The notes under the pieces are model-generated. The model did no database searches and had not been told where the DNA came from. It saw only the letters and a program-made list of their open reading frames with translations. Source: Ornithinibacter sp. (GTDB taxonomy: Bacteria > Actinomycetota > Actinomycetes > Actinomycetales > Dermatophilaceae). From it: 64,000 bases of DNA. Of the stretch, positions 1 to 64,000 are shown in pieces. The DNA lies in assembly GCA_029266735.1 (NCBI GenBank), contig JAQSWG010000015.1, forward strand, positions 1 to 64,000. Reading direction: 5' to 3'. Within the stretch, counting starts at the first letter, position 1, and each line of letters begins with the position of its first letter. The translations under genes and the position numbers were made by a program.

Positions 1-102
1 ACCGCACCACGGTGACGGCCAGTCCCACCACGAGAACGACACCATCCCTGGGAGACCAGGGCTCATCCGCCGGGACACCTCCGGCAGAAGGAGAGCACCA
101 CG

Positions 103-339
103 ATGGCCAAGCCCGCCATTCGCAAGCCCAAGAAGAAGGCCAACCCGCTCAAGGCGGCGAAGGTCGAGAACATCGACTACAAGGACGCCGCGCTCCTGCG
201 CAAGTTCATCTCCGACCGCGGCAAGATCCGCGCGCGCCGGGTGACGGGCGTCAGCGTCCAGGAGCAGCGCCTCATCGCCAACGCCGTCAAGAACGCGCGC
301 GAGATGGCACTGCTGCCGTACTCGAGCTCGTCCCGCTGA
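103..339 (+). CDS. rpsR: 30S ribosomal protein S18
   Basis: Translation [42 protein letters not shown]... typical of bacterial S18. Confidence 0.96.
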
Positions 340-361
340 CCGCCGAGAAGGAGCCACCACG

Positions 362-808
362 ATGAAGGTCATCCTCACCCACGAGGTCACCGGCCTCGGC
401 ACCGCCGGTGACGTCGTCGACGTCAAGGACGGCTACGCCCGCAACTTCCTCTTCCGTCGAGGTCTCGCGACCGCGTGGACCAAGGGCGGACAGAAGCAGG
501 TCGACGCGATCGCCAAGGGCCGCGAGGTCCGCGCCGTGAAGTCGCTGGAGGAGGCGAGGTCCATCAAGGGCAACCTCGAGTCCAGGGCCATCCCGGTCGC
601 GGCGCACGCCGGCAGCGGCGGTCGCCTCTTCGGCGCCGTGTCCACCGCCGACATCGCCGCCGCGGTGCGCGCCGCCGGCGGCCCGGCACTCGACAAGCGC
701 AAGATCGAGGTGCCGACCCCGATCAAGACCACGGGCACGCACTCCGCCCTCGTCCGCCTCCACCCCGAGGTGCAGGCGATGGTCGAGCTCGAGGTCGTCG
801 CCGGCTGA
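362..808 (+). CDS. rplI: 50S ribosomal protein L9
   Basis: [36 protein letters not shown]...; follows rpsR. Confidence 0.97.
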
Positions 809-848
809 GAGGGGCCTCCCCCTCGCGACTTCTCCGTGCACGGCACGA

Positions 849-873
849 GGCCCCGGACCCGTGGTCCGGGGCT
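849..873 (+). terminator. Intrinsic-type hairpin after rplI
   Basis: GCCCCGGACC-CGT-GGTCCGGGGC, 10-bp perfect stem. Confidence 0.75.
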
Positions 874-1149
874 TCGTCGCGTCCGTCTCCACGCACCCGA
901 GGCGGGTGCTCAGCCGGGTTCGCTCAGTGGTCGACCCGCTCTGCTCGGGTCGGTTCGCCCGCTGGGCTCGGTTCGCGCGGCTCGGGTCGTCCTGCCGGGC
1001 TCGGGTCGATCTGCCCCGATGGCGGCGCGGTCGCACCGCCACTTCCGCAGACCACGGCCGCCCGCGAAGATGGACCAGAGCCCACACGCGTCAGCTCGTC
1101 AGGCCCGGCGGTCACCGAGCGTGTCGGGGGCGCGGCCTACGGTGGGCGC

Positions 1150-2397
1150 ATGGCCTCCCCCGCAGCGAGACGCACCGCACGTGGTGCCTCGGCGTTCCGC
1201 TGCTCGGAGTGCGGCTGGCAGGCCGCCAAGTGGGCGGGACGGTGCGGGGAGTGCCAGGCGTGGGGCAGCGTCTCGGAGGTCGGCGCGGTGTCTGCTCGGA
1301 CCACGGCGGCGAGCACGCTGGACCGACCCGCCATCCCGATCGGGGAGGTGGACGTCCGGCGCGCCGTCGCTCGCCCCACCGGGGTGCCGGAGTTCGACCG
1401 GGTGCTCGGCGGGGGCATCGTCCCGGGTGCGGTCGTCCTCGTCGCCGGTGAGCCCGGCGCCACGGTGCTCGGCCAGATCGAGACCCTCGCGCCCGAGCTC
1501 GTCGTCGTCGACTCCGTCCAGACCATCAGCAGCGCCGACGTCGAGGGGTCCGCCGGCAACGTGACCCAGGTTCGTGAGGTCGCGGCGTCCCTGATCCAGG
1601 CGGCGAAGTCGAAGGGCATCGCGGTGCTGCTCGTCGGACACGTCACCAAGGACGGCTCCATCGCCGGGCCCCGCGTCCTCGAGCACCTCGTCGACGTCGT
1701 CGTCCAGTTCGAGGGGGAACGGCACTCCCGCCTGCGCCTCGTGCGCGCCGTCAAGAACCGCTTCGGCCCGACCGACGAGGTGGGGTGCTTCGACCTCTCC
1801 GACGTCGGCATCGTCGGCCTCGCGGACCCGAGCGGGCTCTTCCTGTCGGGCCGCACGGCCGCCGTCCCCGGGACCTGCGTGACGGTGACGCTCGAGGGCA
1901 GGCGCCCGCTCGTCGCCGAGGTCCAGGCACTCGTGACCCGCTCGAGCCTCGCGACCCCCCGCCGGGCGACGAGCGGTCTGGACGCCGCGCGGGTCAACAT
2001 GATCGTGGCTGTCCTCGACAAGCGAGCCGAGGCGCCGATCGCGGGCAGCGACGCGTATCTGTCCACCGTGGGCGGGGTGCGCCTGTCGGAGCCGGCCGCC
2101 GACCTCGCGATCAGCCTCGCGCTCGCCGGTGCCATCACGGACCGCCCCCTTCCGCACGGGACGATCGCCTTCGGCGAAGTGGGGCTCGCCGGTGAGATCC
2201 GGCCGGTCACGGGCGCGCACCGCCGCCTCGCCGAGGCGGCCCGGCTCGGGTTCACCCGGGCGGTCGTGCCCCGCGGGGTCCTCGGTGCCGGGCCGGTCCC
2301 AGGTGGTCTGCGGGTCGTGGAGGCCGCGACGGTCGGTGACGCGGTGGTCCGTGGGTTTCACGAGATCGACACGAGGCCGGACCGCCCACCCGGCTAG
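1150..2397 (+). CDS. radA: DNA repair protein RadA with internal in-frame loss of the Walker A region
   Basis: N-terminal zinc finger CSECGWQAAKWAGRCGEC, KNRFG motif and Lon-like C-terminus (GEVGLAGEIRPV) present; the sequence jumps from LVAGEPG to ATVLGQIETLAPELVVVDSVQ. Confidence 0.9.
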   Translation: MASPAARRTARGASAFRCSECGWQAAKWAGRCGECQAWGSVSEVGAVSARTTAASTLDRPAIPIGEVDVRRAVARPTGVPEFDRVLGGGIVPGAVVLVAGEPGATVLGQIETLAPELVVVDSVQTISSADVEGSAGNVTQVREVAASLIQAAKSKGIAVLLVGHVTKDGSIAGPRVLEHLVDVVVQFEGERHSRLRLVRAVKNRFGPTDEVGCFDLSDVGIVGLADPSGLFLSGRTAAVPGTCVTVTLEGRRPLVAEVQALVTRSSLATPRRATSGLDAARVNMIVAVLDKRAEAPIAGSDAYLSTVGGVRLSEPAADLAISLALAGAITDRPLPHGTIAFGEVGLAGEIRPVTGAHRRLAEAARLGFTRAVVPRGVLGAGPVPGGLRVVEAATVGDAVVRGFHEIDTRPDRPPG

Positions 2398-2454
2398 GAT
2401 GCCCGCAGACGCCGCGACCCCGCGGCAGGGGGAGTACCGGCCGAGGAGGAGAGC

Positions 2455-3537
2455 GTGGGCGCCGTGCAGTCCGACGAAGAGCTCCTGCGCGCCACGATGG
2501 CCGCCGTTGCTCCCGGCACGGAGCTGCGCGACGGTCTGGAGCGGATCCTCCGCGGGCGGACCGGCGCACTCATCGTCCTCGGCAGCGACCGGCTCGTCGA
2601 GACGGTCTCGACGGGTGGGTTCCCGCTCGACGTCGAGTTCTCGGCGACCCGTCTGCGCGAGCTCGCGAAGATGGATGGTGCCATCGTCTGCGACCGCGAG
2701 GTGACGCGCATCCTGCGGGCCGCGACCCAGCTCGTGCCCGACGCGAGCATCGAGACGAGCGAGTCGGGCACCCGCCACCGGACCGCCGAGCGGGTCGCGA
2801 AGCAGACCGGCTTCCCCGTCGTGTCGGTGAGCCAGTCGATGCGGATCATCGCGCTCTACGTCCTCGGGCGACGCGTCGTCCTCGAGGACTCGAGCGCGAT
2901 CCTGTCGCGGGGCAACCAGGCCCTGCAGACGCTGGAGCGCTACAAGTCCCGGCTCGACGAGGTGACGGGCACCCTCTCCGCGCTCGAGATCGAGGACCTC
3001 GTCACCGTCCGCGACGTCGCCAACGTCCTCCAGCGGCTGGAGATGGTGCGCCGGATCAAGGACGAGATCGCCGAGTACGTCGTGCAGCTCGGCACCGACG
3101 GTCGCCTCCTCAGCCTCCAGCTCGAGGAGCTGACCGGCGGCCTGTCCGACGACCTGGGGCTCGTCATCCGCGACTACCTCCCCGAGGCGAAGGCCGGGTT
3201 CAGCCTGGCCGAGGCCATCGCCAACCTCGAGGGGATCGACTCCACCGAGCTCCTCGACCCCGCGGCCGGGGCGCGCGCGATCGGGTTCACGATCATCGGT
3301 GACTCGCTCGACTCCTCGGTGAGCCCGCTCGGGCACCGCCTGCTCTCCAAGGTGCCGCGGCTGCCCGGGGCCATCGTGGACCGGCTCGTGGAGCACTTCG
3401 GCAGCCTCCAGAAGCTCTTGGGCGCCAACATCGACGATCTCATGGATGTCGATGGTGTCGGCGAAGGCCGGGCCCGCCTGGTGCGCGAGGGTCTGTCGCG
3501 CCTCGCGGAGTCCAGCATCCTCGAGCGCTACGTCTGA
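2455..3537 (+). CDS. disA: DNA integrity scanning protein DisA (diadenylate cyclase)
   Basis: DGAIV and RHRTAER motifs of the DAC domain; C-terminal HhH VDGVGEGRARLVREGLSRLAESSILERYV. Confidence 0.95.
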   Translation: MGAVQSDEELLRATMAAVAPGTELRDGLERILRGRTGALIVLGSDRLVETVSTGGFPLDVEFSATRLRELAKMDGAIVCDREVTRILRAATQLVPDASIETSESGTRHRTAERVAKQTGFPVVSVSQSMRIIALYVLGRRVVLEDSSAILSRGNQALQTLERYKSRLDEVTGTLSALEIEDLVTVRDVANVLQRLEMVRRIKDEIAEYVVQLGTDGRLLSLQLEELTGGLSDDLGLVIRDYLPEAKAGFSLAEAIANLEGIDSTELLDPAAGARAIGFTIIGDSLDSSVSPLGHRLLSKVPRLPGAIVDRLVEHFGSLQKLLGANIDDLMDVDGVGEGRARLVREGLSRLAESSILERYV

Positions 3538-3548
3538 CCCGTTCCACC

Positions 3549-4472
3549 GTGGGTCTCAGCGACGAGCTCGGCGGTGCTTCGACCGCCGCTCCCGTCACGA
3601 CCGCCGCCATGCTCCACCCCCGGGTTATCGAGTGGTATGCCGTGCACGCCCGGCCGCTGCCGTGGCGCGACCCGTCGTGCACGCCATGGGGCGTCCTCGT
3701 GTCCGAGGTGATGGCCCAGCAGACCCCCGTTGCCCGGGTCGCACCGGTGTGGGTCGAGTGGATGCGGCGCTGGCCGACCCCATCGGCGCTCGCCGCGGAG
3801 TCGCCGGGGGAGGTGGTGCGGTCGTGGGGCCGGCTGGGCTACCCCCGGCGGGCGCTGCGCCTGCGCGAGGTGGCGGTGGCGATCACGGACCGACACGGTG
3901 GTGTGGTGCCCGACGACGAGGCGGAGCTGCGGGCCCTGCCCGGCATCGGCGGCTACACGGCCGCTGCGGTCACGGCATTCGCGTTCGGCCGCCGCACGAC
4001 CGTCGTCGACACCAACGTCCGGCGAGTGCTGGTCCGTGCGGTGGAGGGCCGGGAACACGCTGCTCCGGCCCTCACGGCCGCCGAGTCCGCGCTCGCCGCC
4101 GCCCTCGTCCCGGACTCCGCCGAGAGGTCGGCGACCTGGAACGTCGCGGTCATGGAGCTCGGTGCGGTGGTGTGCACGGCACGTCGGCCGCGGTGCGACC
4201 TGTGCCCGGTGCGCGACGCCTGCGCGTGGGTCCGCGCCGGACGGCCGGCGTACGACGGACCTCCCCGCCGGGGGCAGAGGTGGCACGGCACCGACCGGCA
4301 GGTCCGGGGGGTGCTGTTGCAGACGCTGCGCGATGCCGCCGGCCCCGTGGCGCGCGCCGCCCTCGGGGGAAGTGGAACGGACGTCACTCAGGTCGACCGT
4401 TGCATCGCCTCCCTCGTCGAGGACGGCCTGCTCGAGCCCACTGAGGACGGCGCGTTCCGTCTTCCGGCCTGA
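3549..4472 (+). CDS. mutY: A/G-specific adenine glycosylase
   Basis: EVMAQQTPVARV, HhH LPGIGGYTAAAV, Fe-S cluster C-x6-C-x2-C-x5-C (CTARRPRCDLCPVRDAC); start uncertain. Confidence 0.92.
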   Translation: MGLSDELGGASTAAPVTTAAMLHPRVIEWYAVHARPLPWRDPSCTPWGVLVSEVMAQQTPVARVAPVWVEWMRRWPTPSALAAESPGEVVRSWGRLGYPRRALRLREVAVAITDRHGGVVPDDEAELRALPGIGGYTAAAVTAFAFGRRTTVVDTNVRRVLVRAVEGREHAAPALTAAESALAAALVPDSAERSATWNVAVMELGAVVCTARRPRCDLCPVRDACAWVRAGRPAYDGPPRRGQRWHGTDRQVRGVLLQTLRDAAGPVARAALGGSGTDVTQVDRCIASLVEDGLLEPTEDGAFRLPA

Positions 4473-4512
4473 CCCACGGGGGCGTGCCCCGATCAGGGCA
4501 GACTCTGCAGAC

Positions 4513-5211
4513 ATGGCGGCGACCTCGGCGAAGGGCCCGACGCGCACCTCCCCCGCCCCGACGTCCGCAGGACGGACCCCCGTGCAGCGTCAGGATCCCC
4601 AGGCCGCGTGGCATCGGACCGCCGAGGAGCTCACGGCCTTCCTCCCCACGCTGCAGAACGCACCGCGGGACGTCGGGACCCTCGAGCTCGTCGTGCGGCG
4701 CCCGGCGCCGGCTGAACGGGAGGTGCTCCAGGAGGGCGAGCTCGACCTCGCCGAGGGGTTGGTCGGCGACTCCTGGAGCACCCGCCCGAGCTCCCGCACC
4801 GAGGACGGTCGCGCCCACCCCGACATGCAGCTCACCATCATGAGCTCCGCCGTCATCGGGTTCCTTGCCCGTGATCCCGGGCGGCGCGCCCTGGCCGGGG
4901 ATCAGCTGTACGTCGACCTCGACCTCTCGCACGACAACCTCCCGGCGGGCTCTCTGCTCACCATCGGGGACCTCCCGGGGGGTGGCGCGGTCGTGGAGGT
5001 GACCGACCAGCCGCACCGGGGGTGCGCGAAGTTCGTCCACCGCTTCGGTGCCGAGGCGATGCGGGCCGTGAACGACAGGCAGGGGCGCCGGAGTCGGCTC
5101 CGCGGGCTGAACGCCCGGGTCGTCGTCCCCGGCCGCGTACGCCCGGGCGATCCGGTGACCGTTCGCCGGCCAGAAACCGCCGACCCGGACCTGGAGACCT
5201 CGAGAGGCTGA
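4513..5211 (+). CDS. MOSC domain-containing protein
   Basis: MOSC-like segment GDQLYVDLDLSHDNLPAGSLLTIG...VVEVTDQPHRGCAKF. Confidence 0.75.
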   Translation: MAATSAKGPTRTSPAPTSAGRTPVQRQDPQAAWHRTAEELTAFLPTLQNAPRDVGTLELVVRRPAPAEREVLQEGELDLAEGLVGDSWSTRPSSRTEDGRAHPDMQLTIMSSAVIGFLARDPGRRALAGDQLYVDLDLSHDNLPAGSLLTIGDLPGGGAVVEVTDQPHRGCAKFVHRFGAEAMRAVNDRQGRRSRLRGLNARVVVPGRVRPGDPVTVRRPETADPDLETSRG

Positions 5212-5283
5212 CGGAAGGCGGCGCCCGGCATACGCTGCTGCCCAGCGCGCCCGACGGACGGCCGCGGCGGAGCTGGAAAGGGC

Positions 5284-7413
5284 GTGGCGGTGGGGGTTGG
5301 GAGGGCACGGCGGATGCCGTGGGCCGCGGCGCTCGTCGTCTGTGCGGCACTCGTGGGGCAGCCGGCTCTCGCGGAGGAAGGTCTGTCGACCCAGGCAACG
5401 AGCCGCTACGTGCTCGACGCTCGCAGGACCACCGTCGAGGCGAGCATCACCCTGCAGCTGCGGAACGTCGCGCCGGACGACGGGGACGTCTACTACTACT
5501 TCGACGCATTCACGGTCCCCGTGCCCGCCGGGGCTCGGAACGTGCGAGCCAGGAGCGGGAGCTCGTCCCTCGACGTGTCCCTCCGCCGCACGGAGGACCC
5601 GTCGACCCGCTTGGCTCGCGTCTCCTTCCCGGACCTGCGGTACGGCCGGTCGCGCACGATCGAGCTGACCTTCGACGTGCCGGGTGAGAAGCCGCGCTCC
5701 GAGGACAGCACGCGGGTGGGCCCGGGCTACGCCACCTTTGCCGTCTACGGGGTCGGCGACCCGGGGGGCAGCACGGTCGAGGTGGTCGCCCCGTCGTCGA
5801 TGACGTTCGACGCGACGAGCGACGACTTCACGGCCGACGAGGACGGCTCGACGACCACGCACACCGCGACCGCCACCGACGACGAGGGCGGGTTCTGGGC
5901 CGTCGTCTCGCTGCGCGACCCCGACAAGGTCGAGGAGCGCCCGGTCGACGTGGCGGGTACCTCCCTCCTGCTCAGCGGCTTCCCCGACGACCCGCAGTGG
6001 GCCGACTTCGTGGCAGAGCAGGTGGTCAAGGGCATCCCGGCCCTCGAACGGCTGGTGGGGGCGCCGTGGCCCGGAGGGCTCGAGCGCATCCGGGAGGACG
6101 CCTCGCCGTCCCTGCGCGGCTACGACGGGTGGTTCGACCCGACCGACGACGAGATCGTCATCGGCGAGGCACTCGACGAGGACCTCCTCTTCCACGAGCT
6201 CTCGCACGCCTGGGTGTCCGGTGACCACTTCGACGAGCGGTGGGTCTCCGAGGGCCTGGCCCAGGTGCTCGCCCAGCGCACCGTCGTCGCGACGGGCGGG
6301 ACCCCACGCAAGCAGCCCTCGGTGTCCCGCCGGTCAGCGGGGGCGGTGGCCCTCAACGCCTGGGGCGGGTCGGCGGGCAGCCGCTCCGCGGACGTGGACG
6401 CCTACGCCTACCCAGCCGCCTACGCCGCCACCGGCGCCCTGCTGAAGAACCTCGAGGACGAGGAGCTCGCCGCCGTGGTGGGCGCCGGCATCCGGGGAGA
6501 GCGGGCCTATGATCCGCCCGGGACCAAGGACCCGGACGGCGGCCGGACGTCGTGGCAGCGATGGCTCGACCTCCTGGAGACCCGCGGTGGTGTGGAGGCC
6601 GCCCCGGACGTGTTCGCGCGCTGGGCGCTCACCGCGGAGGAGCGGGCGCAGCTCGCACCGCGGGAGAAGGCGCGCGTTGCGTATGCGGCGCTCGACGAGG
6701 CGGACGGTGCCTGGCTGCCGCCTGAGGGGCTGCGCGATGCGATGACCGCCTGGGACTTCGAACGGGCGGCTGCGGTGCAGGACAAGGTGGCCGGCCTCGG
6801 GGCCGCGGCGACCCGGTTCCAGGCGGCCGCCCAGCGGGTGGGGCTGGAGGTGCCCGACGCGCTCCGGTCGTCGTACGAGCAGGCCGAGCAGGACGAGCAG
6901 TACGCGGCCTTGGGCACCTCCCTCCCCAAGGCGGCGTCGACGGTGACTGCCGTGGGGCGTGCCCAGGCGGTGACCGCCTCGGACCGCGACCCGGTGAGCG
7001 GGCTGGGCGCGGCGATCCTCGGCGTGGACGACCGGGCGGAGGAGGCGCTGGACGCGTTCGAGGACGGTCGGCTCGACGCGGCATCCGCGGCGGCTGAGGA
7101 GGCCACCGGCCGCGCGGACAAGGCGCTGCTCGTCGGGATCGGCGTGCCGCTGGTCGTCGTGCTCCTGATCGTCGCCGGCGTGCTCGCGGTGCTGTGGGCG
7201 AGGCGGCTGGGGGTCCGGCGTCGGGCGGCACTGTCGGCGGAGCGTGAGGCGGCACTGGCCAGGCTGGCCTCGTCGCCGTTCTCGGAGTACCCGCCGTCGC
7301 TGACGCTGCCAGCCGATCGTGGGCCCGGCGGTCCACCGGGGCCCGCCCCGCGAACCCCGCTCGACCTCGGCGGCGACCACCAGGCCGGTGCCGGAACACC
7401 GAACCGCGGCTGA
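5284..7413 (+). CDS. Secreted, membrane-anchored protein with gluzincin-type (HELSH) peptidase domain
   Basis: N-terminal hydrophobic signal, LLFHELSHAWVSGDHFDERWVSEGLAQ zinc-site motif, C-terminal TM segment. Confidence 0.65.
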   Translation: MAVGVGRARRMPWAAALVVCAALVGQPALAEEGLSTQATSRYVLDARRTTVEASITLQLRNVAPDDGDVYYYFDAFTVPVPAGARNVRARSGSSSLDVSLRRTEDPSTRLARVSFPDLRYGRSRTIELTFDVPGEKPRSEDSTRVGPGYATFAVYGVGDPGGSTVEVVAPSSMTFDATSDDFTADEDGSTTTHTATATDDEGGFWAVVSLRDPDKVEERPVDVAGTSLLLSGFPDDPQWADFVAEQVVKGIPALERLVGAPWPGGLERIREDASPSLRGYDGWFDPTDDEIVIGEALDEDLLFHELSHAWVSGDHFDERWVSEGLAQVLAQRTVVATGGTPRKQPSVSRRSAGAVALNAWGGSAGSRSADVDAYAYPAAYAATGALLKNLEDEELAAVVGAGIRGERAYDPPGTKDPDGGRTSWQRWLDLLETRGGVEAAPDVFARWALTAEERAQLAPREKARVAYAALDEADGAWLPPEGLRDAMTAWDFERAAAVQDKVAGLGAAATRFQAAAQRVGLEVPDALRSSYEQAEQDEQYAALGTSLPKAASTVTAVGRAQAVTASDRDPVSGLGAAILGVDDRAEEALDAFEDGRLDAASAAAEEATGRADKALLVGIGVPLVVVLLIVAGVLAVLWARRLGVRRRAALSAEREAALARLASSPFSEYPPSLTLPADRGPGGPPGPAPRTPLDLGGDHQAGAGTPNRG

Positions 7414-7452
7414 CGACCGGCGCACGCCGGCTGACGACGACCAACGACCGGT

Positions 7453-8070
7453 TCAGAGGAGGCGCAGCATCCGCGTGTTGCCGAGCGTGTTGGGCTTGAC
7501 CCGCTCGAGGTCGAGGAACTCGGCGACGCCCTCGTCGTAGGACCTCAGGAGCTCGGCGTAGATCTCCGGGTCGACCGCCTGACCGTCGATCGGCTCGAAC
7601 CCGTGCCGGGTGAAGAACGCGGTCTCGAAGGTGAGGCAGAAGAGCCGGCTGAGCCCGAGGGCGTGGGCCCGGTCGACCAGCCGCTGGAGCACCGCCGAGC
7701 CGACCCCGCGACCGAGCGCCGTCTCGGCGACGGCGAGGGTCCGGATCTCACCGAGGTCCTCCCAGAGGACGTGCAGCGCGCCACAGCCCACGACGTCCCC
7801 GTCCAGCTCGGCCACGACGAAGTCGGTCACCGACTCGTAGTAGGCGACCGCCTCCTTGTCGAGCAGCACGCGTCGCTCGGCCAGCGGGGCGACGAGACCC
7901 CGGATGGCGCGGACGTCACTCGTCCTGGCCGGTCGCACGACGACACCGGTGTCGCCCTGCAGCGACGGGTCGGGAGGCGCAGCGGACACGGTCCGAGCGT
8001 AGTGCGGCCTCCGCACCGCCCGGATCACGGCCGGACCCGCGTGCGCCGGCACCAGCTCCCTCGCAGACAT
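7453..8070 (-). CDS. argA: Amino-acid N-acetyltransferase (GNAT, ArgA-like)
   Basis: LAVAETALGRGVGSAVLQRLVDRAHALGLSRLFCLTFETAFFTRHGF; true start probably further inside, near 7989. Confidence 0.8.
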   Translation of the reverse strand: MSARELVPAHAGPAVIRAVRRPHYARTVSAAPPDPSLQGDTGVVVRPARTSDVRAIRGLVAPLAERRVLLDKEAVAYYESVTDFVVAELDGDVVGCGALHVLWEDLGEIRTLAVAETALGRGVGSAVLQRLVDRAHALGLSRLFCLTFETAFFTRHGFEPIDGQAVDPEIYAELLRSYDEGVAEFLDLERVKPNTLGNTRMLRLL

Positions 8071-8074
8071 GGGA

Positions 8075-8108
8075 GCGGCCCGCCACCGCAGGGGTGGTGG
8101 CGGGCCGC
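8075..8108. other. Perfect inverted repeat (13-bp stem) upstream of argA
   Basis: GCGGCCCGCCACC-GCAGGGGT-GGTGGCGGGCCGC. Confidence 0.6.
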
Positions 8109-8230
8109 CGGTCGCAAGCGCCCGGAGGCCCTGCGACCCTCAGTGTGCCCGCGTCGGCGGGCCGTTTGGGTAAAGGGCAGTCAAAGTTTTCGTCAAGTGC
8201 AGGATCTTCTCAGGACCGGCCCAGCGCCGG

Positions 8231-8278
8231 CGCCCACGCGACGGCCCCGACCGGGTCGGTCGGGGCCCCGTGGGCGCG
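8231..8278 (-). terminator. Large hairpin downstream of clpC
   Basis: GCGCCCACG..GGCCCCGACC-GGGT-CGGTCGGGGCC..CGTGGGCGC, 20 nt beyond the clpC stop. Confidence 0.7.
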
Positions 8279-8300
8279 TGCCGCGTCGCGGCATCCGGGG

Positions 8301-10684
8301 TCAGCCCTCCGCGACGACCACCGGCACCTCGATGGACTGCGAGTGCGGCGTGCCCTCGAAGGTGAACGTGTCGTCCTTGCCCTCACCGGTCGCGTCGACG
8401 GTGACGATCTCGCCGGACTTCAGCTCGCCGAAGAGGATGCGCTCGGAGAGCACGTCCTCGATCTCCCGCTGGATCGTGCGCCGCAGTGGACGGGCTCCGA
8501 GCACCGGGTCGTACCCCTTGGTCGCCAGCAGGTTCTTGGCCGCGGGCGTGAGCAGGAGTCCCATGTCCTTGTCCTTGAGGCGCTTGTCGAGCTTGGCGAT
8601 CTCGAGGTCGACGATCTGGACGATCTCGGACTGGCTCAGCTGCGGGAAGACGATGGTGTCGTCCACCCGGTTGAGGAACTCGGGCCGGAAGTGCTGCTTG
8701 AGCTCGTCGATGACCTTGTTCTTCATCCGGTCGTAGTCCGAGCGCGTGTCCGGACCGGCCGAGAACCCGAGCGTGCCCTTGGAGATGTCCCGGGTGCCGA
8801 GGTTGGTCGTCATGATGATGACCGTGTTCTTGAAGTCGACCACCCGACCCTGGGAGTCGGTCAGCCGGCCGTCCTCGAGCACTTGGAGGAGAGTGTTGAA
8901 GATCTCCGGGTGGGCCTTCTCGACCTCGTCGAACAGCACGACCGAGAACGGCTTGCGCCGCACCTTCTCGGTGAGCTGGCCGCCCTCCTCGTAGCCCACG
9001 TAGCCGGGAGGTGAGCCGAAGAGCCGCGAGACCGTGTGCTTCTCGCTGTACTCCGACATGTCGAGCTGGATGAGGCTGTCCTCGTCGCCGAAGAGGAACT
9101 CCGCGAGCGTCTTGGCGAGCTCGGTCTTCCCGACACCGGTGGGGCCGGCGAAGATGAACGAGCCACCGGGGCGGCGCGGGTCCTTCAGCCCGGCACGGGT
9201 GCGCCGGATGGCCTGCGACAGCGCCTTGATGGCGTCGTCCATGCCGACGACCCGCTTGTGCAGCTCGTCCTCCATGTGGAGCAGGCGGCTCGACTCCTCC
9301 TCGGTCAGCTTGAAGACCCGTCGCGCAGTCGCGCGGCCTTCTCGAAGTCCTGGCCGTCGATGGCCGACTCCTTCTCCCGCACGACGGCGGCGATCCGCTC
9401 GTCGAACTCCCGCAGGTCCGGCGGTGCGGTCATCCGGCGGATGCGCAGTCGAGCGCCCGCCTCGTCGATGAGGTCGATCGCCTTGTCCGGCAGGAAGCGG
9501 TCGTTGACGTAGCGGTCGGCCATGTTGGCCGCCGCGACGAGCGCGCCGTCGGTGATGGAGACGCGGTGGTGCGCCTCGTAGCGGTCGCGCAGGCCCTTGA
9601 GGATCTCGATCGCGTGCGCCAGGGTCGGCTCGGCCACCTGGATCGGCTGGAAGCGGCGCTCCAGCGCGGCATCCTTCTCGATGTGCTTGCGGTACTCGTC
9701 GAGCGTCGTGGCACCGATGACCTGCAGCTCGCCGCGGGCCAGCATCGGCTTGAGGATGGAGGCGGCGTCGATCGCGCCCTCGGCGGCGCCGGCCCCGACG
9801 AGCGTGTGGATCTCGTCGATGAAGAGCACGATGTCACCGCGGGTGCGGATCTCCTTGAGCACCTTCTTCAGCCGCTCCTCGAAGTCACCGCGGTAGCGGC
9901 TGCCGGCCACGAGGGCGCCGAGGTCGAGGGTGTAGAGCTGCTTGTCCTTGAGGGTCTCGGGGACCTCGCCGCGCACGATGTCCTGGGCCAGGCCCTCGAC
10001 GACCGCGGTCTTGCCGACGCCGGGCTCGCCGATGAGCACCGGGTTGTTCTTGGTGCGGCGGGAGAGCACCTGCATGACGCGCTCGATCTCCTTCTCGCGC
10101 CCGATGACCGGGTCGAGCTTGCCCTCGCGCGCGGCCGTGGTGAGGTTGCGGCCGAACTGGTCGAGGACGAGGGAGCCCGCCGGGGCGCCCTCGGCCGGGC
10201 CACCCTGGCTCACGCTGGAGGACCCCGAGGAGCCCTCCTTGCCGCCCTGGTAGCCGGAGATGAGCTGGATGACCTGCTGACGGACCCGCGAGAGGTCGGC
10301 GCCGAGCTTGACGAGCACCTGGGCAGCGACGCCCTCGCCCTCCCGGATGAGCCCGAGCAGGATGTGCTCTGTCCCGATGTAGTTGTGGCCGAGCTGCAGC
10401 GCCTCGCGCAGGCTCAGCTCGAGGACCTTCTTGGCCCGCGGGGTGAACGGGATGTGACCGGTCGGCGCCTGCTGGCCCTGCCCGATGATCTCCTGCACCT
10501 GCTCGCGGACGGCCTCGAGGGAGATCCCGAGGCTCTCGAGGGCCTTGCTCGCGACGCCTTCGCCCTCGTGGATGAGGCCGAGGAGGATGTGCTCGGTCCC
10601 GATGTAGTTGTGGTTGAGACCGCGTGCCTCCTCCTGGGCGAGCACGACGACGCGGCGGGCGCGGTCTGTGAACCGTTCGAACAT
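8301..10684 (-). pseudogene. clpC: ATP-dependent Clp protease ATP-binding subunit ClpC, split into two ORFs (9305..10684 and 8301..9275) by a short out-of-frame deletion near 9315-9321
   Basis: N-part [37 protein letters not shown]... ends ...[14 protein letters not shown]-part resumes in another frame with [44 protein letters not shown]... Confidence 0.9.
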
Positions 10685-10740
10685 GGGCTTCTCCTGACGT
10701 CGAGTCCCCTCGATGCTAGTCGCGCCGCCTGAGAGGGGGG

Positions 10741-10762
10741 CCGCTCAGCTGTCGCTGAGCGG
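10741..10762 (-). terminator. Hairpin downstream of SulP gene
   Basis: CCGCTCAGC-TGTC-GCTGAGCGG, 9-bp perfect stem. Confidence 0.55.
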
Positions 10763-10881
10763 TCACCGCACGGGCGGCGCGTCCGACAGGGGGTCAACGC
10801 GGTGGTCGGGTCGCCGTGTTCCGCGTTCGCTGTCGGCATAGCGTCCGGAGGGCCCTCGGTCCCCCAGTCCGCCCAAGGGGG

Positions 10882-12633
10882 TCAGGTCACGGACGTCACC
10901 CCGGCCCCGGGTGGGGTCGACCGGTCGATGCGTCGCTGGGTCTCGACGGCCTGGTGGACGTCGTCGTGCACGTGGTCCTCGCCGAGGGCGGCGAGCACGT
11001 CGTCCCGCTCGAGCACCGCCAGCACGGCGGGCTTGACCCTGGCCAGGCGAACGCGGATGCCGTTGATCCGGGCCAGCTCGACCATCTCGCCGAGGCTGGC
11101 CGAGCCCTGGGAGTCGACGAACGGGATGTCGGCGCAGTCGAGCACGACAGCCGTCACCGGCGCCGGGCTGGCCATGACCAGTTCGCGGAGCCGGTCGTTG
11201 AGCGCGTCAGCGGTCGCGAAGAACAGCCCGCTCTCCAGCCGGAGGGCGATGATGCCGGCATACACCTCGTCGTCGGGGTGCGCCTCGAGCTCACGGAACA
11301 CGTGGGAACCCGGCATCCGGCCGAGCACCGGCATCTGGGGGCGGGTCGTCACGTACACCAGCCAGCCGACCGACAGCAGGGCACCGATGACGATGCCGGC
11401 AAGGACGCCGAACGTCAGCACGCCGACGACGGCGGCCACGGCGATCCAGAAGTCGCCTGGCTTGACGCGGCGCAGGCGGCGCATCTCCGGCACGTCCATC
11501 ATGCCCATGACGACGGCCTCGATGATGACGGCGGCCAGCACCGGCGTGGGCAGGCTCGCGAACAGCGGCGCCAGGGCCAGCAGGGTGAGGACGACCGCGC
11601 CGCCCGTGCTCAGCGACGCCACCGGGCTTCGCGCTCCGGCGTTGTCGTTGAGGGAGCTGGCGGAGAGGCTCGTCGACACCGGCATGCCCTGGATGAGGCC
11701 GGCGCCGACGTTGGCGACGCCCTGCGCAACCGTCTCCTGGCCGATGTCGACCCGGTAGCCGTGCTTGGTGGCGAAGTGCCGGGCGTCCCCGGCGGTCTGT
11801 GAGAACCCGACGAGCACGATGCCGGCCGAGGCCACGAGGACGGTGAGGACGTTGTCGAACACGAGGGTGAGGTCAGGGACGCCGGGTGTGGGGAGTCCGC
11901 GAGGCACGTCCCCGACGAGTGCGACCCCGTGGTCGCCAAGGTCGAGGACGGCCGAGGCGAGGATGGCGACCGCCACGACGATCAAGGTGTTCGGAAGCCG
12001 TGGCGCGAGCCACCGAAGCCCGAAGAGCCCGACCAGGGCGAGCCCGCCCACGAGCAGGGTCGTCCCGTGGAAGTCATCCAGCCCGCGCAGCCAGGAGCCC
12101 AGCTCGCGCCAGGCGTTGTCCCCGTCGCCGTCGGTGCCGGTGAGCTTCGGCAGCTCGCCGATGGTGACGTCGATGGCCGCCCCGAACAGGAATCCCGTGG
12201 TGACGGCGCGGGAGAGGAAGTCCGAGATCCAGCCGAGCCGGAACACCGCCATGAGCAGGAACATCACCCCGGCGACGAGGGCGATGCCCGCCACGAGCGC
12301 CGTCGCCTGTGCCTCCTCGGCGACGCCGACGGTGATCACCGCGCTCCCCGCCACCGCCGCCAGGGCGGAGCTCGGGCCGGTCGAGACCTGGCGAGAGGTG
12401 CCGAACAGCGCGTAGAGGATCGTTCCGGCCGCCGCGGCGTAGAGGCCGTTCTCGATCGGCACGTTGGCGATGCCCGCATAGCCCAGGGCCTTCGGCACCA
12501 CGAGTGCCGCGACCGTCAGCCCGGCGAGCACGTCGGTGCGCAGCCAGGCGCGGTCGTACCGCGGACCCCAGGAGAGGGCAGGGACGAGCCGTCTCACCCG
12601 TGCGCCAGCACCACCGTTCACGCGCCGCATCAT
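10882..12633 (-). CDS. SulP family anion transporter with C-terminal STAS domain
   Basis: VLAGLTVAALVVPKALGYAGIANVPIENGLYAAAAG...; STAS segment VVLDCADIPFVDSQGSASLGEMV. Confidence 0.92.
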   Translation of the reverse strand: MMRRVNGGAGARVRRLVPALSWGPRYDRAWLRTDVLAGLTVAALVVPKALGYAGIANVPIENGLYAAAAGTILYALFGTSRQVSTGPSSALAAVAGSAVITVGVAEEAQATALVAGIALVAGVMFLLMAVFRLGWISDFLSRAVTTGFLFGAAIDVTIGELPKLTGTDGDGDNAWRELGSWLRGLDDFHGTTLLVGGLALVGLFGLRWLAPRLPNTLIVVAVAILASAVLDLGDHGVALVGDVPRGLPTPGVPDLTLVFDNVLTVLVASAGIVLVGFSQTAGDARHFATKHGYRVDIGQETVAQGVANVGAGLIQGMPVSTSLSASSLNDNAGARSPVASLSTGGAVVLTLLALAPLFASLPTPVLAAVIIEAVVMGMMDVPEMRRLRRVKPGDFWIAVAAVVGVLTFGVLAGIVIGALLSVGWLVYVTTRPQMPVLGRMPGSHVFRELEAHPDDEVYAGIIALRLESGLFFATADALNDRLRELVMASPAPVTAVVLDCADIPFVDSQGSASLGEMVELARINGIRVRLARVKPAVLAVLERDDVLAALGEDHVHDDVHQAVETQRRIDRSTPPGAGVTSVT

Positions 12634-12818
12634 TCACCCCTCCTGCGGGTCGAGTCGCGGCGACGGTGGTGCAACGAGTGGCCGCTGCGTGGTTCGGTCG
12701 CCATGCGAGCACCCTGCCCCCCGCGCGGAGCGCGGCACGACACCCGCGAGGGGTGATCGGCGGGAGACCGATTGTGACTATGGGGCTCGGCGGGCGGGTG
12801 GGCAAGGAGCCGGTCGCC

Positions 12819-13646
12819 TCAGCGGCGCCGCTGGCAGCGGCCGCACCAGAAGAGGTTGCGACCCCCGACGAGGCGGGTCCGGACCTTGGAACCGCAGACG
12901 CGGCACGGCATACCTGGCCGCTTGTATACGTAGGACGAGCGCTCCGGGAGGTGCGGAACCTCACCCCGTCCGAGGGCCGCCTCGACCTCGAGCACCTCCT
13001 CCTCGATCGTCACGATCCGACCGGTGGCGACACCGAGGGGCAGGAGGCGGAGGAGGTCGGCCCAGACGGCCTCCCACGACCGGCGGCGCAGGAGACGGCC
13101 CTCGGTGAAGGGGTTCAGCCGGTGGCGGTAGAGGATCTCGCAGCGGTAGACGTTGCCGACGCCGGCGACCACGGCCTGGTCCATGAGCAGCTCCGCGACG
13201 GTGCGCGACGATCGGGAGATCCGGGCCCAGGCAACGGCCGGGTCGGCGTCGGGGCGCAGCGGGTCGGGCCCGAGGCGGGCCAGCACGGCGTCGACGTCCT
13301 CCGGCGAGGCGACCTGGCAGAGGTTGGGCCCCCGCAGGTCCGCGACGTGGGCGTCCGTGCGCAGCCTGACGCGCACCGCGCCCACGGCAGGGACCTCGGC
13401 GGTCCACTCGTGGCTGTCGACGGTGAACGACCCGATGAGCCCGAGGTGCACGTGCAGCCAGCGGTCGTCGGCGAACTCGACGAAGAGGTGCTTACCCCGT
13501 GAGGTGGCCCGGAGCAGCTCGCGTCCCGAGAGCAGCGCCGCTCCCTCGGTGAACTTGCCCTGCGGGCTCGACACCTCGGGCGACGTCCCGGCGAAGGCCT
13601 CGTGGAGGTCGCGGGCGAGCGCGAACAGCGTGTGGCCTTCGGGCAT
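12819..13646 (-). CDS. Fpg/Nei family DNA glycosylase (endonuclease VIII-like)
   Basis: Starts MPEGHTLFALARDL; zinc finger CRVCGSKVRTRLVGGRNLFWCGRCQ; MDQAVVAGVGNVYRCEILY. Confidence 0.93.
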   Translation of the reverse strand: MPEGHTLFALARDLHEAFAGTSPEVSSPQGKFTEGAALLSGRELLRATSRGKHLFVEFADDRWLHVHLGLIGSFTVDSHEWTAEVPAVGAVRVRLRTDAHVADLRGPNLCQVASPEDVDAVLARLGPDPLRPDADPAVAWARISRSSRTVAELLMDQAVVAGVGNVYRCEILYRHRLNPFTEGRLLRRRSWEAVWADLLRLLPLGVATGRIVTIEEEVLEVEAALGRGEVPHLPERSSYVYKRPGMPCRVCGSKVRTRLVGGRNLFWCGRCQRRR

Positions 13647-13667
13647 GCGCGTCAGCGTATGCCGGGT

Positions 13668-13833
13668 GGGGTGCCAGGGGCGCGAGGGGTCGCGCGTCCG
13701 GCACCCTCGCTGTGGGTCACCCCCTCACGTGGGGTGCCAGGGGCGCGAGGGGGCGCGCGTCCGGCACCCTAGCCGAGGGTCAGCCCCTCGCGTGGGGTGC
13801 CAGGGGCGCGAGGGGGCGCGCGTCCGGCACCCT
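13668..13833. repeat. Array 1: three copies of a ~40-nt palindromic-ended repeat with exact 63-bp period (copies 13668, 13731, 13794)
   Basis: GGGGTGCCAGGGGCGCGAGGGGGCGCGCGTCCGGCACCCT repeated; spacers also similar to each other. Confidence 0.95.
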
Positions 13834-13840
13834 CTGTGGG

Positions 13841-14029
13841 TCAGCGCTCCTGGGACGCGCGCAGGATCCGCAGGGCCTTGGGTCCGAAGCCGTGCAGCGC
13901 GAGGAGGTCGCGGTCGGACGCGGCGTCGACGGCATCCCACGTCGTGATGCCCGCCGCGGCGAGGGCCCGCCGGGCGGGGGCTCCGATGGCATCCACCTCG
14001 TGGGGTGGGAGTGCCCGCTCGCCGGCCAC
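13841..14029 (-). CDS. Small helix-hairpin-helix protein
   Basis: AAGITTWDAVDAASDRDLLALHGFGPKALRILRASQER resembles an HhH domain. Confidence 0.6.
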   Translation of the reverse strand: MAGERALPPHEVDAIGAPARRALAAAGITTWDAVDAASDRDLLALHGFGPKALRILRASQER

Positions 14030-14032
14030 GCG

Positions 14033-14956
14033 TCAGCTCGCCTTCTTCTCGGCCTTCTTCGTGGTGGCCTTCTTCGCCGCCGTCTTCTTGGCGGGAGCGG
14101 TCTTGGCGGCGGTCTTCTTCGCGGCGGCCCGCTTGCCCGAGCCGCGCGCGGCCGAGGACGGCTCCTCCGGTGCCTCGCCGCGCGAGGCCTTGGCCTTCTC
14201 GACCGAGCGTGCCAGGGCGGCCAGCAGGTCGACGACCTCCCCGGACTCCTCCGGCTCCGCCGCGGTCACCCGCACCTCGCCACCCTCGACCTTGGCCCGC
14301 ACGAGCTCCTTGACCGCGATGGCGTAGTCGTCCTCGTACTCGTCGGGCTCGTAGTCGCCGGCCAGCTGGTCGATGAGCATCTTCGCCATGTCCATCTCCT
14401 GCTTGGAGGCGTGCTGGTCGTCGTCCACCGTGGCGAAGTCGGCGGCCCGGATCTCATCGGGCCAGAGCATCGTCTGCATGACGAGGACTCCGTCGCGCAC
14501 GCGCAGGACCGCCATCGTCATCCGGGTCCGGATGGAGACGGTGCAGATGGCCATTCGCCTCTCCTTCTCCAGCGCGTCGCGGAGCAGGATGTAGGGCTTG
14601 GTGGCGGTCTTGTCGGGCTCGAGGTAGTAGGACTTGTCGAGCCACATGGGGTCGATCTGGTCGGCCGGGACGAACTTCGTCACCCCGATCTCCTTCGAGG
14701 TGCGCGACGGCAGGTCGGCGAAGTCCTCGTCGGTGAGGACGACCATGTCGCCGTCCTCGGTCTCGTAGCCCTTGGCGATGTCGTCGTACGACACCTCCTC
14801 GCCGTCGATCGAGCAGGTCCGCTTGTACTTGATCCTGCCGCCGTCCTCCCGGTGCACCTGCCGGAACTGAACGTCGTGGTTCTCGGTCGCGGAGTAGAGC
14901 CGCACCGGCACGTTGACGAGGCCGAAGGAGACCGCGCCCTTCCAGATCGCCCGCAT
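14033..14956 (-). CDS. ku: Non-homologous end joining protein Ku
   Basis: MRAIWKGAVSFGLVNVPVRLYSATENHDVQFRQVH...; lysine-rich PAKKTAAKKATTKKAEKK tail. Confidence 0.95.
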   Translation of the reverse strand: MRAIWKGAVSFGLVNVPVRLYSATENHDVQFRQVHREDGGRIKYKRTCSIDGEEVSYDDIAKGYETEDGDMVVLTDEDFADLPSRTSKEIGVTKFVPADQIDPMWLDKSYYLEPDKTATKPYILLRDALEKERRMAICTVSIRTRMTMAVLRVRDGVLVMQTMLWPDEIRAADFATVDDDQHASKQEMDMAKMLIDQLAGDYEPDEYEDDYAIAVKELVRAKVEGGEVRVTAAEPEESGEVVDLLAALARSVEKAKASRGEAPEEPSSAARGSGKRAAAKKTAAKTAPAKKTAAKKATTKKAEKKAS

Positions 14957-15192
14957 CGTGTGTTCCGCCCTTCCGGTATGCCGTCCGCCCGGTCACGCGC
15001 GGACGCAGACTCCCAGCGTAGAGCCGGTTTGCGGCGGCGGGGAGGGATGCCGGTGCCTGACTTGGGTCCACGGGTGCGCACGAGGGAGCGGTCCACCGCG
15101 GGCTCGACGGAGCCGTGCATCGCGCTGGACGGGTGCGGGGCGTCTGCCGTCGATGTCGGGCGCTCCGCCGGATGCCGGGAGAGGGGCGCCGG

Positions 15193-16940
15193 TCAGAAGG
15201 GCGGCGGGCCGTGGGCGACGCCCAGGACGCGGTGTCGCGCGCGGACGGCCCGCAGATCCGACGCGGTCGTGCAGCGCCGATGGGGCGGGCGGTGCTCGAG
15301 CAGCAGCTCGACGTGCGTTTCCAGGGCGCTCCATGGCGGTGCCGGGGCGGTGTCGACAGTCTCCGCCGCGTCGCGGCCGTCCGTCGTGTCGCCGGTGTGC
15401 AGGGCGCCGCTCCTCCCTGCCTCCGGCCCCAGCACCAGGGCGTCCAGGGCGTCGAGCGCAGAGGTGGTGCGCCTCCGGCCGCCCGGGTCGGTCCAGGTCG
15501 CCGTGCCGTCCCTGGCCAGCCGTACGCTCCACCCCGGGGACTGCTTCACGCGGTGGTGACGGCGGCAGAGGCACATGAGGTTCACCGCCTGGGTCGACCC
15601 GGCGGGCCAGCGACGCGCGTGGTCGAGGTCGCAGAACCGGGCCGCGACCGCGCAGCCCGGGAAGCGGCACCGGCCGTCACGTGCGCGGACCAGCGCCACG
15701 AGGGAGGCGCTGGGACGGTAGGAAGTGGTCGCCAGGTCGTTCGCTGCATCGAGCCGGGCCCCGCTGAGCGGGTCGCACGCCGCGACGGTCTGGTGCGGTC
15801 GCTCTCCGGCGCCACTCGTGCTCCGCAGCGAGGACGTGGCCAGGTGATCGCGGAGCCAGCCGCGAGGGACGAGGAGCGGCTCGGACGGCCTGGCCCCCTG
15901 CACCTCGACGAGGTCGTCGCCCCTCAGGGGGCGGCGTGGAGTCGAGGTTCTGCTCGGTGCGGACCCGCGCGGCGCGTCCACAGCCAGGCCATCGACCGTC
16001 GCCGACGGGACGGCCCGGAGGGCATCTCCTGCGTCGTCAACGACCGGCGCCGACACCGTCGAGGCCTCGGCGGGCGTCACGGTGGCCGGCACGGTGAGCA
16101 CAACGTCGACGTCGACGGTTGCGTTTCCGGTGACGAGGTCGGTGAGGCCCTTGCCGCGGGCCTGCTCGACCGACGAGCACATCCCGCTGCTGACCAGTTC
16201 ATGAGCCAGGCGGTCGACGGCGGCCCAGGCCACCGCAGCCTCCTCGCTGGGAAAGGTGCCGACCAGGCATCCACGCCCGGTTCCGCCACCCACCGGCGTA
16301 AACCCGTCGACGACCGAGCCCGATCGGCGCGCTGCCGGAGCAGGTCTGGCGAGATGCGAGCCAGCAGCCGACGAGTGCGTCGGCGCAAGGTCGGGGCGTC
16401 GGCGTCGAGGTGCGGGTCGAGAGCGGTCACGACCGCTTCGGTGACGGCCGCGGGAGCGCCCTCCAGCTCGTGCGCGACCACACCGGCGCGGTAGCCGTCG
16501 AGACGGCCAGCGGCCATCGCGGTGTGGAGCGCGTGCAGCCCGCTGTCCTCCGGCGGTGCTCCCTCGTCCGCCTCCACGGGCACTCGGCCCGCGGCGAGGC
16601 GCACGGCCTGCTCCATCCGGAGCTGCGCCTGTGCGTGCGATGCCCCGAGCACCGGGGCCGCGACGTCGGCCGCGTCGACGGTCACCCGCCCGGGGGCGTG
16701 GACCGCCTCACCGACGGTGCCGTCCTCACGCCACACACACTCCCGCCGAGCCGCCTCGGCCAGGGCGAGGTCCTGGACGGCCGTCACGGTGTTGATCAGC
16801 GACTGGCAGTCGGCGGCCACATCCAACCAGTCGCCTCGGGACCGGCCCGACGAGCCCTTCCCCAGGGAGGCGACGACGCCGTGTGCCGATGCCCGCACGG
16901 CATCCGCGAGCATGCCGCCACTCCTGCTCGTGGTCGTCAT
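15193..16940 (-). pseudogene. DUF222/HNH endonuclease domain protein, frameshifted near 16258
   Basis: N-part 16940 down to ~16258 ends ...GLRRWVAEPGVDAW; the continuation LGTFPSEEAAVAWAAVDRLAHELV...CRFPGCAVAARFCDLDHARRWPAGSTQAVNLMCLCRRHHRVKQ lies in another frame, consistent with 1 missing nt. Confidence 0.85.
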
Positions 16941-17135
16941 GGCTCCCCTCCCCTCGCTCCTGATTCTACTCGGTGAGGCGCAATCGAACAAGCGTTCTAC
17001 CCATCCAATCTCGCTGCAGTGCAAGCGATTCCCTTCCTCGCGGCAGCACCGTCCTCCCCATGGCGCGTCCCCCCAAGCGGCGTCACGTCGCAACAGTCCT
17101 GACACCGGCAGCAAGGCCACAGGCAGGATGTCCTC

Positions 17136-18077
17136 ATGCGCCCCATGCTCGCGACCGTCGCGGAGTCGGTGCCGACCGGACCCGCGTGGGTGCACGAGGT
17201 CAAGTGGGACGGCATGCGTGTGCTCGTCGACGTCCGCGAGGGCCGCGTCACCGTGTGGTCGCGCACCGAGCGGGACGTCACGGCGGCCTTCCCGGAGCTC
17301 GACGCCCTCGGGGAGAGCTACGACGACATGCTGCTCGACGGCGAGGTGGTCGCGCTGGACGCCGGACGCCCGAGCTTCCACGCCCTCGCCGAGCGGATGC
17401 ACGTCTCGGAGCGTCGCCGCGCCGAGCGCCTCGTCGCCACTCGGCCGGTCACCCTGATGATCTTCGACCTCCTCCGCCTCTTCGGCAACGACCTCACCTC
17501 CCAGTCCTGGTCGGCCCGGCGCGAGCTGCTGGAACGCCTCGACCTGGACGGGCGGCACTGGCAGGTGCCGCCGGTGTACGACGACGGCGAGCAGCTCCTC
17601 GCCGCGACGGCGGACCAGGGGCTCGAGGGGATCGTCTCCAAGCGCCGCTCTGCGCCGTACGCGGCGGGCCGCCGTTCCCCCGACTGGCGGAAGCGGCCGC
17701 ACCGCAACAGTCTCTCGGTGGTCGTGGGCGGCTGGCGACCCGAGGTCGGCACCACCGGTCGGATGGGTGCGGTGCTCGTGGGTCTCCCGGACGGCAGCGG
17801 GGGCTGGCGGTATGCCGGGCGGGTCGGCGCCGGGCTGGCGGGAACCGCGGGTGAGGCGCTCGCGATGCGGCTGCGGCCCCTGGCGCGGGACACCTCGCCG
17901 TTCGCCGACGAGGTGCCGTCCATCGACGCCCGCGGCACCGCCTGGGTCGAGCCCCGCGTCGTCGTCGAGGTGGCCTCGCTCGAGCTCACCGGACAGCACC
18001 GGCTGCGCCAGCCGGCATACCTCGGCGTGCGCAGCGACCTGACGCCGGACGACCTCGTGGAGGTGCACGATGCCTGA
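17136..18077 (+). CDS. ligD: ATP-dependent DNA ligase domain protein (LigD ligase module)
   Basis: HEVKWDGMR (KxDG adenylation motif), LLDGEVVALD, LEGIVSKRRSAPY. Confidence 0.88.
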   Translation: MRPMLATVAESVPTGPAWVHEVKWDGMRVLVDVREGRVTVWSRTERDVTAAFPELDALGESYDDMLLDGEVVALDAGRPSFHALAERMHVSERRRAERLVATRPVTLMIFDLLRLFGNDLTSQSWSARRELLERLDLDGRHWQVPPVYDDGEQLLAATADQGLEGIVSKRRSAPYAAGRRSPDWRKRPHRNSLSVVVGGWRPEVGTTGRMGAVLVGLPDGSGGWRYAGRVGAGLAGTAGEALAMRLRPLARDTSPFADEVPSIDARGTAWVEPRVVVEVASLELTGQHRLRQPAYLGVRSDLTPDDLVEVHDA

Positions 18078-18951
18078 CCCGGTTCCCCAGGTCGCCCGGG
18101 TGGAGGTGGCCGGGCGCAAGCTGCGACTCACGAGCCTGGACAAGGTCATGTACCCCTCCACCGAGACGACCAAGGGGGAGGTGCTCAACTACTACGCCCA
18201 GATCGCACCGGTCCTGCTGCCGCACATCGCGTCCCGGCCGGTCACCCGGGTGCGCTGGCCGCACGGTGTGCAGGAGCAGATGTTCTTCGAGAAGAACCTC
18301 CCGTCCGGCGCCCCGAGCTGGTTACCACGGGTGCCGGTCGACGACGTGACGTACCCACTCGTCACCGACCTGTCCGACCTCACCTACCTCGTCAACCTCA
18401 ACTCCCTGGAGATCCACGTCCCCCAGTGGACGGTCGACGACGGGGGCGAGCGGCAGAACCCCGACCGGCTCGTCATCGACCTCGACCCGGGAAAGCCGGC
18501 CGGCCTGCACGAGTGCTCCCGGGTGGCTCTCCTCGTCCGTGAACGGCTGGCCACTCTCGGGCTCGACCTCTTCCCCGTGACGTCGGGGAGCAAGGGCATG
18601 CAGCTCTACGCCTCTCTCGGCGGCGACCTCACCTCGGACCAGGTGCGCGACCTCGCCATGCAGCTGGCGCAGGAGATGACGAAGAAGCACCCGGACCTCG
18701 TCCTGTGGAAGATGACCAAGTCGCTGCGGCCGGGCAAGATCTTCCTCGACTGGAGCCAGAACGTCGCCGCCAAGACGACGATCAGCCCCTACTCGTTGCG
18801 CGGCCGGGAGCTCCCGTGCGTGGCGGCGCCCCGCTCGTGGGCCGAGGTCGAGCAGGGGGCCGAGGAGCCCGACGCGCTGCGCCAGCTGATGTTCGACGAG
18901 GTGCTCGAGCGCGTCGTGGCGGACGGCGACCTCATCGAGGACCTGCCCTGA
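18070..18951 (+). CDS. LigD polymerase/primase domain protein
   Basis: VRWPHGVQEQMFFEKNLPSGAPSWLPRVPV, LVIDLDPGKPAGL, VTSGSKGMQLYASL, LRPGKIFLDWSQN. Confidence 0.92.
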   Translation: MPDPVPQVARVEVAGRKLRLTSLDKVMYPSTETTKGEVLNYYAQIAPVLLPHIASRPVTRVRWPHGVQEQMFFEKNLPSGAPSWLPRVPVDDVTYPLVTDLSDLTYLVNLNSLEIHVPQWTVDDGGERQNPDRLVIDLDPGKPAGLHECSRVALLVRERLATLGLDLFPVTSGSKGMQLYASLGGDLTSDQVRDLAMQLAQEMTKKHPDLVLWKMTKSLRPGKIFLDWSQNVAAKTTISPYSLRGRELPCVAAPRSWAEVEQGAEEPDALRQLMFDEVLERVVADGDLIEDLP

Positions 18952-19546
18952 GCCCACCGGGACCGGTGTCCGGATCGCGCAGCCGTGGGCAGCCGGCGCA
19001 CTCCACGCATCCCGGCAGTGCGTAGATGAGGCAGCACGACTCGCGACGCGGGACGCCGGTGCGGATCAGCCCCGCCGCGGACTCGGCCTCACGCCGGGCG
19101 GCGGTCCACATGTCGTCGACCATCGCCGCCCGAGTGTGCGGTCCGAGTCGCACGATGGACGGGTATGCCGCCGCGGCCGGCTCGGCGACCGCGCGGTAGT
19201 CGCGCTCGGCCCGCTCGAGCCGCTCGGGCATCGGCGCGTCGTCGGCGACCAGACGGGCCAGTCGAACGGTCCCAGGCACGAGCGAGGCGCCGACGGTGAA
19301 GGTGAGTCCGTCGAGGTCCGCTCGCCACGGTCCCACGGCCGCTGCGTAGGCGGCGGTGTGCGCCGGGACCTGGAGGACCCACTGGAGGACGAAGGCGGAG
19401 GCGACCTGCGCCGGCGCGTCGACGGCATACCACCGGCCCTGCTGGCTGCGCAGAGCCTCCTGCCACGAGCGGGGGTCGGACCCGATGTCGTGGGGCAGGG
19501 CGGGGCCGCCACGGACGAATGAGAGCCACGCGTGCCGCCGCGACAT
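18932..19546 (-). CDS. FhuF-like ferric iron reductase with C-terminal 2Fe-2S motif
   Basis: RRESCCLIYALPGCVECAGCPR cysteine motif; start approximate. Confidence 0.65.
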   Translation of the reverse strand: MSRRHAWLSFVRGGPALPHDIGSDPRSWQEALRSQQGRWYAVDAPAQVASAFVLQWVLQVPAHTAAYAAAVGPWRADLDGLTFTVGASLVPGTVRLARLVADDAPMPERLERAERDYRAVAEPAAAAYPSIVRLGPHTRAAMVDDMWTAARREAESAAGLIRTGVPRRESCCLIYALPGCVECAGCPRLRDPDTGPGGLRAGPR

Positions 19547-19605
19547 GAGCGCAGCGGCACCCGCCGGGTCGACGGGCGCCGCTGCCTGGTGAGGCCGCTG
19601 GGCCG

Positions 19606-19941
19606 TCAGCCGTGCGCCTTGTCGTAGGCCGCCTGCACGTCGGCGGAGATCCGGCCCCGGTCGCTGACCGTGTGGCCGTTCCGTCGTGCCCACTCACGGA
19701 CCGCGCCGAGGTCTGCCTTGCGGCCCGTGCCCCTGCCGGCGGAGCGACCCGACGAGCGGCGCCCGCCCGTCCGCTCGGCGTGGCCGATCCACGCGGCGAG
19801 GTCGTCGCGCAGTTTCGTCGCATTCTTCGAGGTCAGGTCGATCTCGTAGCTGACACCGTCGAGAGAGAACGAGACGGTCTCGTCGGCGGGGGAGCTCTTG
19901 TCGACGTCGTCGACGAGGAGCACCTGGACCTTCTTTGCCAT
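19606..19941 (-). CDS. lsr2: Lsr2 family nucleoid-associated protein
   Basis: MAKKVQVLLVDDVDKSSPADETVSFSLDGVSYEIDLT...REWARRNGHTVSDRGRIS. Confidence 0.95.
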   Translation of the reverse strand: MAKKVQVLLVDDVDKSSPADETVSFSLDGVSYEIDLTSKNATKLRDDLAAWIGHAERTGGRRSSGRSAGRGTGRKADLGAVREWARRNGHTVSDRGRISADVQAAYDKAHG

Positions 19942-20057
19942 GGTTTTCCCTTCAAGGTGATTTCACCCCGGCCATTCCGTGGCCGGGCGGGGCACCGCTC
20001 AGGATGCCGGGAAGACCTTATCCCGTGCTTCGGCCAAAGGTAAAGAAAGAGTAAAGC

Positions 20058-20294
20058 TCAGGGCAATGACGTCGATTTCCCGGGGGTTTCGTCCACTGAG
20101 GGGGCAGCCCTGGGTCCGCGCCCGGGATCGTTCTCCGCAGCGCGTCGACGGGCGTCGTGCTCCTTCTCGAAGGCCGCCTGGGCGATGCGCTCACGGCGGT
20201 CACCCTCGATCATCGACTTGACGATGAAGTAGAAAAGGGTGGCCACGAGAATGGTCGGGATGATGGCTGCGAGATAGACCAACGCGCTGGACAT
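20058..20294 (-). CDS. Small single-pass membrane protein
   Basis: MSSALVYLAAIIPTILVATLFYFIVKSMIEGDRRERIAQAAFEKEHDA; adjacent to lysS. Confidence 0.7.
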   Translation of the reverse strand: MSSALVYLAAIIPTILVATLFYFIVKSMIEGDRRERIAQAAFEKEHDARRRAAENDPGRGPRAAPSVDETPGKSTSLP

Positions 20295-20295
20295 C

Positions 20296-21807
20296 TCAGG
20301 CCTCCGGCTTGAGGTGGGGGAAAAGAATCGTCTCACGGATGTTGGCACCGGTGAAGAGCATGACGAGGCGGTCCACGCCGAGGCCGAGCCCCCCCATCGG
20401 CGGGGCCCCGTACTCCAGGGCGCGCAGGAAGTCCTCGTCGAGCTGCATCGCCTCCGGGTCTCCGCCGGCGGCGCGCATCGACTGCTCGGTGAGCACCTCA
20501 CGCTGCACCACCGGGTCCACGAGCTCGGAGAAGCCGGTTCCACGCTCAACCCCGGCGATGACGAGGTCCCACGCCTCGATGAGGCCCTCCGTGTCCCGGT
20601 GTGGCCGGGCCAGCGGCTGGGCGATCGCCGGGTAGTCGCACAGGAAGGTCGGCTGGAGGAGCCTCGGCTCGACGAGCTCGCCGAGCAGCTCGAGGAAGAC
20701 CTTGTCCTTCTCCATGCCGGGGGCCAGCTCGACACCGTGGCGCTCCGCGAGCTCGACGAGGCGCTCGCGGGGGGTCCCGAGGGAGACCTCCTCGCCGACC
20801 ACCTCGCTCACCGCGTCGTAGACCGGCAGCCACCGCCATTCGCCGCCGAGGTCGACGGTGCCCATGGCGGTGTCGACATGGCGGGAGCCGAGCGCGTCCG
20901 CGACGCCGACGTAGAGGTCGCGGATGAGGGCTCCGATGCTCCGCTGGTCACCCCACGCCTGGTAGGCCTCGAGCATCGTGAACTCGGGGGAGTGCGTCGC
21001 GTCGACACCCTCGTTTCGGAAGATCCGGCCCAACTCGTAGACCCGGTCGACCCCGCCGACGACGGCCTTCTTGAGGTTGAGCTCCAGCGCGATGCGGAGC
21101 ACCATCTCGTGGTCGAACGCGTTCATGTGGGTGCGGAACGGGCGGGCCGCGGCTCCCCCGTGGACGAGCTGGATCACCGGCGTCTCCACCTCGACGTAAC
21201 CCTGTGCGTCGAGCACCGCCCGGATCGCGCGCAGGGCGGTGGCCTTGGTGCGCACCATGTCGCGCGCCTCCTGCCGGACGACCAGGTCGGCGTAGCGCTG
21301 GCGCACCCTGGCCTCCTCGGAGAGCTCGCGGTGCAGCACCGGCAGCGGGCGCAGGGCCTTCGAGGCCATCCCCCACCGACTCGCGAGCACCGACAGCTCG
21401 CCGCGGCGCGAGCTGATCACCCGGCCCTCCACGAAGACGTGGTCGCCCAGGTCGACATCCGCCTTCCACGCGGCGAGGGACTCCTCGCCCACCTCAGCCA
21501 GGCTGAGCATCACCTGGAGCCGAGTGCCCGCACCCTCCTGGAGCGTGGCGAACGCGAGCTTCCCGGTGTTCCGCACGAAGACGACGCGGCCGGCGACGCA
21601 CACGACGTCCGAGGTCTCCTCACCCTGCTCGAGGTGCCCCCATCCCTCACGCACCTCGCCGAGCGAGTGGGTGCGCGGGACCGACACGGGGTATGCCGGG
21701 ATGCCGGCGTCGAGGAGGCGGTCGCGCTTCTCGCGGCGGATCCGCAGCTGCTCGGGGAGGTCGGCCTCGGGGAGCGACGTGGTCGGCGTCTCGGTCACGA
21801 GGGTCAA
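20296..21807 (-). CDS. lysS: Lysyl-tRNA synthetase
   Basis: Class II motifs FRTHMNAFDHEMVLRIALEL, GRIFRNEGVDATHSPEFTMLEAY, GLGLGVDRLVMLF. Confidence 0.97.
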   Translation of the reverse strand: MTLVTETPTTSLPEADLPEQLRIRREKRDRLLDAGIPAYPVSVPRTHSLGEVREGWGHLEQGEETSDVVCVAGRVVFVRNTGKLAFATLQEGAGTRLQVMLSLAEVGEESLAAWKADVDLGDHVFVEGRVISSRRGELSVLASRWGMASKALRPLPVLHRELSEEARVRQRYADLVVRQEARDMVRTKATALRAIRAVLDAQGYVEVETPVIQLVHGGAAARPFRTHMNAFDHEMVLRIALELNLKKAVVGGVDRVYELGRIFRNEGVDATHSPEFTMLEAYQAWGDQRSIGALIRDLYVGVADALGSRHVDTAMGTVDLGGEWRWLPVYDAVSEVVGEEVSLGTPRERLVELAERHGVELAPGMEKDKVFLELLGELVEPRLLQPTFLCDYPAIAQPLARPHRDTEGLIEAWDLVIAGVERGTGFSELVDPVVQREVLTEQSMRAAGGDPEAMQLDEDFLRALEYGAPPMGGLGLGVDRLVMLFTGANIRETILFPHLKPEA

Positions 21808-21913
21808 GGCTACGGTGGCGCGGCCGAGGTGCCGTCCGGCGTCCCGTCCGACGGGGTGCCGAGCCCGGCCAGTGCGCGGCGGCTCCCGCCCGCCCGAAGG
21901 TGCGAGGGAACCG

Positions 21914-22654
21914 TCAGCGCTCGTCGAGCATGAGGTCCAGGGAGTAGTCCTCGGCGCGGTAGCAGTGGTCGCCGAACTCGATGGCGTCGCCGGCCGGCCC
22001 GAACGCCGTCCTCGTCATCGTCAGCACCGGCTGCTGCCCGCGGATGGCGAGCCGACGGCGCTCCTCGCGCGTCGGCATCCGCGCTCCGACGTTCTGGGAG
22101 GCGACGACGGGGGTGGCGCCGCGAGCGCGCAAGGCCGCGTAGAGCCCGTCGGCGGTGAGCTCCTCGGCCGTCACGTCGGCGTATGCCGGTGGCAGCCAGT
22201 TGTGGAGCACCGCGAGCGGTGCCCCGTCGGCACACCGCAGCCGGACGAGGGCCAACAGGTCGGTGTCGACGGGAAGGTCCAGCGCGGCGGCGGCCCGCGC
22301 GTCCCGCACGGTGCGCACGTCGAGCACCGTCGTGCTGGGGGCCTGGCCGGACCGCAGCAGGTCGTCGTGAAGGCTGGAAAGGGCCGCACGCCGGTGCACC
22401 TTGCGGTTGGCGACCGTGGTGCCGACTCCTCGGCGGCGCACGACGAGTCCCTGGTCCACGAGGGCCTGCATGGCCCGCCGCACCGTGGGGCGGGAGAGGG
22501 AGAGACGCGCCGCGAGCGCCACCTCGTTCTCGACCGGGTCGCCCGGCTGGAGACGGCCCTCGTGGATCGCCGCGGTGAGCTGCTCGGCGAGCTGGTGCCA
22601 CAGTGGAACGGGCGAGGCGCGGTCGATCCGCACGTGCACCCGGCCTGCGACCAT
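21914..22654 (-). CDS. GntR family (HutC/UTRA-type) transcriptional regulator
   Basis: wHTH PLWHQLAEQLTAAIHEGRLQPGDPVENEVALAARLSLSRPTVRRAMQALVDQGLVVRRRGVGT; divergent from iol operon. Confidence 0.9.
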   Translation of the reverse strand: MVAGRVHVRIDRASPVPLWHQLAEQLTAAIHEGRLQPGDPVENEVALAARLSLSRPTVRRAMQALVDQGLVVRRRGVGTTVANRKVHRRAALSSLHDDLLRSGQAPSTTVLDVRTVRDARAAAALDLPVDTDLLALVRLRCADGAPLAVLHNWLPPAYADVTAEELTADGLYAALRARGATPVVASQNVGARMPTREERRRLAIRGQQPVLTMTRTAFGPAGDAIEFGDHCYRAEDYSLDLMLDER

Positions 22655-22662
22655 GACTGGGA

Positions 22663-22702
22663 CTGTACAGCGCGGGCTTCGAGATGTCAGTATGTCCGGA
22701 CA
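22663..22702. promoter_or_regulatory. Candidate operators for the divergent GntR/iol promoter
   Basis: Palindromes CTGTACAG (22663-22670) and TGTCCGGACA (22693-22702), the latter abutting the iolG Shine-Dalgarno AGGAGGT. Confidence 0.5.
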
Positions 22703-22713
22703 AAGGAGGTCAC

Positions 22714-23718
22714 ATGCGGATCGGACTGGCCGGCGCGGGGCGCATCGGGGCGTTCCACGCGACCACCCTCTCCTCGCTCGACGGGGTGGAGGAGGTCGTC
22801 GTCGGCGACGTCGACGCCGGAACCGCCGACGCCGCCGCCTCCGCCCTCCCACACGCCCGGGCGGTCCCCATCGAGGACCTCCCGGATGCCGGCCTTGACG
22901 CGCTCGTCATCGCCACCTCGACCCCGGGCCACGCAGCGCTCATCCGGGCCGGGGTCGCGCGGGGCATCCCGACGTTCTGCGAGAAGCCGGTCGCCGCGAC
23001 GCTGGCGGAGACCATCGACGTCGTCCGGGCCGTCGAGAAGTCGGGTGTGCCGGTCCACGTGGGCTTCCAGCGGCGCTTCGACGCCGGCTACCGACGCGCG
23101 CGAGAGGCGGTGCGCTCGGGCGACCTCGGCTTCGTGCACACGGTGCGGGCCACGACGAGCGACCGGCGTCCACCGCACGCCGACTACATCCCGACGTCCG
23201 GCGGCATCTTCCGCGACTGCTCGATCCACGACGCGGACGTCCTCCGCTTCGTCACCGGTCGGGAGGTCGCTCGGGTGTTCGCCGTCGGCGGCACCAAGGG
23301 CGAGGCGTTCTTCCCCGACGGGGGTGACGTCGACACGGGCGCCGCCGTGCTGACGCTCGACGACGGGACCCTGGCCCTGCTGTCGACGACGCGCTACCAC
23401 GGGCAGGGCCACGACGTCCGGCTCGAGGTACTCGGCTCCGAGGGCTCGGTGGCGGTCGGGCTCGACGACTCCCTCGCCCTGACCTCGCTCGAGGACGGGG
23501 TGACCTTCCCCGCGGGGCCGGTGCACGATTCCTTCATGGACCGCTTCCAGCCGGCCTACCGCGCCGAGCTCACCCACTTCATCGCCGTCGCCCGCGGTGA
23601 GGCACCGAGCCCCTGCACCGCGCGCGATGCGCTGGAGGCCTTCCGCGTGGTCGAGGCGTGCACGCGATCGTGGCTCGACGGCCGGCCGGTCGACCTCTCC
23701 GACATCCCGACGACCTGA
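22714..23718 (+). CDS. iolG: Gfo/Idh/MocA oxidoreductase, probable inositol 2-dehydrogenase
   Basis: MRIGLAGAGRIGAFHATTL..., FCEKPVA, GGIFRDCSIHDADVLRF; iol context. Confidence 0.85.
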   Translation: MRIGLAGAGRIGAFHATTLSSLDGVEEVVVGDVDAGTADAAASALPHARAVPIEDLPDAGLDALVIATSTPGHAALIRAGVARGIPTFCEKPVAATLAETIDVVRAVEKSGVPVHVGFQRRFDAGYRRAREAVRSGDLGFVHTVRATTSDRRPPHADYIPTSGGIFRDCSIHDADVLRFVTGREVARVFAVGGTKGEAFFPDGGDVDTGAAVLTLDDGTLALLSTTRYHGQGHDVRLEVLGSEGSVAVGLDDSLALTSLEDGVTFPAGPVHDSFMDRFQPAYRAELTHFIAVARGEAPSPCTARDALEAFRVVEACTRSWLDGRPVDLSDIPTT

Positions 23719-23731
23719 CAAGGACCACCAG

Positions 23732-24646
23732 ATGACTCCCGCGACGGCAACATCCCTGCGTGTCCGTGTCGCCGGCGCCCCCATCTCCTGGGGAGTGTGC
23801 GAGGTGCCCGGCTGGGGGCACCAGCTGGATCCAGCGGTCGTCCTCGGGCAGATGAGCGAGGTAGGGCTCGCCGCAACGGAGTTCGGCCCCGACGGCTTCC
23901 TCCCGGACGCGCCCGAGGCCAAGGCAGCCGTCCTGCGCGACGCCGGCCTCCGGGCAGTGGGCCAGTTCGTCCCAGTCGTCCTGCATGACCCCGGGCACGA
24001 CCCGCTGCCCGTGGTCGAGGAGGCGATGACCGCGCTGGTCGCCGCCGGCGCCTCGACCGTCGTCCTCGCCGCAGCAACAGGTGGCGACGGATACGACGCC
24101 CGACCGGTGCTCGACGACGAGCAGTGGGCCACCCTCCTCGCCTCCCTGGACCGCATCGCCGACGCCGCCGCGGCGCAGGGCCTGCTGGCGACGTTGCACC
24201 CCCACGTCGGCACGATGGTCGAGTCCGGCGAGGAGACCGACCGGGTGCTGGCGGGAAGCCGCATCGCCCTGTGCCTCGACACCGGCCACCTGCTCATCGG
24301 CGGCGGCGACCCCGTGGCCGTCGCGGCCCAGCACCCCGGACGGATCGGTCACGTGCACCTCAAGGACGTCCGGGTGGACCTGGCCCGCCAGGTGCAGCGC
24401 GGCGACCTGACGTACACCGACGCCGTCGCGGCCGGGATGTACGTGCCCCTGGGAGCGGGTGACGTCGACATCGCGGCGATCGTGGGCGCGTTGGAGGCCG
24501 CAGGGTATGCCGGCTGGTACGTCCTCGAGCAGGACACCGTCCTCAGTGGCCCGCCGGACGAGACGGGCATCGACCCGGTCGTCGACGTGCGGGCCTCGGT
24601 CGCCCACATCCTCGCCCTCGCCGAGACCACTCCGGTGAACCCGTGA
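23732..24646 (+). CDS. iolE: Sugar phosphate isomerase/epimerase family, probable myo-inosose-2 dehydratase
   Basis: GAPISWGVCEVPGWGHQLDP, CLDTGHLLIGGGDPVAVA; iol context. Confidence 0.8.
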   Translation: MTPATATSLRVRVAGAPISWGVCEVPGWGHQLDPAVVLGQMSEVGLAATEFGPDGFLPDAPEAKAAVLRDAGLRAVGQFVPVVLHDPGHDPLPVVEEAMTALVAAGASTVVLAAATGGDGYDARPVLDDEQWATLLASLDRIADAAAAQGLLATLHPHVGTMVESGEETDRVLAGSRIALCLDTGHLLIGGGDPVAVAAQHPGRIGHVHLKDVRVDLARQVQRGDLTYTDAVAAGMYVPLGAGDVDIAAIVGALEAAGYAGWYVLEQDTVLSGPPDETGIDPVVDVRASVAHILALAETTPVNP

Positions 24647-25599
24647 CCGCCGCGCCGCAGGTCGTCACGATGGGGCGAACGGGGGTCGACATCTATCCCC
24701 TCCAGCACGGGGTGGGACTCGAGGAGGTGCGCACCTTCGAGAAGTTCCTCGGGGGGAGCGCGACGAACGTCGCCGTCGCCGTCGCCCGCCACGGGCACTC
24801 CGTCCGCCTCGTCACCAAGGTCGGGAACGACGCGTTCGGTCGCTACGTGCGCCGGGAGGCGGAGCGACTCGGTGTCGACCCGGCATCCATCTCGGCGCTC
24901 GACGGCGCCGGGCCGCCGACGCCGGTGACGTTCTGCGAGATCTTTCCGCCGGACGACTTCCCCCTGTGGTTCTACAGATGGCCGACCGCACCCGACCTCC
25001 TCCTGCAGGAGGACGACGTTCCGCTCGACCTCGTCCGCGATGCGGAGGTGTTCTGGGCGACGGTGACCGGCCTGTCACAGGAGCCGTCTCGCGCCACACA
25101 CCACGCGGCGTGGGTGGCCCGCCGGCGGGCCCGGCACACGGTGCTCGACCTCGACTACCGGCCGATGTTCTGGGCGGACGTGGCGGAGGCACACGCCCAG
25201 GTGGAGCGGGCGCTGGAGCTCGTCACCGTCGCCGTCGGCAACGCGCAGGAGTGCGAGGTCGCGGTCGGTGAGGTCGACCCCCAGCGGGCCGCCGACGCCC
25301 TCCTGGACCGGGGACTCGACCTGGCCGTCGTCAAGCAGGGCCCGCGGGGGGTCCTCGCGGCCACCCGCGACGAGCGGGTCGAGGTCGAACCCTTCCCGGT
25401 GGAGGTCGTCAACGGGCTCGGCGCCGGGGACGCCTTCGGGGGCGCCCTCGTCCACGGACTCCTCGAGGGCTGGGACCTCGAGCGCACCATCCGTTTCGCC
25501 AACGTGGCCGGGGCCATCGTCGCGGGTCGGCTCGAGTGCTCGACGGCGATGCCGACGCCCGACGAGGTCGACGCCGCGCTGGCCGGGGCCGGGAGGTGA
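24643..25599 (+). CDS. iolC: 5-dehydro-2-deoxygluconokinase (PfkB family)
   Basis: GRTGVDIYPLQHGVGLEEVRTFEKFLGGSATNVAVAVARHG; GLGAGDAFGGAL. Confidence 0.92.
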   Translation: MTAAPQVVTMGRTGVDIYPLQHGVGLEEVRTFEKFLGGSATNVAVAVARHGHSVRLVTKVGNDAFGRYVRREAERLGVDPASISALDGAGPPTPVTFCEIFPPDDFPLWFYRWPTAPDLLLQEDDVPLDLVRDAEVFWATVTGLSQEPSRATHHAAWVARRRARHTVLDLDYRPMFWADVAEAHAQVERALELVTVAVGNAQECEVAVGEVDPQRAADALLDRGLDLAVVKQGPRGVLAATRDERVEVEPFPVEVVNGLGAGDAFGGALVHGLLEGWDLERTIRFANVAGAIVAGRLECSTAMPTPDEVDAALAGAGR

Positions 25600-26498
25600 C
25601 CGCCGTGCAGGTGCGTCAGGTGGACACGGCCGCCCTCACCGAGCTCCGCGCGCGTGAGCCCGGGCGCATCGTCGCGGCATGGGACGAGCGAGCCCTTCGC
25701 CCAATGCTGCCCGAGGACGGCCGGCTCCTGCTCCTCGCCGCCGACCACCCGGCCCGAGGCGCCCTCGCCGTCGGATCGGACCCGATGGCGATGGCGAGCC
25801 GGTCGGAGCTCCTGGGCCGCCTCGTCACTGCGCTCGAGCGGCCCGGGGTCGACGGCGTGCTCGGCACCCCGGACGTCCTCGACGACCTCCTCCTCCTGGG
25901 AGCGCTGGAGGGCAAGGTCGTCGTCGGGTCGATGAACCGAGGCGGTCTCCAGGGCGCCGCCTGGGAGCTGGACGACCGCTTCACCGCCTACACGGCCCGC
26001 GAGATCCAGGAGCGGGGGCTCGACGGCGGCAAGATGCTCACCCGCATCGCGCTGGGCGACCCCGGGTCCCTGTCCACGCTCGCAGCGTGCGCCGAGGCCA
26101 TCGGCGAGCTGGCCGCCCACGGCCGGATGGCCATGGTCGAGCCCTTCTGGTCGGTGGTCGGCGAGCACGGTGTCCACAACCTCCTCGACCCGGACTCGAT
26201 GGTCCGGGCCGTCCAGGTGGCCTCCGGACTGGGCCCCTCGAGCGCCCACACCTGGCTCAAGCTGCCGGTCGTCGACGACCTGGCCAGGGTCATGGACGCC
26301 ACGACGCTGCCGAGCCTGCTCCTCGGCGGCGACCCACAGGAGGCGCCGGCGCAGACGTATGCCGCGTGGGGCCGAGCGCTCGACCTGCCCGCTGTCCGCG
26401 GGCTCGTCGTGGGACGTGCGCTGCTCTACCCGCCGGACGGCGACGTGGCCGGGGCCGTGGACCTCGCGGCCGACCTCGTGCACGGTGGCTCGGCATGA
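25596..26498 (+). CDS. Cgl0159-like aldolase family protein of the iol cluster
   Basis: RLLLLAADHPARGALAVG...GGLQGAAWELDDRFTAYTA...TWLKLPVVDD; GTGA overlap with iolC. Confidence 0.75.
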   Translation: MTAVQVRQVDTAALTELRAREPGRIVAAWDERALRPMLPEDGRLLLLAADHPARGALAVGSDPMAMASRSELLGRLVTALERPGVDGVLGTPDVLDDLLLLGALEGKVVVGSMNRGGLQGAAWELDDRFTAYTAREIQERGLDGGKMLTRIALGDPGSLSTLAACAEAIGELAAHGRMAMVEPFWSVVGEHGVHNLLDPDSMVRAVQVASGLGPSSAHTWLKLPVVDDLARVMDATTLPSLLLGGDPQEAPAQTYAAWGRALDLPAVRGLVVGRALLYPPDGDVAGAVDLAADLVHGGSA

Positions 26499-27475
26499 GC
26501 CCGGACCTCGGGGGCGGCTCGCGGCTCGGCGTCCCCGGGCGGGGCACGGACAACGAACAGTACGTGCGCCCCTTCGGTGCCGCGGACGACGGGACGTACC
26601 CCGTTGCCATCACCCCGACCGCGATAGGCCCTGTCACCGGGTGGAAGCACACCCGCCTGCGGGTGGCCGCGTGCCGCGAGGGCGGGTACGCCGACCACGA
26701 CAGCAAGGACGAGGAGACGCTCGTCGTGCCGCTCACCGGCTCCTTCCGCGTCGAGGTGACCGAGGCCGACGGCACGGCCCACGACATCACCCTCGTCGGC
26801 CGTGGCTCCGTCTTCGACGGCCCGACGGACGCCGTCTACGCCGGCCGCGGCGCACGCCTGCGGGTGTCCCTCGTGGGACCGGATCCCGGGCCTGGCCGCA
26901 TCGCCCTCTGCGGCGCCCCGGCGACGAAGCACGCGGAGCCGAAGCCCCTTCGCCACCTGACGGCATCCGAGGTGCCGGTCGAGCTGCGGGGCGCGGGCCG
27001 GGCGAGCCGCGAGGTGCGCAACCTGGGCCTGCCGGACGTGCTCGACGCCGACTCCCTGCTCGTCTGCGAGGTCGTGACGCCGGCGGGCAACTGGAGCTCG
27101 TGGCCGCCGCACAAGCACGACGAGGAGCGACCCGGCGAGGAGACCGCGCTCGAGGAGATCTACTACGTCGAGACCCGTTCCACGGACCCCCGCGGCACCA
27201 ACCCCGTCGGCTACCTCCGGGTCTACGGCACCGCCGAGCGCCCGCTGGACGTGGTCGCCGAGGTCGGAACGGGCGACGTGGTGCTCGTCCCCCACGGGTG
27301 GCACGGCCCAGCGATCGCCAGCCCCGACGCGGACCTCTACTACCTCAACGTCATGGCTGGCCCCGGGGCGGACCGGGCCTGGCGGATCTGCGACGACCCG
27401 GCCCATGCCTGGGTGCGCGAGACCTGGGCCGACGAGGACGTCGACCCGAGACTGCCCGTGGGAGGCCCCCGATGA
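26495..27475 (+). CDS. iolB: 5-deoxy-glucuronate isomerase
   Basis: NWSSWPPHKHDEERPGEETALEEIYYVE; VPHGWHGP. Confidence 0.93.
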   Translation: MSPDLGGGSRLGVPGRGTDNEQYVRPFGAADDGTYPVAITPTAIGPVTGWKHTRLRVAACREGGYADHDSKDEETLVVPLTGSFRVEVTEADGTAHDITLVGRGSVFDGPTDAVYAGRGARLRVSLVGPDPGPGRIALCGAPATKHAEPKPLRHLTASEVPVELRGAGRASREVRNLGLPDVLDADSLLVCEVVTPAGNWSSWPPHKHDEERPGEETALEEIYYVETRSTDPRGTNPVGYLRVYGTAERPLDVVAEVGTGDVVLVPHGWHGPAIASPDADLYYLNVMAGPGADRAWRICDDPAHAWVRETWADEDVDPRLPVGGPR

Positions 27476-29424
27476 GCGACACCGTCCGGCTCACCGTCGC
27501 GCAGGCGGTCGTGCGCTTCCTGGCGCAGCAGTTCAGCGAGCGCGACGGCGACCGCCGGCGCCTCATCGCCGGGTGCCTCGGCATCTTCGGGCACGGGAAC
27601 GTCGCGGGGGTCGGCCAGGCCCTCCTGGAGGAGGAGCTGCGGGCCACCGACGCCGGGGAGCGACCGCGCCTGCCCTACGTGCTGGGCCGCAACGAGCAGG
27701 CCATGGTCCACACCGCCGTCGGCTTCGCCAAGCACCGGGACCGGCTGTCCACCTGGGCCGTGACGGCATCCGTCGGTCCAGGCTCCACCAACATGCTCAC
27801 CGGCGCGGCCCTCGCGACGATCAACCGGATCCCCGTGCTCCTCCTCCCGTCCGGCACCTTCGCGACCCGGGTCAGCACGCCAGTGCTCCAGGAGCTCGAG
27901 CTGCCGCACGCCGCCGACGTCAGCGTCAACGACGCGTTCCGGCCGTTGTCCAGGTTCTACGACCAGGTGGACCGCCCCGAGCAGCTGCCCGCCGCGCTGC
28001 TGGGTGCCATGCGGGTGCTGACGGACCCCGTCGAGACAGGGGCGGCGACCATCTCGCTGCCGCAGGACGTGCAGGCGGAGACCTACGACTGGCCGGTCGA
28101 GCTGTTCGCCGAGCGGGTGTGGCACGTGCCCCGTCCACCGGCCGAACCGTCGCGGGTCAAGGCGGTGGTGGATGCCGTTCGCTCGGCCCGCAGGCCCCTC
28201 GTCGTCGCCGGTGGCGGGGTCCACTACTCGGAAGCCGAGGACGCACTCGCCGCGTTCGCCGCAGCCACCGGCATCCCTGTCGCCGAGACGCAGGCCGGCA
28301 AGGGCTCCCTGCTCCACGGGCACCCGCAGCTCGTCGGAGCGGTGGGCTCGACCGGAACCACCGCGGCCAACGTCCTCGCCCGGGAGGCAGACCTCGTCGT
28401 GGGGGTCGGCACCCGGTGGTCCGACTTCACGACCGCCTCACGCACCGCCTTCCGCGACGCCGACGTCCGCTTCGTCAGCCTCAACGTCGCCTCCTTCGAC
28501 GCCGGCAAGCACAGCGGGCTGGCACTCGTCGCCGACGCCCGCGAGGGCCTCGCCGCGCTGACGACCGAGCTCGAGGGCCACACGGTCGCCCCGGCATACG
28601 CCCAGCGCATCACCACCCTCTGGGGTGAGTGGGACGCGACGGTGGCCACGGCCTACGACCCTCCGCCGGAGGTGACCGAGCGGCTCGCGCCCGGCCTGCT
28701 CACCCAGGCGGCCGTGCTGGGCGCGGTGAACGAGCTCACCGACCCGCGTGACGTCGTGCTCTGTGCGGCCGGCTCGATGCCCGGTGACCTCCACAAGATG
28801 TGGCGGGTTCGCGACCGCAAGGGCTACCACGTGGAGTACGGGTACTCGTGCATGGGGTACGAGATCCCCGGCGCCCTCGGGGTGGCGCTCGCCGACGACA
28901 CGCGGGACGTCTTCGCGATGGTCGGCGACGGGGGCTACCTCATGATGCCGACCGAGCTCGTCGTCGCCGTGCAGGAGCGGGTCAAGGTGGTCGTCGTGCT
29001 CGTGCAGAACCACGGCTTCCACTCGATCGGTTCGCTGTCGGAGGGGCTGGGCTCCCAGCGGTTCGGCACGAGCTACCGGTTCCGCGGCGACCAGGGGAGG
29101 CTCGACGGCGGAATGCTGCCGGTCGACCTCGCGGCCAACGCGCGCAGCCTCGGCGCCCGGGTCATCGAGGTAGAGGACGCCGAGGGCCTCGCCGCCGCGA
29201 TCGCCGAGGCCAGGGCCGCACCGCGCGACGGGGGACCGGTCGTCATCCACGTGGAGACCGACCCACGCGTGAACGCCCCGGACAGCGACTCATGGTGGGA
29301 CGTTCCCGTGGCGCAGGTCTCCGCACTCGACAGCACGCAGGCGGCCTCCGCGGCCTACACCGAGGCCAAGAAGCACCAGCGTCACCACCTCGCTCCGTCC
29401 GGGTCCGACGAGCGGCTGCCGTGA
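27472..29424 (+). CDS. iolD: 3D-(3,5/4)-trihydroxycyclohexane-1,2-dione hydrolase
   Basis: ThDP enzyme: RNEQAMVHTAVGFAKH, GPGSTNMLTGAA, VGDGGYLMMPTELVVAVQ. Confidence 0.94.
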   Translation: MSDTVRLTVAQAVVRFLAQQFSERDGDRRRLIAGCLGIFGHGNVAGVGQALLEEELRATDAGERPRLPYVLGRNEQAMVHTAVGFAKHRDRLSTWAVTASVGPGSTNMLTGAALATINRIPVLLLPSGTFATRVSTPVLQELELPHAADVSVNDAFRPLSRFYDQVDRPEQLPAALLGAMRVLTDPVETGAATISLPQDVQAETYDWPVELFAERVWHVPRPPAEPSRVKAVVDAVRSARRPLVVAGGGVHYSEAEDALAAFAAATGIPVAETQAGKGSLLHGHPQLVGAVGSTGTTAANVLAREADLVVGVGTRWSDFTTASRTAFRDADVRFVSLNVASFDAGKHSGLALVADAREGLAALTTELEGHTVAPAYAQRITTLWGEWDATVATAYDPPPEVTERLAPGLLTQAAVLGAVNELTDPRDVVLCAAGSMPGDLHKMWRVRDRKGYHVEYGYSCMGYEIPGALGVALADDTRDVFAMVGDGGYLMMPTELVVAVQERVKVVVVLVQNHGFHSIGSLSEGLGSQRFGTSYRFRGDQGRLDGGMLPVDLAANARSLGARVIEVEDAEGLAAAIAEARAAPRDGGPVVIHVETDPRVNAPDSDSWWDVPVAQVSALDSTQAASAAYTEAKKHQRHHLAPSGSDERLP

Positions 29425-30461
29425 GCCGCCCTCCCCTGCGCGTCGGGGTCATCGGCGTCGGCACCATGGGCACCGACCACGCCGAGCGGCTCGCCCTCCG
29501 CACGGCCGGGGTCACGCTCGCCGGCGTGACGGATCCCGACGGCGGCCGGGCCGCGGCGCTCGGGGAACGGCTGGAGGCGGTCGTCCACGACGATCCGCTG
29601 TCCCTCGTCACGTCACCCGACGTCGACGCCGTCGTCCTCGCCTCCCCGGGGGTCGTCCACGAGGAGCAGGTCATCGCGTGCCTCGACCACGAGAAGCCGG
29701 TGCTCTGCGAGAAGCCGCTGACCATGGACGACGCGGCGTCGCTGCGGCTGGTGGAGGCCGAGGCAGCGCTCGGCCGGCGGCTCGTCACGGTGGGCTTCAT
29801 GCGACGTTTCGACCCGGAGTACGCCGAGGTCAAGGCTGCCCTCGCCTCCGGCGAGCACGGGCGCCTGCTCCTCCTCCACAATGTCCACCGCAACCGTTCG
29901 GCCCCCAACACCGGGTTCCGATCGGAGATGATCGTCCGGGACAGCCTCGTCCACGAGGTCGACGCGTCCCGGTTCCTCTTCGGCGAGGAGGTGGTGGAGG
30001 TCACCGTCCTGTCGCCTGCGCCCACCGCGCACGCCGGGGACGGCGTGGTCGACCCGCAGGTGGCCGTCTTCCGGATGTCCGGCGGTGGTCTCGTGACGAA
30101 CGAGGTCTTCATCAACAGCCAGGTGGGCTACGAGGTGCGCTTCGAGGCGGTCGCCGAGTGCGGCAGCCTGACCGCCGGGCTGGCGTCGAGCGGCGTGCAA
30201 GCCACCGGCGTCGGGCCGCGCGGGGGTACGTGGGGTGGCCTCGTGCCGGACGACTACCGGGCTCGCTTCGCCCGCGCCTACGACATCGAGGTGCAGGCCT
30301 GGGCGGATGCCGTGCGGGCCGGCACCGCCGTCGGCCCGTCCGCGTGGGACGGCTACGCCGCGACCGTGGTGAGCACCGCCGGAATGGCCTCGCTGGCCTC
30401 CGGCCGCCCGGTGCCGGTGCGCCTTCCCGACCGGCCCGGCCTGTATGCCGATGCGCACTGA
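29421..30461 (+). CDS. Second Gfo/Idh/MocA oxidoreductase (inositol dehydrogenase-like)
   Basis: LRVGVIGVGTMGTDHAERL, VLCEKPLTMD, MRRFDPEY. Confidence 0.85.
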   Translation: MSRPPLRVGVIGVGTMGTDHAERLALRTAGVTLAGVTDPDGGRAAALGERLEAVVHDDPLSLVTSPDVDAVVLASPGVVHEEQVIACLDHEKPVLCEKPLTMDDAASLRLVEAEAALGRRLVTVGFMRRFDPEYAEVKAALASGEHGRLLLLHNVHRNRSAPNTGFRSEMIVRDSLVHEVDASRFLFGEEVVEVTVLSPAPTAHAGDGVVDPQVAVFRMSGGGLVTNEVFINSQVGYEVRFEAVAECGSLTAGLASSGVQATGVGPRGGTWGGLVPDDYRARFARAYDIEVQAWADAVRAGTAVGPSAWDGYAATVVSTAGMASLASGRPVPVRLPDRPGLYADAH

Positions 30462-30556
30462 TTCATCGTGTGTCCCGGCATCACGACACGCATTCCACAA
30501 CCACATGCGCTCTGACACACTGAAACCACCCGAACGCACGACAAGGACCGATAACC

Positions 30557-32062
30557 GTGACCACGACCCCGACCCGCATCACCCACCTCGTCGGCGGCAG
30601 TCCCTGGACGGGCACCGCCGAGCGGACGAGCCCGGTGTTCAACCCGGCCACCGGTGAGCACACCGGCGACCTCGACCTGGCCTCCGCCGAGCTCGTCGAC
30701 GAGGTCGTCACCTCGGCGAGGACCGCGTGGGAGGCGTCCTGGCAGCGCGCCTCCCTCACCCAGCGCACCCAAGTCCTCTTCCGCTTCCGCGAGCTGCTCA
30801 ACGAGCGCAAGGCCGAGATCGGCGCCCTCATCACCGCCGAGCACGGCAAGGTCCTCTCGGACGCGGTGGGCGAGGTGACCCGTGGCCTCGAGGTCGCGGA
30901 GTTCGCGTGCGGCATCCCGCACCTGCTCAAGGGCGGCTTCTCGGAGAACGTCTCCACCAAGGTGGACGTCTACTCGATCCGGCAGAGCCTGGGCGTCGTC
31001 GCGGTCATCAGCCCGTTCAACTTCCCTGCCATGGTGCCGCTCTGGTTCGTCCCGATCGCGATCGCCTGTGGCAACGCCGTCGTCATCAAGCCCAGCGAGA
31101 AGGACCCCTCAGCGGTCAACGCCGTCGCCGCGCTGTGGAAGGAGGCCGGCCTGCCGGACGGCGTCCTTCACGTCGTCCACGGCGACAAGGAGGCCGTCGA
31201 CGCGCTGCTGACCCACCCCGACGTCAAGGCGGTCTCCTTCGTCGGGTCCACCCCGATCGCGCGGTACGTCTACGAGACCGGCACATCCCACGGCAAGCGG
31301 GTGCAGGCCCTCGGCGGCGCGAAGAACCACATGCTGGTCCTCCCCGACGCCGACCTCGACCTCGCCGCCGACGCGGCGATCAACGCCGGCTTCGGGTCCG
31401 CCGGTGAGCGGTGCATGGCCATCTCGGCGCTCCTCGCGGTCGAGCCGATCGCCGACGAGCTCGTCAGCAAGATCACCGACCGGATGGGCAAGCTCGTCAC
31501 CGGGGACGGGTCCCGCACGTGCGACATGGGGCCGCTCGTCACCGCGCAGCACCGGGACAAGGTCACCTCGTACCTCGACGCCGGCACCGAGGAGGGCGCG
31601 ACGCTCGTCGTCGACGGCCGGGAGGGTGACGTGGACGCCGACGGGGACGGCTTCTTCCTCCGGCCGACGCTCTTCGACCACGTGACGCCGGAGATGTCGG
31701 TCTACCGGGACGAGATCTTCGGCCCGGTGCTCTCCGTCGTGCGCGTCTCGTCCTACGACGACGGCCTGAGGATGATCAACGAGAACCCGTACGGCAACGG
31801 CACGGCCATCTTCACGAACGACGGAGGCGCCGCCCGCCGGTTCCAGAACGAGGTCGAGGTCGGCATGGTCGGCATCAACGTGCCGATTCCCGTGCCCATG
31901 GCCTACTACTCCTTCGGGGGGTGGAAGAGCTCCCTCTTCGGCGACAGCCACGCACACGGCGTCGAGGGCGTGAGCTTCTTCACCCGTGGCAAGGTCGTCA
32001 CCTCGCGCTGGCTCGACCCGAGCCACGGCGGCATCGAGCTCGGCTTCCCGCAGAACACCTGA
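30557..32062 (+). CDS. mmsA: CoA-acylating methylmalonate-semialdehyde dehydrogenase
   Basis: SPFNFPAMVPLWFVPIAIACGNAVVIKPSEKDPS, FGSAGERCMAISALLAV, PIPVPMAYYSFGGWKSSLFGD. Confidence 0.94.
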   Translation: MTTTPTRITHLVGGSPWTGTAERTSPVFNPATGEHTGDLDLASAELVDEVVTSARTAWEASWQRASLTQRTQVLFRFRELLNERKAEIGALITAEHGKVLSDAVGEVTRGLEVAEFACGIPHLLKGGFSENVSTKVDVYSIRQSLGVVAVISPFNFPAMVPLWFVPIAIACGNAVVIKPSEKDPSAVNAVAALWKEAGLPDGVLHVVHGDKEAVDALLTHPDVKAVSFVGSTPIARYVYETGTSHGKRVQALGGAKNHMLVLPDADLDLAADAAINAGFGSAGERCMAISALLAVEPIADELVSKITDRMGKLVTGDGSRTCDMGPLVTAQHRDKVTSYLDAGTEEGATLVVDGREGDVDADGDGFFLRPTLFDHVTPEMSVYRDEIFGPVLSVVRVSSYDDGLRMINENPYGNGTAIFTNDGGAARRFQNEVEVGMVGINVPIPVPMAYYSFGGWKSSLFGDSHAHGVEGVSFFTRGKVVTSRWLDPSHGGIELGFPQNT

Positions 32063-32095
32063 CCCGCCCGCCGCGAGGACCTCGACCGGGCGGGG
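32062..32095. terminator. Bidirectional hairpin between convergent mmsA and reductase gene
   Basis: CCCGCCCG...CGGGCGGG with inner CGAG/CTCG. Confidence 0.6.
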
Positions 32096-32100
32096 TCGGT

Positions 32101-33354
32101 TCAGGCCGAGGCTCGAGCGGCGGCTCGGAAGGCCGCCGCGAGGGAGGCCGGGTCACCGCCGGAGGTGCGCAGCTCCCGGAGGTCGACCCGGCCGCCGGCA
32201 GCGATGACGCGTCCCGCAGCGCGCACGGGCCGGGCGATCCCCGGCCCGTGGCCCACCCCACCGGCGGCGACGAGCCGTTCGCCGACCAGGGAGAGCACCA
32301 GTGGCGCCTCGGGAGTGCCGACGAGCACCTCCCGGGCGTTCGGTGTCGCCACGCCCGTCGAGTGGAGCGTCGCGTCGTACTGGTCCGACCACCACCACGG
32401 CACGTCGGTGAAGCTGTCATGGCGCCCCAGCATCGTGTGCGCCGCCACCTCGCCCTGTCGCCCGGCGGCCGAGAACGACTCCAGCCGGATGCCGAGCGAC
32501 TCGCCGGTGCGTCGCATCCGCACAGCGTCGCCCGCCGCGAACACCGCGGGGTGCGAGGTCCGCCCCGACGCGTCGACGAGGATGCCGTCGTCACAGGCGA
32601 GTCCGGCAGCGTGGGCCAGGTGCTCACGGGGCTCGATCCCGATTCCCACGACGACCGCATCTGCGGGCAACACCGTCCCGTCGATGAGCCGGACGCCGCT
32701 GACGGCGCCATCAGGGGACCGCTGGACGGCATCCGGGGCGGCGCCCGTGCGGATCCGGACGCCGTGCCGCTCGTGGAGGGCGACGATCCACGCGGCGATC
32801 GGCGCGGGCACGCCGCGGCCGAGCACGCGCGCCCGCGCCTCGACGACCTCGACATCGACCCCCCGCATCGCCGCCGCGGCCGCGACCTCGAGCCCGATGA
32901 CCCCGCCGCCGACGACGACCAGGCGCCGTGCCCGGCCGAAGGTGTGCGAGATGGCCAGGGCGTCCGCCACGTCGCGCAGGTAGTGGATGCTCGGCCCCTC
33001 GGAGCCGGACACGGACAGACGGCGTGGCTCGGCACCGGGAGCGAGCAGCGCCGTGGCATACGTGAGTGAGTCGCCGTGCGCCGTGGTGAGGGTCCTGGCC
33101 TCGGGGTCCAGCCCGACGACCTCGGTGCCAGTGCGCACCTGGATGCGGGCCCGCCAGTCGGCGGCCGCCGGCCACACCTCCGGCACGGACGCACCGGGGT
33201 GGAGGAGGACCTCGGTCGACAGGACCGTTCGGTCGTAGGGTGGCCGGTCCTCGGCAGTGAGCAGCACGACATCGGCTCCAGCTGCCGCCAGGGCGCGCGC
33301 GGCCGCACCGGCCGCGGGACCGCCGCCGACCACGGCATACGGATGCCGGCCCAT
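32101..33354 (-). CDS. FAD-dependent oxidoreductase (ferredoxin reductase-like)
   Basis: YAVVGGGPAAGAAARALAAAGADVVLLTAEDRPPYDR; RLVVVGGGVIGLEVAAAA; VFAAGDAVRM. Confidence 0.9.
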   Translation of the reverse strand: MGRHPYAVVGGGPAAGAAARALAAAGADVVLLTAEDRPPYDRTVLSTEVLLHPGASVPEVWPAAADWRARIQVRTGTEVVGLDPEARTLTTAHGDSLTYATALLAPGAEPRRLSVSGSEGPSIHYLRDVADALAISHTFGRARRLVVVGGGVIGLEVAAAAAMRGVDVEVVEARARVLGRGVPAPIAAWIVALHERHGVRIRTGAAPDAVQRSPDGAVSGVRLIDGTVLPADAVVVGIGIEPREHLAHAAGLACDDGILVDASGRTSHPAVFAAGDAVRMRRTGESLGIRLESFSAAGRQGEVAAHTMLGRHDSFTDVPWWWSDQYDATLHSTGVATPNAREVLVGTPEAPLVLSLVGERLVAAGGVGHGPGIARPVRAAGRVIAAGGRVDLRELRTSGGDPASLAAAFRAAARASA

Positions 33355-33413
33355 GCCGCCCACGCTAACCGCACGGCTCCCGATGCCCTGATCCGGTGTC
33401 CGGCTGGGCGTGG

Positions 33414-34184
33414 TCAGCCGAGGAGCAGGACGGCGGCCGACAGCGCCGAGGCGAGCAGCACCGCCAGGTCGAAGGTCCGTTGGCTGATCACCTGCACGGT
33501 CGCATAGCCGAGCAGTCCGCCGGCGAGGACTGCGGGCGCGAGCAGGGCCGCGCGCGTGGCGTCGTCGACGTGCATGAGGCCGAGGGCCACCGAGAACGGC
33601 ACCTTCACGAGGTTGACGATGAGGAAGAACCAGGCGCTCGTGCCGACGAAGCGGCGCTTGTCGACACCGGCGGCCGACAGGTAGAGGGTCATGACGGCGC
33701 CGGCGGCGTTGGCCGTCATCGTGGTGAAGCCCATGCCCGTGCCAGCCGTCCAGGCCGCGACCGGATGCCGGTGCACCTGCGAGGTCTCTCCCTCCGAGGT
33801 GCGGGCCTTCACCGCCAGCTGGAGGAGCAGCAGGACGAGGAGCACGGCGCCGATCGAGCGGCGCAGCGTGGTGTCGTCGACGACGCGGAGGAACAGCGTG
33901 CCGAGCACGAGGCCCGGCAGGACCGCCGGGAGCAGCCGCCGGATCAGCGACCAGTCGGGGTCGCGCCGGTAGCGCCAGCAGGCGATGACGTCCCCCACGA
34001 TGAGGACCGCCAGGATTGCGGCCGTGGACTCGCGGGCAGGGAGCAGGGTCGCGAAGATGGCCACGGCGATGACCGCCAGGCCGCCGATCGCCGTCTTGGA
34101 GAAACCGATGAGCAGGGCCGCGGTGGCCATGAGGGCCGCACCGGCGAGGGAGCCACCGAGCAGCTCCACCCGACCTCCCGGCAT
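33414..34184 (-). CDS. TauE/SafE family sulfite exporter/permease
   Basis: LLIGFSKTAIGGLAVIAVAIFATLLPARESTAAILAVLIVGDVIACWRYRRDPDW. Confidence 0.88.
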   Translation of the reverse strand: MPGGRVELLGGSLAGAALMATAALLIGFSKTAIGGLAVIAVAIFATLLPARESTAAILAVLIVGDVIACWRYRRDPDWSLIRRLLPAVLPGLVLGTLFLRVVDDTTLRRSIGAVLLVLLLLQLAVKARTSEGETSQVHRHPVAAWTAGTGMGFTTMTANAAGAVMTLYLSAAGVDKRRFVGTSAWFFLIVNLVKVPFSVALGLMHVDDATRAALLAPAVLAGGLLGYATVQVISQRTFDLAVLLASALSAAVLLLG

Positions 34185-34190
34185 CCGTCA

Positions 34191-34278
34191 TGCGCGAACC
34201 TCTGCTGGCAGAGGTTCGCGCACGGACCACAGGGGTGCACCGTGTGGTCCTGGGAACCAACCCCTCCTAGCAGAGGTT
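34191..34278. repeat. Nested inverted repeats between desaturase and TauE genes
   Basis: TGCGCGAACCTCTGC-TG-GCAGAGGTTCGCGCA (15-bp perfect arms, 34191-34222); GGACCACA...TGTGGTCC (34224-34250); diverged copy AACCCCTCCTAGCAGAGGTT (ends ~34277). Confidence 0.9.
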
Positions 34279-34309
34279 AGGCGACCCGGCCCACCCGGGC
34301 GGATCCCGC

Positions 34310-35584
34310 TCAGAAGCGGCCGAGCGACTTCTTCCGCCAGGCCTTCTTCGCCGCGAGCCGCACGATGTCCCGGCGCCGGCGGCCCTCCACCTTGTTGGGC
34401 AGTGAGAGCTCGACGACCTTCCAGTAGACCGACGCCGCCTGCTTGCCGAGGCTGCCGGTGACGTAGGGGAGGTCGTAGCGCTCCATGAGGTCCCGGATGC
34501 GCTGGTGGCTGAGGTTGCCGGTCATCACGTGCATGGCCTTGGAGCCGCTGATGTTGCCCGAGCCGAGCATCTGCCGGACGTACCACTCCCCACGGGTCTC
34601 GCCCTCGATGGACGTCTTCTCGAAGGTGGCGATCCCTGGCGGGAAGTGACCGCAGATGATCACGGTGTTCGTCCACACGTTGCGGACGAGGTTGGCCACG
34701 ACGTTGGCGGTGAGCGTCGTGCGGGACGAGCCGGTCGCGGCCGAGAGGACGGGGTGGACGACGTAGTCCTTGGTCGCCTGGCGCTTGATCTTGTCGACGA
34801 CCTCCTTGGCGTCGCTCCTGAACTTCGCCTTCTCGTCCTCGCTCATCCGCTTCTTCGTCGCGACGTAGCGGCCGAGCTCGAGGTCGTAGGCGGCGATGGA
34901 GTACTCGAAGAGGAGGGCGTTGCCGACGTGCCAGATCGGCTGGAAGAGGAAGAAGAGGTTCCACTTCTGGTCCTCGTCGACGCGCAGGATGCCGTAGCCC
35001 AGGTCGTTGTCACGGCCGAGGACGTTCGTGAAGGTGTGGTGGATCTCGTTGTGGCTGTGCTTCCACTGCGAGGAGGGGCTCGCGTTGTCCCACTCCCACG
35101 CCGTCGAGTGGATCTTGGGGTCACGCATCCAGTCCCACTGACCGTGCATGACGTTGTGGCCGATCTCCATGTTCTCGAGGATCTTGGCGACCGAGAGGCC
35201 GGCCGTTCCCAGCCACCAGGCCGGTCGAACGCCCTTGACCTTGACGCCGGAGAAGAGGAGCAGCGCCCGGCTGCCCATCTCGAGGTAGCGCTGGGTCGCG
35301 ATGACCTTGCGGATGTACGCGGCGTCACGGGCGCCGCGGCTGTCCATGACCTCCTTGCGGAGGGCGTCGAGCTCGACGCCGATCGCCTCGATGTCCTCGG
35401 GGGTGAGGTGGGCATCCGCATTGGGCCGGCCCGACTTCTTGTATGCCGGCCGCGGCGGCCGGACGGTGTCACTCGTCACCGACAGGCGGGGGTTGATCCC
35501 GGAGGGCTTGCTCGACGCGTGCTGGGCGCCACTGTGGTGCGCCTCGGTGGGGGAGATGGCTCGGCGTTCTGGGGCGAGGGTCAT
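34310..35584 (-). CDS. Fatty acid desaturase (DesA3-like) lacking the third histidine box
   Basis: His boxes GHNVMHGQW and HSHNEIHH present; MTGNLSHQ is followed directly by RIRDLMERYDLPY without the expected IEHHLFPD segment. Confidence 0.9.
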   Translation of the reverse strand: MTLAPERRAISPTEAHHSGAQHASSKPSGINPRLSVTSDTVRPPRPAYKKSGRPNADAHLTPEDIEAIGVELDALRKEVMDSRGARDAAYIRKVIATQRYLEMGSRALLLFSGVKVKGVRPAWWLGTAGLSVAKILENMEIGHNVMHGQWDWMRDPKIHSTAWEWDNASPSSQWKHSHNEIHHTFTNVLGRDNDLGYGILRVDEDQKWNLFFLFQPIWHVGNALLFEYSIAAYDLELGRYVATKKRMSEDEKAKFRSDAKEVVDKIKRQATKDYVVHPVLSAATGSSRTTLTANVVANLVRNVWTNTVIICGHFPPGIATFEKTSIEGETRGEWYVRQMLGSGNISGSKAMHVMTGNLSHQRIRDLMERYDLPYVTGSLGKQAASVYWKVVELSLPNKVEGRRRRDIVRLAAKKAWRKKSLGRF

Positions 35585-35639
35585 GGGGGAAGTCCTTCCG
35601 GTCTCGCTCGAGGAGTCGGTCGTGGGGCTTGTGCGGGTT

Positions 35640-36803
35640 CTAGAGCTCGATGTCACACGAGCCGGCGACGGCGTTGACGCAGGTCTGCACGGGCAGCTCG
35701 TCGCCGGGCTCGACGAGGGTGATGTCCCCGGTGCGCAGGTCGCGCACCGCGCCCTGTCGCATCGTGACGACGCAGCCGAAGCAGATGCCCATCCGGCATC
35801 CGCTCGGCATGAGCACGCCGGCCTCCTCGCCGGCGTCGAGGATCGGGGTGCTGCCGTCGGCGTCCACGGTCACGTCGCTGGTGAGGAAGGTGATCTCGCC
35901 GCCCTCGCCCGGCTCCACCACCGTCGGACGGAACCGCTCGGTGTGCAGGCGGTCGGCGACGCCGGCGTCGGCCCAGTGCCTCTCCGCGGCATCGAGCAGG
36001 CCGGTGGGGCCACAGGTCCACGTCTCGCGCTCGCGCCAGTCGGGCACGAGGAGGTCGAGTCGCGCGAGGTCGAGGACCCCGTGCTCGTCGTCGAGGTTGA
36101 CCGAGAGCGCGAGGCGACCGCTTGCGGCATACGCCTCGAGCTCCCGCGCGAAGATGACGTCCCCGGCGGTGGGCGAGCAGTGCACCTGGGCGACGTCCGC
36201 GAGCTCGCCGAGGTGGTTGCGCAGCATCCCTATGACGGGCGTGACACCGCTGCCGGCGGTGAGGAAGAGGACCTTCGCGGGGGCCGGGCTGGGGATGGTG
36301 AAGTCCCCGGTCGCCTGGTCGAGCATGACGAGGGTGCCGGCGCGCGCCTCACGCACGAGGTGGGTGGAGACCTTGCCGTCGGGGATCGCCTTGGTCGTGA
36401 TGGCGATGCAGTCCTTCGGGATGCCGGCGGCCGGCGAACCGTCCGCGCGGTGGGTCAGGCTGTAGGCGCGCCAGTGGCGGACGCCGTCGATGTCGATCCC
36501 GACCCGGATGTACTGACCGGGCACGTGTCCCAGCCACCCGCGGCCGGGGCGGATCACCACGGTGACGGCGTCGGCGGTCTCTGGGCGGATCTCGACGATC
36601 CGGCCTCGGAGGTCGGCGCCGGAGCGGAGCGGGTCCAGGAGGTCGAGGTAGTCCTCGGGGACGAGGGGTGTCGCGAGCAGCTCGGCGACCCGGCGGCCGC
36701 TGCGCAGGAGAGTGCGGACCGGGCCGGGTGCCGTGGGGGCGCCCAGGCGCGGACGGGTCACCCCAGGGGCGGGGCCTGGTCGGGCGACAGCAGGTGCACT
36801 CAC
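35640..36803 (-). CDS. Ferredoxin reductase with C-terminal 2Fe-2S ferredoxin domain (desaturase partner)
   Basis: GQYIRVGIDIDGVRHWRAYSLT, LTAGSGVTPVIGMLR, TCGPTGLLDAAE, PSGCRMGICFGC...VQTCVNAV. Confidence 0.93.
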   Translation of the reverse strand: MSAPAVARPGPAPGVTRPRLGAPTAPGPVRTLLRSGRRVAELLATPLVPEDYLDLLDPLRSGADLRGRIVEIRPETADAVTVVIRPGRGWLGHVPGQYIRVGIDIDGVRHWRAYSLTHRADGSPAAGIPKDCIAITTKAIPDGKVSTHLVREARAGTLVMLDQATGDFTIPSPAPAKVLFLTAGSGVTPVIGMLRNHLGELADVAQVHCSPTAGDVIFARELEAYAASGRLALSVNLDDEHGVLDLARLDLLVPDWRERETWTCGPTGLLDAAERHWADAGVADRLHTERFRPTVVEPGEGGEITFLTSDVTVDADGSTPILDAGEEAGVLMPSGCRMGICFGCVVTMRQGAVRDLRTGDITLVEPGDELPVQTCVNAVAGSCDIEL

Positions 36804-36812
36804 GTACCCGAG

Positions 36813-36850
36813 CGTAACCTACGTGACCGTAACCTACGAAAACGTAACCA
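36813..36850 (-). promoter_or_regulatory. Candidate operator: three 15-bp direct repeats upstream of reductase/desaturase operon
   Basis: CGTAACCTACGTGAC CGTAACCTACGAAAA CGTAACCACAG; GTAACC starts at 36814, 36829 and 36844. Confidence 0.7.
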
Positions 36851-36897
36851 CAGGTTCGTCTCAGCGCGCGATGGGTGCTGGTGGGTGCTCCGAGTGA

Positions 36898-37122
36898 GGT
36901 GCCAAGGGGGCGGTGGAGCGCGCGTCTGGCACCCCTGTATCGGCTGGGTGCTCCCGGTGGGGTGCCAAGGGGGCGGTGGGACGCGCGTCTGGCACCTCGG
37001 ATGCGGATGTCGCGCAGGTCAGGGGTGCCAAGGGGGCGTTGGAGCGGCGTCTGGCACCTCGGGTCCTGGTGTCGCGCGGGTTGAGGGGTGCCAAGGGGGC
37101 GGTGGAGCGCGCGTCTGGCACC
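36898..37122. repeat. Array 2: four copies of a 35-36-nt palindromic-ended repeat with exact 63-bp period (36898, 36961, 37024, 37087)
   Basis: GGTGCCAAGGGGGCGGTGGAGCGCGCGTCTGGCACC; terminal GGTGCCA/TGGCACC inverted repeat; same core as array 1. Confidence 0.95.
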
Positions 37123-37224
37123 CATCCGCTGACCCCTCCGGGCGGGGGTCCGCCATCTGTTGTGCATCCGCCCGCGAGGAGGTGTGCCCGAAGGGACCTG
37201 GTGGCCCGCTGTGGCGACGGCTCG

Positions 37225-38868
37225 TCAGTGGTCCCCCGCCATGAGTCGGCCGATCTCGGTGCGGTCGGCGCTGACGCAGGCCATCTCGGCGACGACCTTG
37301 CCGCCGTGGACCACCGCGACGCGGTCGGCGAGCGACAGGATCTCGTCGAGCTCGGCGGACACAAGCAGCACGCCCGCACCAGCGTCGCGGGCGTCGACGA
37401 TGCGGCGGTGGATGAACTCGATCGACCCCACGTCGACGCCACGGGTGGGCTGCGCCGCCATGAGCAGCTTCGGCGTGAACGACATCTCGCGCGCGACGAC
37501 GACCTTCTGCTTGTTGCCACCGGAGAGCGAGGCCGCAGTCTGTCCGACGCTCGAGGAGCGGATGTCGAACTCCGCCCGCACCTTCTCGGCGTACTCGCGG
37601 ACGGCGTCGAACTGCCGCACGCCGCTCTTGGCGTAGGGCGGCTGGTCGAACTCGTTGAGCACGAGGTTGTCGGCGATGGAGTATGCCGCGACGAGCCCGT
37701 GCTTCTCGCGGTCCTCCGGGATGTGGCCGACCCCGGCGTGGTGCGTCTGGTGGGGGTTGGCCTTGGTGAGGTCCAGGTCACCCAGCCGCATGCTGCCCGA
37801 GACCACCTTGCGCATCCCGGCGAGGGCCTCGACGAGCTCGCGCTGGCCGTTGCCCTCCACGCCGGCGACACCGACGATCTCGCCGGCCCTCACCTCGAGG
37901 CTGAAGCCGTTGACCGCGGGCAGGTCGCGGTCGTCCTTGACGTGGAGGTCCTCGATGGCCAGGACGGTCTCGCCCGGCGTCGCCTCCTCCTTGTCGATGG
38001 ACAGGACGACCTCGCGGCCCACCATGAGGGTGGCGAGCTCGCGGGCGTCGGTGTTCTTCGTCTCGACCTCGCCGCAGACGGTGCCCTGGCGAAGGACGTA
38101 GACCCGGTCCGAGACCGCGAGCACCTCGCGCAGCTTGTGGGTGATGAAGACGATCGAGGTGCCGGAGGCCGCCAGCTCCTTCATGACGCCGAGCAGCTCG
38201 TCGGTCTCCTGGGGGGTGAGGACCGCGGTCGGCTCGTCGAGGATGAGCAGGTCGACCTTGCGCGAGAGGGCCTTGAGGATCTCGACGCGCTGCTGGGTGC
38301 CGACCGGCAGGTCCTCGACCTCGGCGTCGGGGTCCACGGCCAGCCGGTGCTTCGCGGCGAGCGTGCGCACCATCTCGCGGGCGCTCTCGATGTCGAGCAT
38401 GGCCCCGGCCCGGGTCGGCTCGTGGCCCAGCATCATGTTCTCGGCGACGGTCATCACCGGGACGAGCTGGAAGTGCTGGTGGACCATGCCGATGCCGCGC
38501 CGGATCGCGTCGTGCGGGCCCGAGATCGGCGTGGTGTCGCCCTGGACGCTCACCGTGCCGGCATCCGGGGTGATGAGGCCGAAGATCTGGTTGACGAGGG
38601 TCGACTTCCCCGCCCCGTTCTCACCGAGCAGGGCGACGATCTCGCCGCGACGGACGGTGAAGCTGATGTCGCGGTTGGCCCTGACCCGGCCGAAGCTCTT
38701 GGACAGGCCGGTGATGTCGAGCACCACCTCGCCGACGACACCTTCGCCGAAGCCGGATATCTCCGGCGGCAGCTCGCGGACGGCATCCGTCGTCGCGATG
38801 GCCTCGAGGTGGTCGGGTCGGGTGTCCGCGGGTGCCGGGCGAGGGTCGTACTCGATCTCTTCGGGCAT
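37225..38868 (-). CDS. Nucleoside ABC transporter ATP-binding protein (two ATPase domains, BmpA/NupO type)
   Basis: LLGENGAGKSTLVNQIFGLITPDAG; VHQHFQLVPVMTVAENMMLG; LSGGNKQKVVVAREMSFTPKLLMAAQPTRGVDVG. Confidence 0.93.
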   Translation of the reverse strand: MPEEIEYDPRPAPADTRPDHLEAIATTDAVRELPPEISGFGEGVVGEVVLDITGLSKSFGRVRANRDISFTVRRGEIVALLGENGAGKSTLVNQIFGLITPDAGTVSVQGDTTPISGPHDAIRRGIGMVHQHFQLVPVMTVAENMMLGHEPTRAGAMLDIESAREMVRTLAAKHRLAVDPDAEVEDLPVGTQQRVEILKALSRKVDLLILDEPTAVLTPQETDELLGVMKELAASGTSIVFITHKLREVLAVSDRVYVLRQGTVCGEVETKNTDARELATLMVGREVVLSIDKEEATPGETVLAIEDLHVKDDRDLPAVNGFSLEVRAGEIVGVAGVEGNGQRELVEALAGMRKVVSGSMRLGDLDLTKANPHQTHHAGVGHIPEDREKHGLVAAYSIADNLVLNEFDQPPYAKSGVRQFDAVREYAEKVRAEFDIRSSSVGQTAASLSGGNKQKVVVAREMSFTPKLLMAAQPTRGVDVGSIEFIHRRIVDARDAGAGVLLVSAELDEILSLADRVAVVHGGKVVAEMACVSADRTEIGRLMAGDH

Positions 38869-39869
38869 CACTGGTCTCCCTTGACGTATGGCTGCCCGAC
38901 CGCGGCCGGCGCCCGGACCCTGCCGGCGGCCACGGCGAGGACGATGATCGTCACGACGAACGGCAGCGTGCCGGTGAGCTGCGGTGGAAGGTCGATGTTC
39001 CCGCTCTGCTGGAGCTGGGACGCCACCGCGTTGATGAACCCGAAGAAGATCGCCATGACGAACGCGCGCAGCGGCCGCCAAGCCCCCATGATCATGATCG
39101 CGAGGGCCAGGAAGCCTCGACCGGCCACCATGCCGCGCTCGAACGACGACGACGCGTCCATGGAGAGGTAGACCCCGGCGCACCCGGCCAGGGAGCCGGC
39201 GAGGGTCACGTTGACGATCCGCAGCCACTCGACGTTGATGCCGGCCGTGTCGGCCGCCGAGGGGTACTCCCCCACGGCACGCGTGCGCAGGCCCCACCTC
39301 GAGTGGAACAGGGCGATGTGGACGCCGATCGCCGCGAGGATGGCCAGCGTCGCGAAGATGCTCGTCCCGGTGAAGAAGACGTCGCCGATGAGCGGGATGC
39401 TGGAGAGCACCGGCACGTCGAAGCTCGGCATCAAGCCCGGAAGCACCTGGCCCGGTGTGTAGTAGAAGGACGTGATGCCCGTGGCGACGATGTTGAGCAC
39501 GACACCGGCGATGATCTGGTCCATCCGCCACTTGACGCTCGTCCAGGCGAGGAAGCCGCCGAGGATCAGGCCGCTGCCGATGCCCGCGAGGACTCCGACG
39601 AGGAGGGACCCGCTGTACGCCGCCGCGAAGAACCCAGCGAAGGCGGCGACGAGCATCTGGCCCTCGATGCCGATGTTGACGACTCCCGAGCGCTCGCCGA
39701 TGACGCCGACGAGGGCGGCGAGGACGAGCGGGATGGCGTAGCCCCAGGCGGAGGCGTACATGCTCGGGGCGATGTCGTTCTGGGCGTAGTAGAAGATGTA
39801 GGCCGCGACGAGCACGACCGCCCCGACGACCACGTTGGTGCGGTTCTTGGTGAGCCACGACGTCGTCAT
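38868..39869 (-). CDS. ABC transporter permease (nucleoside type)
   Basis: GVIGERSGVVNIGIEGQMLVAAFAGFFAAAYSGS. Confidence 0.9.
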   Translation of the reverse strand: MTTSWLTKNRTNVVVGAVVLVAAYIFYYAQNDIAPSMYASAWGYAIPLVLAALVGVIGERSGVVNIGIEGQMLVAAFAGFFAAAYSGSLLVGVLAGIGSGLILGGFLAWTSVKWRMDQIIAGVVLNIVATGITSFYYTPGQVLPGLMPSFDVPVLSSIPLIGDVFFTGTSIFATLAILAAIGVHIALFHSRWGLRTRAVGEYPSAADTAGINVEWLRIVNVTLAGSLAGCAGVYLSMDASSSFERGMVAGRGFLALAIMIMGAWRPLRAFVMAIFFGFINAVASQLQQSGNIDLPPQLTGTLPFVVTIIVLAVAAGRVRAPAAVGQPYVKGDQ

Positions 39870-39870
39870 G

Positions 39871-41022
39871 TCAGCTGCCCCAGCTCGTCGAGGCGGCGGT
39901 CACCTTGTCGGCCCGGCTCCGGAAGATCCACTTGCCGAGCACGGGGATCGAGACCATGAGCAGGATGATCGCGAGGAGCAGGTCGACGACCTCGGGGGCG
40001 ATGCCCGTCGCGAACTGCAGCCCGGGGGCACCGGTTCGCAGCACTCCCACGAGGAAGGCCGCGGGGATGGTGGCGAGGGGGTTGGCCCGGGCCAGGAGGG
40101 CGATGGTGATGCCGTCGAAGCCGAGGGTGCCGCCGATGGCCGGCTCGAACCGGTGGAGCGTGCCCATCGCCTCGAGGGCACCCGCCAGACCGGCGAGCCC
40201 ACCGCCGAAGATCATCGACAGGGTGACGATGCGGCTGATCGAGATCCCGGCGTAGCCCGCCGCGTGCTTGTTGGCACCCACCGTGTTGAAGCGGAACCCG
40301 AGCGTCGTGCGGCCCAGCATCCACCAGCACAGCACCGCCAGGAGCACTGCGAAGACGAAGCCGATGGGGATGCCGGCCGCCGCGCCGACCCGGGACGCCT
40401 CCGGGATCAGCTCGGTCTGCGGGATGCCGCTGGTCTTCGAGGACTCGGCCTCGAGCGGGCCGATGACGAGCCACCAGGTCACACCTGCGGCGATGTAGTT
40501 GAGCATGATCGTCGTGATGACCTCGTGCACCCCACGGGTCGCCTTGAGGATGCCGGCGATGAAGCCGATGAACGCGCCGGCGAGGGCTCCCGCCACCATG
40601 CCGAGGACGGCGCCCAGGAAGCCGGCGCCGCCCGCGGCATACGCGACCCATGCACCGAACATGGCGCCGAAGACGAGCTGCCCCTGACCGCCGATGTTGA
40701 ACAGGCCGACCCGCAGCGGGAGGACGACCGCGAGGCCGGTCAGCACGAGGGGGGCCGTCTTCTGCAGCGTCCGGGTCAGGCCGCCCGGGACGAACAACGC
40801 CTCACGGAGCAGCGTCTCGTACGCGTACCACGGGTTGACGCCCTGGTAGCGGATCAGGGCCGCGCCGACGAGGAGGGCGATGACGAGTGCCACGACGATG
40901 ACGACGCCACTCTGGTGGCCGAGCAGGTACGCCAGTGGCTGGGCGGGGCGCTGTTCGGCCGGCGGTGGCGCCTTGGCCGGCGGAGGCGCAGCCTGCTCGG
41001 CCACCGTGGGTGTCTCGGACAT
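39871..41022 (-). CDS. ABC transporter permease (nucleoside type)
   Basis: PLVLTGLAVVLPLRVGLFNIGGQGQLVFGAMFGAW; start MSETPTVAEQ. Confidence 0.9.
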   Translation of the reverse strand: MSETPTVAEQAAPPPAKAPPPAEQRPAQPLAYLLGHQSGVVIVVALVIALLVGAALIRYQGVNPWYAYETLLREALFVPGGLTRTLQKTAPLVLTGLAVVLPLRVGLFNIGGQGQLVFGAMFGAWVAYAAGGAGFLGAVLGMVAGALAGAFIGFIAGILKATRGVHEVITTIMLNYIAAGVTWWLVIGPLEAESSKTSGIPQTELIPEASRVGAAAGIPIGFVFAVLLAVLCWWMLGRTTLGFRFNTVGANKHAAGYAGISISRIVTLSMIFGGGLAGLAGALEAMGTLHRFEPAIGGTLGFDGITIALLARANPLATIPAAFLVGVLRTGAPGLQFATGIAPEVVDLLLAIILLMVSIPVLGKWIFRSRADKVTAASTSWGS

Positions 41023-41105
41023 GTGACTCCAATGTCGGTCGGTGCCCACAGTGTTGCGTGTCGTGGCCCGGGGCAAAAGGGCCACGCCGCCTCGGCGACG
41101 ACGCG

Positions 41106-41141
41106 CTGGGGGCGGGCACCCGGGTGGGTGCCCGCCCCCAG
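41106..41141 (-). terminator. Intra-operon hairpin between bmpA and permease
   Basis: CTGGGGGCGGGCACCC-GGGT-GGGTGCCCGCCCCCAG, 16-bp perfect stem. Confidence 0.75.
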
Positions 41142-41189
41142 TCTCGAGGTGGTCGGGTCACGCGTCGGCGTGGCCCGGACGTCCCGGTG

Positions 41190-42278
41190 TCAGAGCGTGA
41201 CGCCGGTCTTCAGCGTGCCGGCCTCCATCTGCTTGACGACCTCGTCCACCTTCGCCTTGACGTCCGCGGGGACGACCGACTCGAAGTCGTGGTACGGGGC
41301 GAGGCCGGCCTTGCCCAGCGTCTGGAGCTCGGTGAAGTCCCCGTCCTTGGCCTGGACGACCGTGTCCGTGACGCCCTCGTTGATGAGCTTCATCGCCGAG
41401 GTGACGAGGCACGGCTGGGCGGCGGGAACGGTGTCCCACTGGTCCGTGTCGACACCGATGCAGAACTTGTCCGTGCCCGCACCGGCGGTCTTCGCGACCT
41501 CCTGGAGAGCACCGTTGCCGGTGTTGCCGCCGGCGCCGAAGATGACGTCCGCACCCTGGGCGAGCTGCTTCTTCGCCTCGCCCGCGCCCCATACCGGGTC
41601 GTTGAAGGCGTTGTCGGCAGCGGGGTGGTAGACCGTCGTCACGCTGACGGCCGGGTTGGCCGCCTTGGCGCCCGCCTCGAAGCCCTTGGCGAACTTCTCG
41701 ACCGGCGGGATCTGGAGGCCGAGGACCTGGCCGAGCTTGTTGGTCTTGGTCATCAGGCCCGCGAGGTAGCCGGCGCCGTAGCCCGCCTGGTCCTCGGGGA
41801 AGATGAGGCCGGTGACGTTCTTGACGGTGACCTTCTTCGCGTCGTAGCCCTGGTCGACACCGATGAACCGGGTCTGCGGGTTCTCGGCGGCGGCCTGAGC
41901 GGTGGCGTCGGTCATGAGGAAGCCGACGGTGATGAGGACGTCGTACTTCTTGTTCGTGAACTGCGCGATGTTGGAGGCGTAGTCCTTGGCGTCCTGGGTC
42001 TCGACGTACTTGTAGAAGCCCTGGGTCTCCTCGGCGGCCGCTTGCGCGCCCTCGTGGGCGGACTGGTTGAACGACTTGTCGTCCACCTTGCCGGTGTCGG
42101 TGACGAGACCGATGCAGAACACCTCGGCATCGGCGCAGTTCGAGTCGTCGGCGGGCGCACCTGCCGCGGAGGAGGCACCGGAGGCGGCCGGGGTGTCGGT
42201 GGTGCCGGTGCTGCCGCCACAGCCGGCCAGGGCCAGGGCGAGCGCCGCCGGCGCTGCGACCAGGTAACGCGTGGACTT
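41190..42278 (-). CDS. BMP family ABC transporter substrate-binding lipoprotein
   Basis: Lipobox LALALAGCGG; GLVTDTGKVDDKSFNQSAHEGAQAAAEETQ. Confidence 0.93.
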   Translation of the reverse strand, partial: KSTRYLVAAPAALALALAGCGGSTGTTDTPAASGASSAAGAPADDSNCADAEVFCIGLVTDTGKVDDKSFNQSAHEGAQAAAEETQGFYKYVETQDAKDYASNIAQFTNKKYDVLITVGFLMTDATAQAAAENPQTRFIGVDQGYDAKKVTVKNVTGLIFPEDQAGYGAGYLAGLMTKTNKLGQVLGLQIPPVEKFAKGFEAGAKAANPAVSVTTVYHPAADNAFNDPVWGAGEAKKQLAQGADVIFGAGGNTGNGALQEVAKTAGAGTDKFCIGVDTDQWDTVPAAQPCLVTSAMKLINEGVTDTVVQAKDGDFTELQTLGKAGLAPYHDFESVVPADVKAKVDEVVKQMEAGTLKTGVTL

Positions 42279-42425
42279 CATGAAGTTCTCCTTGGAGATC
42301 GGGTGAGACGGGGCGATGTTACGGCGTCGGTGCTCCACACGGTGGGCCCCCTGAGTGTCGTTGCCGGGTTGTGACCTCGCCAGAGGGGCGTCGTGACGAG
42401 ATGCACACCGCCGGACTGGCGACAG

Positions 42426-43178
42426 TCACCAACCGGGTGAGGCCGACCACCCGGCATCCACGGGGATGGTGGTGCCCGTGATGCCGGATGCGGCGGGTGA
42501 GGCGAGGAAGGCGACGGTCGCCGCCACCTCCTCCGCCGTCACGGGACGGCCGAGGGCGGATGCCTTCCGCCACCGCTCCACCCCCTCGGGCCACGCCGTC
42601 TCCAGTCCCTCGCGGGCCACCAGGCCCGGGGCGACGGCGACGACCCGGATGCCTCGGGGACCGAGCTCGGTGGCCGCCGCGGCGGTGAGGTGGTGCAGCG
42701 CCGCCTTCGCGACGGCATACGGCGTGTGCCCCGGTGCGGGTCGGAGTCCCTCGATCGAGCCGATGACGACGACGACCCCCCCGCGTGCCAGACGCACGGC
42801 GGCGCGGTGGAGGAGGGCGGTCGTGGGGCGCAGACCTGCGCGGTGGAACGCGTCCCACATGGCGGTGTCCAGGTCATCCCAGTCGAGGTGGTCCTGGGGG
42901 AAGGCATTCAGCACGACGACGGTCACCGGACCGACAGCGTCGTGGCACCGCGTGAGGAGGTCGTCGCAGACGGCATCGAGGACGTCCCCCTCGTCGACGC
43001 CGAGGTCCGCATGGAGTGCCACGGCGTGTCGACCCATGCCCTGCACCTCGTGGACCACCCCCTCCGCCCCCTCGTGGTCGCTGCGGTAGTGGACACCGAC
43101 GTCGTGGCCGGCGGCTGCCAGGGCGATGGCCACCGCACGGCCGAGGCCACCGCTCGCGCCCGTGACGAGCGCGCTCAT
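42426..43178 (-). CDS. SDR family oxidoreductase
   Basis: VTGASGGLGRAVAIALAAAGHDV, YAVAKAAL, PVDAGW. Confidence 0.9.
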   Translation of the reverse strand: MSALVTGASGGLGRAVAIALAAAGHDVGVHYRSDHEGAEGVVHEVQGMGRHAVALHADLGVDEGDVLDAVCDDLLTRCHDAVGPVTVVVLNAFPQDHLDWDDLDTAMWDAFHRAGLRPTTALLHRAAVRLARGGVVVVIGSIEGLRPAPGHTPYAVAKAALHHLTAAAATELGPRGIRVVAVAPGLVAREGLETAWPEGVERWRKASALGRPVTAEEVAATVAFLASPAASGITGTTIPVDAGWSASPGW

Positions 43179-43642
43179 CGCATCCGCCCGACCGGCTCGT
43201 CGCGGGTGAGCAGGGCGATCTCGGACGCGTACGAGGGGTACGACCGCACGAGCTCGTCGCGTCGCCCGAGCTCGAAGTGCTCCGGGCGGAAGGCGGGCGA
43301 GCACCAGCAGGCGAGCAGGCTCCAGTTCCCGAGCGTCGAGGCGCCCATCCAGGTGCCGCGCCGCACGAGGAACTGGCGGGCCTGTGGGCCGACGTAGTTC
43401 AGCACCCCCGAACCCCCCGGGCGCAGACGGAGCAGCGCGGCCGGAGAACCGTCGAGCCACTGCCACCCCTCGTCGATCGCGAGCCGGTGCATCGCCGAGA
43501 AGCCGTCCGGGGCGTCGGTGAGGAGCACGGTGATCGCGTTGAGGTGCTGCGTCCGCGGCCCTGCCACGAACCACGCGCCCTCCTCGGGGATCGGCTGCAT
43601 CCCGAGGCGCGCGATGACCTCCTCCGCGCTCTCCACCGTCAC
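43175..43642 (-). CDS. DUF985/cupin-like protein
   Basis: PIPEEGAWFVAGPRTQHLNAITVLLTDAPDGFSAMHRLAIDEGWQWLDGSPAALLRLRPGG. Confidence 0.75.
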   Translation of the reverse strand: MTVESAEEVIARLGMQPIPEEGAWFVAGPRTQHLNAITVLLTDAPDGFSAMHRLAIDEGWQWLDGSPAALLRLRPGGSGVLNYVGPQARQFLVRRGTWMGASTLGNWSLLACWCSPAFRPEHFELGRRDELVRSYPSYASEIALLTRDEPVGRMR

Positions 43643-45009
43643 GAGACGTCCACCGCCGCCCATGCCGCCTTCCCCCTCTCCCGAGCCCGGGCCACGACCG
43701 CCGGCACGTCGACGCGGGTGCTGCGCCGCCCGCGGACCACCGGCTCGCCGTCGACGAGGACGTCGGTGACGTCGCCACGGCCAGCCGCGAAGACGAGCAG
43801 CGCCTCGACGTCGTGAACGGGTGCCAGGTGGGGCGCCTGGAGGTCGAGGAGCACGAGATCTGCACGCTTGCCGACCTCCACCGACCCGATCTGGTCGCCC
43901 AGACCGAGGGCGCGCGCACCCTCGATCGTGCAGGCCCGGAGCACCTCGGCCGCGCTCGCCACATCCGGCCGCCCACTCGTGAGGCGGGCCAGCAGAGCCG
44001 CCTGTCGCATCACGAGCCACATGTCGAGGTCGTTGGAGCTGGAGCAGCCGTCGGTGCCGAGACCGATGCGGATGCCGCTCGAACGCACGTCCTCCCAGCG
44101 AAGTGCACCGCTGGCGAGCTTGAGGTTCGAACCGGGGCAGTGCCCCACAGCAGCGTGCGCGTCCCCGAGCAGCATCCGGTCCCCCTCGCTGAGGTGCACG
44201 CCGTGGCCGACGACGAGGGGGAGGTCGGGCTCGACCCAGCCGGCACGGGCCAGCACCTCGGTCGGCGAGGCGCCGTAGCGCTCGCGGATGCCGTCGTTCT
44301 CGGCCTCGTTCTCCGAGACGTGAGTGGTCAGGAGGCCCGGTCGAGGATCCTCGGCGAGGAGCGCGCGGAGCACGGTGACGACCTCGGCCAACCCGTCGGG
44401 TCCGCAGGTGTAGGTGGCGTGCGGCATCGCCGCGACGGGGATGCAGGGGCCGCCGACCCGGTCCAGGACGCCTGGCCAGGTGCGCAGGTTGTCGAGGCGC
44501 TCCTGCCAGGAGAGCCCGTCGGGCCCGGGCCCGTCGAAGAAGACCGGGCCGATGACGTGCCGGCTGCCGGCGACCACCGCGCCGCGGTGGGCGGCCTCGT
44601 GGTGGAAGTACATGTCGAGCTGCGTCGTGCAGCCGCCCAGGAGCGACTCGATCGCGCCGAGGGTGGCCCCCAGCTCGACCGTGTCGGGATCCATGACGGC
44701 TCCCTCGGCGGCCCAGACCCGGGTGAGGAAGCCTTGGAGGTCGACGTTCTCCGCGAGACCGCGCAGCAGGGTCATCGGGAGGTGGGTGTGGAGGTTGACC
44801 AGACCCGGCAACAGCAGCTTGCCACCGGCGTCGAGAACGGTCTCATCGGCAAGCCGGCTGGAGTCGCCGGCCTCCTTCGCGGCCGCCTCGGCTCGCGTGA
44901 TCTCGGTGATGACGCCGTCCTCGACGACGACCGTGGTGTCAAGAAGGATCGTGTCGGCGTCGTCGACCGTGACGACGTAGCCGGCGTTCACGATGCGGAC
45001 CCGGCTCAT
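43639..45009 (-). CDS. Amidohydrolase family deaminase (MTA/SAH deaminase-like)
   Basis: LLLPGLVNLHTHLPMTLLRG; TTHVSENEAEND; GLGTDGCSSSNDLDMW. Confidence 0.88.
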   Translation of the reverse strand: MSRVRIVNAGYVVTVDDADTILLDTTVVVEDGVITEITRAEAAAKEAGDSSRLADETVLDAGGKLLLPGLVNLHTHLPMTLLRGLAENVDLQGFLTRVWAAEGAVMDPDTVELGATLGAIESLLGGCTTQLDMYFHHEAAHRGAVVAGSRHVIGPVFFDGPGPDGLSWQERLDNLRTWPGVLDRVGGPCIPVAAMPHATYTCGPDGLAEVVTVLRALLAEDPRPGLLTTHVSENEAENDGIRERYGASPTEVLARAGWVEPDLPLVVGHGVHLSEGDRMLLGDAHAAVGHCPGSNLKLASGALRWEDVRSSGIRIGLGTDGCSSSNDLDMWLVMRQAALLARLTSGRPDVASAAEVLRACTIEGARALGLGDQIGSVEVGKRADLVLLDLQAPHLAPVHDVEALLVFAAGRGDVTDVLVDGEPVVRGRRSTRVDVPAVVARARERGKAAWAAVDVS

Positions 45010-45797
45010 GGGGCGGGTTCTGTCGCAGCGTCGGGGTCGGGGAAGGTGGCCCGGGTGTGGACCAGCTCGTCGAGAACCGCGAGCACGTCGGCGGAGGTGG
45101 CGGAGAGGACCTCGGTGATCTCGTCCATGGTGATGGGCTCGTCGCTGTCGCCGACGCCCGAGGCGGGGTTGACGACCAGGGAGATCGCGGCATACCGCAG
45201 GCCCGCCTCGATGGCCAGGGTGACCTCAGGGACACCCGTCATCCCGGCCACGTCGGCGCCGGCCAGGCGGGCCAGCCGGATCTCCGCCCGCGTCTCGAAC
45301 CGCGGACCCTCGAACGCGGCATAGACGCCGCCGTCGCGGACCAGCCGGCCGGCCGCGGCGGCGGCGTCGAGGATCTCGCGGCGCACCGCCGGGTGGTACG
45401 GCTCCAGGACGTCGGTGTGCACGACCCCCTCGGGGCCGGAGCCATCGAAGAAGGTGACCGGGCGCTGTCTCGTGAAGTCGACGAAGTCCTCCAGGCAGAG
45501 CAGGTCGCCGGCCCTCAGGTCGGGGTCGATGCTGCCGGTGACGTTGACGGCCACGACGTCGCGAACCCCGAGGTCGGCGAGGGCCCGGATGTTCGCCCGG
45601 TAGTTGACGAGGTGAGGCGGGACGGAGTGGCCTGCGCCGTGCCGGGTGAGGAAGACCACCGGGATGCCGTGCCAGGTGCCGCGGGTGATCCAGGCGTCAC
45701 CGAAGGCGGTGGTGATCGTCTCCGGGGAGGGGTTCTCGAGAGCCGCGAGGTCGTAGAACCCCGTCCCGGCGATGATCCCCAGGGGCGGACGCGTCAT
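45006..45797 (-). CDS. S-methyl-5'-thioadenosine phosphorylase/purine phosphorylase family
   Basis: IIAGTGFYDL, RHGAGHSVPPHLVNYRANIRALADLGV, AFEGPRFETRAEIRL, MTGVPEVTLA. Confidence 0.9.
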   Translation of the reverse strand: MTRPPLGIIAGTGFYDLAALENPSPETITTAFGDAWITRGTWHGIPVVFLTRHGAGHSVPPHLVNYRANIRALADLGVRDVVAVNVTGSIDPDLRAGDLLCLEDFVDFTRQRPVTFFDGSGPEGVVHTDVLEPYHPAVRREILDAAAAAGRLVRDGGVYAAFEGPRFETRAEIRLARLAGADVAGMTGVPEVTLAIEAGLRYAAISLVVNPASGVGDSDEPITMDEITEVLSATSADVLAVLDELVHTRATFPDPDAATEPAP

Positions 45798-45842
45798 GAG
45801 CGGCCACGTTACCTCGCGAATCGCGGTGGCAGGATGCCCTCC

Positions 45843-47375
45843 ATGCGAGCACCCGTGGCCATCGCCGCCACGGGTCCCGTGTCCCTTGCCGCGGCGCAGC
45901 AGGTCGCCCGTGCAGGCGGCAACGCGGTCGATGTCGCCGTTGCCGCCGGCCTCGCCGCGATGAGCACGGAGCCGGGGATCGTCTCCCTCGCCGGCGGGGC
46001 GTTCGTGGCCGCATGGGCGGCTGGAGGGGAGCCGGTCGTCATCGACGGCAACGTCGAGATGCCCGGCCGCGGACTCGGGCTCGACCGGTTCGGGTCGGGC
46101 GTCCGGGAGGTCGTCACGGACTACGGCGGTGGGGTGCGCCTCCATGCTGGGCACGGCTCCGTGGCGACGCCCGGCGCGGTGACCGCCTGTGAGGTCGCGG
46201 TCGAGGAGCTGGGCCTGCTGCCGTGGCGCGACGTCGTCGCCCCAGCTGCGGCGGCCTGCCGCGACGGGTACCCGATCGGCGGGGCGGCGGCGCGGTACCT
46301 CGCCTTCACCGCCGACCCCCTGTTCGGTGCCGACCCCGAGGCCCATGGCGTCGTCACCCGGGCCGACGGCTCCCCGCTCGAGGCGGGGGACGTGGTGACG
46401 AACCACCCCCTCGCCGAGGTGCTCGACCTCGTCGCGGAGCAGGGGGCATCCGTGCTCACCACCGGTGAGGTGGGTCGGGCGATGGTCGAGTCCATGGAGG
46501 CACGCGGCGGCCTCGTGACCCACCGAGACCTCGCGGAGTACGCCGCGCTCCTCCGGGAACCCGTGCGCAGGAAGGTCGGTGACTGGGACCTCGCGGTCAA
46601 CCCACCACCATCGGTCGGCGGCCCGATGCTCGCGGCCATGCTGGGCGAGCTGGGACGTCGCGGGGACTGGCACTGGCCGGACATCATCGAGATCCAGCGC
46701 GCCGTGCTGAGCTACCGGCTCCAGGTGCACGACGTCGCCGAGGACCTGGATGCCGCGGGTCACGAGCTGCTGCTCTCGGTGGACCGCCACGGGCTGGCCG
46801 GCCTCCCCACGAGCTCGAGCACGGCGAACGTCTCCGTCGTCGATGCCGACGGCACCGCCTGCGCGGTCACCATGTCCAGTGGCTACGGTGCCGGCATCAC
46901 CGTCCCCGGCACGGGGATGCTCCTCAACAACGCCCTCGGCGAGCCGGAGCTCAACAAGCTGGGGCTCCACCGGCTGGTCCCCGGAACCCGGCTTGCATCC
47001 AACATGGCGCCCACCACGGGGCGCACCGCCGACGGCCGGGTGCTCGCCATCGGGTCCCCGGGCGCCGACCGGATCACGACCGCACTGATGCTCGTGCTGG
47101 GTCAGGGCTGCCTGCACGGCGCGGACCTCCGGCACGCCATCGAGGCGCCGCGGCTGCACGTGCGGTTCGACGAGGACGGCTCGACGGTCGTCGACCACGA
47201 GAGCGACCCGGACATCGCGAGCGCCGTCGACGCGGCGGGGGTGCGCGGTGTCGACCACGGCACCCTGCAGATGTACTTCGGTGGCGTCGGGGCGGCATAC
47301 CGGCGGGCTGACGGGTCCCTGGAGGCCGCCGGTGACCCTCGGCGCGAAGCAGCGGTGGCGGTCCTGGAGGCCTGA
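45843..47375 (+). CDS. Gamma-glutamyltransferase family protein
   Basis: GNAVDVAVAAGLAAMSTEPG, PPPSVGGPMLAAML, STANVSVVDADGTACAVT, GTGMLLNNALGEPE, SNMAPT. Confidence 0.85.
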   Translation: MRAPVAIAATGPVSLAAAQQVARAGGNAVDVAVAAGLAAMSTEPGIVSLAGGAFVAAWAAGGEPVVIDGNVEMPGRGLGLDRFGSGVREVVTDYGGGVRLHAGHGSVATPGAVTACEVAVEELGLLPWRDVVAPAAAACRDGYPIGGAAARYLAFTADPLFGADPEAHGVVTRADGSPLEAGDVVTNHPLAEVLDLVAEQGASVLTTGEVGRAMVESMEARGGLVTHRDLAEYAALLREPVRRKVGDWDLAVNPPPSVGGPMLAAMLGELGRRGDWHWPDIIEIQRAVLSYRLQVHDVAEDLDAAGHELLLSVDRHGLAGLPTSSSTANVSVVDADGTACAVTMSSGYGAGITVPGTGMLLNNALGEPELNKLGLHRLVPGTRLASNMAPTTGRTADGRVLAIGSPGADRITTALMLVLGQGCLHGADLRHAIEAPRLHVRFDEDGSTVVDHESDPDIASAVDAAGVRGVDHGTLQMYFGGVGAAYRRADGSLEAAGDPRREAAVAVLEA

Positions 47376-47584
47376 CCGGTGCTCGTGGTCGGCGTCCACT
47401 GACCGGATGCCGGCACCGCCCGGACACCTCTGGTGGGGGCCTTGGTAAAGCGGAGGGCGGCCCAAGGTAAAAGTTTGGTCTGGGGCGTGTTCGTGGTTCT
47501 GGATCGGCGCGTCCTGCGTGGTCCACTGACGCCGCGCCACGCCCACCGGCCGGCCACCACCCCCTTGTTGCGACAGGATCCGCG

Positions 47585-50500
47585 ATGACACCACCACTCC
47601 CCAGACGCGCGCGCGTGGCCCTCGCCTCGCTCGCCGCCGCCGCGCTCGCCACGGGCGCCGTCAGCACGACAGCCTCCGCCGAACCACCGCCCGCCACGAA
47701 GGCCGAGACCGGCCGCCTCAAGGCCCAGGACAAGAAGGACAAGCTCGGGGCGCACGACCGCACACTCCTGGCGCAGGCCCGCGCCGAGGGGGACCAGCGG
47801 GTGACGGTGATGCTCGCGACGACCAAGGGCTCGGCGAACTCCGTGGCGGCGGCCGTCAGAGCAGCCGGCGGCTTCACGGCCACCGTGAGCGAGCGGTACG
47901 GCTACATCAGCGCCACGGTTCCCACAGGACGGGTCGACGCGATCGCGAAGTCCACGTCCGTCGTCGCCGTCGACCTCAGCGAGTCCATCCCGCTGCCCGA
48001 GCCCCAGGACCTGGGCGCCGGAGCGGCGGCAGGCGCGACCGTGGCCGGCCCGGGGGCGGACACTCCCGACGACAACCCCTACATGCCGACGCGCGACATC
48101 GGCTCCGTCGCGTTCAAGACCGCGCACAGCGCCTGGGACGGCCGGGGGATCACCATCGGTGTCATCGACTCGGGTGTCGACCTCGACCACCCCGCCCTGC
48201 GCGAGACCACGACCGGTGAGCGCAAGATCGTCGACTGGGTCACCGGCACCCACCCGCTCCTCGAGAGCGACGGATCCTGGCGTCCCATGCTGACCTCGGT
48301 GACGGGTCCAACCTTCCCCGTGGCGGGCGCCGGCACGTGGACCGCTCCGTCCACCGGCACGTACAAGTTCAACCGTGTCTCCGAGAGCATCGCGGCCGCC
48401 GACGAGGCCGCCGGTGACTTCAACCGGGACGGGGACACCACGGACCGGTGGGGCATCCTCTACGACGAGGCATCGCACGACATCTGGGTCGACGTGAACC
48501 AGGACCAGACGTTCTCGCCGGCCGAGAGGATGCGGCCGTACAAGGAGAAGTTCGACGTGGGCCACTTCGGGGTCGACGACCCGGCCACCGCGGTCGCCGA
48601 GTCCATGCCCTTCGTCGTGGAGTACCGCGAGGACGTCGACCTGACTCCGGCCGGTCTGCCCGGCCAGAAGGCTGACTACGTCAGCATCGGCGTCGTCCAG
48701 GCGGCCCACGGCTCGCACGTCGCCGGCATCGCGGCCGGCAACGGCCTGTTCGGCGGGGCCGTCGACGGGCAGGCACCGGGCGCCAAGATCGTCTCCAGCC
48801 GCGCCTGCTCGTGGGGCGGCGGGTGCACGACCGTTGCGCTCACCGACGGCATGGTGGACCTCGTCAAGAACCGTGGCGTCGATGTCGTCAACATGTCGAT
48901 CGGCGGCCTGCCGGCCCTCAACGACGCCAACAACGCCCGGGCGAGGCTCTACGACAGCCTCATCGCGGACGGGGTCCAGCTCGTCATCTCGGCGGGGAAC
49001 AGCGGTCCCGGCATCAACACCATCGGTGACCCGTCGGTGGCCACGAACGTCGTCAGCGTCGGCTCCTCCATCACCAAGGAGACCTGGCTCGCCAACTACG
49101 GCTCGGAGGTCAGCACGCCGCTGACCCTGCACAACTACTCCTCTCGCGGCCCGCGCGAGGACGGCGGGTTCAAGCCCAACGTCATGGCACCCGGCTCGGC
49201 CATCTCGACGATCCCCACGTGGCAGGCCGGCTCCCCGGTCGCCGAGGCCGGCTACAGCCTCCCGCCGGGCTACGCCATGTTCAACGGCACGTCGATGGCT
49301 GCCCCGCAGACGGCGGGTGGCGTCGCGCTGCTTCTGTCCGCGGCCAAGGCCAGCGGCATCACGGTCACGACGCGGCAGCTGCGTGACTCCCTGTACACCT
49401 CCGCGGACTTCGTCCAGGGTGTGGAGGCGATCGCCCAAGGCGCGGGCCAGGTCGACATCCCGGCCACCTGGGCGCTGCTCAGCACTCGGCCCGTCTCTCG
49501 GGACTACACCGTGTCCGCGCCGGTCTGCACGCCGATCTCGGACTTCCTCGCCACCGCTGACACGGGGACCGGCGTCTACAACCGCTGTGACGCGGCCAAC
49601 GGGGGCCAGGCCTCGGGAGAGGACAAGGTGTACGAGGTGAGGGCGACCCGCACCACCGGCATCGCGGGCAGGGTCAGCCACAACCTCCGGCTCGTCGGCA
49701 ACGACGGCACCTTCTCGCTCCCCACCGCCAGCCGCCCCATGCCCAAGGGGGAGGCCGTGGACATCCCGGTCAAGGCGCGCACCAGCACCCCGGGTGTCCA
49801 CTCGGCCATCCTCGAGATCGACGACCCGGCCACGGCCGTCGTGGACCTCCGGGTCCTGCTCACCGTGGTGCTGTCCACGGACATCCCCGGGCCGTCGTTC
49901 GCCACCAGCACCTCCGGCACGGTGGAGCGGAACCTCACCAAGAGCCTGTTCGTCACCGTGCCCACCGGTGCCAAGGCGCTCCAGGTCAACCTCGCTGGCA
50001 TCGCCGGCCAGGACCAGGTCCGCTGGATCGCCATCAACCCCTACGGCGTCCCCGTGGAGTCGACGTCATCGCTGGTCTGCTACACGAACTTCAGCGCGCC
50101 CGGCTGCGACAGCACGTCCCGTGCCTACGCCAACCCGCTTCCGGGCATCTGGGAGATCGAGGTGGAGGCGCGCCGCACGTCGCCGAGCCTGGTCAACCCG
50201 TACCAGCTGAGCGTGGCGGCACAGGGCGTCACGGTCGACCCGGCCGTGCAGACCCTCGCTGAGGTCCAGGCCGGTCAGCCGGCGAACGTGTCGTGGAACG
50301 TCACGAACGCCTTCGGTGCCGCCTCGATGTCCGCGAAGGGTGGCAACCTCGGCAGCGCTGTCTCGGAACGCAAGTCCATCGCCAACGGTGGTTCGCAGAC
50401 CTTCACCGTGGTCGTCCCCGAGGGCGCTGAGCGTCTCACAGCGACGATCGGGCGTACCTCGGACCTCGGTGCGGACCTCGACCTCTACGTGCGGAACGCG

Positions 50501-50851
50501 GCCGGCACCATCGTGGGCCGGGCCGCCGACGGCGACTCGGAGGAGTCGGTGACGCTGACCAAGCCGACGGCAGGCACGTACACGGTGCAGGTTGCCGGCT
50601 ACGCCGTGCCCGCCGGCACCACGGAGTACGACTACCTCGACGTCTTCTTCTGGGACGCACTCGGGGCGCTCGGCACACCGGACACGACCGTGGAGCTCGG
50701 TGTGGGTGAGACCACCACGGTGGCCGGTACCGTCACGGCGAAGTCCGCTCCGGCGGCCGGCCGACAGCTGTTCGGCGAGATGAAGGTCGTCTCGACCGCC
50801 GGCGCCGTCCTCGGCACCGGATCGGTCCTCGTGGGTTCCGTGACTCCGTAA
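47585..50851 (+). CDS. Secreted S8 (subtilisin) family serine peptidase with C-terminal prepeptidase-type domains
   Basis: Signal peptide; catalytic D (GVIDSGVDLDHPAL), H (AHGSHVAGIAAG), S (FNGTSMAAPQTAGG). Confidence 0.93.
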   Translation: MTPPLPRRARVALASLAAAALATGAVSTTASAEPPPATKAETGRLKAQDKKDKLGAHDRTLLAQARAEGDQRVTVMLATTKGSANSVAAAVRAAGGFTATVSERYGYISATVPTGRVDAIAKSTSVVAVDLSESIPLPEPQDLGAGAAAGATVAGPGADTPDDNPYMPTRDIGSVAFKTAHSAWDGRGITIGVIDSGVDLDHPALRETTTGERKIVDWVTGTHPLLESDGSWRPMLTSVTGPTFPVAGAGTWTAPSTGTYKFNRVSESIAAADEAAGDFNRDGDTTDRWGILYDEASHDIWVDVNQDQTFSPAERMRPYKEKFDVGHFGVDDPATAVAESMPFVVEYREDVDLTPAGLPGQKADYVSIGVVQAAHGSHVAGIAAGNGLFGGAVDGQAPGAKIVSSRACSWGGGCTTVALTDGMVDLVKNRGVDVVNMSIGGLPALNDANNARARLYDSLIADGVQLVISAGNSGPGINTIGDPSVATNVVSVGSSITKETWLANYGSEVSTPLTLHNYSSRGPREDGGFKPNVMAPGSAISTIPTWQAGSPVAEAGYSLPPGYAMFNGTSMAAPQTAGGVALLLSAAKASGITVTTRQLRDSLYTSADFVQGVEAIAQGAGQVDIPATWALLSTRPVSRDYTVSAPVCTPISDFLATADTGTGVYNRCDAANGGQASGEDKVYEVRATRTTGIAGRVSHNLRLVGNDGTFSLPTASRPMPKGEAVDIPVKARTSTPGVHSAILEIDDPATAVVDLRVLLTVVLSTDIPGPSFATSTSGTVERNLTKSLFVTVPTGAKALQVNLAGIAGQDQVRWIAINPYGVPVESTSSLVCYTNFSAPGCDSTSRAYANPLPGIWEIEVEARRTSPSLVNPYQLSVAAQGVTVDPAVQTLAEVQAGQPANVSWNVTNAFGAASMSAKGGNLGSAVSERKSIANGGSQTFTVVVPEGAERLTATIGRTSDLGADLDLYVRNAAGTIVGRAADGDSEESVTLTKPTAGTYTVQVAGYAVPAGTTEYDYLDVFFWDALGALGTPDTTVELGVGETTTVAGTVTAKSAPAAGRQLFGEMKVVSTAGAVLGTGSVLVGSVTP

Positions 50852-50867
50852 CCCCACCTGTCCGATC

Positions 50868-50904
50868 ACTGGACCCCACGGCCGTTCGGGCCGTGGGGTC
50901 CAGT
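50868..50904. terminator. Bidirectional terminator after S8 peptidase gene
   Basis: ACTGGACCCCACGGCC-GTTCG-GGCCGTGGGGTCCAGT, 16-bp perfect stem. Confidence 0.85.
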
Positions 50905-50974
50905 GCGTGTCGTCACGCCACGGGCTTGGCCCACCCCGGCGGGCGAGTCCCGCCGTCGTGCCGGTCCTTCAAGG

Positions 50975-52291
50975 TCATCGCGTGGCGCCGGTGACCATCC
51001 ACCGGTCGGTACGCACGCGAGCCCACATCAGCGTCGCCCGAACGGCCATGAAGACGGTGAAGGCGATCCACAACCAGGTGAGGGCGTTGACCTGGCCCTT
51101 CGTCGTGCCGCCCTCGAGCAACCAGTCGCCGGCTGCGTGGACCGCGATCACCACCGGGAGGTAGGCCACGAGGGTCGCCAGCATCCCCCACGCCAGCCAC
51201 CGGCCGTCCCCGGCGCCGATGAGGACGCCGTCGATGACGAAGACGAAGCCCGAGAGCGGCTGGCCCAGGGCCACGACGACGAGACCACCGGCGATGGCGG
51301 CCTGCACCGCCGGGTCGTGCGTGAACAGCGGTCCGATGACGGGTCGGAGGAGGAGGACGAGCGTGCCGAGGACGATGCCGACGACGACCCCCCACCGCAG
51401 CACGAGAGCCGTGGCCTCGCGGGTGCGCTCGACCTCACCGGCTCCGAGCGTCTTGCCGGTGATGGCCTGTGCCGCGATGGCGAGGGCGTCGAGGGCGAAG
51501 GCGAGGAAGGTCCAGATGGTCGCGGTCACCTGGTATGCCGCGAGCGGCACGTCCGCCCGCAGGGCCAGAGTCCGGACGAGGAGCGGGATGCCGCCGCGCG
51601 CCGCAGCCAGGACCCGGCCGGGGTGGGCGCGCAGCGGGACCGACGCGCGCCCGGCATACCTCACGAGCACGACGACGAGGGCGGTCGCCATGCCGGTCTG
51701 CGCGATGACCGTGCCCCACGCCGAGCCGGCGATCCCCCAGCCCAGTCCGTGGACGAACCACACGTTGAGGACGGCGTTGAGGCCGAACCCCGCGACCGCG
51801 GCCACGAGCGGGGTGCGGGTGTCCTGCAGGCCACGGAGCACACCCGTCGTGGCCAGGACCACCAGCATCGCGGGGATGCCGAGCGCCGAGATCCGCAGGT
51901 ACGTGACCGCCTGCTCGAGGGCGGCCTCCGAGGCCCCGAACAGCCGGACGACCGGGTCGGCGAACAGCGCCACGGCGCCTGCGGTGACCGCCCCGAGGCC
52001 GATGCCCAGCCACGTGCCGTCGATGCCGGCCGACAGGGCGCCCGGGAGCGACCCCGCCCCGAGCTGGCGCGCCACCACGGCCGTCGTCCCGTAGGCGAGG
52101 AAGACGAACACGTTGGCGGCGGTGAGCAGCACCGCGCTCGCGACGCCGAGGCCGGCAAGGGGTGCCACCCCGAGGCGCCCGACGATCGCGGCGTCGGTGA
52201 GCAGGAAGAGCGGCTCGGCGACGAGGGCCAGGAAGGCCGGAACGGCGAGCCTGAGCACCTCGCGGTGCTGGCTCGGGGCGGTCTCGCTCAC
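50975..52291 (-). CDS. MATE family efflux transporter (DinF-like), apparently missing part of one TM helix
   Basis: SETAPSQHREVLRLAVPAFLALVAEPLFLLTDAAIVGRLG; GIPAMLVVLATTGVLRGLQDTRTPL; LLVRTLALRA joined directly to DVPLAAYQV. Confidence 0.88.
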   Translation of the reverse strand: MSETAPSQHREVLRLAVPAFLALVAEPLFLLTDAAIVGRLGVAPLAGLGVASAVLLTAANVFVFLAYGTTAVVARQLGAGSLPGALSAGIDGTWLGIGLGAVTAGAVALFADPVVRLFGASEAALEQAVTYLRISALGIPAMLVVLATTGVLRGLQDTRTPLVAAVAGFGLNAVLNVWFVHGLGWGIAGSAWGTVIAQTGMATALVVVLVRYAGRASVPLRAHPGRVLAAARGGIPLLVRTLALRADVPLAAYQVTATIWTFLAFALDALAIAAQAITGKTLGAGEVERTREATALVLRWGVVVGIVLGTLVLLLRPVIGPLFTHDPAVQAAIAGGLVVVALGQPLSGFVFVIDGVLIGAGDGRWLAWGMLATLVAYLPVVIAVHAAGDWLLEGGTTKGQVNALTWLWIAFTVFMAVRATLMWARVRTDRWMVTGATR

Positions 52292-52494
52292 GGCAGGCAC
52301 TGTTCCAGACCGGCCCCCGCGCGGGGGCGTGGGGCCGGCGCTCTGGGACCTGGCCCCGCCGGACGGCCGCGTCGCCACGGCGTCAGCCACGACGTGAGCC
52401 GCGTCGCAGCGCCCCGTGGACCGAAGCCTTTTCCGGTGTGGGGGAGTAGAATTGGAGCCGAGGGTATCCCCTCCACCGCTCAAGGGAGAGCACG

Positions 52495-53454
52495 ATGAGA
52501 ATTCATCGAGCAACCCGCCGAACTGGCTTCCTGGCCGCCATCCTCCTCGCCCTCGGCCTCCTCGTCGTGGCCCCGGCCCCTGAGGCGGCCGCCGCCGTGC
52601 AGTCGTGTTCGTCGTCCACCCCCGTGGCCAGCCGCCCGACCCTCCGGTACGGCGACACGGGTAGCTGCGTCAAGGTCCTCCAGAACCTCCTGCTCGCGAA
52701 GGGCTTCTCCATCGGCACGTCGTACGCCGACGGGAAGTTCGGCCCGGGCACCCTCCTGGGGGTTCGTCGGTACCAGCAGTCCAGGCTCGACCTCGCCATC
52801 GACGGCGTCGTCGGCCCGTACACCTGGAACCGCCTCGTCAACGGCGGCGGCACCGCCTACAGCGTGTACCGCGGGCCGAACACCTCGTCCCGGGTGATCC
52901 TCAGCTTCGACGACTGCCCCACGAGCCTGAGCGCCTTCAAGGCGACGGTCGTGGGGGCCCGCAACCTCGGGATCGCGCTGGTGCTCGCACCCACCGGCAA
53001 CTGCATCTCGGCCGGCCGGTTCAACGCCAGCTACGCCCGCCAGTACGGGCACTGGGTCATCAACCACTCGGTGAGCCACCCGGACTACACCACCCTCTCG
53101 ACGTCGTCGATCTACTACCAGCTCGGGTCGCCGGGTGTGGTCACCTCGTACGGCCGCCCGCCCTACGGCGCGGTCAACGAGCGCGTGCGCAACGCCTTCG
53201 CCACCAAGGGCATGCGGATCTGGCTGTGGAACGTCGACACCAACGACTGGCGGGGGAAGACCCGCTCGCAGGTCGTCAGCTACGTCGTCACCTATGCCAA
53301 GCCCGGCAACACGGTGCTCATGCACATGCACTGGAACGGTTTCAACACCACGGCGCTGTCGTCGATGAAGTCCGGGCTCGCTGCCAAGGGGATCGGGGTC
53401 TGCCGCAACCTTGGCGCCACGACACCGACCCGTCCGAGCAAGGTCAACTGCTGA
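52495..53454 (+). CDS. Secreted protein with peptidoglycan-binding and polysaccharide deacetylase-like domains
   Basis: Signal peptide; TLRYGDTGSCVKVLQNLLLAKG...IDGVVGPYTWNRL; SFDDCPTS, INHSVSHPDY, RPPYGAVN. Confidence 0.85.
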   Translation: MRIHRATRRTGFLAAILLALGLLVVAPAPEAAAAVQSCSSSTPVASRPTLRYGDTGSCVKVLQNLLLAKGFSIGTSYADGKFGPGTLLGVRRYQQSRLDLAIDGVVGPYTWNRLVNGGGTAYSVYRGPNTSSRVILSFDDCPTSLSAFKATVVGARNLGIALVLAPTGNCISAGRFNASYARQYGHWVINHSVSHPDYTTLSTSSIYYQLGSPGVVTSYGRPPYGAVNERVRNAFATKGMRIWLWNVDTNDWRGKTRSQVVSYVVTYAKPGNTVLMHMHWNGFNTTALSSMKSGLAAKGIGVCRNLGATTPTRPSKVNC

Positions 53455-53492
53455 GTCGGGCGGCCCCCGGGCCCGGCCCGCCGGCCGCCGGG

Positions 53493-54239
53493 TCAGAGGT
53501 GCTTGAGCGCCTCCCTTCTGGAGAGGCCGGCGAGGTGGGAGCCTCGCGAGTCGACGTAGGCCCGCACCCACTGCGGGTCCGTGCGGGCGTGTTGGCGCAG
53601 TGCCCACCCGACCGCCTTGCGCACGAAGAACTGCCGACCGTGCAGGGAGTCCTCGAGGTTGGCGTCGAGCACCTCTCCGAGCAGGTCGGTGTCCGTGGCC
53701 TCCCGGTGCTTCAGCTGCGCGAGGATCGCGGCGCGGCGGATCCAGAGATCCTCGTCGACGGCCCAGGCGCGGATGGTGGGCGTCACGGCATCCCGGTGGT
53801 GCAGGAGGATGGGGCCGACCCGGTCAGCTGCGAGGGGATCCACGAGGTCCCACCACGCTCCCGTCTCCACGAGGTGGCGGTACAGCGGGAGCGACTGCGG
53901 GTCCTGCCACGCGCGAGCGGCGCGGTGTCCGGTGAGGGCGATCGCGGCATACCTCTCCTCGCGGTACGCCGGCAGGTCCCACAGGGTGCGCACGGCTCCG
54001 TCCCACTCGATCCGGGTGGCCGGAGCGAGCGCGGGATCGGCGAACAGCGGTCTCAGCAGGCCTCGTAGCTCCGGAGAGGTGATGCCTCGGTAGGGGATCG
54101 CCGACTTCATGTACGCCTGCTGGCCCGCGGCCCGCTCGGGGTCACCCACGGCGGCGAGTGAGTCCCGCACGGCGACGACCAGGGGAGGAGGGTCAGCGGA
54201 TCGAACCGCCGCGCGTGTACCGGAGCCACGGCGTCCCAC
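53493..54239 (-). CDS. DNA alkylation repair protein
   Basis: QQAYMKSAIPYRGITSPELRGL; HEAT-like RRAAILAQLKHR...FFVRKAVGWALRQHARTDP; start uncertain (possibly ~54180). Confidence 0.82.
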   Translation of the reverse strand: MGRRGSGTRAAVRSADPPPLVVAVRDSLAAVGDPERAAGQQAYMKSAIPYRGITSPELRGLLRPLFADPALAPATRIEWDGAVRTLWDLPAYREERYAAIALTGHRAARAWQDPQSLPLYRHLVETGAWWDLVDPLAADRVGPILLHHRDAVTPTIRAWAVDEDLWIRRAAILAQLKHREATDTDLLGEVLDANLEDSLHGRQFFVRKAVGWALRQHARTDPQWVRAYVDSRGSHLAGLSRREALKHL

Positions 54240-54240
54240 G

Positions 54241-55479
54241 TCAGGCGAGCCCGAGCTGGGCCGCCTCCTCCCAGAGCTCGTCCCGAACCTGCGGGTGGGC
54301 GGCGTCGCGAATGATGTGCCGGCACTGGGCCTGCTGGTCGTACCCCCACAGCTCCGCCACCCCGTGTTCGGTGACGATGGCGCTCTGCTGGAAGCTCGTC
54401 ACCGGCTCGTCGAGCAGGGGCACGACGGTGGACACGTCGGCCTTGGGATGCCACGAGCGCAGGGCGATGAAGGACTGACCGCCGGCGGAGTGCAGCGCAC
54501 CGACGATGAAGTCGGTCTGGCCCCCGAACCCGGAGTAGATCCGGGCGTTGATCCGGGAGGCGTTCGCCTGGCCGAACAGGTCCACCTCCAAGGCGGTGTT
54601 CACGGAGGTCATCATCCGCTGCTGCGCGATGAGCCCGGGGTCGTTGGTGTGCTCGGTGCGCATCATCCGCACGCGATGGTTGCCGTCGAGCCAGTCGTAG
54701 AGCTCGCGCGAGCCGAAGAGGAACGAGGCAGTGAGCGGATGGTGTGGATCCAGGGCACCCACGCGGTCGAGCTCGAGGACCCCGTCGGAGAACATCTCGG
54801 TCCAGATCCGCAGGCCCGAACTGCTGGTCAGGGCGTTCAGGGTCGCGTCGGGGACACCGCCGATGCCCATCTGGATGGTCGCCCCGTTCGGGACGCGGTC
54901 GGCGACCCGCTCTCCGATGGCGGCGCTGTCGGCGTCCGGTGGGAGGGGGTCGTGGGCCGCGAGCGGCGTGGACACCTCGACCGCCAGGTCGACGGCCTCC
55001 ACCGGCACCTGCGCGTCGCCGTAGGTGTACGGCATCTGGTCGTTGACCACGGCGATCACCCGGCCCGACCGGCCGCGGCATCCCTCGATGGCGGCGGGCA
55101 GCACGTTGACCTCGATGCCGAGGGAGAGCTGGCCGTCGCGCGGCGGCGCGCAGTGGACGATCACGACGTCCGGGGGGAGGCGCCGCTGGAGAAGCACCGG
55201 CACGAGGGACAACCGGCTGGGGACGTACGACAGGTCGCGGTGGCGGCGCATCCCGGCTCCCACGAAGCACGTCTCTGCGGTGACTCCCTCCCGATCGGGG
55301 ATGCCGGGTGGGGCGTTCAGGGCGTGGATGGTGTAGGCGTCCTTGTTCTCGTCGAGCGCTCGGACCGCCTCCCACGGGACGGCCACGTTGCCCGAGACGA
55401 CGACGCGCGGCTTGCCCGGCACGGATGCGAGGTGGCGCCCCAGCTCCTCGATGCTCACGGTCCTCATGGCGTCCATCAT
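54241..55479 (-). CDS. Acetyl-CoA hydrolase/transferase family protein
   Basis: IQMGIGGVPDATLNAL; FSDGVLEL; GFGGQTDFIVGALHSAGGQSFIAL; VTEHGVAELWG. Confidence 0.9.
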   Translation of the reverse strand: MMDAMRTVSIEELGRHLASVPGKPRVVVSGNVAVPWEAVRALDENKDAYTIHALNAPPGIPDREGVTAETCFVGAGMRRHRDLSYVPSRLSLVPVLLQRRLPPDVVIVHCAPPRDGQLSLGIEVNVLPAAIEGCRGRSGRVIAVVNDQMPYTYGDAQVPVEAVDLAVEVSTPLAAHDPLPPDADSAAIGERVADRVPNGATIQMGIGGVPDATLNALTSSSGLRIWTEMFSDGVLELDRVGALDPHHPLTASFLFGSRELYDWLDGNHRVRMMRTEHTNDPGLIAQQRMMTSVNTALEVDLFGQANASRINARIYSGFGGQTDFIVGALHSAGGQSFIALRSWHPKADVSTVVPLLDEPVTSFQQSAIVTEHGVAELWGYDQQAQCRHIIRDAAHPQVRDELWEEAAQLGLA

Positions 55480-55601
55480 TCCCCCGTCGTGGGCCGGCCG
55501 TCAGGTGAGGGTCGGCTTGCCTCGCCCCGACGCGGATGCCGTGCCGAACGCCTCGTGGTGAACGGTCGCGGGTTGGGGGGACCGCGGCATACCGTGGAGC
55601 C

Positions 55602-55877
55602 ATGTGCCGCAACATCCGTCCGCTGAACAACTTCGCACCGCCGGCCACGCCGGACGAGGTGCGGGCCGCCGCTCTCCAGTACGTCCGCAAGGTGAGCGGC
55701 ATGACGAAGCCGTCCGCGGCGAACCACGCAGCGTTCGACACGGCGGTCGAGGAGGTCGCCGCCGTGACCGCTCGCCTTCTCGACGCGCTCGTGACGACGG
55801 CCCCGCCCAAGGACCGCGAGGTCGAGGCGGCCAAGGCGCGAGCCCGGTCGGCGGAACGGTACGGCCGAGCCGGCTGA
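55602..55877 (+). CDS. DUF2277 domain protein
   Basis: MCRNIRPLNNFAPPATPDEVRAAALQYVRKVSGMTKPS...TTAPPKDREVEAAKARARSAERY. Confidence 0.85.
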   Translation: MCRNIRPLNNFAPPATPDEVRAAALQYVRKVSGMTKPSAANHAAFDTAVEEVAAVTARLLDALVTTAPPKDREVEAAKARARSAERYGRAG

Positions 55878-56106
55878 CCCGCGCGCTGACGCGGCGGTCA
55901 CCGGGGCCACAGGAGCAACCCCGCTTCAGGGGTCGGAAGCGCTTGCGACGGCCGTCCGGGTCTGCTCCAGGGCGCCGAGCAGGCTGCTCAGCCCTCGGAC
56001 GTGACCTGCTTCTGTGGACCGAAACACGCCCGAAACTATCTCCGCTCCACACGCCGTGGATGACATCGTCGCTGGTCAGCGCGGGTTCCTCGGGTGAGAC
56101 GCCCAG

Positions 56107-56115
56107 TTGTCCACA
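56107..56115 (+). promoter_or_regulatory. Consensus-like DnaA box in the dnaB upstream region
   Basis: TTGTCCACA exact match to actinobacterial TTRTCCACA; TTCTCCACG and TCTGTGGACC nearby. Confidence 0.6.
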
Positions 56116-56352
56116 GGGTTCTCCACGTCATGTGCACACACGCCGCGGGCGTTTTGCACACCTTGTCCCCACGCCGTGCACAGCCGATCGGCCATAGTCG
56201 ACGGGCGGGGCTTGGCTGCCGCCCCGCCGCAGCCCTACGGTGGCTCGTCGGGTGGTTGTCGGTGCTCTCTGGTGTCGTTCTTCCCAGGGCGGCGGCCGCT
56301 CCGAGGTACTGGTCATCGACACCGGCGTGGGCCGGACGGGAGGGGGTGCGCG

Positions 56353-57726
56353 GTGTCGATCGCGGAGCTGAGCGCGGCGTTCGAGAGTCGCGCCGGTGGC
56401 CCGACCGACGACCGTGTCCCTCCGCAGGACCTCCATGCCGAGCAGTCGGTGCTCGGCTCGATGCTCATCAACAAGGACGCCATCGCAGACTGCCTCGAGG
56501 CGGTCAAGGCCCACGACTTCTACCGGCCGGCACACGAGCTGATCTTCGACGCCGTCCTCGACCTGTTCGGGCGGGGGGAGCCGGCCGACGCCATCACCGT
56601 GGCCGACGAGCTCGGCAAGCGCGGCGACCTGACCCGCGTCGGCGGTCAGGCATACCTCCACCAGCTGATCCAGGCGGTGCCGACGGCGGCGAACGCGGGC
56701 TACTACGCCGAGATCGTCCACGAGCGGGCGGTCCTCCGCCGGCTCGTCGAGGCCGGCACCCGGATCGTCCAGATGGGGTACGCGCAGGGCGAGGGCGACA
56801 TCGACGACATCGTCAACCGTGCCCAGGCCGAGGTCTACTCCGTCGCCGAGAAGCGCGGAGGCGAGGACTACCACCTCCTCGGCGAGCTGCTCAACGAGAC
56901 GATGGAGGAGATCGAGGCGGCCTCCGGGCGAACCGACGAGATGATCGGCGTGCCGACGGGCTTCATCGAGCTCGACGAGCTGACCCACGGCCTCCACCCG
57001 GGACAGATGATCGTCATCGCCGCGCGGCCCGCCACGGGCAAGTCGACCCTCGGCATCGACATCGCCCGCGCCGCCGCCATCAAGCACCAGATGGCGACGG
57101 CGGTGTTCTCGCTCGAGATGAGCCGTACCGAGATCACCATGCGCATCCTCTCGGCCGAGGCGACGATCCAGCTTCAGGACCTCCGCAAGGGCCTGAAGAA
57201 CCAGGACCAGTGGACCAAGCTCGCCCGGATCATGGGCAAGATCTCCGACAGCCCGCTCTTCATCGACGACAGCCCCAACATGTCGCTCATGGAGATCCGG
57301 GCCAAGTGCCGCCGGCTCAAGCAGCAGCACAACCTTCGGATGGTCATCATCGACTACCTGCAGCTCATGAGCTCCGGCAAGAAGGTGGAGTCACGCCAGC
57401 AGGAGGTCGCCGAGTTCTCCCGTGCGCTGAAGCTCCTGGCCAAGGAGCTCGAGGTCCCGGTCATCGCCATCAGCCAGCTCAACCGTGGCCCGGAGCAGCG
57501 CACCGACAAACGACCACAGATGTCGGACCTGCGCGAAAGCGGATCGATCGAACAAGATGCGGACGTCGTCATCCTCCTCCACCGCGACCGCTCGGACCCT
57601 GAGCGGGACGGTGAGGCCGACGTCATCGTCGCCAAGCACCGCAACGGCCCGACCAAGGACATCGTCCTGGCGTTCCAGGGGCACTACAGCCGGTTCAACA
57701 ACATGGCCCGCGACGGCGGGTTCTGA
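56353..57726 (+). CDS. dnaB: Replicative DNA helicase
   Basis: PPQDLHAEQSVLGSML...GLHPGQMIVIAARPATGKSTLGIDIA...SQLNRGPEQRTDKRPQMSDLRESGSIEQDADVVILLHR. Confidence 0.96.
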   Translation: MSIAELSAAFESRAGGPTDDRVPPQDLHAEQSVLGSMLINKDAIADCLEAVKAHDFYRPAHELIFDAVLDLFGRGEPADAITVADELGKRGDLTRVGGQAYLHQLIQAVPTAANAGYYAEIVHERAVLRRLVEAGTRIVQMGYAQGEGDIDDIVNRAQAEVYSVAEKRGGEDYHLLGELLNETMEEIEAASGRTDEMIGVPTGFIELDELTHGLHPGQMIVIAARPATGKSTLGIDIARAAAIKHQMATAVFSLEMSRTEITMRILSAEATIQLQDLRKGLKNQDQWTKLARIMGKISDSPLFIDDSPNMSLMEIRAKCRRLKQQHNLRMVIIDYLQLMSSGKKVESRQQEVAEFSRALKLLAKELEVPVIAISQLNRGPEQRTDKRPQMSDLRESGSIEQDADVVILLHRDRSDPERDGEADVIVAKHRNGPTKDIVLAFQGHYSRFNNMARDGGF

Positions 57727-57755
57727 CGTCGACCCGACAACGGGTGGACACGGTT

Positions 57756-57797
57756 CTGGGCGCCGGCGGCACGAGGCTGGGCGCCGGCGGCACGAGG
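57756..57797. repeat. Perfect 21-bp tandem duplication
   Basis: CTGGGCGCCGGCGGCACGAGG x2. Confidence 0.95.
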
Positions 57798-57822
57798 CGG
57801 GGCGCCGACCATCGGCGCCCCG
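57798..57822 (+). terminator. dnaB terminator hairpin
   Basis: CGGGGCGCCGA-CCA-TCGGCGCCCCG, 11-bp perfect stem. Confidence 0.8.
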
Positions 57823-57840
57823 CCCCTCAGTGCTCGACCG

Positions 57841-58755
57841 TCAGTACGTCACGCAGGCGAGGTAGTCGAACCCCGTCTCCGCTGCCTCGAACGGGTCGAA
57901 CGTCGGGTCACCGAAGCGCGGGTCGTGCTCGACGACGTAGTAGCGGATGCCGCCGCCCGCTGCCTCGAAGATCGTCGGGAAGTCGATGATCCCCTCGCCG
58001 ACGATCTCGATGCGGCCGGGGAACGTCCCGGCAGCCATGTCCTTGACGTGGAACAGCTCGATCCGGTCGCCGTACTGCTCGATCAGCTCCACCGGGTCGA
58101 CGCCGCCGTTCGTGGCCCAGTACAGGTCGAGCTGGAAGACGACGTTCCTCGGGTCCGTGTTCGCCAGGAGGATGTCGTAGGCCGTCATGTCGCCGAAGAC
58201 GCGCTGGAACTCCCAGTTGTGGTTGTGGACCATGAGCGTCTGTCCGGCTTTGCGGGCCTGCTCGCCGACCGCGTCGAGGTACTCGGCATACGCGATCCAC
58301 TCCGCCTCGGTAGCGAAGTTCGGCGTCCCGCCGGAGCCGAAGTACTTGATGCCGAGGATGCGGTTCTCCTCGAGGATCGCCTCGATGTCGGCGGGGTTCG
58401 TCGGCGTGCCGACGTTCACGTGGCGTGCGGATGCCTTGAGGCCGTACTCGTCGAGCAGGGCGCGATACTCCTCGGCGGTGAGCCCGCTGAGGGTGAACGG
58501 CTCGACGTTGCGGTAGCCCATCTCGCTCAGCGCGGCGAAGACCTCCCGCGTCCGTTCGATCGTCGCGGCATCCGTGCCGAACCCGATGTACTCGGCGAAC
58601 GTCCACAGCTGGATCGAGATCTTGCTGGCTGGCACGCCCCTGCCCGCGCAGTCGGGCTGCGCCGCACCTGCCGTGGTCGCGGTGCCGGTGAAGAGACACC
58701 CGGCGAGGACCATCGCCGTGAGGAGGCCGCGCAGAACGCGGCGTAGTGGTTGCAT
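57841..58755 (-). CDS. Secreted sugar phosphate isomerase/epimerase (TIM barrel)
   Basis: Signal peptide; KISIQLWTFAEYIG...VHNHNWEFQ...DLYWATNGGVDPVELIEQYGDRIELFHVKDM. Confidence 0.88.
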   Translation of the reverse strand: MQPLRRVLRGLLTAMVLAGCLFTGTATTAGAAQPDCAGRGVPASKISIQLWTFAEYIGFGTDAATIERTREVFAALSEMGYRNVEPFTLSGLTAEEYRALLDEYGLKASARHVNVGTPTNPADIEAILEENRILGIKYFGSGGTPNFATEAEWIAYAEYLDAVGEQARKAGQTLMVHNHNWEFQRVFGDMTAYDILLANTDPRNVVFQLDLYWATNGGVDPVELIEQYGDRIELFHVKDMAAGTFPGRIEIVGEGIIDFPTIFEAAGGGIRYYVVEHDPRFGDPTFDPFEAAETGFDYLACVTY

Positions 58756-58932
58756 CAGAAGACTCCCATCCCGTGGTGACGCCGTGCGGCTGCAACCGCC
58801 GGCGAACCCCGCTCCACCCCGGGAGCTGGATCACCACCCACGCTACCGACGGAGGCAGGAGAGAACCGGGCTGCGTGCACCGTCGTCTCCGGGACTTTCG
58901 ACCGCCCCCCGACGAGGGCCCATACTCGGCCC

Positions 58933-59808
58933 ATGACGTCTGCAAGCCACGGACCACGGGGCGCACGGAGGCGAAGCGCCGCCGTGGCGGTGACGATGCT
59001 CGCCCTCGCTGCGTGCGGCACCGGGGCGGACTCGCGCGACGACGGGGACGGCTCGAGCACCGCCGGAGTGCCGGGCCTGGCGCCGCACGAGTACCTGCCA
59101 GGGCTCGAGTCGCACCCACACGTGCCCGAGGGCGCCGGCTCGGCGCCCGTCGTCGTGATGATCCCCGGCGGGTCCTGGCAGTCGGCCAACCCGTCCGGTC
59201 TCGAGCCGTTGGCCGAAGCGCTGGCTGCGGACGGTGTCGTCGCGGTGCCCGTCACGATCCGCGCCTCCGCGGACGACGTCGTCTATCCCACCCCCGTCGA
59301 GGACGTCCTCTGCGCGCTCGCCGACGGTGCCGCGACGGCCCGTGAGGCCGGCATCGACCCGGACCGGCTGGTGCTCCTCGGACACTCCTCCGGCGCGCAC
59401 CTCTCCGCGGTGGCGACCCTGGCGGCCGACCGGTTCTCGCCCGACTGCGAGGACCCCGTCGTCGCGCCCGACGCGTTCATCGGGCTCGCCGGGCCCTACG
59501 ACATCCGGCAGTTCGCGGATGCCGCCGACGCGCTCTTCGCTGCCCCGGTCGACGAGGCACCGGGCGAGTGGGACGCCGCCAACCCTGTCATCCACGCCGA
59601 CCTGCGGCCCGAGGTGCCCGTGCTGCTCCTCCACGGTGAGGCGGACGACGTCGTGCCCGTCTCGTTCACCACCGACTTCGGCACGGCGCTGGAGGCCGCC
59701 GGCCACCCGACGACGGTCCGCGTGCTCACCGACGAGGACCACGAGACCGTCTACGCCGCCGAGACGGCGGCCCGACCCGTCGTCGACTGGCTCGAGAGTC
59801 TTCCGTAG
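58933..59808 (+). CDS. Alpha/beta hydrolase lipoprotein
   Basis: Lipobox LALAACG; VVVMIPGGSW; GHSSGAH; LLLHGEADDVVPV. Confidence 0.88.
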   Translation: MTSASHGPRGARRRSAAVAVTMLALAACGTGADSRDDGDGSSTAGVPGLAPHEYLPGLESHPHVPEGAGSAPVVVMIPGGSWQSANPSGLEPLAEALAADGVVAVPVTIRASADDVVYPTPVEDVLCALADGAATAREAGIDPDRLVLLGHSSGAHLSAVATLAADRFSPDCEDPVVAPDAFIGLAGPYDIRQFADAADALFAAPVDEAPGEWDAANPVIHADLRPEVPVLLLHGEADDVVPVSFTTDFGTALEAAGHPTTVRVLTDEDHETVYAAETAARPVVDWLESLP

Positions 59809-59876
59809 CCCGGTGACGGGCCTGGACGCTAGTCGCCGGTCGGAGCGTCGGTGCGGCACAACGGCGTCGCCGTTGC

Positions 59877-61445
59877 TCAGCTCCGTGTCGCGTAGGGCGT
59901 GAGCAGCTGGTCGACGGGCGCGTAGTCGTCGGTGAGCACGGACACGTCGCCGACCCATGCGTCCAGCCGCGCCCCGTCGAGAACCGCCCATCCGACGTCC
60001 AACGCGTCCATCTCGGACTGCCACGCCGCAGGGTCGAGGGGCGCGTCGGAGGCCAGCACGACGAGGTTCCCTCCGCCTCGTCCCTCCGTCACCTCGGGGG
60101 GCGCGGCGACGACGACGTGGTCGAAGAGGGAGGTGAGCGTGCCCACCTTCGCCCTGGCGAAGGCGAGGGGATCGTGGTCGATGACGTTGGCGGCATACAC
60201 CCCGTCGGCCTTGAGGACCCTCTCGACCTCGGCGAGCGCCTCGCGGGTCGTGAGGTGCCACGGCACGCTCACTCCACCGAACGCGTCGCCGACGACGAGG
60301 TCCAGGCTCCCCGACTCCACCCGCCTGATACCGAGCCGAGCGTCCTCGACGCGTACCTCGAGGTCCGGCCCCACCTCCAGCCCGAGCCGTTCCACGTCGA
60401 CGTCGACGACTCCCGGGTCGATCTCCGACACCGTGCTCTTCGTGCCGGGTCTCGTCTCGGCGAGGTAGCGGGGCAATGTCAGGCCGCCGCCGCCGAGGTG
60501 GTGCGCCGCGATCGGCCGGCCGGTGGGGAAGCGCGCATCGACGGCTGCGGCCAGGGACCTGACGTAGCCGAACTCCAGATAGGTCGGGTCCTCGATGTCG
60601 ACGTAGGAATGCCACAGGTTGTCCAGCACCAGGCGGCGCCCGGTGTCGCGGTCCGGGTCGGCCTCCACCACGGCGCAGTGGTATGCCGTCTCGGCGTCAC
60701 ATGCGCTCGGAGCGACGCCGGCTCCGAGGCCCCCGACGACGACGACGGCAGCGGCGATGATGCCCCCGCGACGGCGCCGGCCGACCTCGACGACGAGCCC
60801 TGCGAGGGCGAGGACGATGCCGAGCCCGACCATGATCCAGGTCACCGGCACCCGAGAGATGAGGACGAACCCAGTGAGGACCGTCCCGAGGATGGCACCG
60901 GTGGTCCCGATGCCGGAGAGCCGTCCGACCACGGACCCGGTCTCCGCGAGGCTCGCCAGCCGCAGCTTCGTGACGATGGGCGTCACGGCCGACAGCAGCA
61001 GGCCCGGGACGATGATCGTCGTGGCCGCGGCGAGGAGGAGGTAGGCGCCCCCGGCCGCTGAGCCCGCACCGCGGAGCACGAACGGGGTGGCCGCCACCAC
61101 GGCGCCCGAGGTCCCCAGGAGGGGGCCCAGCATGGCGCGCGAGTCACGCTCGTCAGCCCACCGGCCGCCGACCCAGGACCCGCCGGCGATCGCGGCGAGC
61201 GCGAGACCGATGACGAGGGTGCTCGTCTCCAGGGTCAGGCCGAGGTAGGGGGCCAGCAGGCGGAGGGCGACGATCTCCACGACGAGCACGGCCGCCGAGG
61301 AGCCGAAGACGAGCGCGGCCGCGAGCCCGGCCCCGATCGCCGGCTCGACCGGGCCCACCGTCTCACGTCGCGACGCCTCGGGTGTGCCACCCCCTCCGGG
61401 CGGCCGCGGGGATCGGGAGCTCACGCCGCTCCCGGCGAGTCGCAC
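59877..61445 (-). CDS. Fused membrane/spermidine synthase-like protein
   Basis: N-terminal TM helices; C-terminal methyltransferase fold HHLGGGGLTLPRYLAETRPGTKSTVSEIDPGVVDV...LDLVVGDAFGG. Confidence 0.85.
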   Translation of the reverse strand: MRLAGSGVSSRSPRPPGGGGTPEASRRETVGPVEPAIGAGLAAALVFGSSAAVLVVEIVALRLLAPYLGLTLETSTLVIGLALAAIAGGSWVGGRWADERDSRAMLGPLLGTSGAVVAATPFVLRGAGSAAGGAYLLLAAATTIIVPGLLLSAVTPIVTKLRLASLAETGSVVGRLSGIGTTGAILGTVLTGFVLISRVPVTWIMVGLGIVLALAGLVVEVGRRRRGGIIAAAVVVVGGLGAGVAPSACDAETAYHCAVVEADPDRDTGRRLVLDNLWHSYVDIEDPTYLEFGYVRSLAAAVDARFPTGRPIAAHHLGGGGLTLPRYLAETRPGTKSTVSEIDPGVVDVDVERLGLEVGPDLEVRVEDARLGIRRVESGSLDLVVGDAFGGVSVPWHLTTREALAEVERVLKADGVYAANVIDHDPLAFARAKVGTLTSLFDHVVVAAPPEVTEGRGGGNLVVLASDAPLDPAAWQSEMDALDVGWAVLDGARLDAWVGDVSVLTDDYAPVDQLLTPYATRS

Positions 61446-61684
61446 ACGTGCGCCATCTGCGAATCCTCCTCGTCAACCCATCGACCGACCGGCCGCACGC
61501 TACGGCACACGCACGGGCACGGGGTACTGAGGCCTCGTGCCGGTGGCGAAGGGCTGGTTCACCGGGGAGTGCTGAGCAGTTCCGGGATTGGCCTCGATGG
61601 CGGACTCGTGCGAACCACCTGGACCGGCGGAGGAGACGCTGACACGTCCCGAGTGAGCGTCGACCGCTGTGGCACGATGGCGTC

Positions 61685-62269
61685 GTGACGATGGCTGGGC
61701 GGGGGAGTCCACGCGCCAGGAGCTCACGACCGTCACTGCGCTGGCGCCCTTCACGCAGCTCCGCCGAGCTGCTCCACAACCGGGCGCTGACCCACGTCCC
61801 ATGGAACGGGCTCCGGTTGACGTACCTGCGGGGCCTGGGACTGAAGGCGGGGCCGCACACCTACCTCTTCGGCAGCTCCGAGGTGATCGCGCCGCAGAAC
61901 CTCACGATCGCCGGCAACTGCCACATCGGCCGCTTCTGCCAGATCGACGCCCGCGGCGGGATCGACATCGGCCGCAACGTCGTCATCGCCAGTCACACCC
62001 TGCTCATCACCGCTGACCACGACCCTCGGTCGCCGGGTTTCGACGGTCGCCTCGGCGGCATCGTCATCGGGGACCGGGTGTGGATCGGAAGCCGAGCGAC
62101 GATCCTCAAAGGAGTGACCATCGGCGAGGGCGCGGTGGTCGCCGCGGGTGCGGTGGTGGTGTCCGACGTCCCTGCCTGGACGGTTGTCGGCGGGGTTCCC
62201 GCCCGACCGATCGGCGACCGCCCGACCGAGATGGCGTACGAGATCGACTACGGGCCCGAGTTCTACTGA
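61685..62269 (+). CDS. Left-handed beta-helix (hexapeptide) acyltransferase
   Basis: IDIGRNVVIASHTLLITADHD...GDRVWIGSRATILKGVTIGEGAVVAAGAVV. Confidence 0.9.
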   Translation: MTMAGRGSPRARSSRPSLRWRPSRSSAELLHNRALTHVPWNGLRLTYLRGLGLKAGPHTYLFGSSEVIAPQNLTIAGNCHIGRFCQIDARGGIDIGRNVVIASHTLLITADHDPRSPGFDGRLGGIVIGDRVWIGSRATILKGVTIGEGAVVAAGAVVVSDVPAWTVVGGVPARPIGDRPTEMAYEIDYGPEFY

Positions 62270-62287
62270 GGAGGGTCCCGTCGGCGA

Positions 62288-63430
62288 TCACGGGGGGAAT
62301 GACCCACCTGCGGTCGGCGTCAGGTCGACCGCCTCGGCATAGCAGCGGGCGACGGCTCCCACGCCCATGCGACGGCTCGCCTCCGCGGCGATGGCGTGGG
62401 CCGCGGTCACCGAGCCAGCGGCCTCGTCGAGGGTGGCCCGAAGAGTGCCGGCGAGATCCGAGCTCCGGGTCAGCAGGCCCCACGCCTCGAGCTCACGCGC
62501 GCCGGCACGGTCGTCGTCGGTCAGGACCAGGCAACCCGAGGCCACCGCCCAGCAGAGCGGACCGCTCGCCGCCAGGTAGTTGGCCGCCGGGGCCGATGAG
62601 GAGGTCCGGACCACGACCGCCGCCTCATCGAAGGTCTCGAGAAGCGCAGCCTCCTCCAGCAGACCCGTGAATCGGACCACGTCGTGCGTGCCGTCGGTCA
62701 GTCGCGACCGGACCTGTTCCTCGACGCCCGGGGAAGAGGCACCGACGACCACGGTCCACGGCGTCGATGTCGACCGGCGGACGTCGTCGACGACGGCGGC
62801 GACGTCGAGGATGCCTGCGATGTCGGACACGTAGCCCGGCACGAACACCACCGGACTCTTGGCGCGGGCCGGTCGCGCGCCCACGACGTGCGGAATCGTC
62901 GTGACCGAGCGCCCGGCCCGACGCGAGAGCTCAGCGGCCCCCTCTTCGGTCAAGGCGAACACGGCGGTGCAGGCACCCAGCAACCGTCGCTCCCAACGAC
63001 GCCCGATCCTCACGCTCAGGAGCTCCCCCAGTCTGCGGAGCCCTCGACGGTCGAGCAGCGAGAACAACATGACCGAGCCGGCCACCGACGGCGCGTCGTG
63101 ACACGTGACAGCCAGACCGGCGCCCCGGTGGCGGGTCAACCGGCCGAGCGCCAAGTAGAACTCGAACAGGGCGCGGCCCGAGAGCTCGACGTGGACGAAG
63201 TCCCCCGGTTGGGTGAACCACCCGCTGACGAACCCGCGCAGGGCTGCCCGAAGCGCCTGGCTGCGCTGTGGATCGGGGGGTGCGATGACGAGCCTGACCG
63301 GGCCGAAAAGGCTCAGAACGCGCACGAACTCCTGCGCGTAAAGACCGATCCCGCTGGAGGTGGGCGGGAACTTGCTCACATAGACGATCGTCGGACCCGA
63401 TCCAGGCGGCCGGTCGACGCCTGCGCTCAC
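62288..63430 (-). CDS. Glycosyltransferase (GT4-like fold)
   Basis: TIVYVSKFPPTSSGIGLYAQEFVRVL; VVFVPGYVSDIAGILDVAAVV. Confidence 0.75.
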   Translation of the reverse strand: MSAGVDRPPGSGPTIVYVSKFPPTSSGIGLYAQEFVRVLSLFGPVRLVIAPPDPQRSQALRAALRGFVSGWFTQPGDFVHVELSGRALFEFYLALGRLTRHRGAGLAVTCHDAPSVAGSVMLFSLLDRRGLRRLGELLSVRIGRRWERRLLGACTAVFALTEEGAAELSRRAGRSVTTIPHVVGARPARAKSPVVFVPGYVSDIAGILDVAAVVDDVRRSTSTPWTVVVGASSPGVEEQVRSRLTDGTHDVVRFTGLLEEAALLETFDEAAVVVRTSSSAPAANYLAASGPLCWAVASGCLVLTDDDRAGARELEAWGLLTRSSDLAGTLRATLDEAAGSVTAAHAIAAEASRRMGVGAVARCYAEAVDLTPTAGGSFPP

Positions 63431-63542
63431 ACCAGCCTCCTTTCCCGGACCGGTGTCACCGTGGCTCGTGGCCGCGCGCCTGCACCGCTTGCAGGTGTGT
63501 CGGGGCTCCCGGTCGGCGCCCGCCGCCGCCAGACTAGGACCG

Positions 63543-64000
63543 ATGAGCCAGACATCCGAGCCGAGTCATGCCGACGAAGCTGACCGGTCAGCGGTGAATG
63601 CTCGCGTGGTCACGTTCTACCTTCCCCAGTTCCATCCGATCCCGGAGAACGACGAATGGTGGGAGCCGGGGTTCACGGAGTGGACGAACGTCACCCGAGC
63701 CCGACCGTTGTATCCCGGCCACCAACAGCCGATGCTGCCCTCCGAGCTCGGCTTCTACGACCTCCGGGTTCCGGAGACCAGGCGCGCACAAGGTGAACTG
63801 GCGAGCACCTACGGCGTCGAGGCGTTCTGCTACTGGCACTACTGGTTCGGCGACGGCCGGCGTCTCCTGGAGAGACCGTTCACCGAGGTGTTGGCTTCGG
63901 GTGAGCCATCGATCTCCTTCTGTGTGGCGTGGGCGAACGAGACGTGGAGTGGAGCCTGGATCGGAGCGCCGGACAAGGTGCTCCAACAGCAGACGTATCC
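63543..64000 (+). CDS. WbsX/GH99-like glycan biosynthesis protein, truncated by window end
   Basis: VVTFYLPQFHPIPENDEWWEPGFTEWTNVTRARPLYPGHQQP...FCYWHYWFGDGRRLLERPF. Confidence 0.85.
   Translation, partial: MSQTSEPSHADEADRSAVNARVVTFYLPQFHPIPENDEWWEPGFTEWTNVTRARPLYPGHQQPMLPSELGFYDLRVPETRRAQGELASTYGVEAFCYWHYWFGDGRRLLERPFTEVLASGEPSISFCVAWANETWSGAWIGAPDKVLQQQTY

Follow-up and report, generated by a model that had tools for sequence, protein, structure and literature searches.

Two hairpin arrays in the window

The window, which is the whole 64,000-nucleotide stretch of Ornithinibacter sp. DNA that was analysed, contains two arrays of short hairpins. Array 2 consists of four hairpins of 35-36 nt that start at positions 36898, 36961, 37024 and 37087, with every step being 63 bp, and the units of array 1 start at 13670, 13733 and 13796 with the same step. 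These starts and their exact spacing, already given in an initial annotation, were verified in the sequence, and both arrays are also reported by Tandem Repeats Finder. As the annotation had placed them, each is intergenic, with minus-strand genes on both sides. The features are the following:

12819..13646, minus strand: gene left of array 1, a putative Nei/MutM-like glycosylase by sequence
13670..13705, plus strand: array 1 hairpin unit 1 (sequence, covariance model)
13733..13768, plus strand: array 1 hairpin unit 2 (sequence, covariance model)
13796..13831, plus strand: array 1 hairpin unit 3 (sequence, covariance model)
13841..14029, minus strand: gene right of array 1, a 62-aa open reading frame with an HHH_5 score under the curated cut-off
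35640..36803, minus strand: Fer2/FAD-binding oxidoreductase gene, 5′ end towards array 2
36880..36897, plus strand: upstream flank of array 2, source of the end of linker 1
36898..36933, plus strand: array 2 hairpin unit 1 (36 nt; sequence, covariance models R1/R2)
36934..36960, plus strand: array 2 linker 1
36961..36996, plus strand: array 2 hairpin unit 2 (sequence, covariance model)
36997..37023, plus strand: array 2 linker 2
37024..37058, plus strand: array 2 hairpin unit 3 (35 nt; sequence, covariance model)
37059..37086, plus strand: array 2 linker 3 (28 nt), similar to linker 2 and to the linkers of the orthologous array in the relative G001
37087..37122, plus strand: array 2 hairpin unit 4 (sequence, covariance model)
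37225..38868, minus strand: ABC transporter ATPase gene, 3′ end towards array 2

Units 1 and 4 of array 2 equal the 36-mer quoted in the initial annotation, and unit 2 has GA in the loop where the 36-mer has AG. Unit 3 has a 1-nt deletion and a G-to-T change, and the 63-bp step is kept nonetheless. It had been claimed that base 7 differs between the arrays in a way that preserves pairing. This is correct for array 2, where an A-T pair is formed, but array 1 has A7 opposite C30, which becomes a G-U wobble on the minus strand only. Just upstream of the FNR gene, at 36813-36849, there are also repeated CGTAACCTACG-type motifs, conserved in the relatives G002 and G003, which are probably an operator or promoter.

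Hairpin anatomy and copies in the genome

The unit is an imperfect palindrome of 36 nt. Inside the outer stem, GGTGCC/GGCACC, come a purine/pyrimidine stretch and an inner stem, GCGCG/CGCGC, with a loop of 6 nt. Positions 10 and 27 form a conserved mismatch, and flanking G/C often lengthens the stem, to approximately 44-48 nt. The initial annotation had suggested a genome-wide pattern search, a covariance model and a comparison of unit number between strains. In the genome (3.16 Mb in 161 contigs), the pattern GGTGCC-N24-GGCACC occurs 21 times versus 2 for its reversed control, and covariance models place about 41 units on 12 contigs, at 13 intergenic sites; most arrays have steps of 61-65 bp. 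Between this genome and G001, orthologous arrays vary in how many units they have and, in one case, in step: C107 has six units here at a step of 63, and its orthologue in G001 (C95) has three at 73-74. No clean empty site was found in this comparison. Contig ends were seen to fall on arrays both here (C77, C107, C105 and C29) and in G001 (C11, C36, C48, C95, C101 and C113), and thus the true arrays may exceed their assembled length.

In size and dispersal, the units resemble REP/BIME elements: they measure 36-40 nt, are intergenic and number about 41 in this genome and 86 in G061. A search of Rfam gave no family at the gathering threshold. Units within one genome show no covariation beyond that of shuffles; with relatives added, both pairing (1/500 shuffles) and covariation (4/500) are above control. 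The outer stems of the relatives vary, with GGGGCC/GGCCCC and GGGGTC/GACCCC as examples.

Genomic placement and orthologous sites in relatives

The same hairpins are dispersed at intergenic sites and are mostly 3′-facing. Among 53 loci, with genes predicted by a home-made codon-usage finder, 15 lie between convergent genes, 2 between divergent genes and 24 between co-directional genes. In these co-directional gaps, the array is closer to the upstream stop codon in 19 of the 24, and all reliably placed arrays are intergenic. In G003, chromosomal clustering of the hairpins was noticed by eye. Two different hairpins adjoin tRNA-like sequence, 74 bp apart in G001 (C24, L325) and about 79 in this genome (C145, L355).

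Array 1 is wholly missing from the complete genome of G003, where some 9 bp separate the two genes that flank it here; no clean target site duplication is readable at this empty site at the roughly 81-83% identity of the two sequences. Array 2 is missing from G002 and G003 and is found in G001, whose contigs break within it. Where a relative lacks array 2, a GC hairpin follows the ABC gene. At the corresponding place in G003 (C1, between 2316917 and 2318380; L128), an extra ATPase-like gene was observed.

A nuclease-like gene bracketed by matching hairpins

A search for shared neighbours found one protein type beside the hairpins in several genera. In the present genome, this partner gene is outside the window and is flanked by the arrays of C107 and C77. 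The end of C107 shares 99 identical nt with the start of C77, and the joined contigs contain a single open frame that is preceded by an array of 6 units and followed by one of 7 units. R2 hairpins are also present at both sides of the gene in G003, G010, G019, G064 (H. xanthopallidus), G020 and G170.

The protein type has an AbiEi-like winged-helix N-terminal region fused to a DUF559 nuclease-like C-terminus. The AbiEi domain, of the AbiEi_4 type, scores under the curated cut-off of PF13338 and is matched by the AbiEi models of PADLOC with E-values down to 5e-11. The C-terminus appears to be a nuclease of the DUF559 PD-(D/E)XK-like kind, an assignment made on weak domain scores, with one member above the DUF559 cut-off (21.4 versus 20.6 bits), the rest below it, and a match to PvuRts1I at E = 0.033. 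The motif E..D..ExD is invariant in 14 members. No match to the partner nuclease was found in plasmids.

A sequence-independent palindrome search revealed that the hairpins on the two sides of other members of this protein family are of different types, for example CGAGGTA..TACCTCG, GTACGAC..GTCGTAC and GTGTGTGAAG..CTTCACACAC, the left one matching the right one. For 50 genes, 20 of them from genomes chosen for R2 hairpins and 30 selected mainly by protein similarity alone, the left-right match adds to 849, versus 544 +/- 19 after permutation (z = 16), and none of 135 control genes reaches a match score of 21. About 10 of the 50 have no matching hairpin pair. Across the bacterial family, genes of the AbiEi-DUF559 type are bracketed by matching, gene-specific hairpins. 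Such a pair also surrounds the gene in MT837139.1, a record from a phage collection that was found by protein similarity alone. This record (L362) is an unverified 'Bacteriophage sp.' from human faeces with 74% GC, and it may be a piece of an actinobacterial chromosome. As a further observation, the nuclease cassette adjoins an apparent ribosomal protein L31 gene (rpmE) in many genera and in either orientation (L178, L179, L180, L184, L211 and L084); in G003, it is not beside rpmE and sits elsewhere.

Hairpin type and protein clade co-evolve. In a tree of 39 proteins, the hairpin type changes 4 times, where the minimum is 3 and the shuffled mean is 18.2 (0/200 shuffles), and several genomes (G019, G010, G020, G061 and G074) carry two paralogs that are associated with separate hairpin types. 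The second hairpin family, CGAGGTA-N26-TACCTCG, reaches up to 86 copies per genome, while its reversed control gives 0 in 60/60 genomes. Of the 12 genomes in which it reaches 5 copies or more, ten hold a gene of the protein family beside such hairpins, the evidence being one-sided or partly under the score threshold in three of the ten (G018, G032 and G029). In G025 and G058, which carry this hairpin family, the matching gene was not found.

The 63-bp step and array growth

The period recurs in hairpins of unrelated sequence in other genera, where the step is again 61-66 bp. For instance, an unrelated 40-nt hairpin in G074 shows steps of 63 (14 times), 64 (4 times) and 74 (once), with nine copies exactly 63 apart. 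The initial annotation had regarded the period as conserved over diverged sequence and had suspected a propagation mechanism; this recurrence bears out the former and points towards the latter, and the REP-like comparison made there is apt.

Linkers combine a prefix of the downstream flank with a suffix of the upstream flank (identity 0.67 versus 0.46, z = 8.6). The clearest matches are 22/23, 22/24 and 22/23, and linkers differ among loci. In array 2, the last 18 nt of linker 1 are identical to the upstream flank (36880-36897) at 14/18 positions, with a shuffle P of 0.0002. The split between prefix and suffix varies (15/8, 10/14 and 3/20) and the sum is constant. Since linkers are fused local flanks, an array gains units through tandem duplications whose length is almost fixed, and not by transmission of one inherited linker. 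The duplication, of 61-66 bp and most often 63, takes in the hairpin and local flank at a varying offset. CRISPR mimicry, which the initial annotation had mentioned, is wrong: the spacers of a CRISPR array are unique and foreign, whereas here the apparent spacers are duplicated local flank. No cas gene was noticed among the genes beside the arrays.

A list of 36 array values, in which G001 C29 contributes each of its two steps and C107 is counted as well as its orthologue C95, has 29 at 61-66, 4 at 74 and 3 at 83-85. These steps, about 10.5 bp apart, are suggestive of helical phasing (P ~1e-4), a pattern noticed post hoc and with exceptions at 69, 79 and 50 bp. The exceptions are a step of 69 in C138 of this genome, one of about 79 in its C145 where G001 has 74, and the 14-nt linkers (a step of about 50 bp) of G019 and H. 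xanthopallidus. In G061, 55 sampled copies include a single pair.

Proposed explanation and known systems

Array 2 is probably a tandem cluster of a dispersed palindrome that is cognate to an AbiEi-DUF559 protein encoded elsewhere in the genome. We infer that binding of this protein to the hairpins causes them to duplicate and spread. The winged helix would bind the two inverted arms of the hairpin, as AbiEi binds paired inverted repeats, and two protein copies on one hairpin would place their nuclease domains at the flanking DNA, which would be nicked nearby. Repair would then add a tandem copy of about six helical turns and, less often, place one at a new site. The spacing might follow from the geometry of the protein on the DNA, or selection might favour paired hairpins that share one face of the helix. 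That the offset varies argues against simple nicks at a fixed distance from the hairpin. Perhaps the distance between breaks is fixed and their position free; otherwise, duplications might be of many lengths at first, with those that leave the hairpins in phase being retained. A protein-binding array, which had been among the initial suggestions, is possible at the DNA level.

The closest parallel is the RAYT-REP system, with its REPtrons and BIMEs (PMC2817692). There, too, a nuclease gene is bracketed by palindromes of which many are dispersed at intergenic sites, the palindrome type tracks the phylogeny of the enzyme, and tandem clusters are found beside the gene. In contrast, the gene described here is AbiEi-DUF559 (PD-(D/E)XK-like) and not a Y1/HUH transposase, and the defining RAYT and GTAG are absent. 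In BIMEs, the segments between REPs are of variable length (PMC2817692), while the present clusters are direct repeats with a near-constant 63-bp step and belong to Actinobacteria. In effect, the arrangement would be a REPtron run by an unrelated enzyme. Whether it represents a new class of selfish repeats seems to us about evenly balanced; in such a class, an AbiEi-DUF559 nuclease would read a clade-specific hairpin as paired half-sites, catalyse helical-turn duplications of about 63, 74 or 84 bp and seed dispersed copies, with paralogs each running their own family.

Alternative explanations

The hairpins could act in RNA, as bidirectional terminators or mRNA stabilisers at 3′ ends that would have been amplified in tandem since additional hairpins are tolerated or improve the effect. 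This would suit intergenic arrays at 15 convergent versus 2 divergent places with an upstream-stop bias (19/24), the pairing kept across genera and the GC hairpin behind the ABC gene in relatives that lack array 2. Nevertheless, the units have no U-tract, groEL has a separate hairpin of its own ahead of the array, and sense-strand G-U exceeds A-C by 42 to 22, yet by 8 to 3 when loci are counted, which is not a clear excess. Terminator prediction called none of the units terminator-like, and its sole call (37141-37154) is outside them. An RNA function, which the initial annotation had listed as structured RNA, also leaves unexplained the one bracketed protein family, the co-phylogeny and the fixed duplication length, and we consider it unlikely. 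Neutral slippage, in which hairpins provoke errors of replication and produce ordinary VNTR arrays with an inherited or fortuitous 63-bp step, would account for the different unit numbers of orthologous arrays in this genome and G001 and for linkers made of duplicated flank. Like VNTR/MIRU-type repeats, the arrays vary in unit number between close relatives. However, slippage would vary in length, whereas the same 61-66 bp arise from unrelated hairpins and flanks in several genera, and VNTR/MIRU-type repeats do not keep one unit length over unrelated sequences and different genera. This origin is rather improbable.

AbiEi proteins such as Rv2827c bind paired inverted repeats of about 23 bp in promoters with cognate specificity (PMC7319586), and the hairpins might likewise be operators of an AbiEi-like transcription factor with a large regulon. 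The N-terminal region is AbiEi-like, one hairpin arm has the size of such a repeat, and cognate sites flank the gene. Here, by contrast, this region is fused to a nuclease-like domain whose motif is invariant, and the sites are at both sides of the gene, shun divergent promoter regions and are dispersed preferentially at gene 3′ ends, all of which makes a regulon quite improbable. Finally, the units might be true REPs whose transposase has been lost, an idea encouraged by their REP-like size, dispersal and intergenic position, and by the existence of CGTC-tagged REPs without a dedicated transposase (PMC3733652). Those are also short dispersed palindromes without a RAYT; they differ from the present ones, which have no CGTC tag and do have a gene partner. 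Neither GTAG nor CGTC occurs at the hairpin foot in the flank columns of 57 units. A RAYT/Y1 transposase as partner was rejected: PF01797 (Y1_Tnp) has no match in this genome (G000), in the complete G003 or in G001, G002, G010 and G019, and control genomes were positive. With another gene bracketed by the hairpins and co-evolving with them, orphan REPs are highly improbable.

Meaning of a nuclease-like partner gene

The REP-like repeats known so far either have RAYT transposases or lack any known enzyme. In the present case, such an architecture, with its co-evolution, involves an unrelated, widespread actinobacterial nuclease-like gene. In the open-access literature, which was the scope of the search, there was no report tying DUF559 to palindromic repeats, AbiEi or mobile elements; as far as the literature searched shows, the role of this gene has not been described. 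The function of AbiEi-DUF559 proteins becomes open to laboratory test, and the constant duplication length allows the multiplication of palindromic repeats to be approached directly and quantitatively. As a minor observation, the window has, at 15193-16293, an HNH/DUF222-like gene recognised by eye, which is another multi-copy actinobacterial nuclease type.
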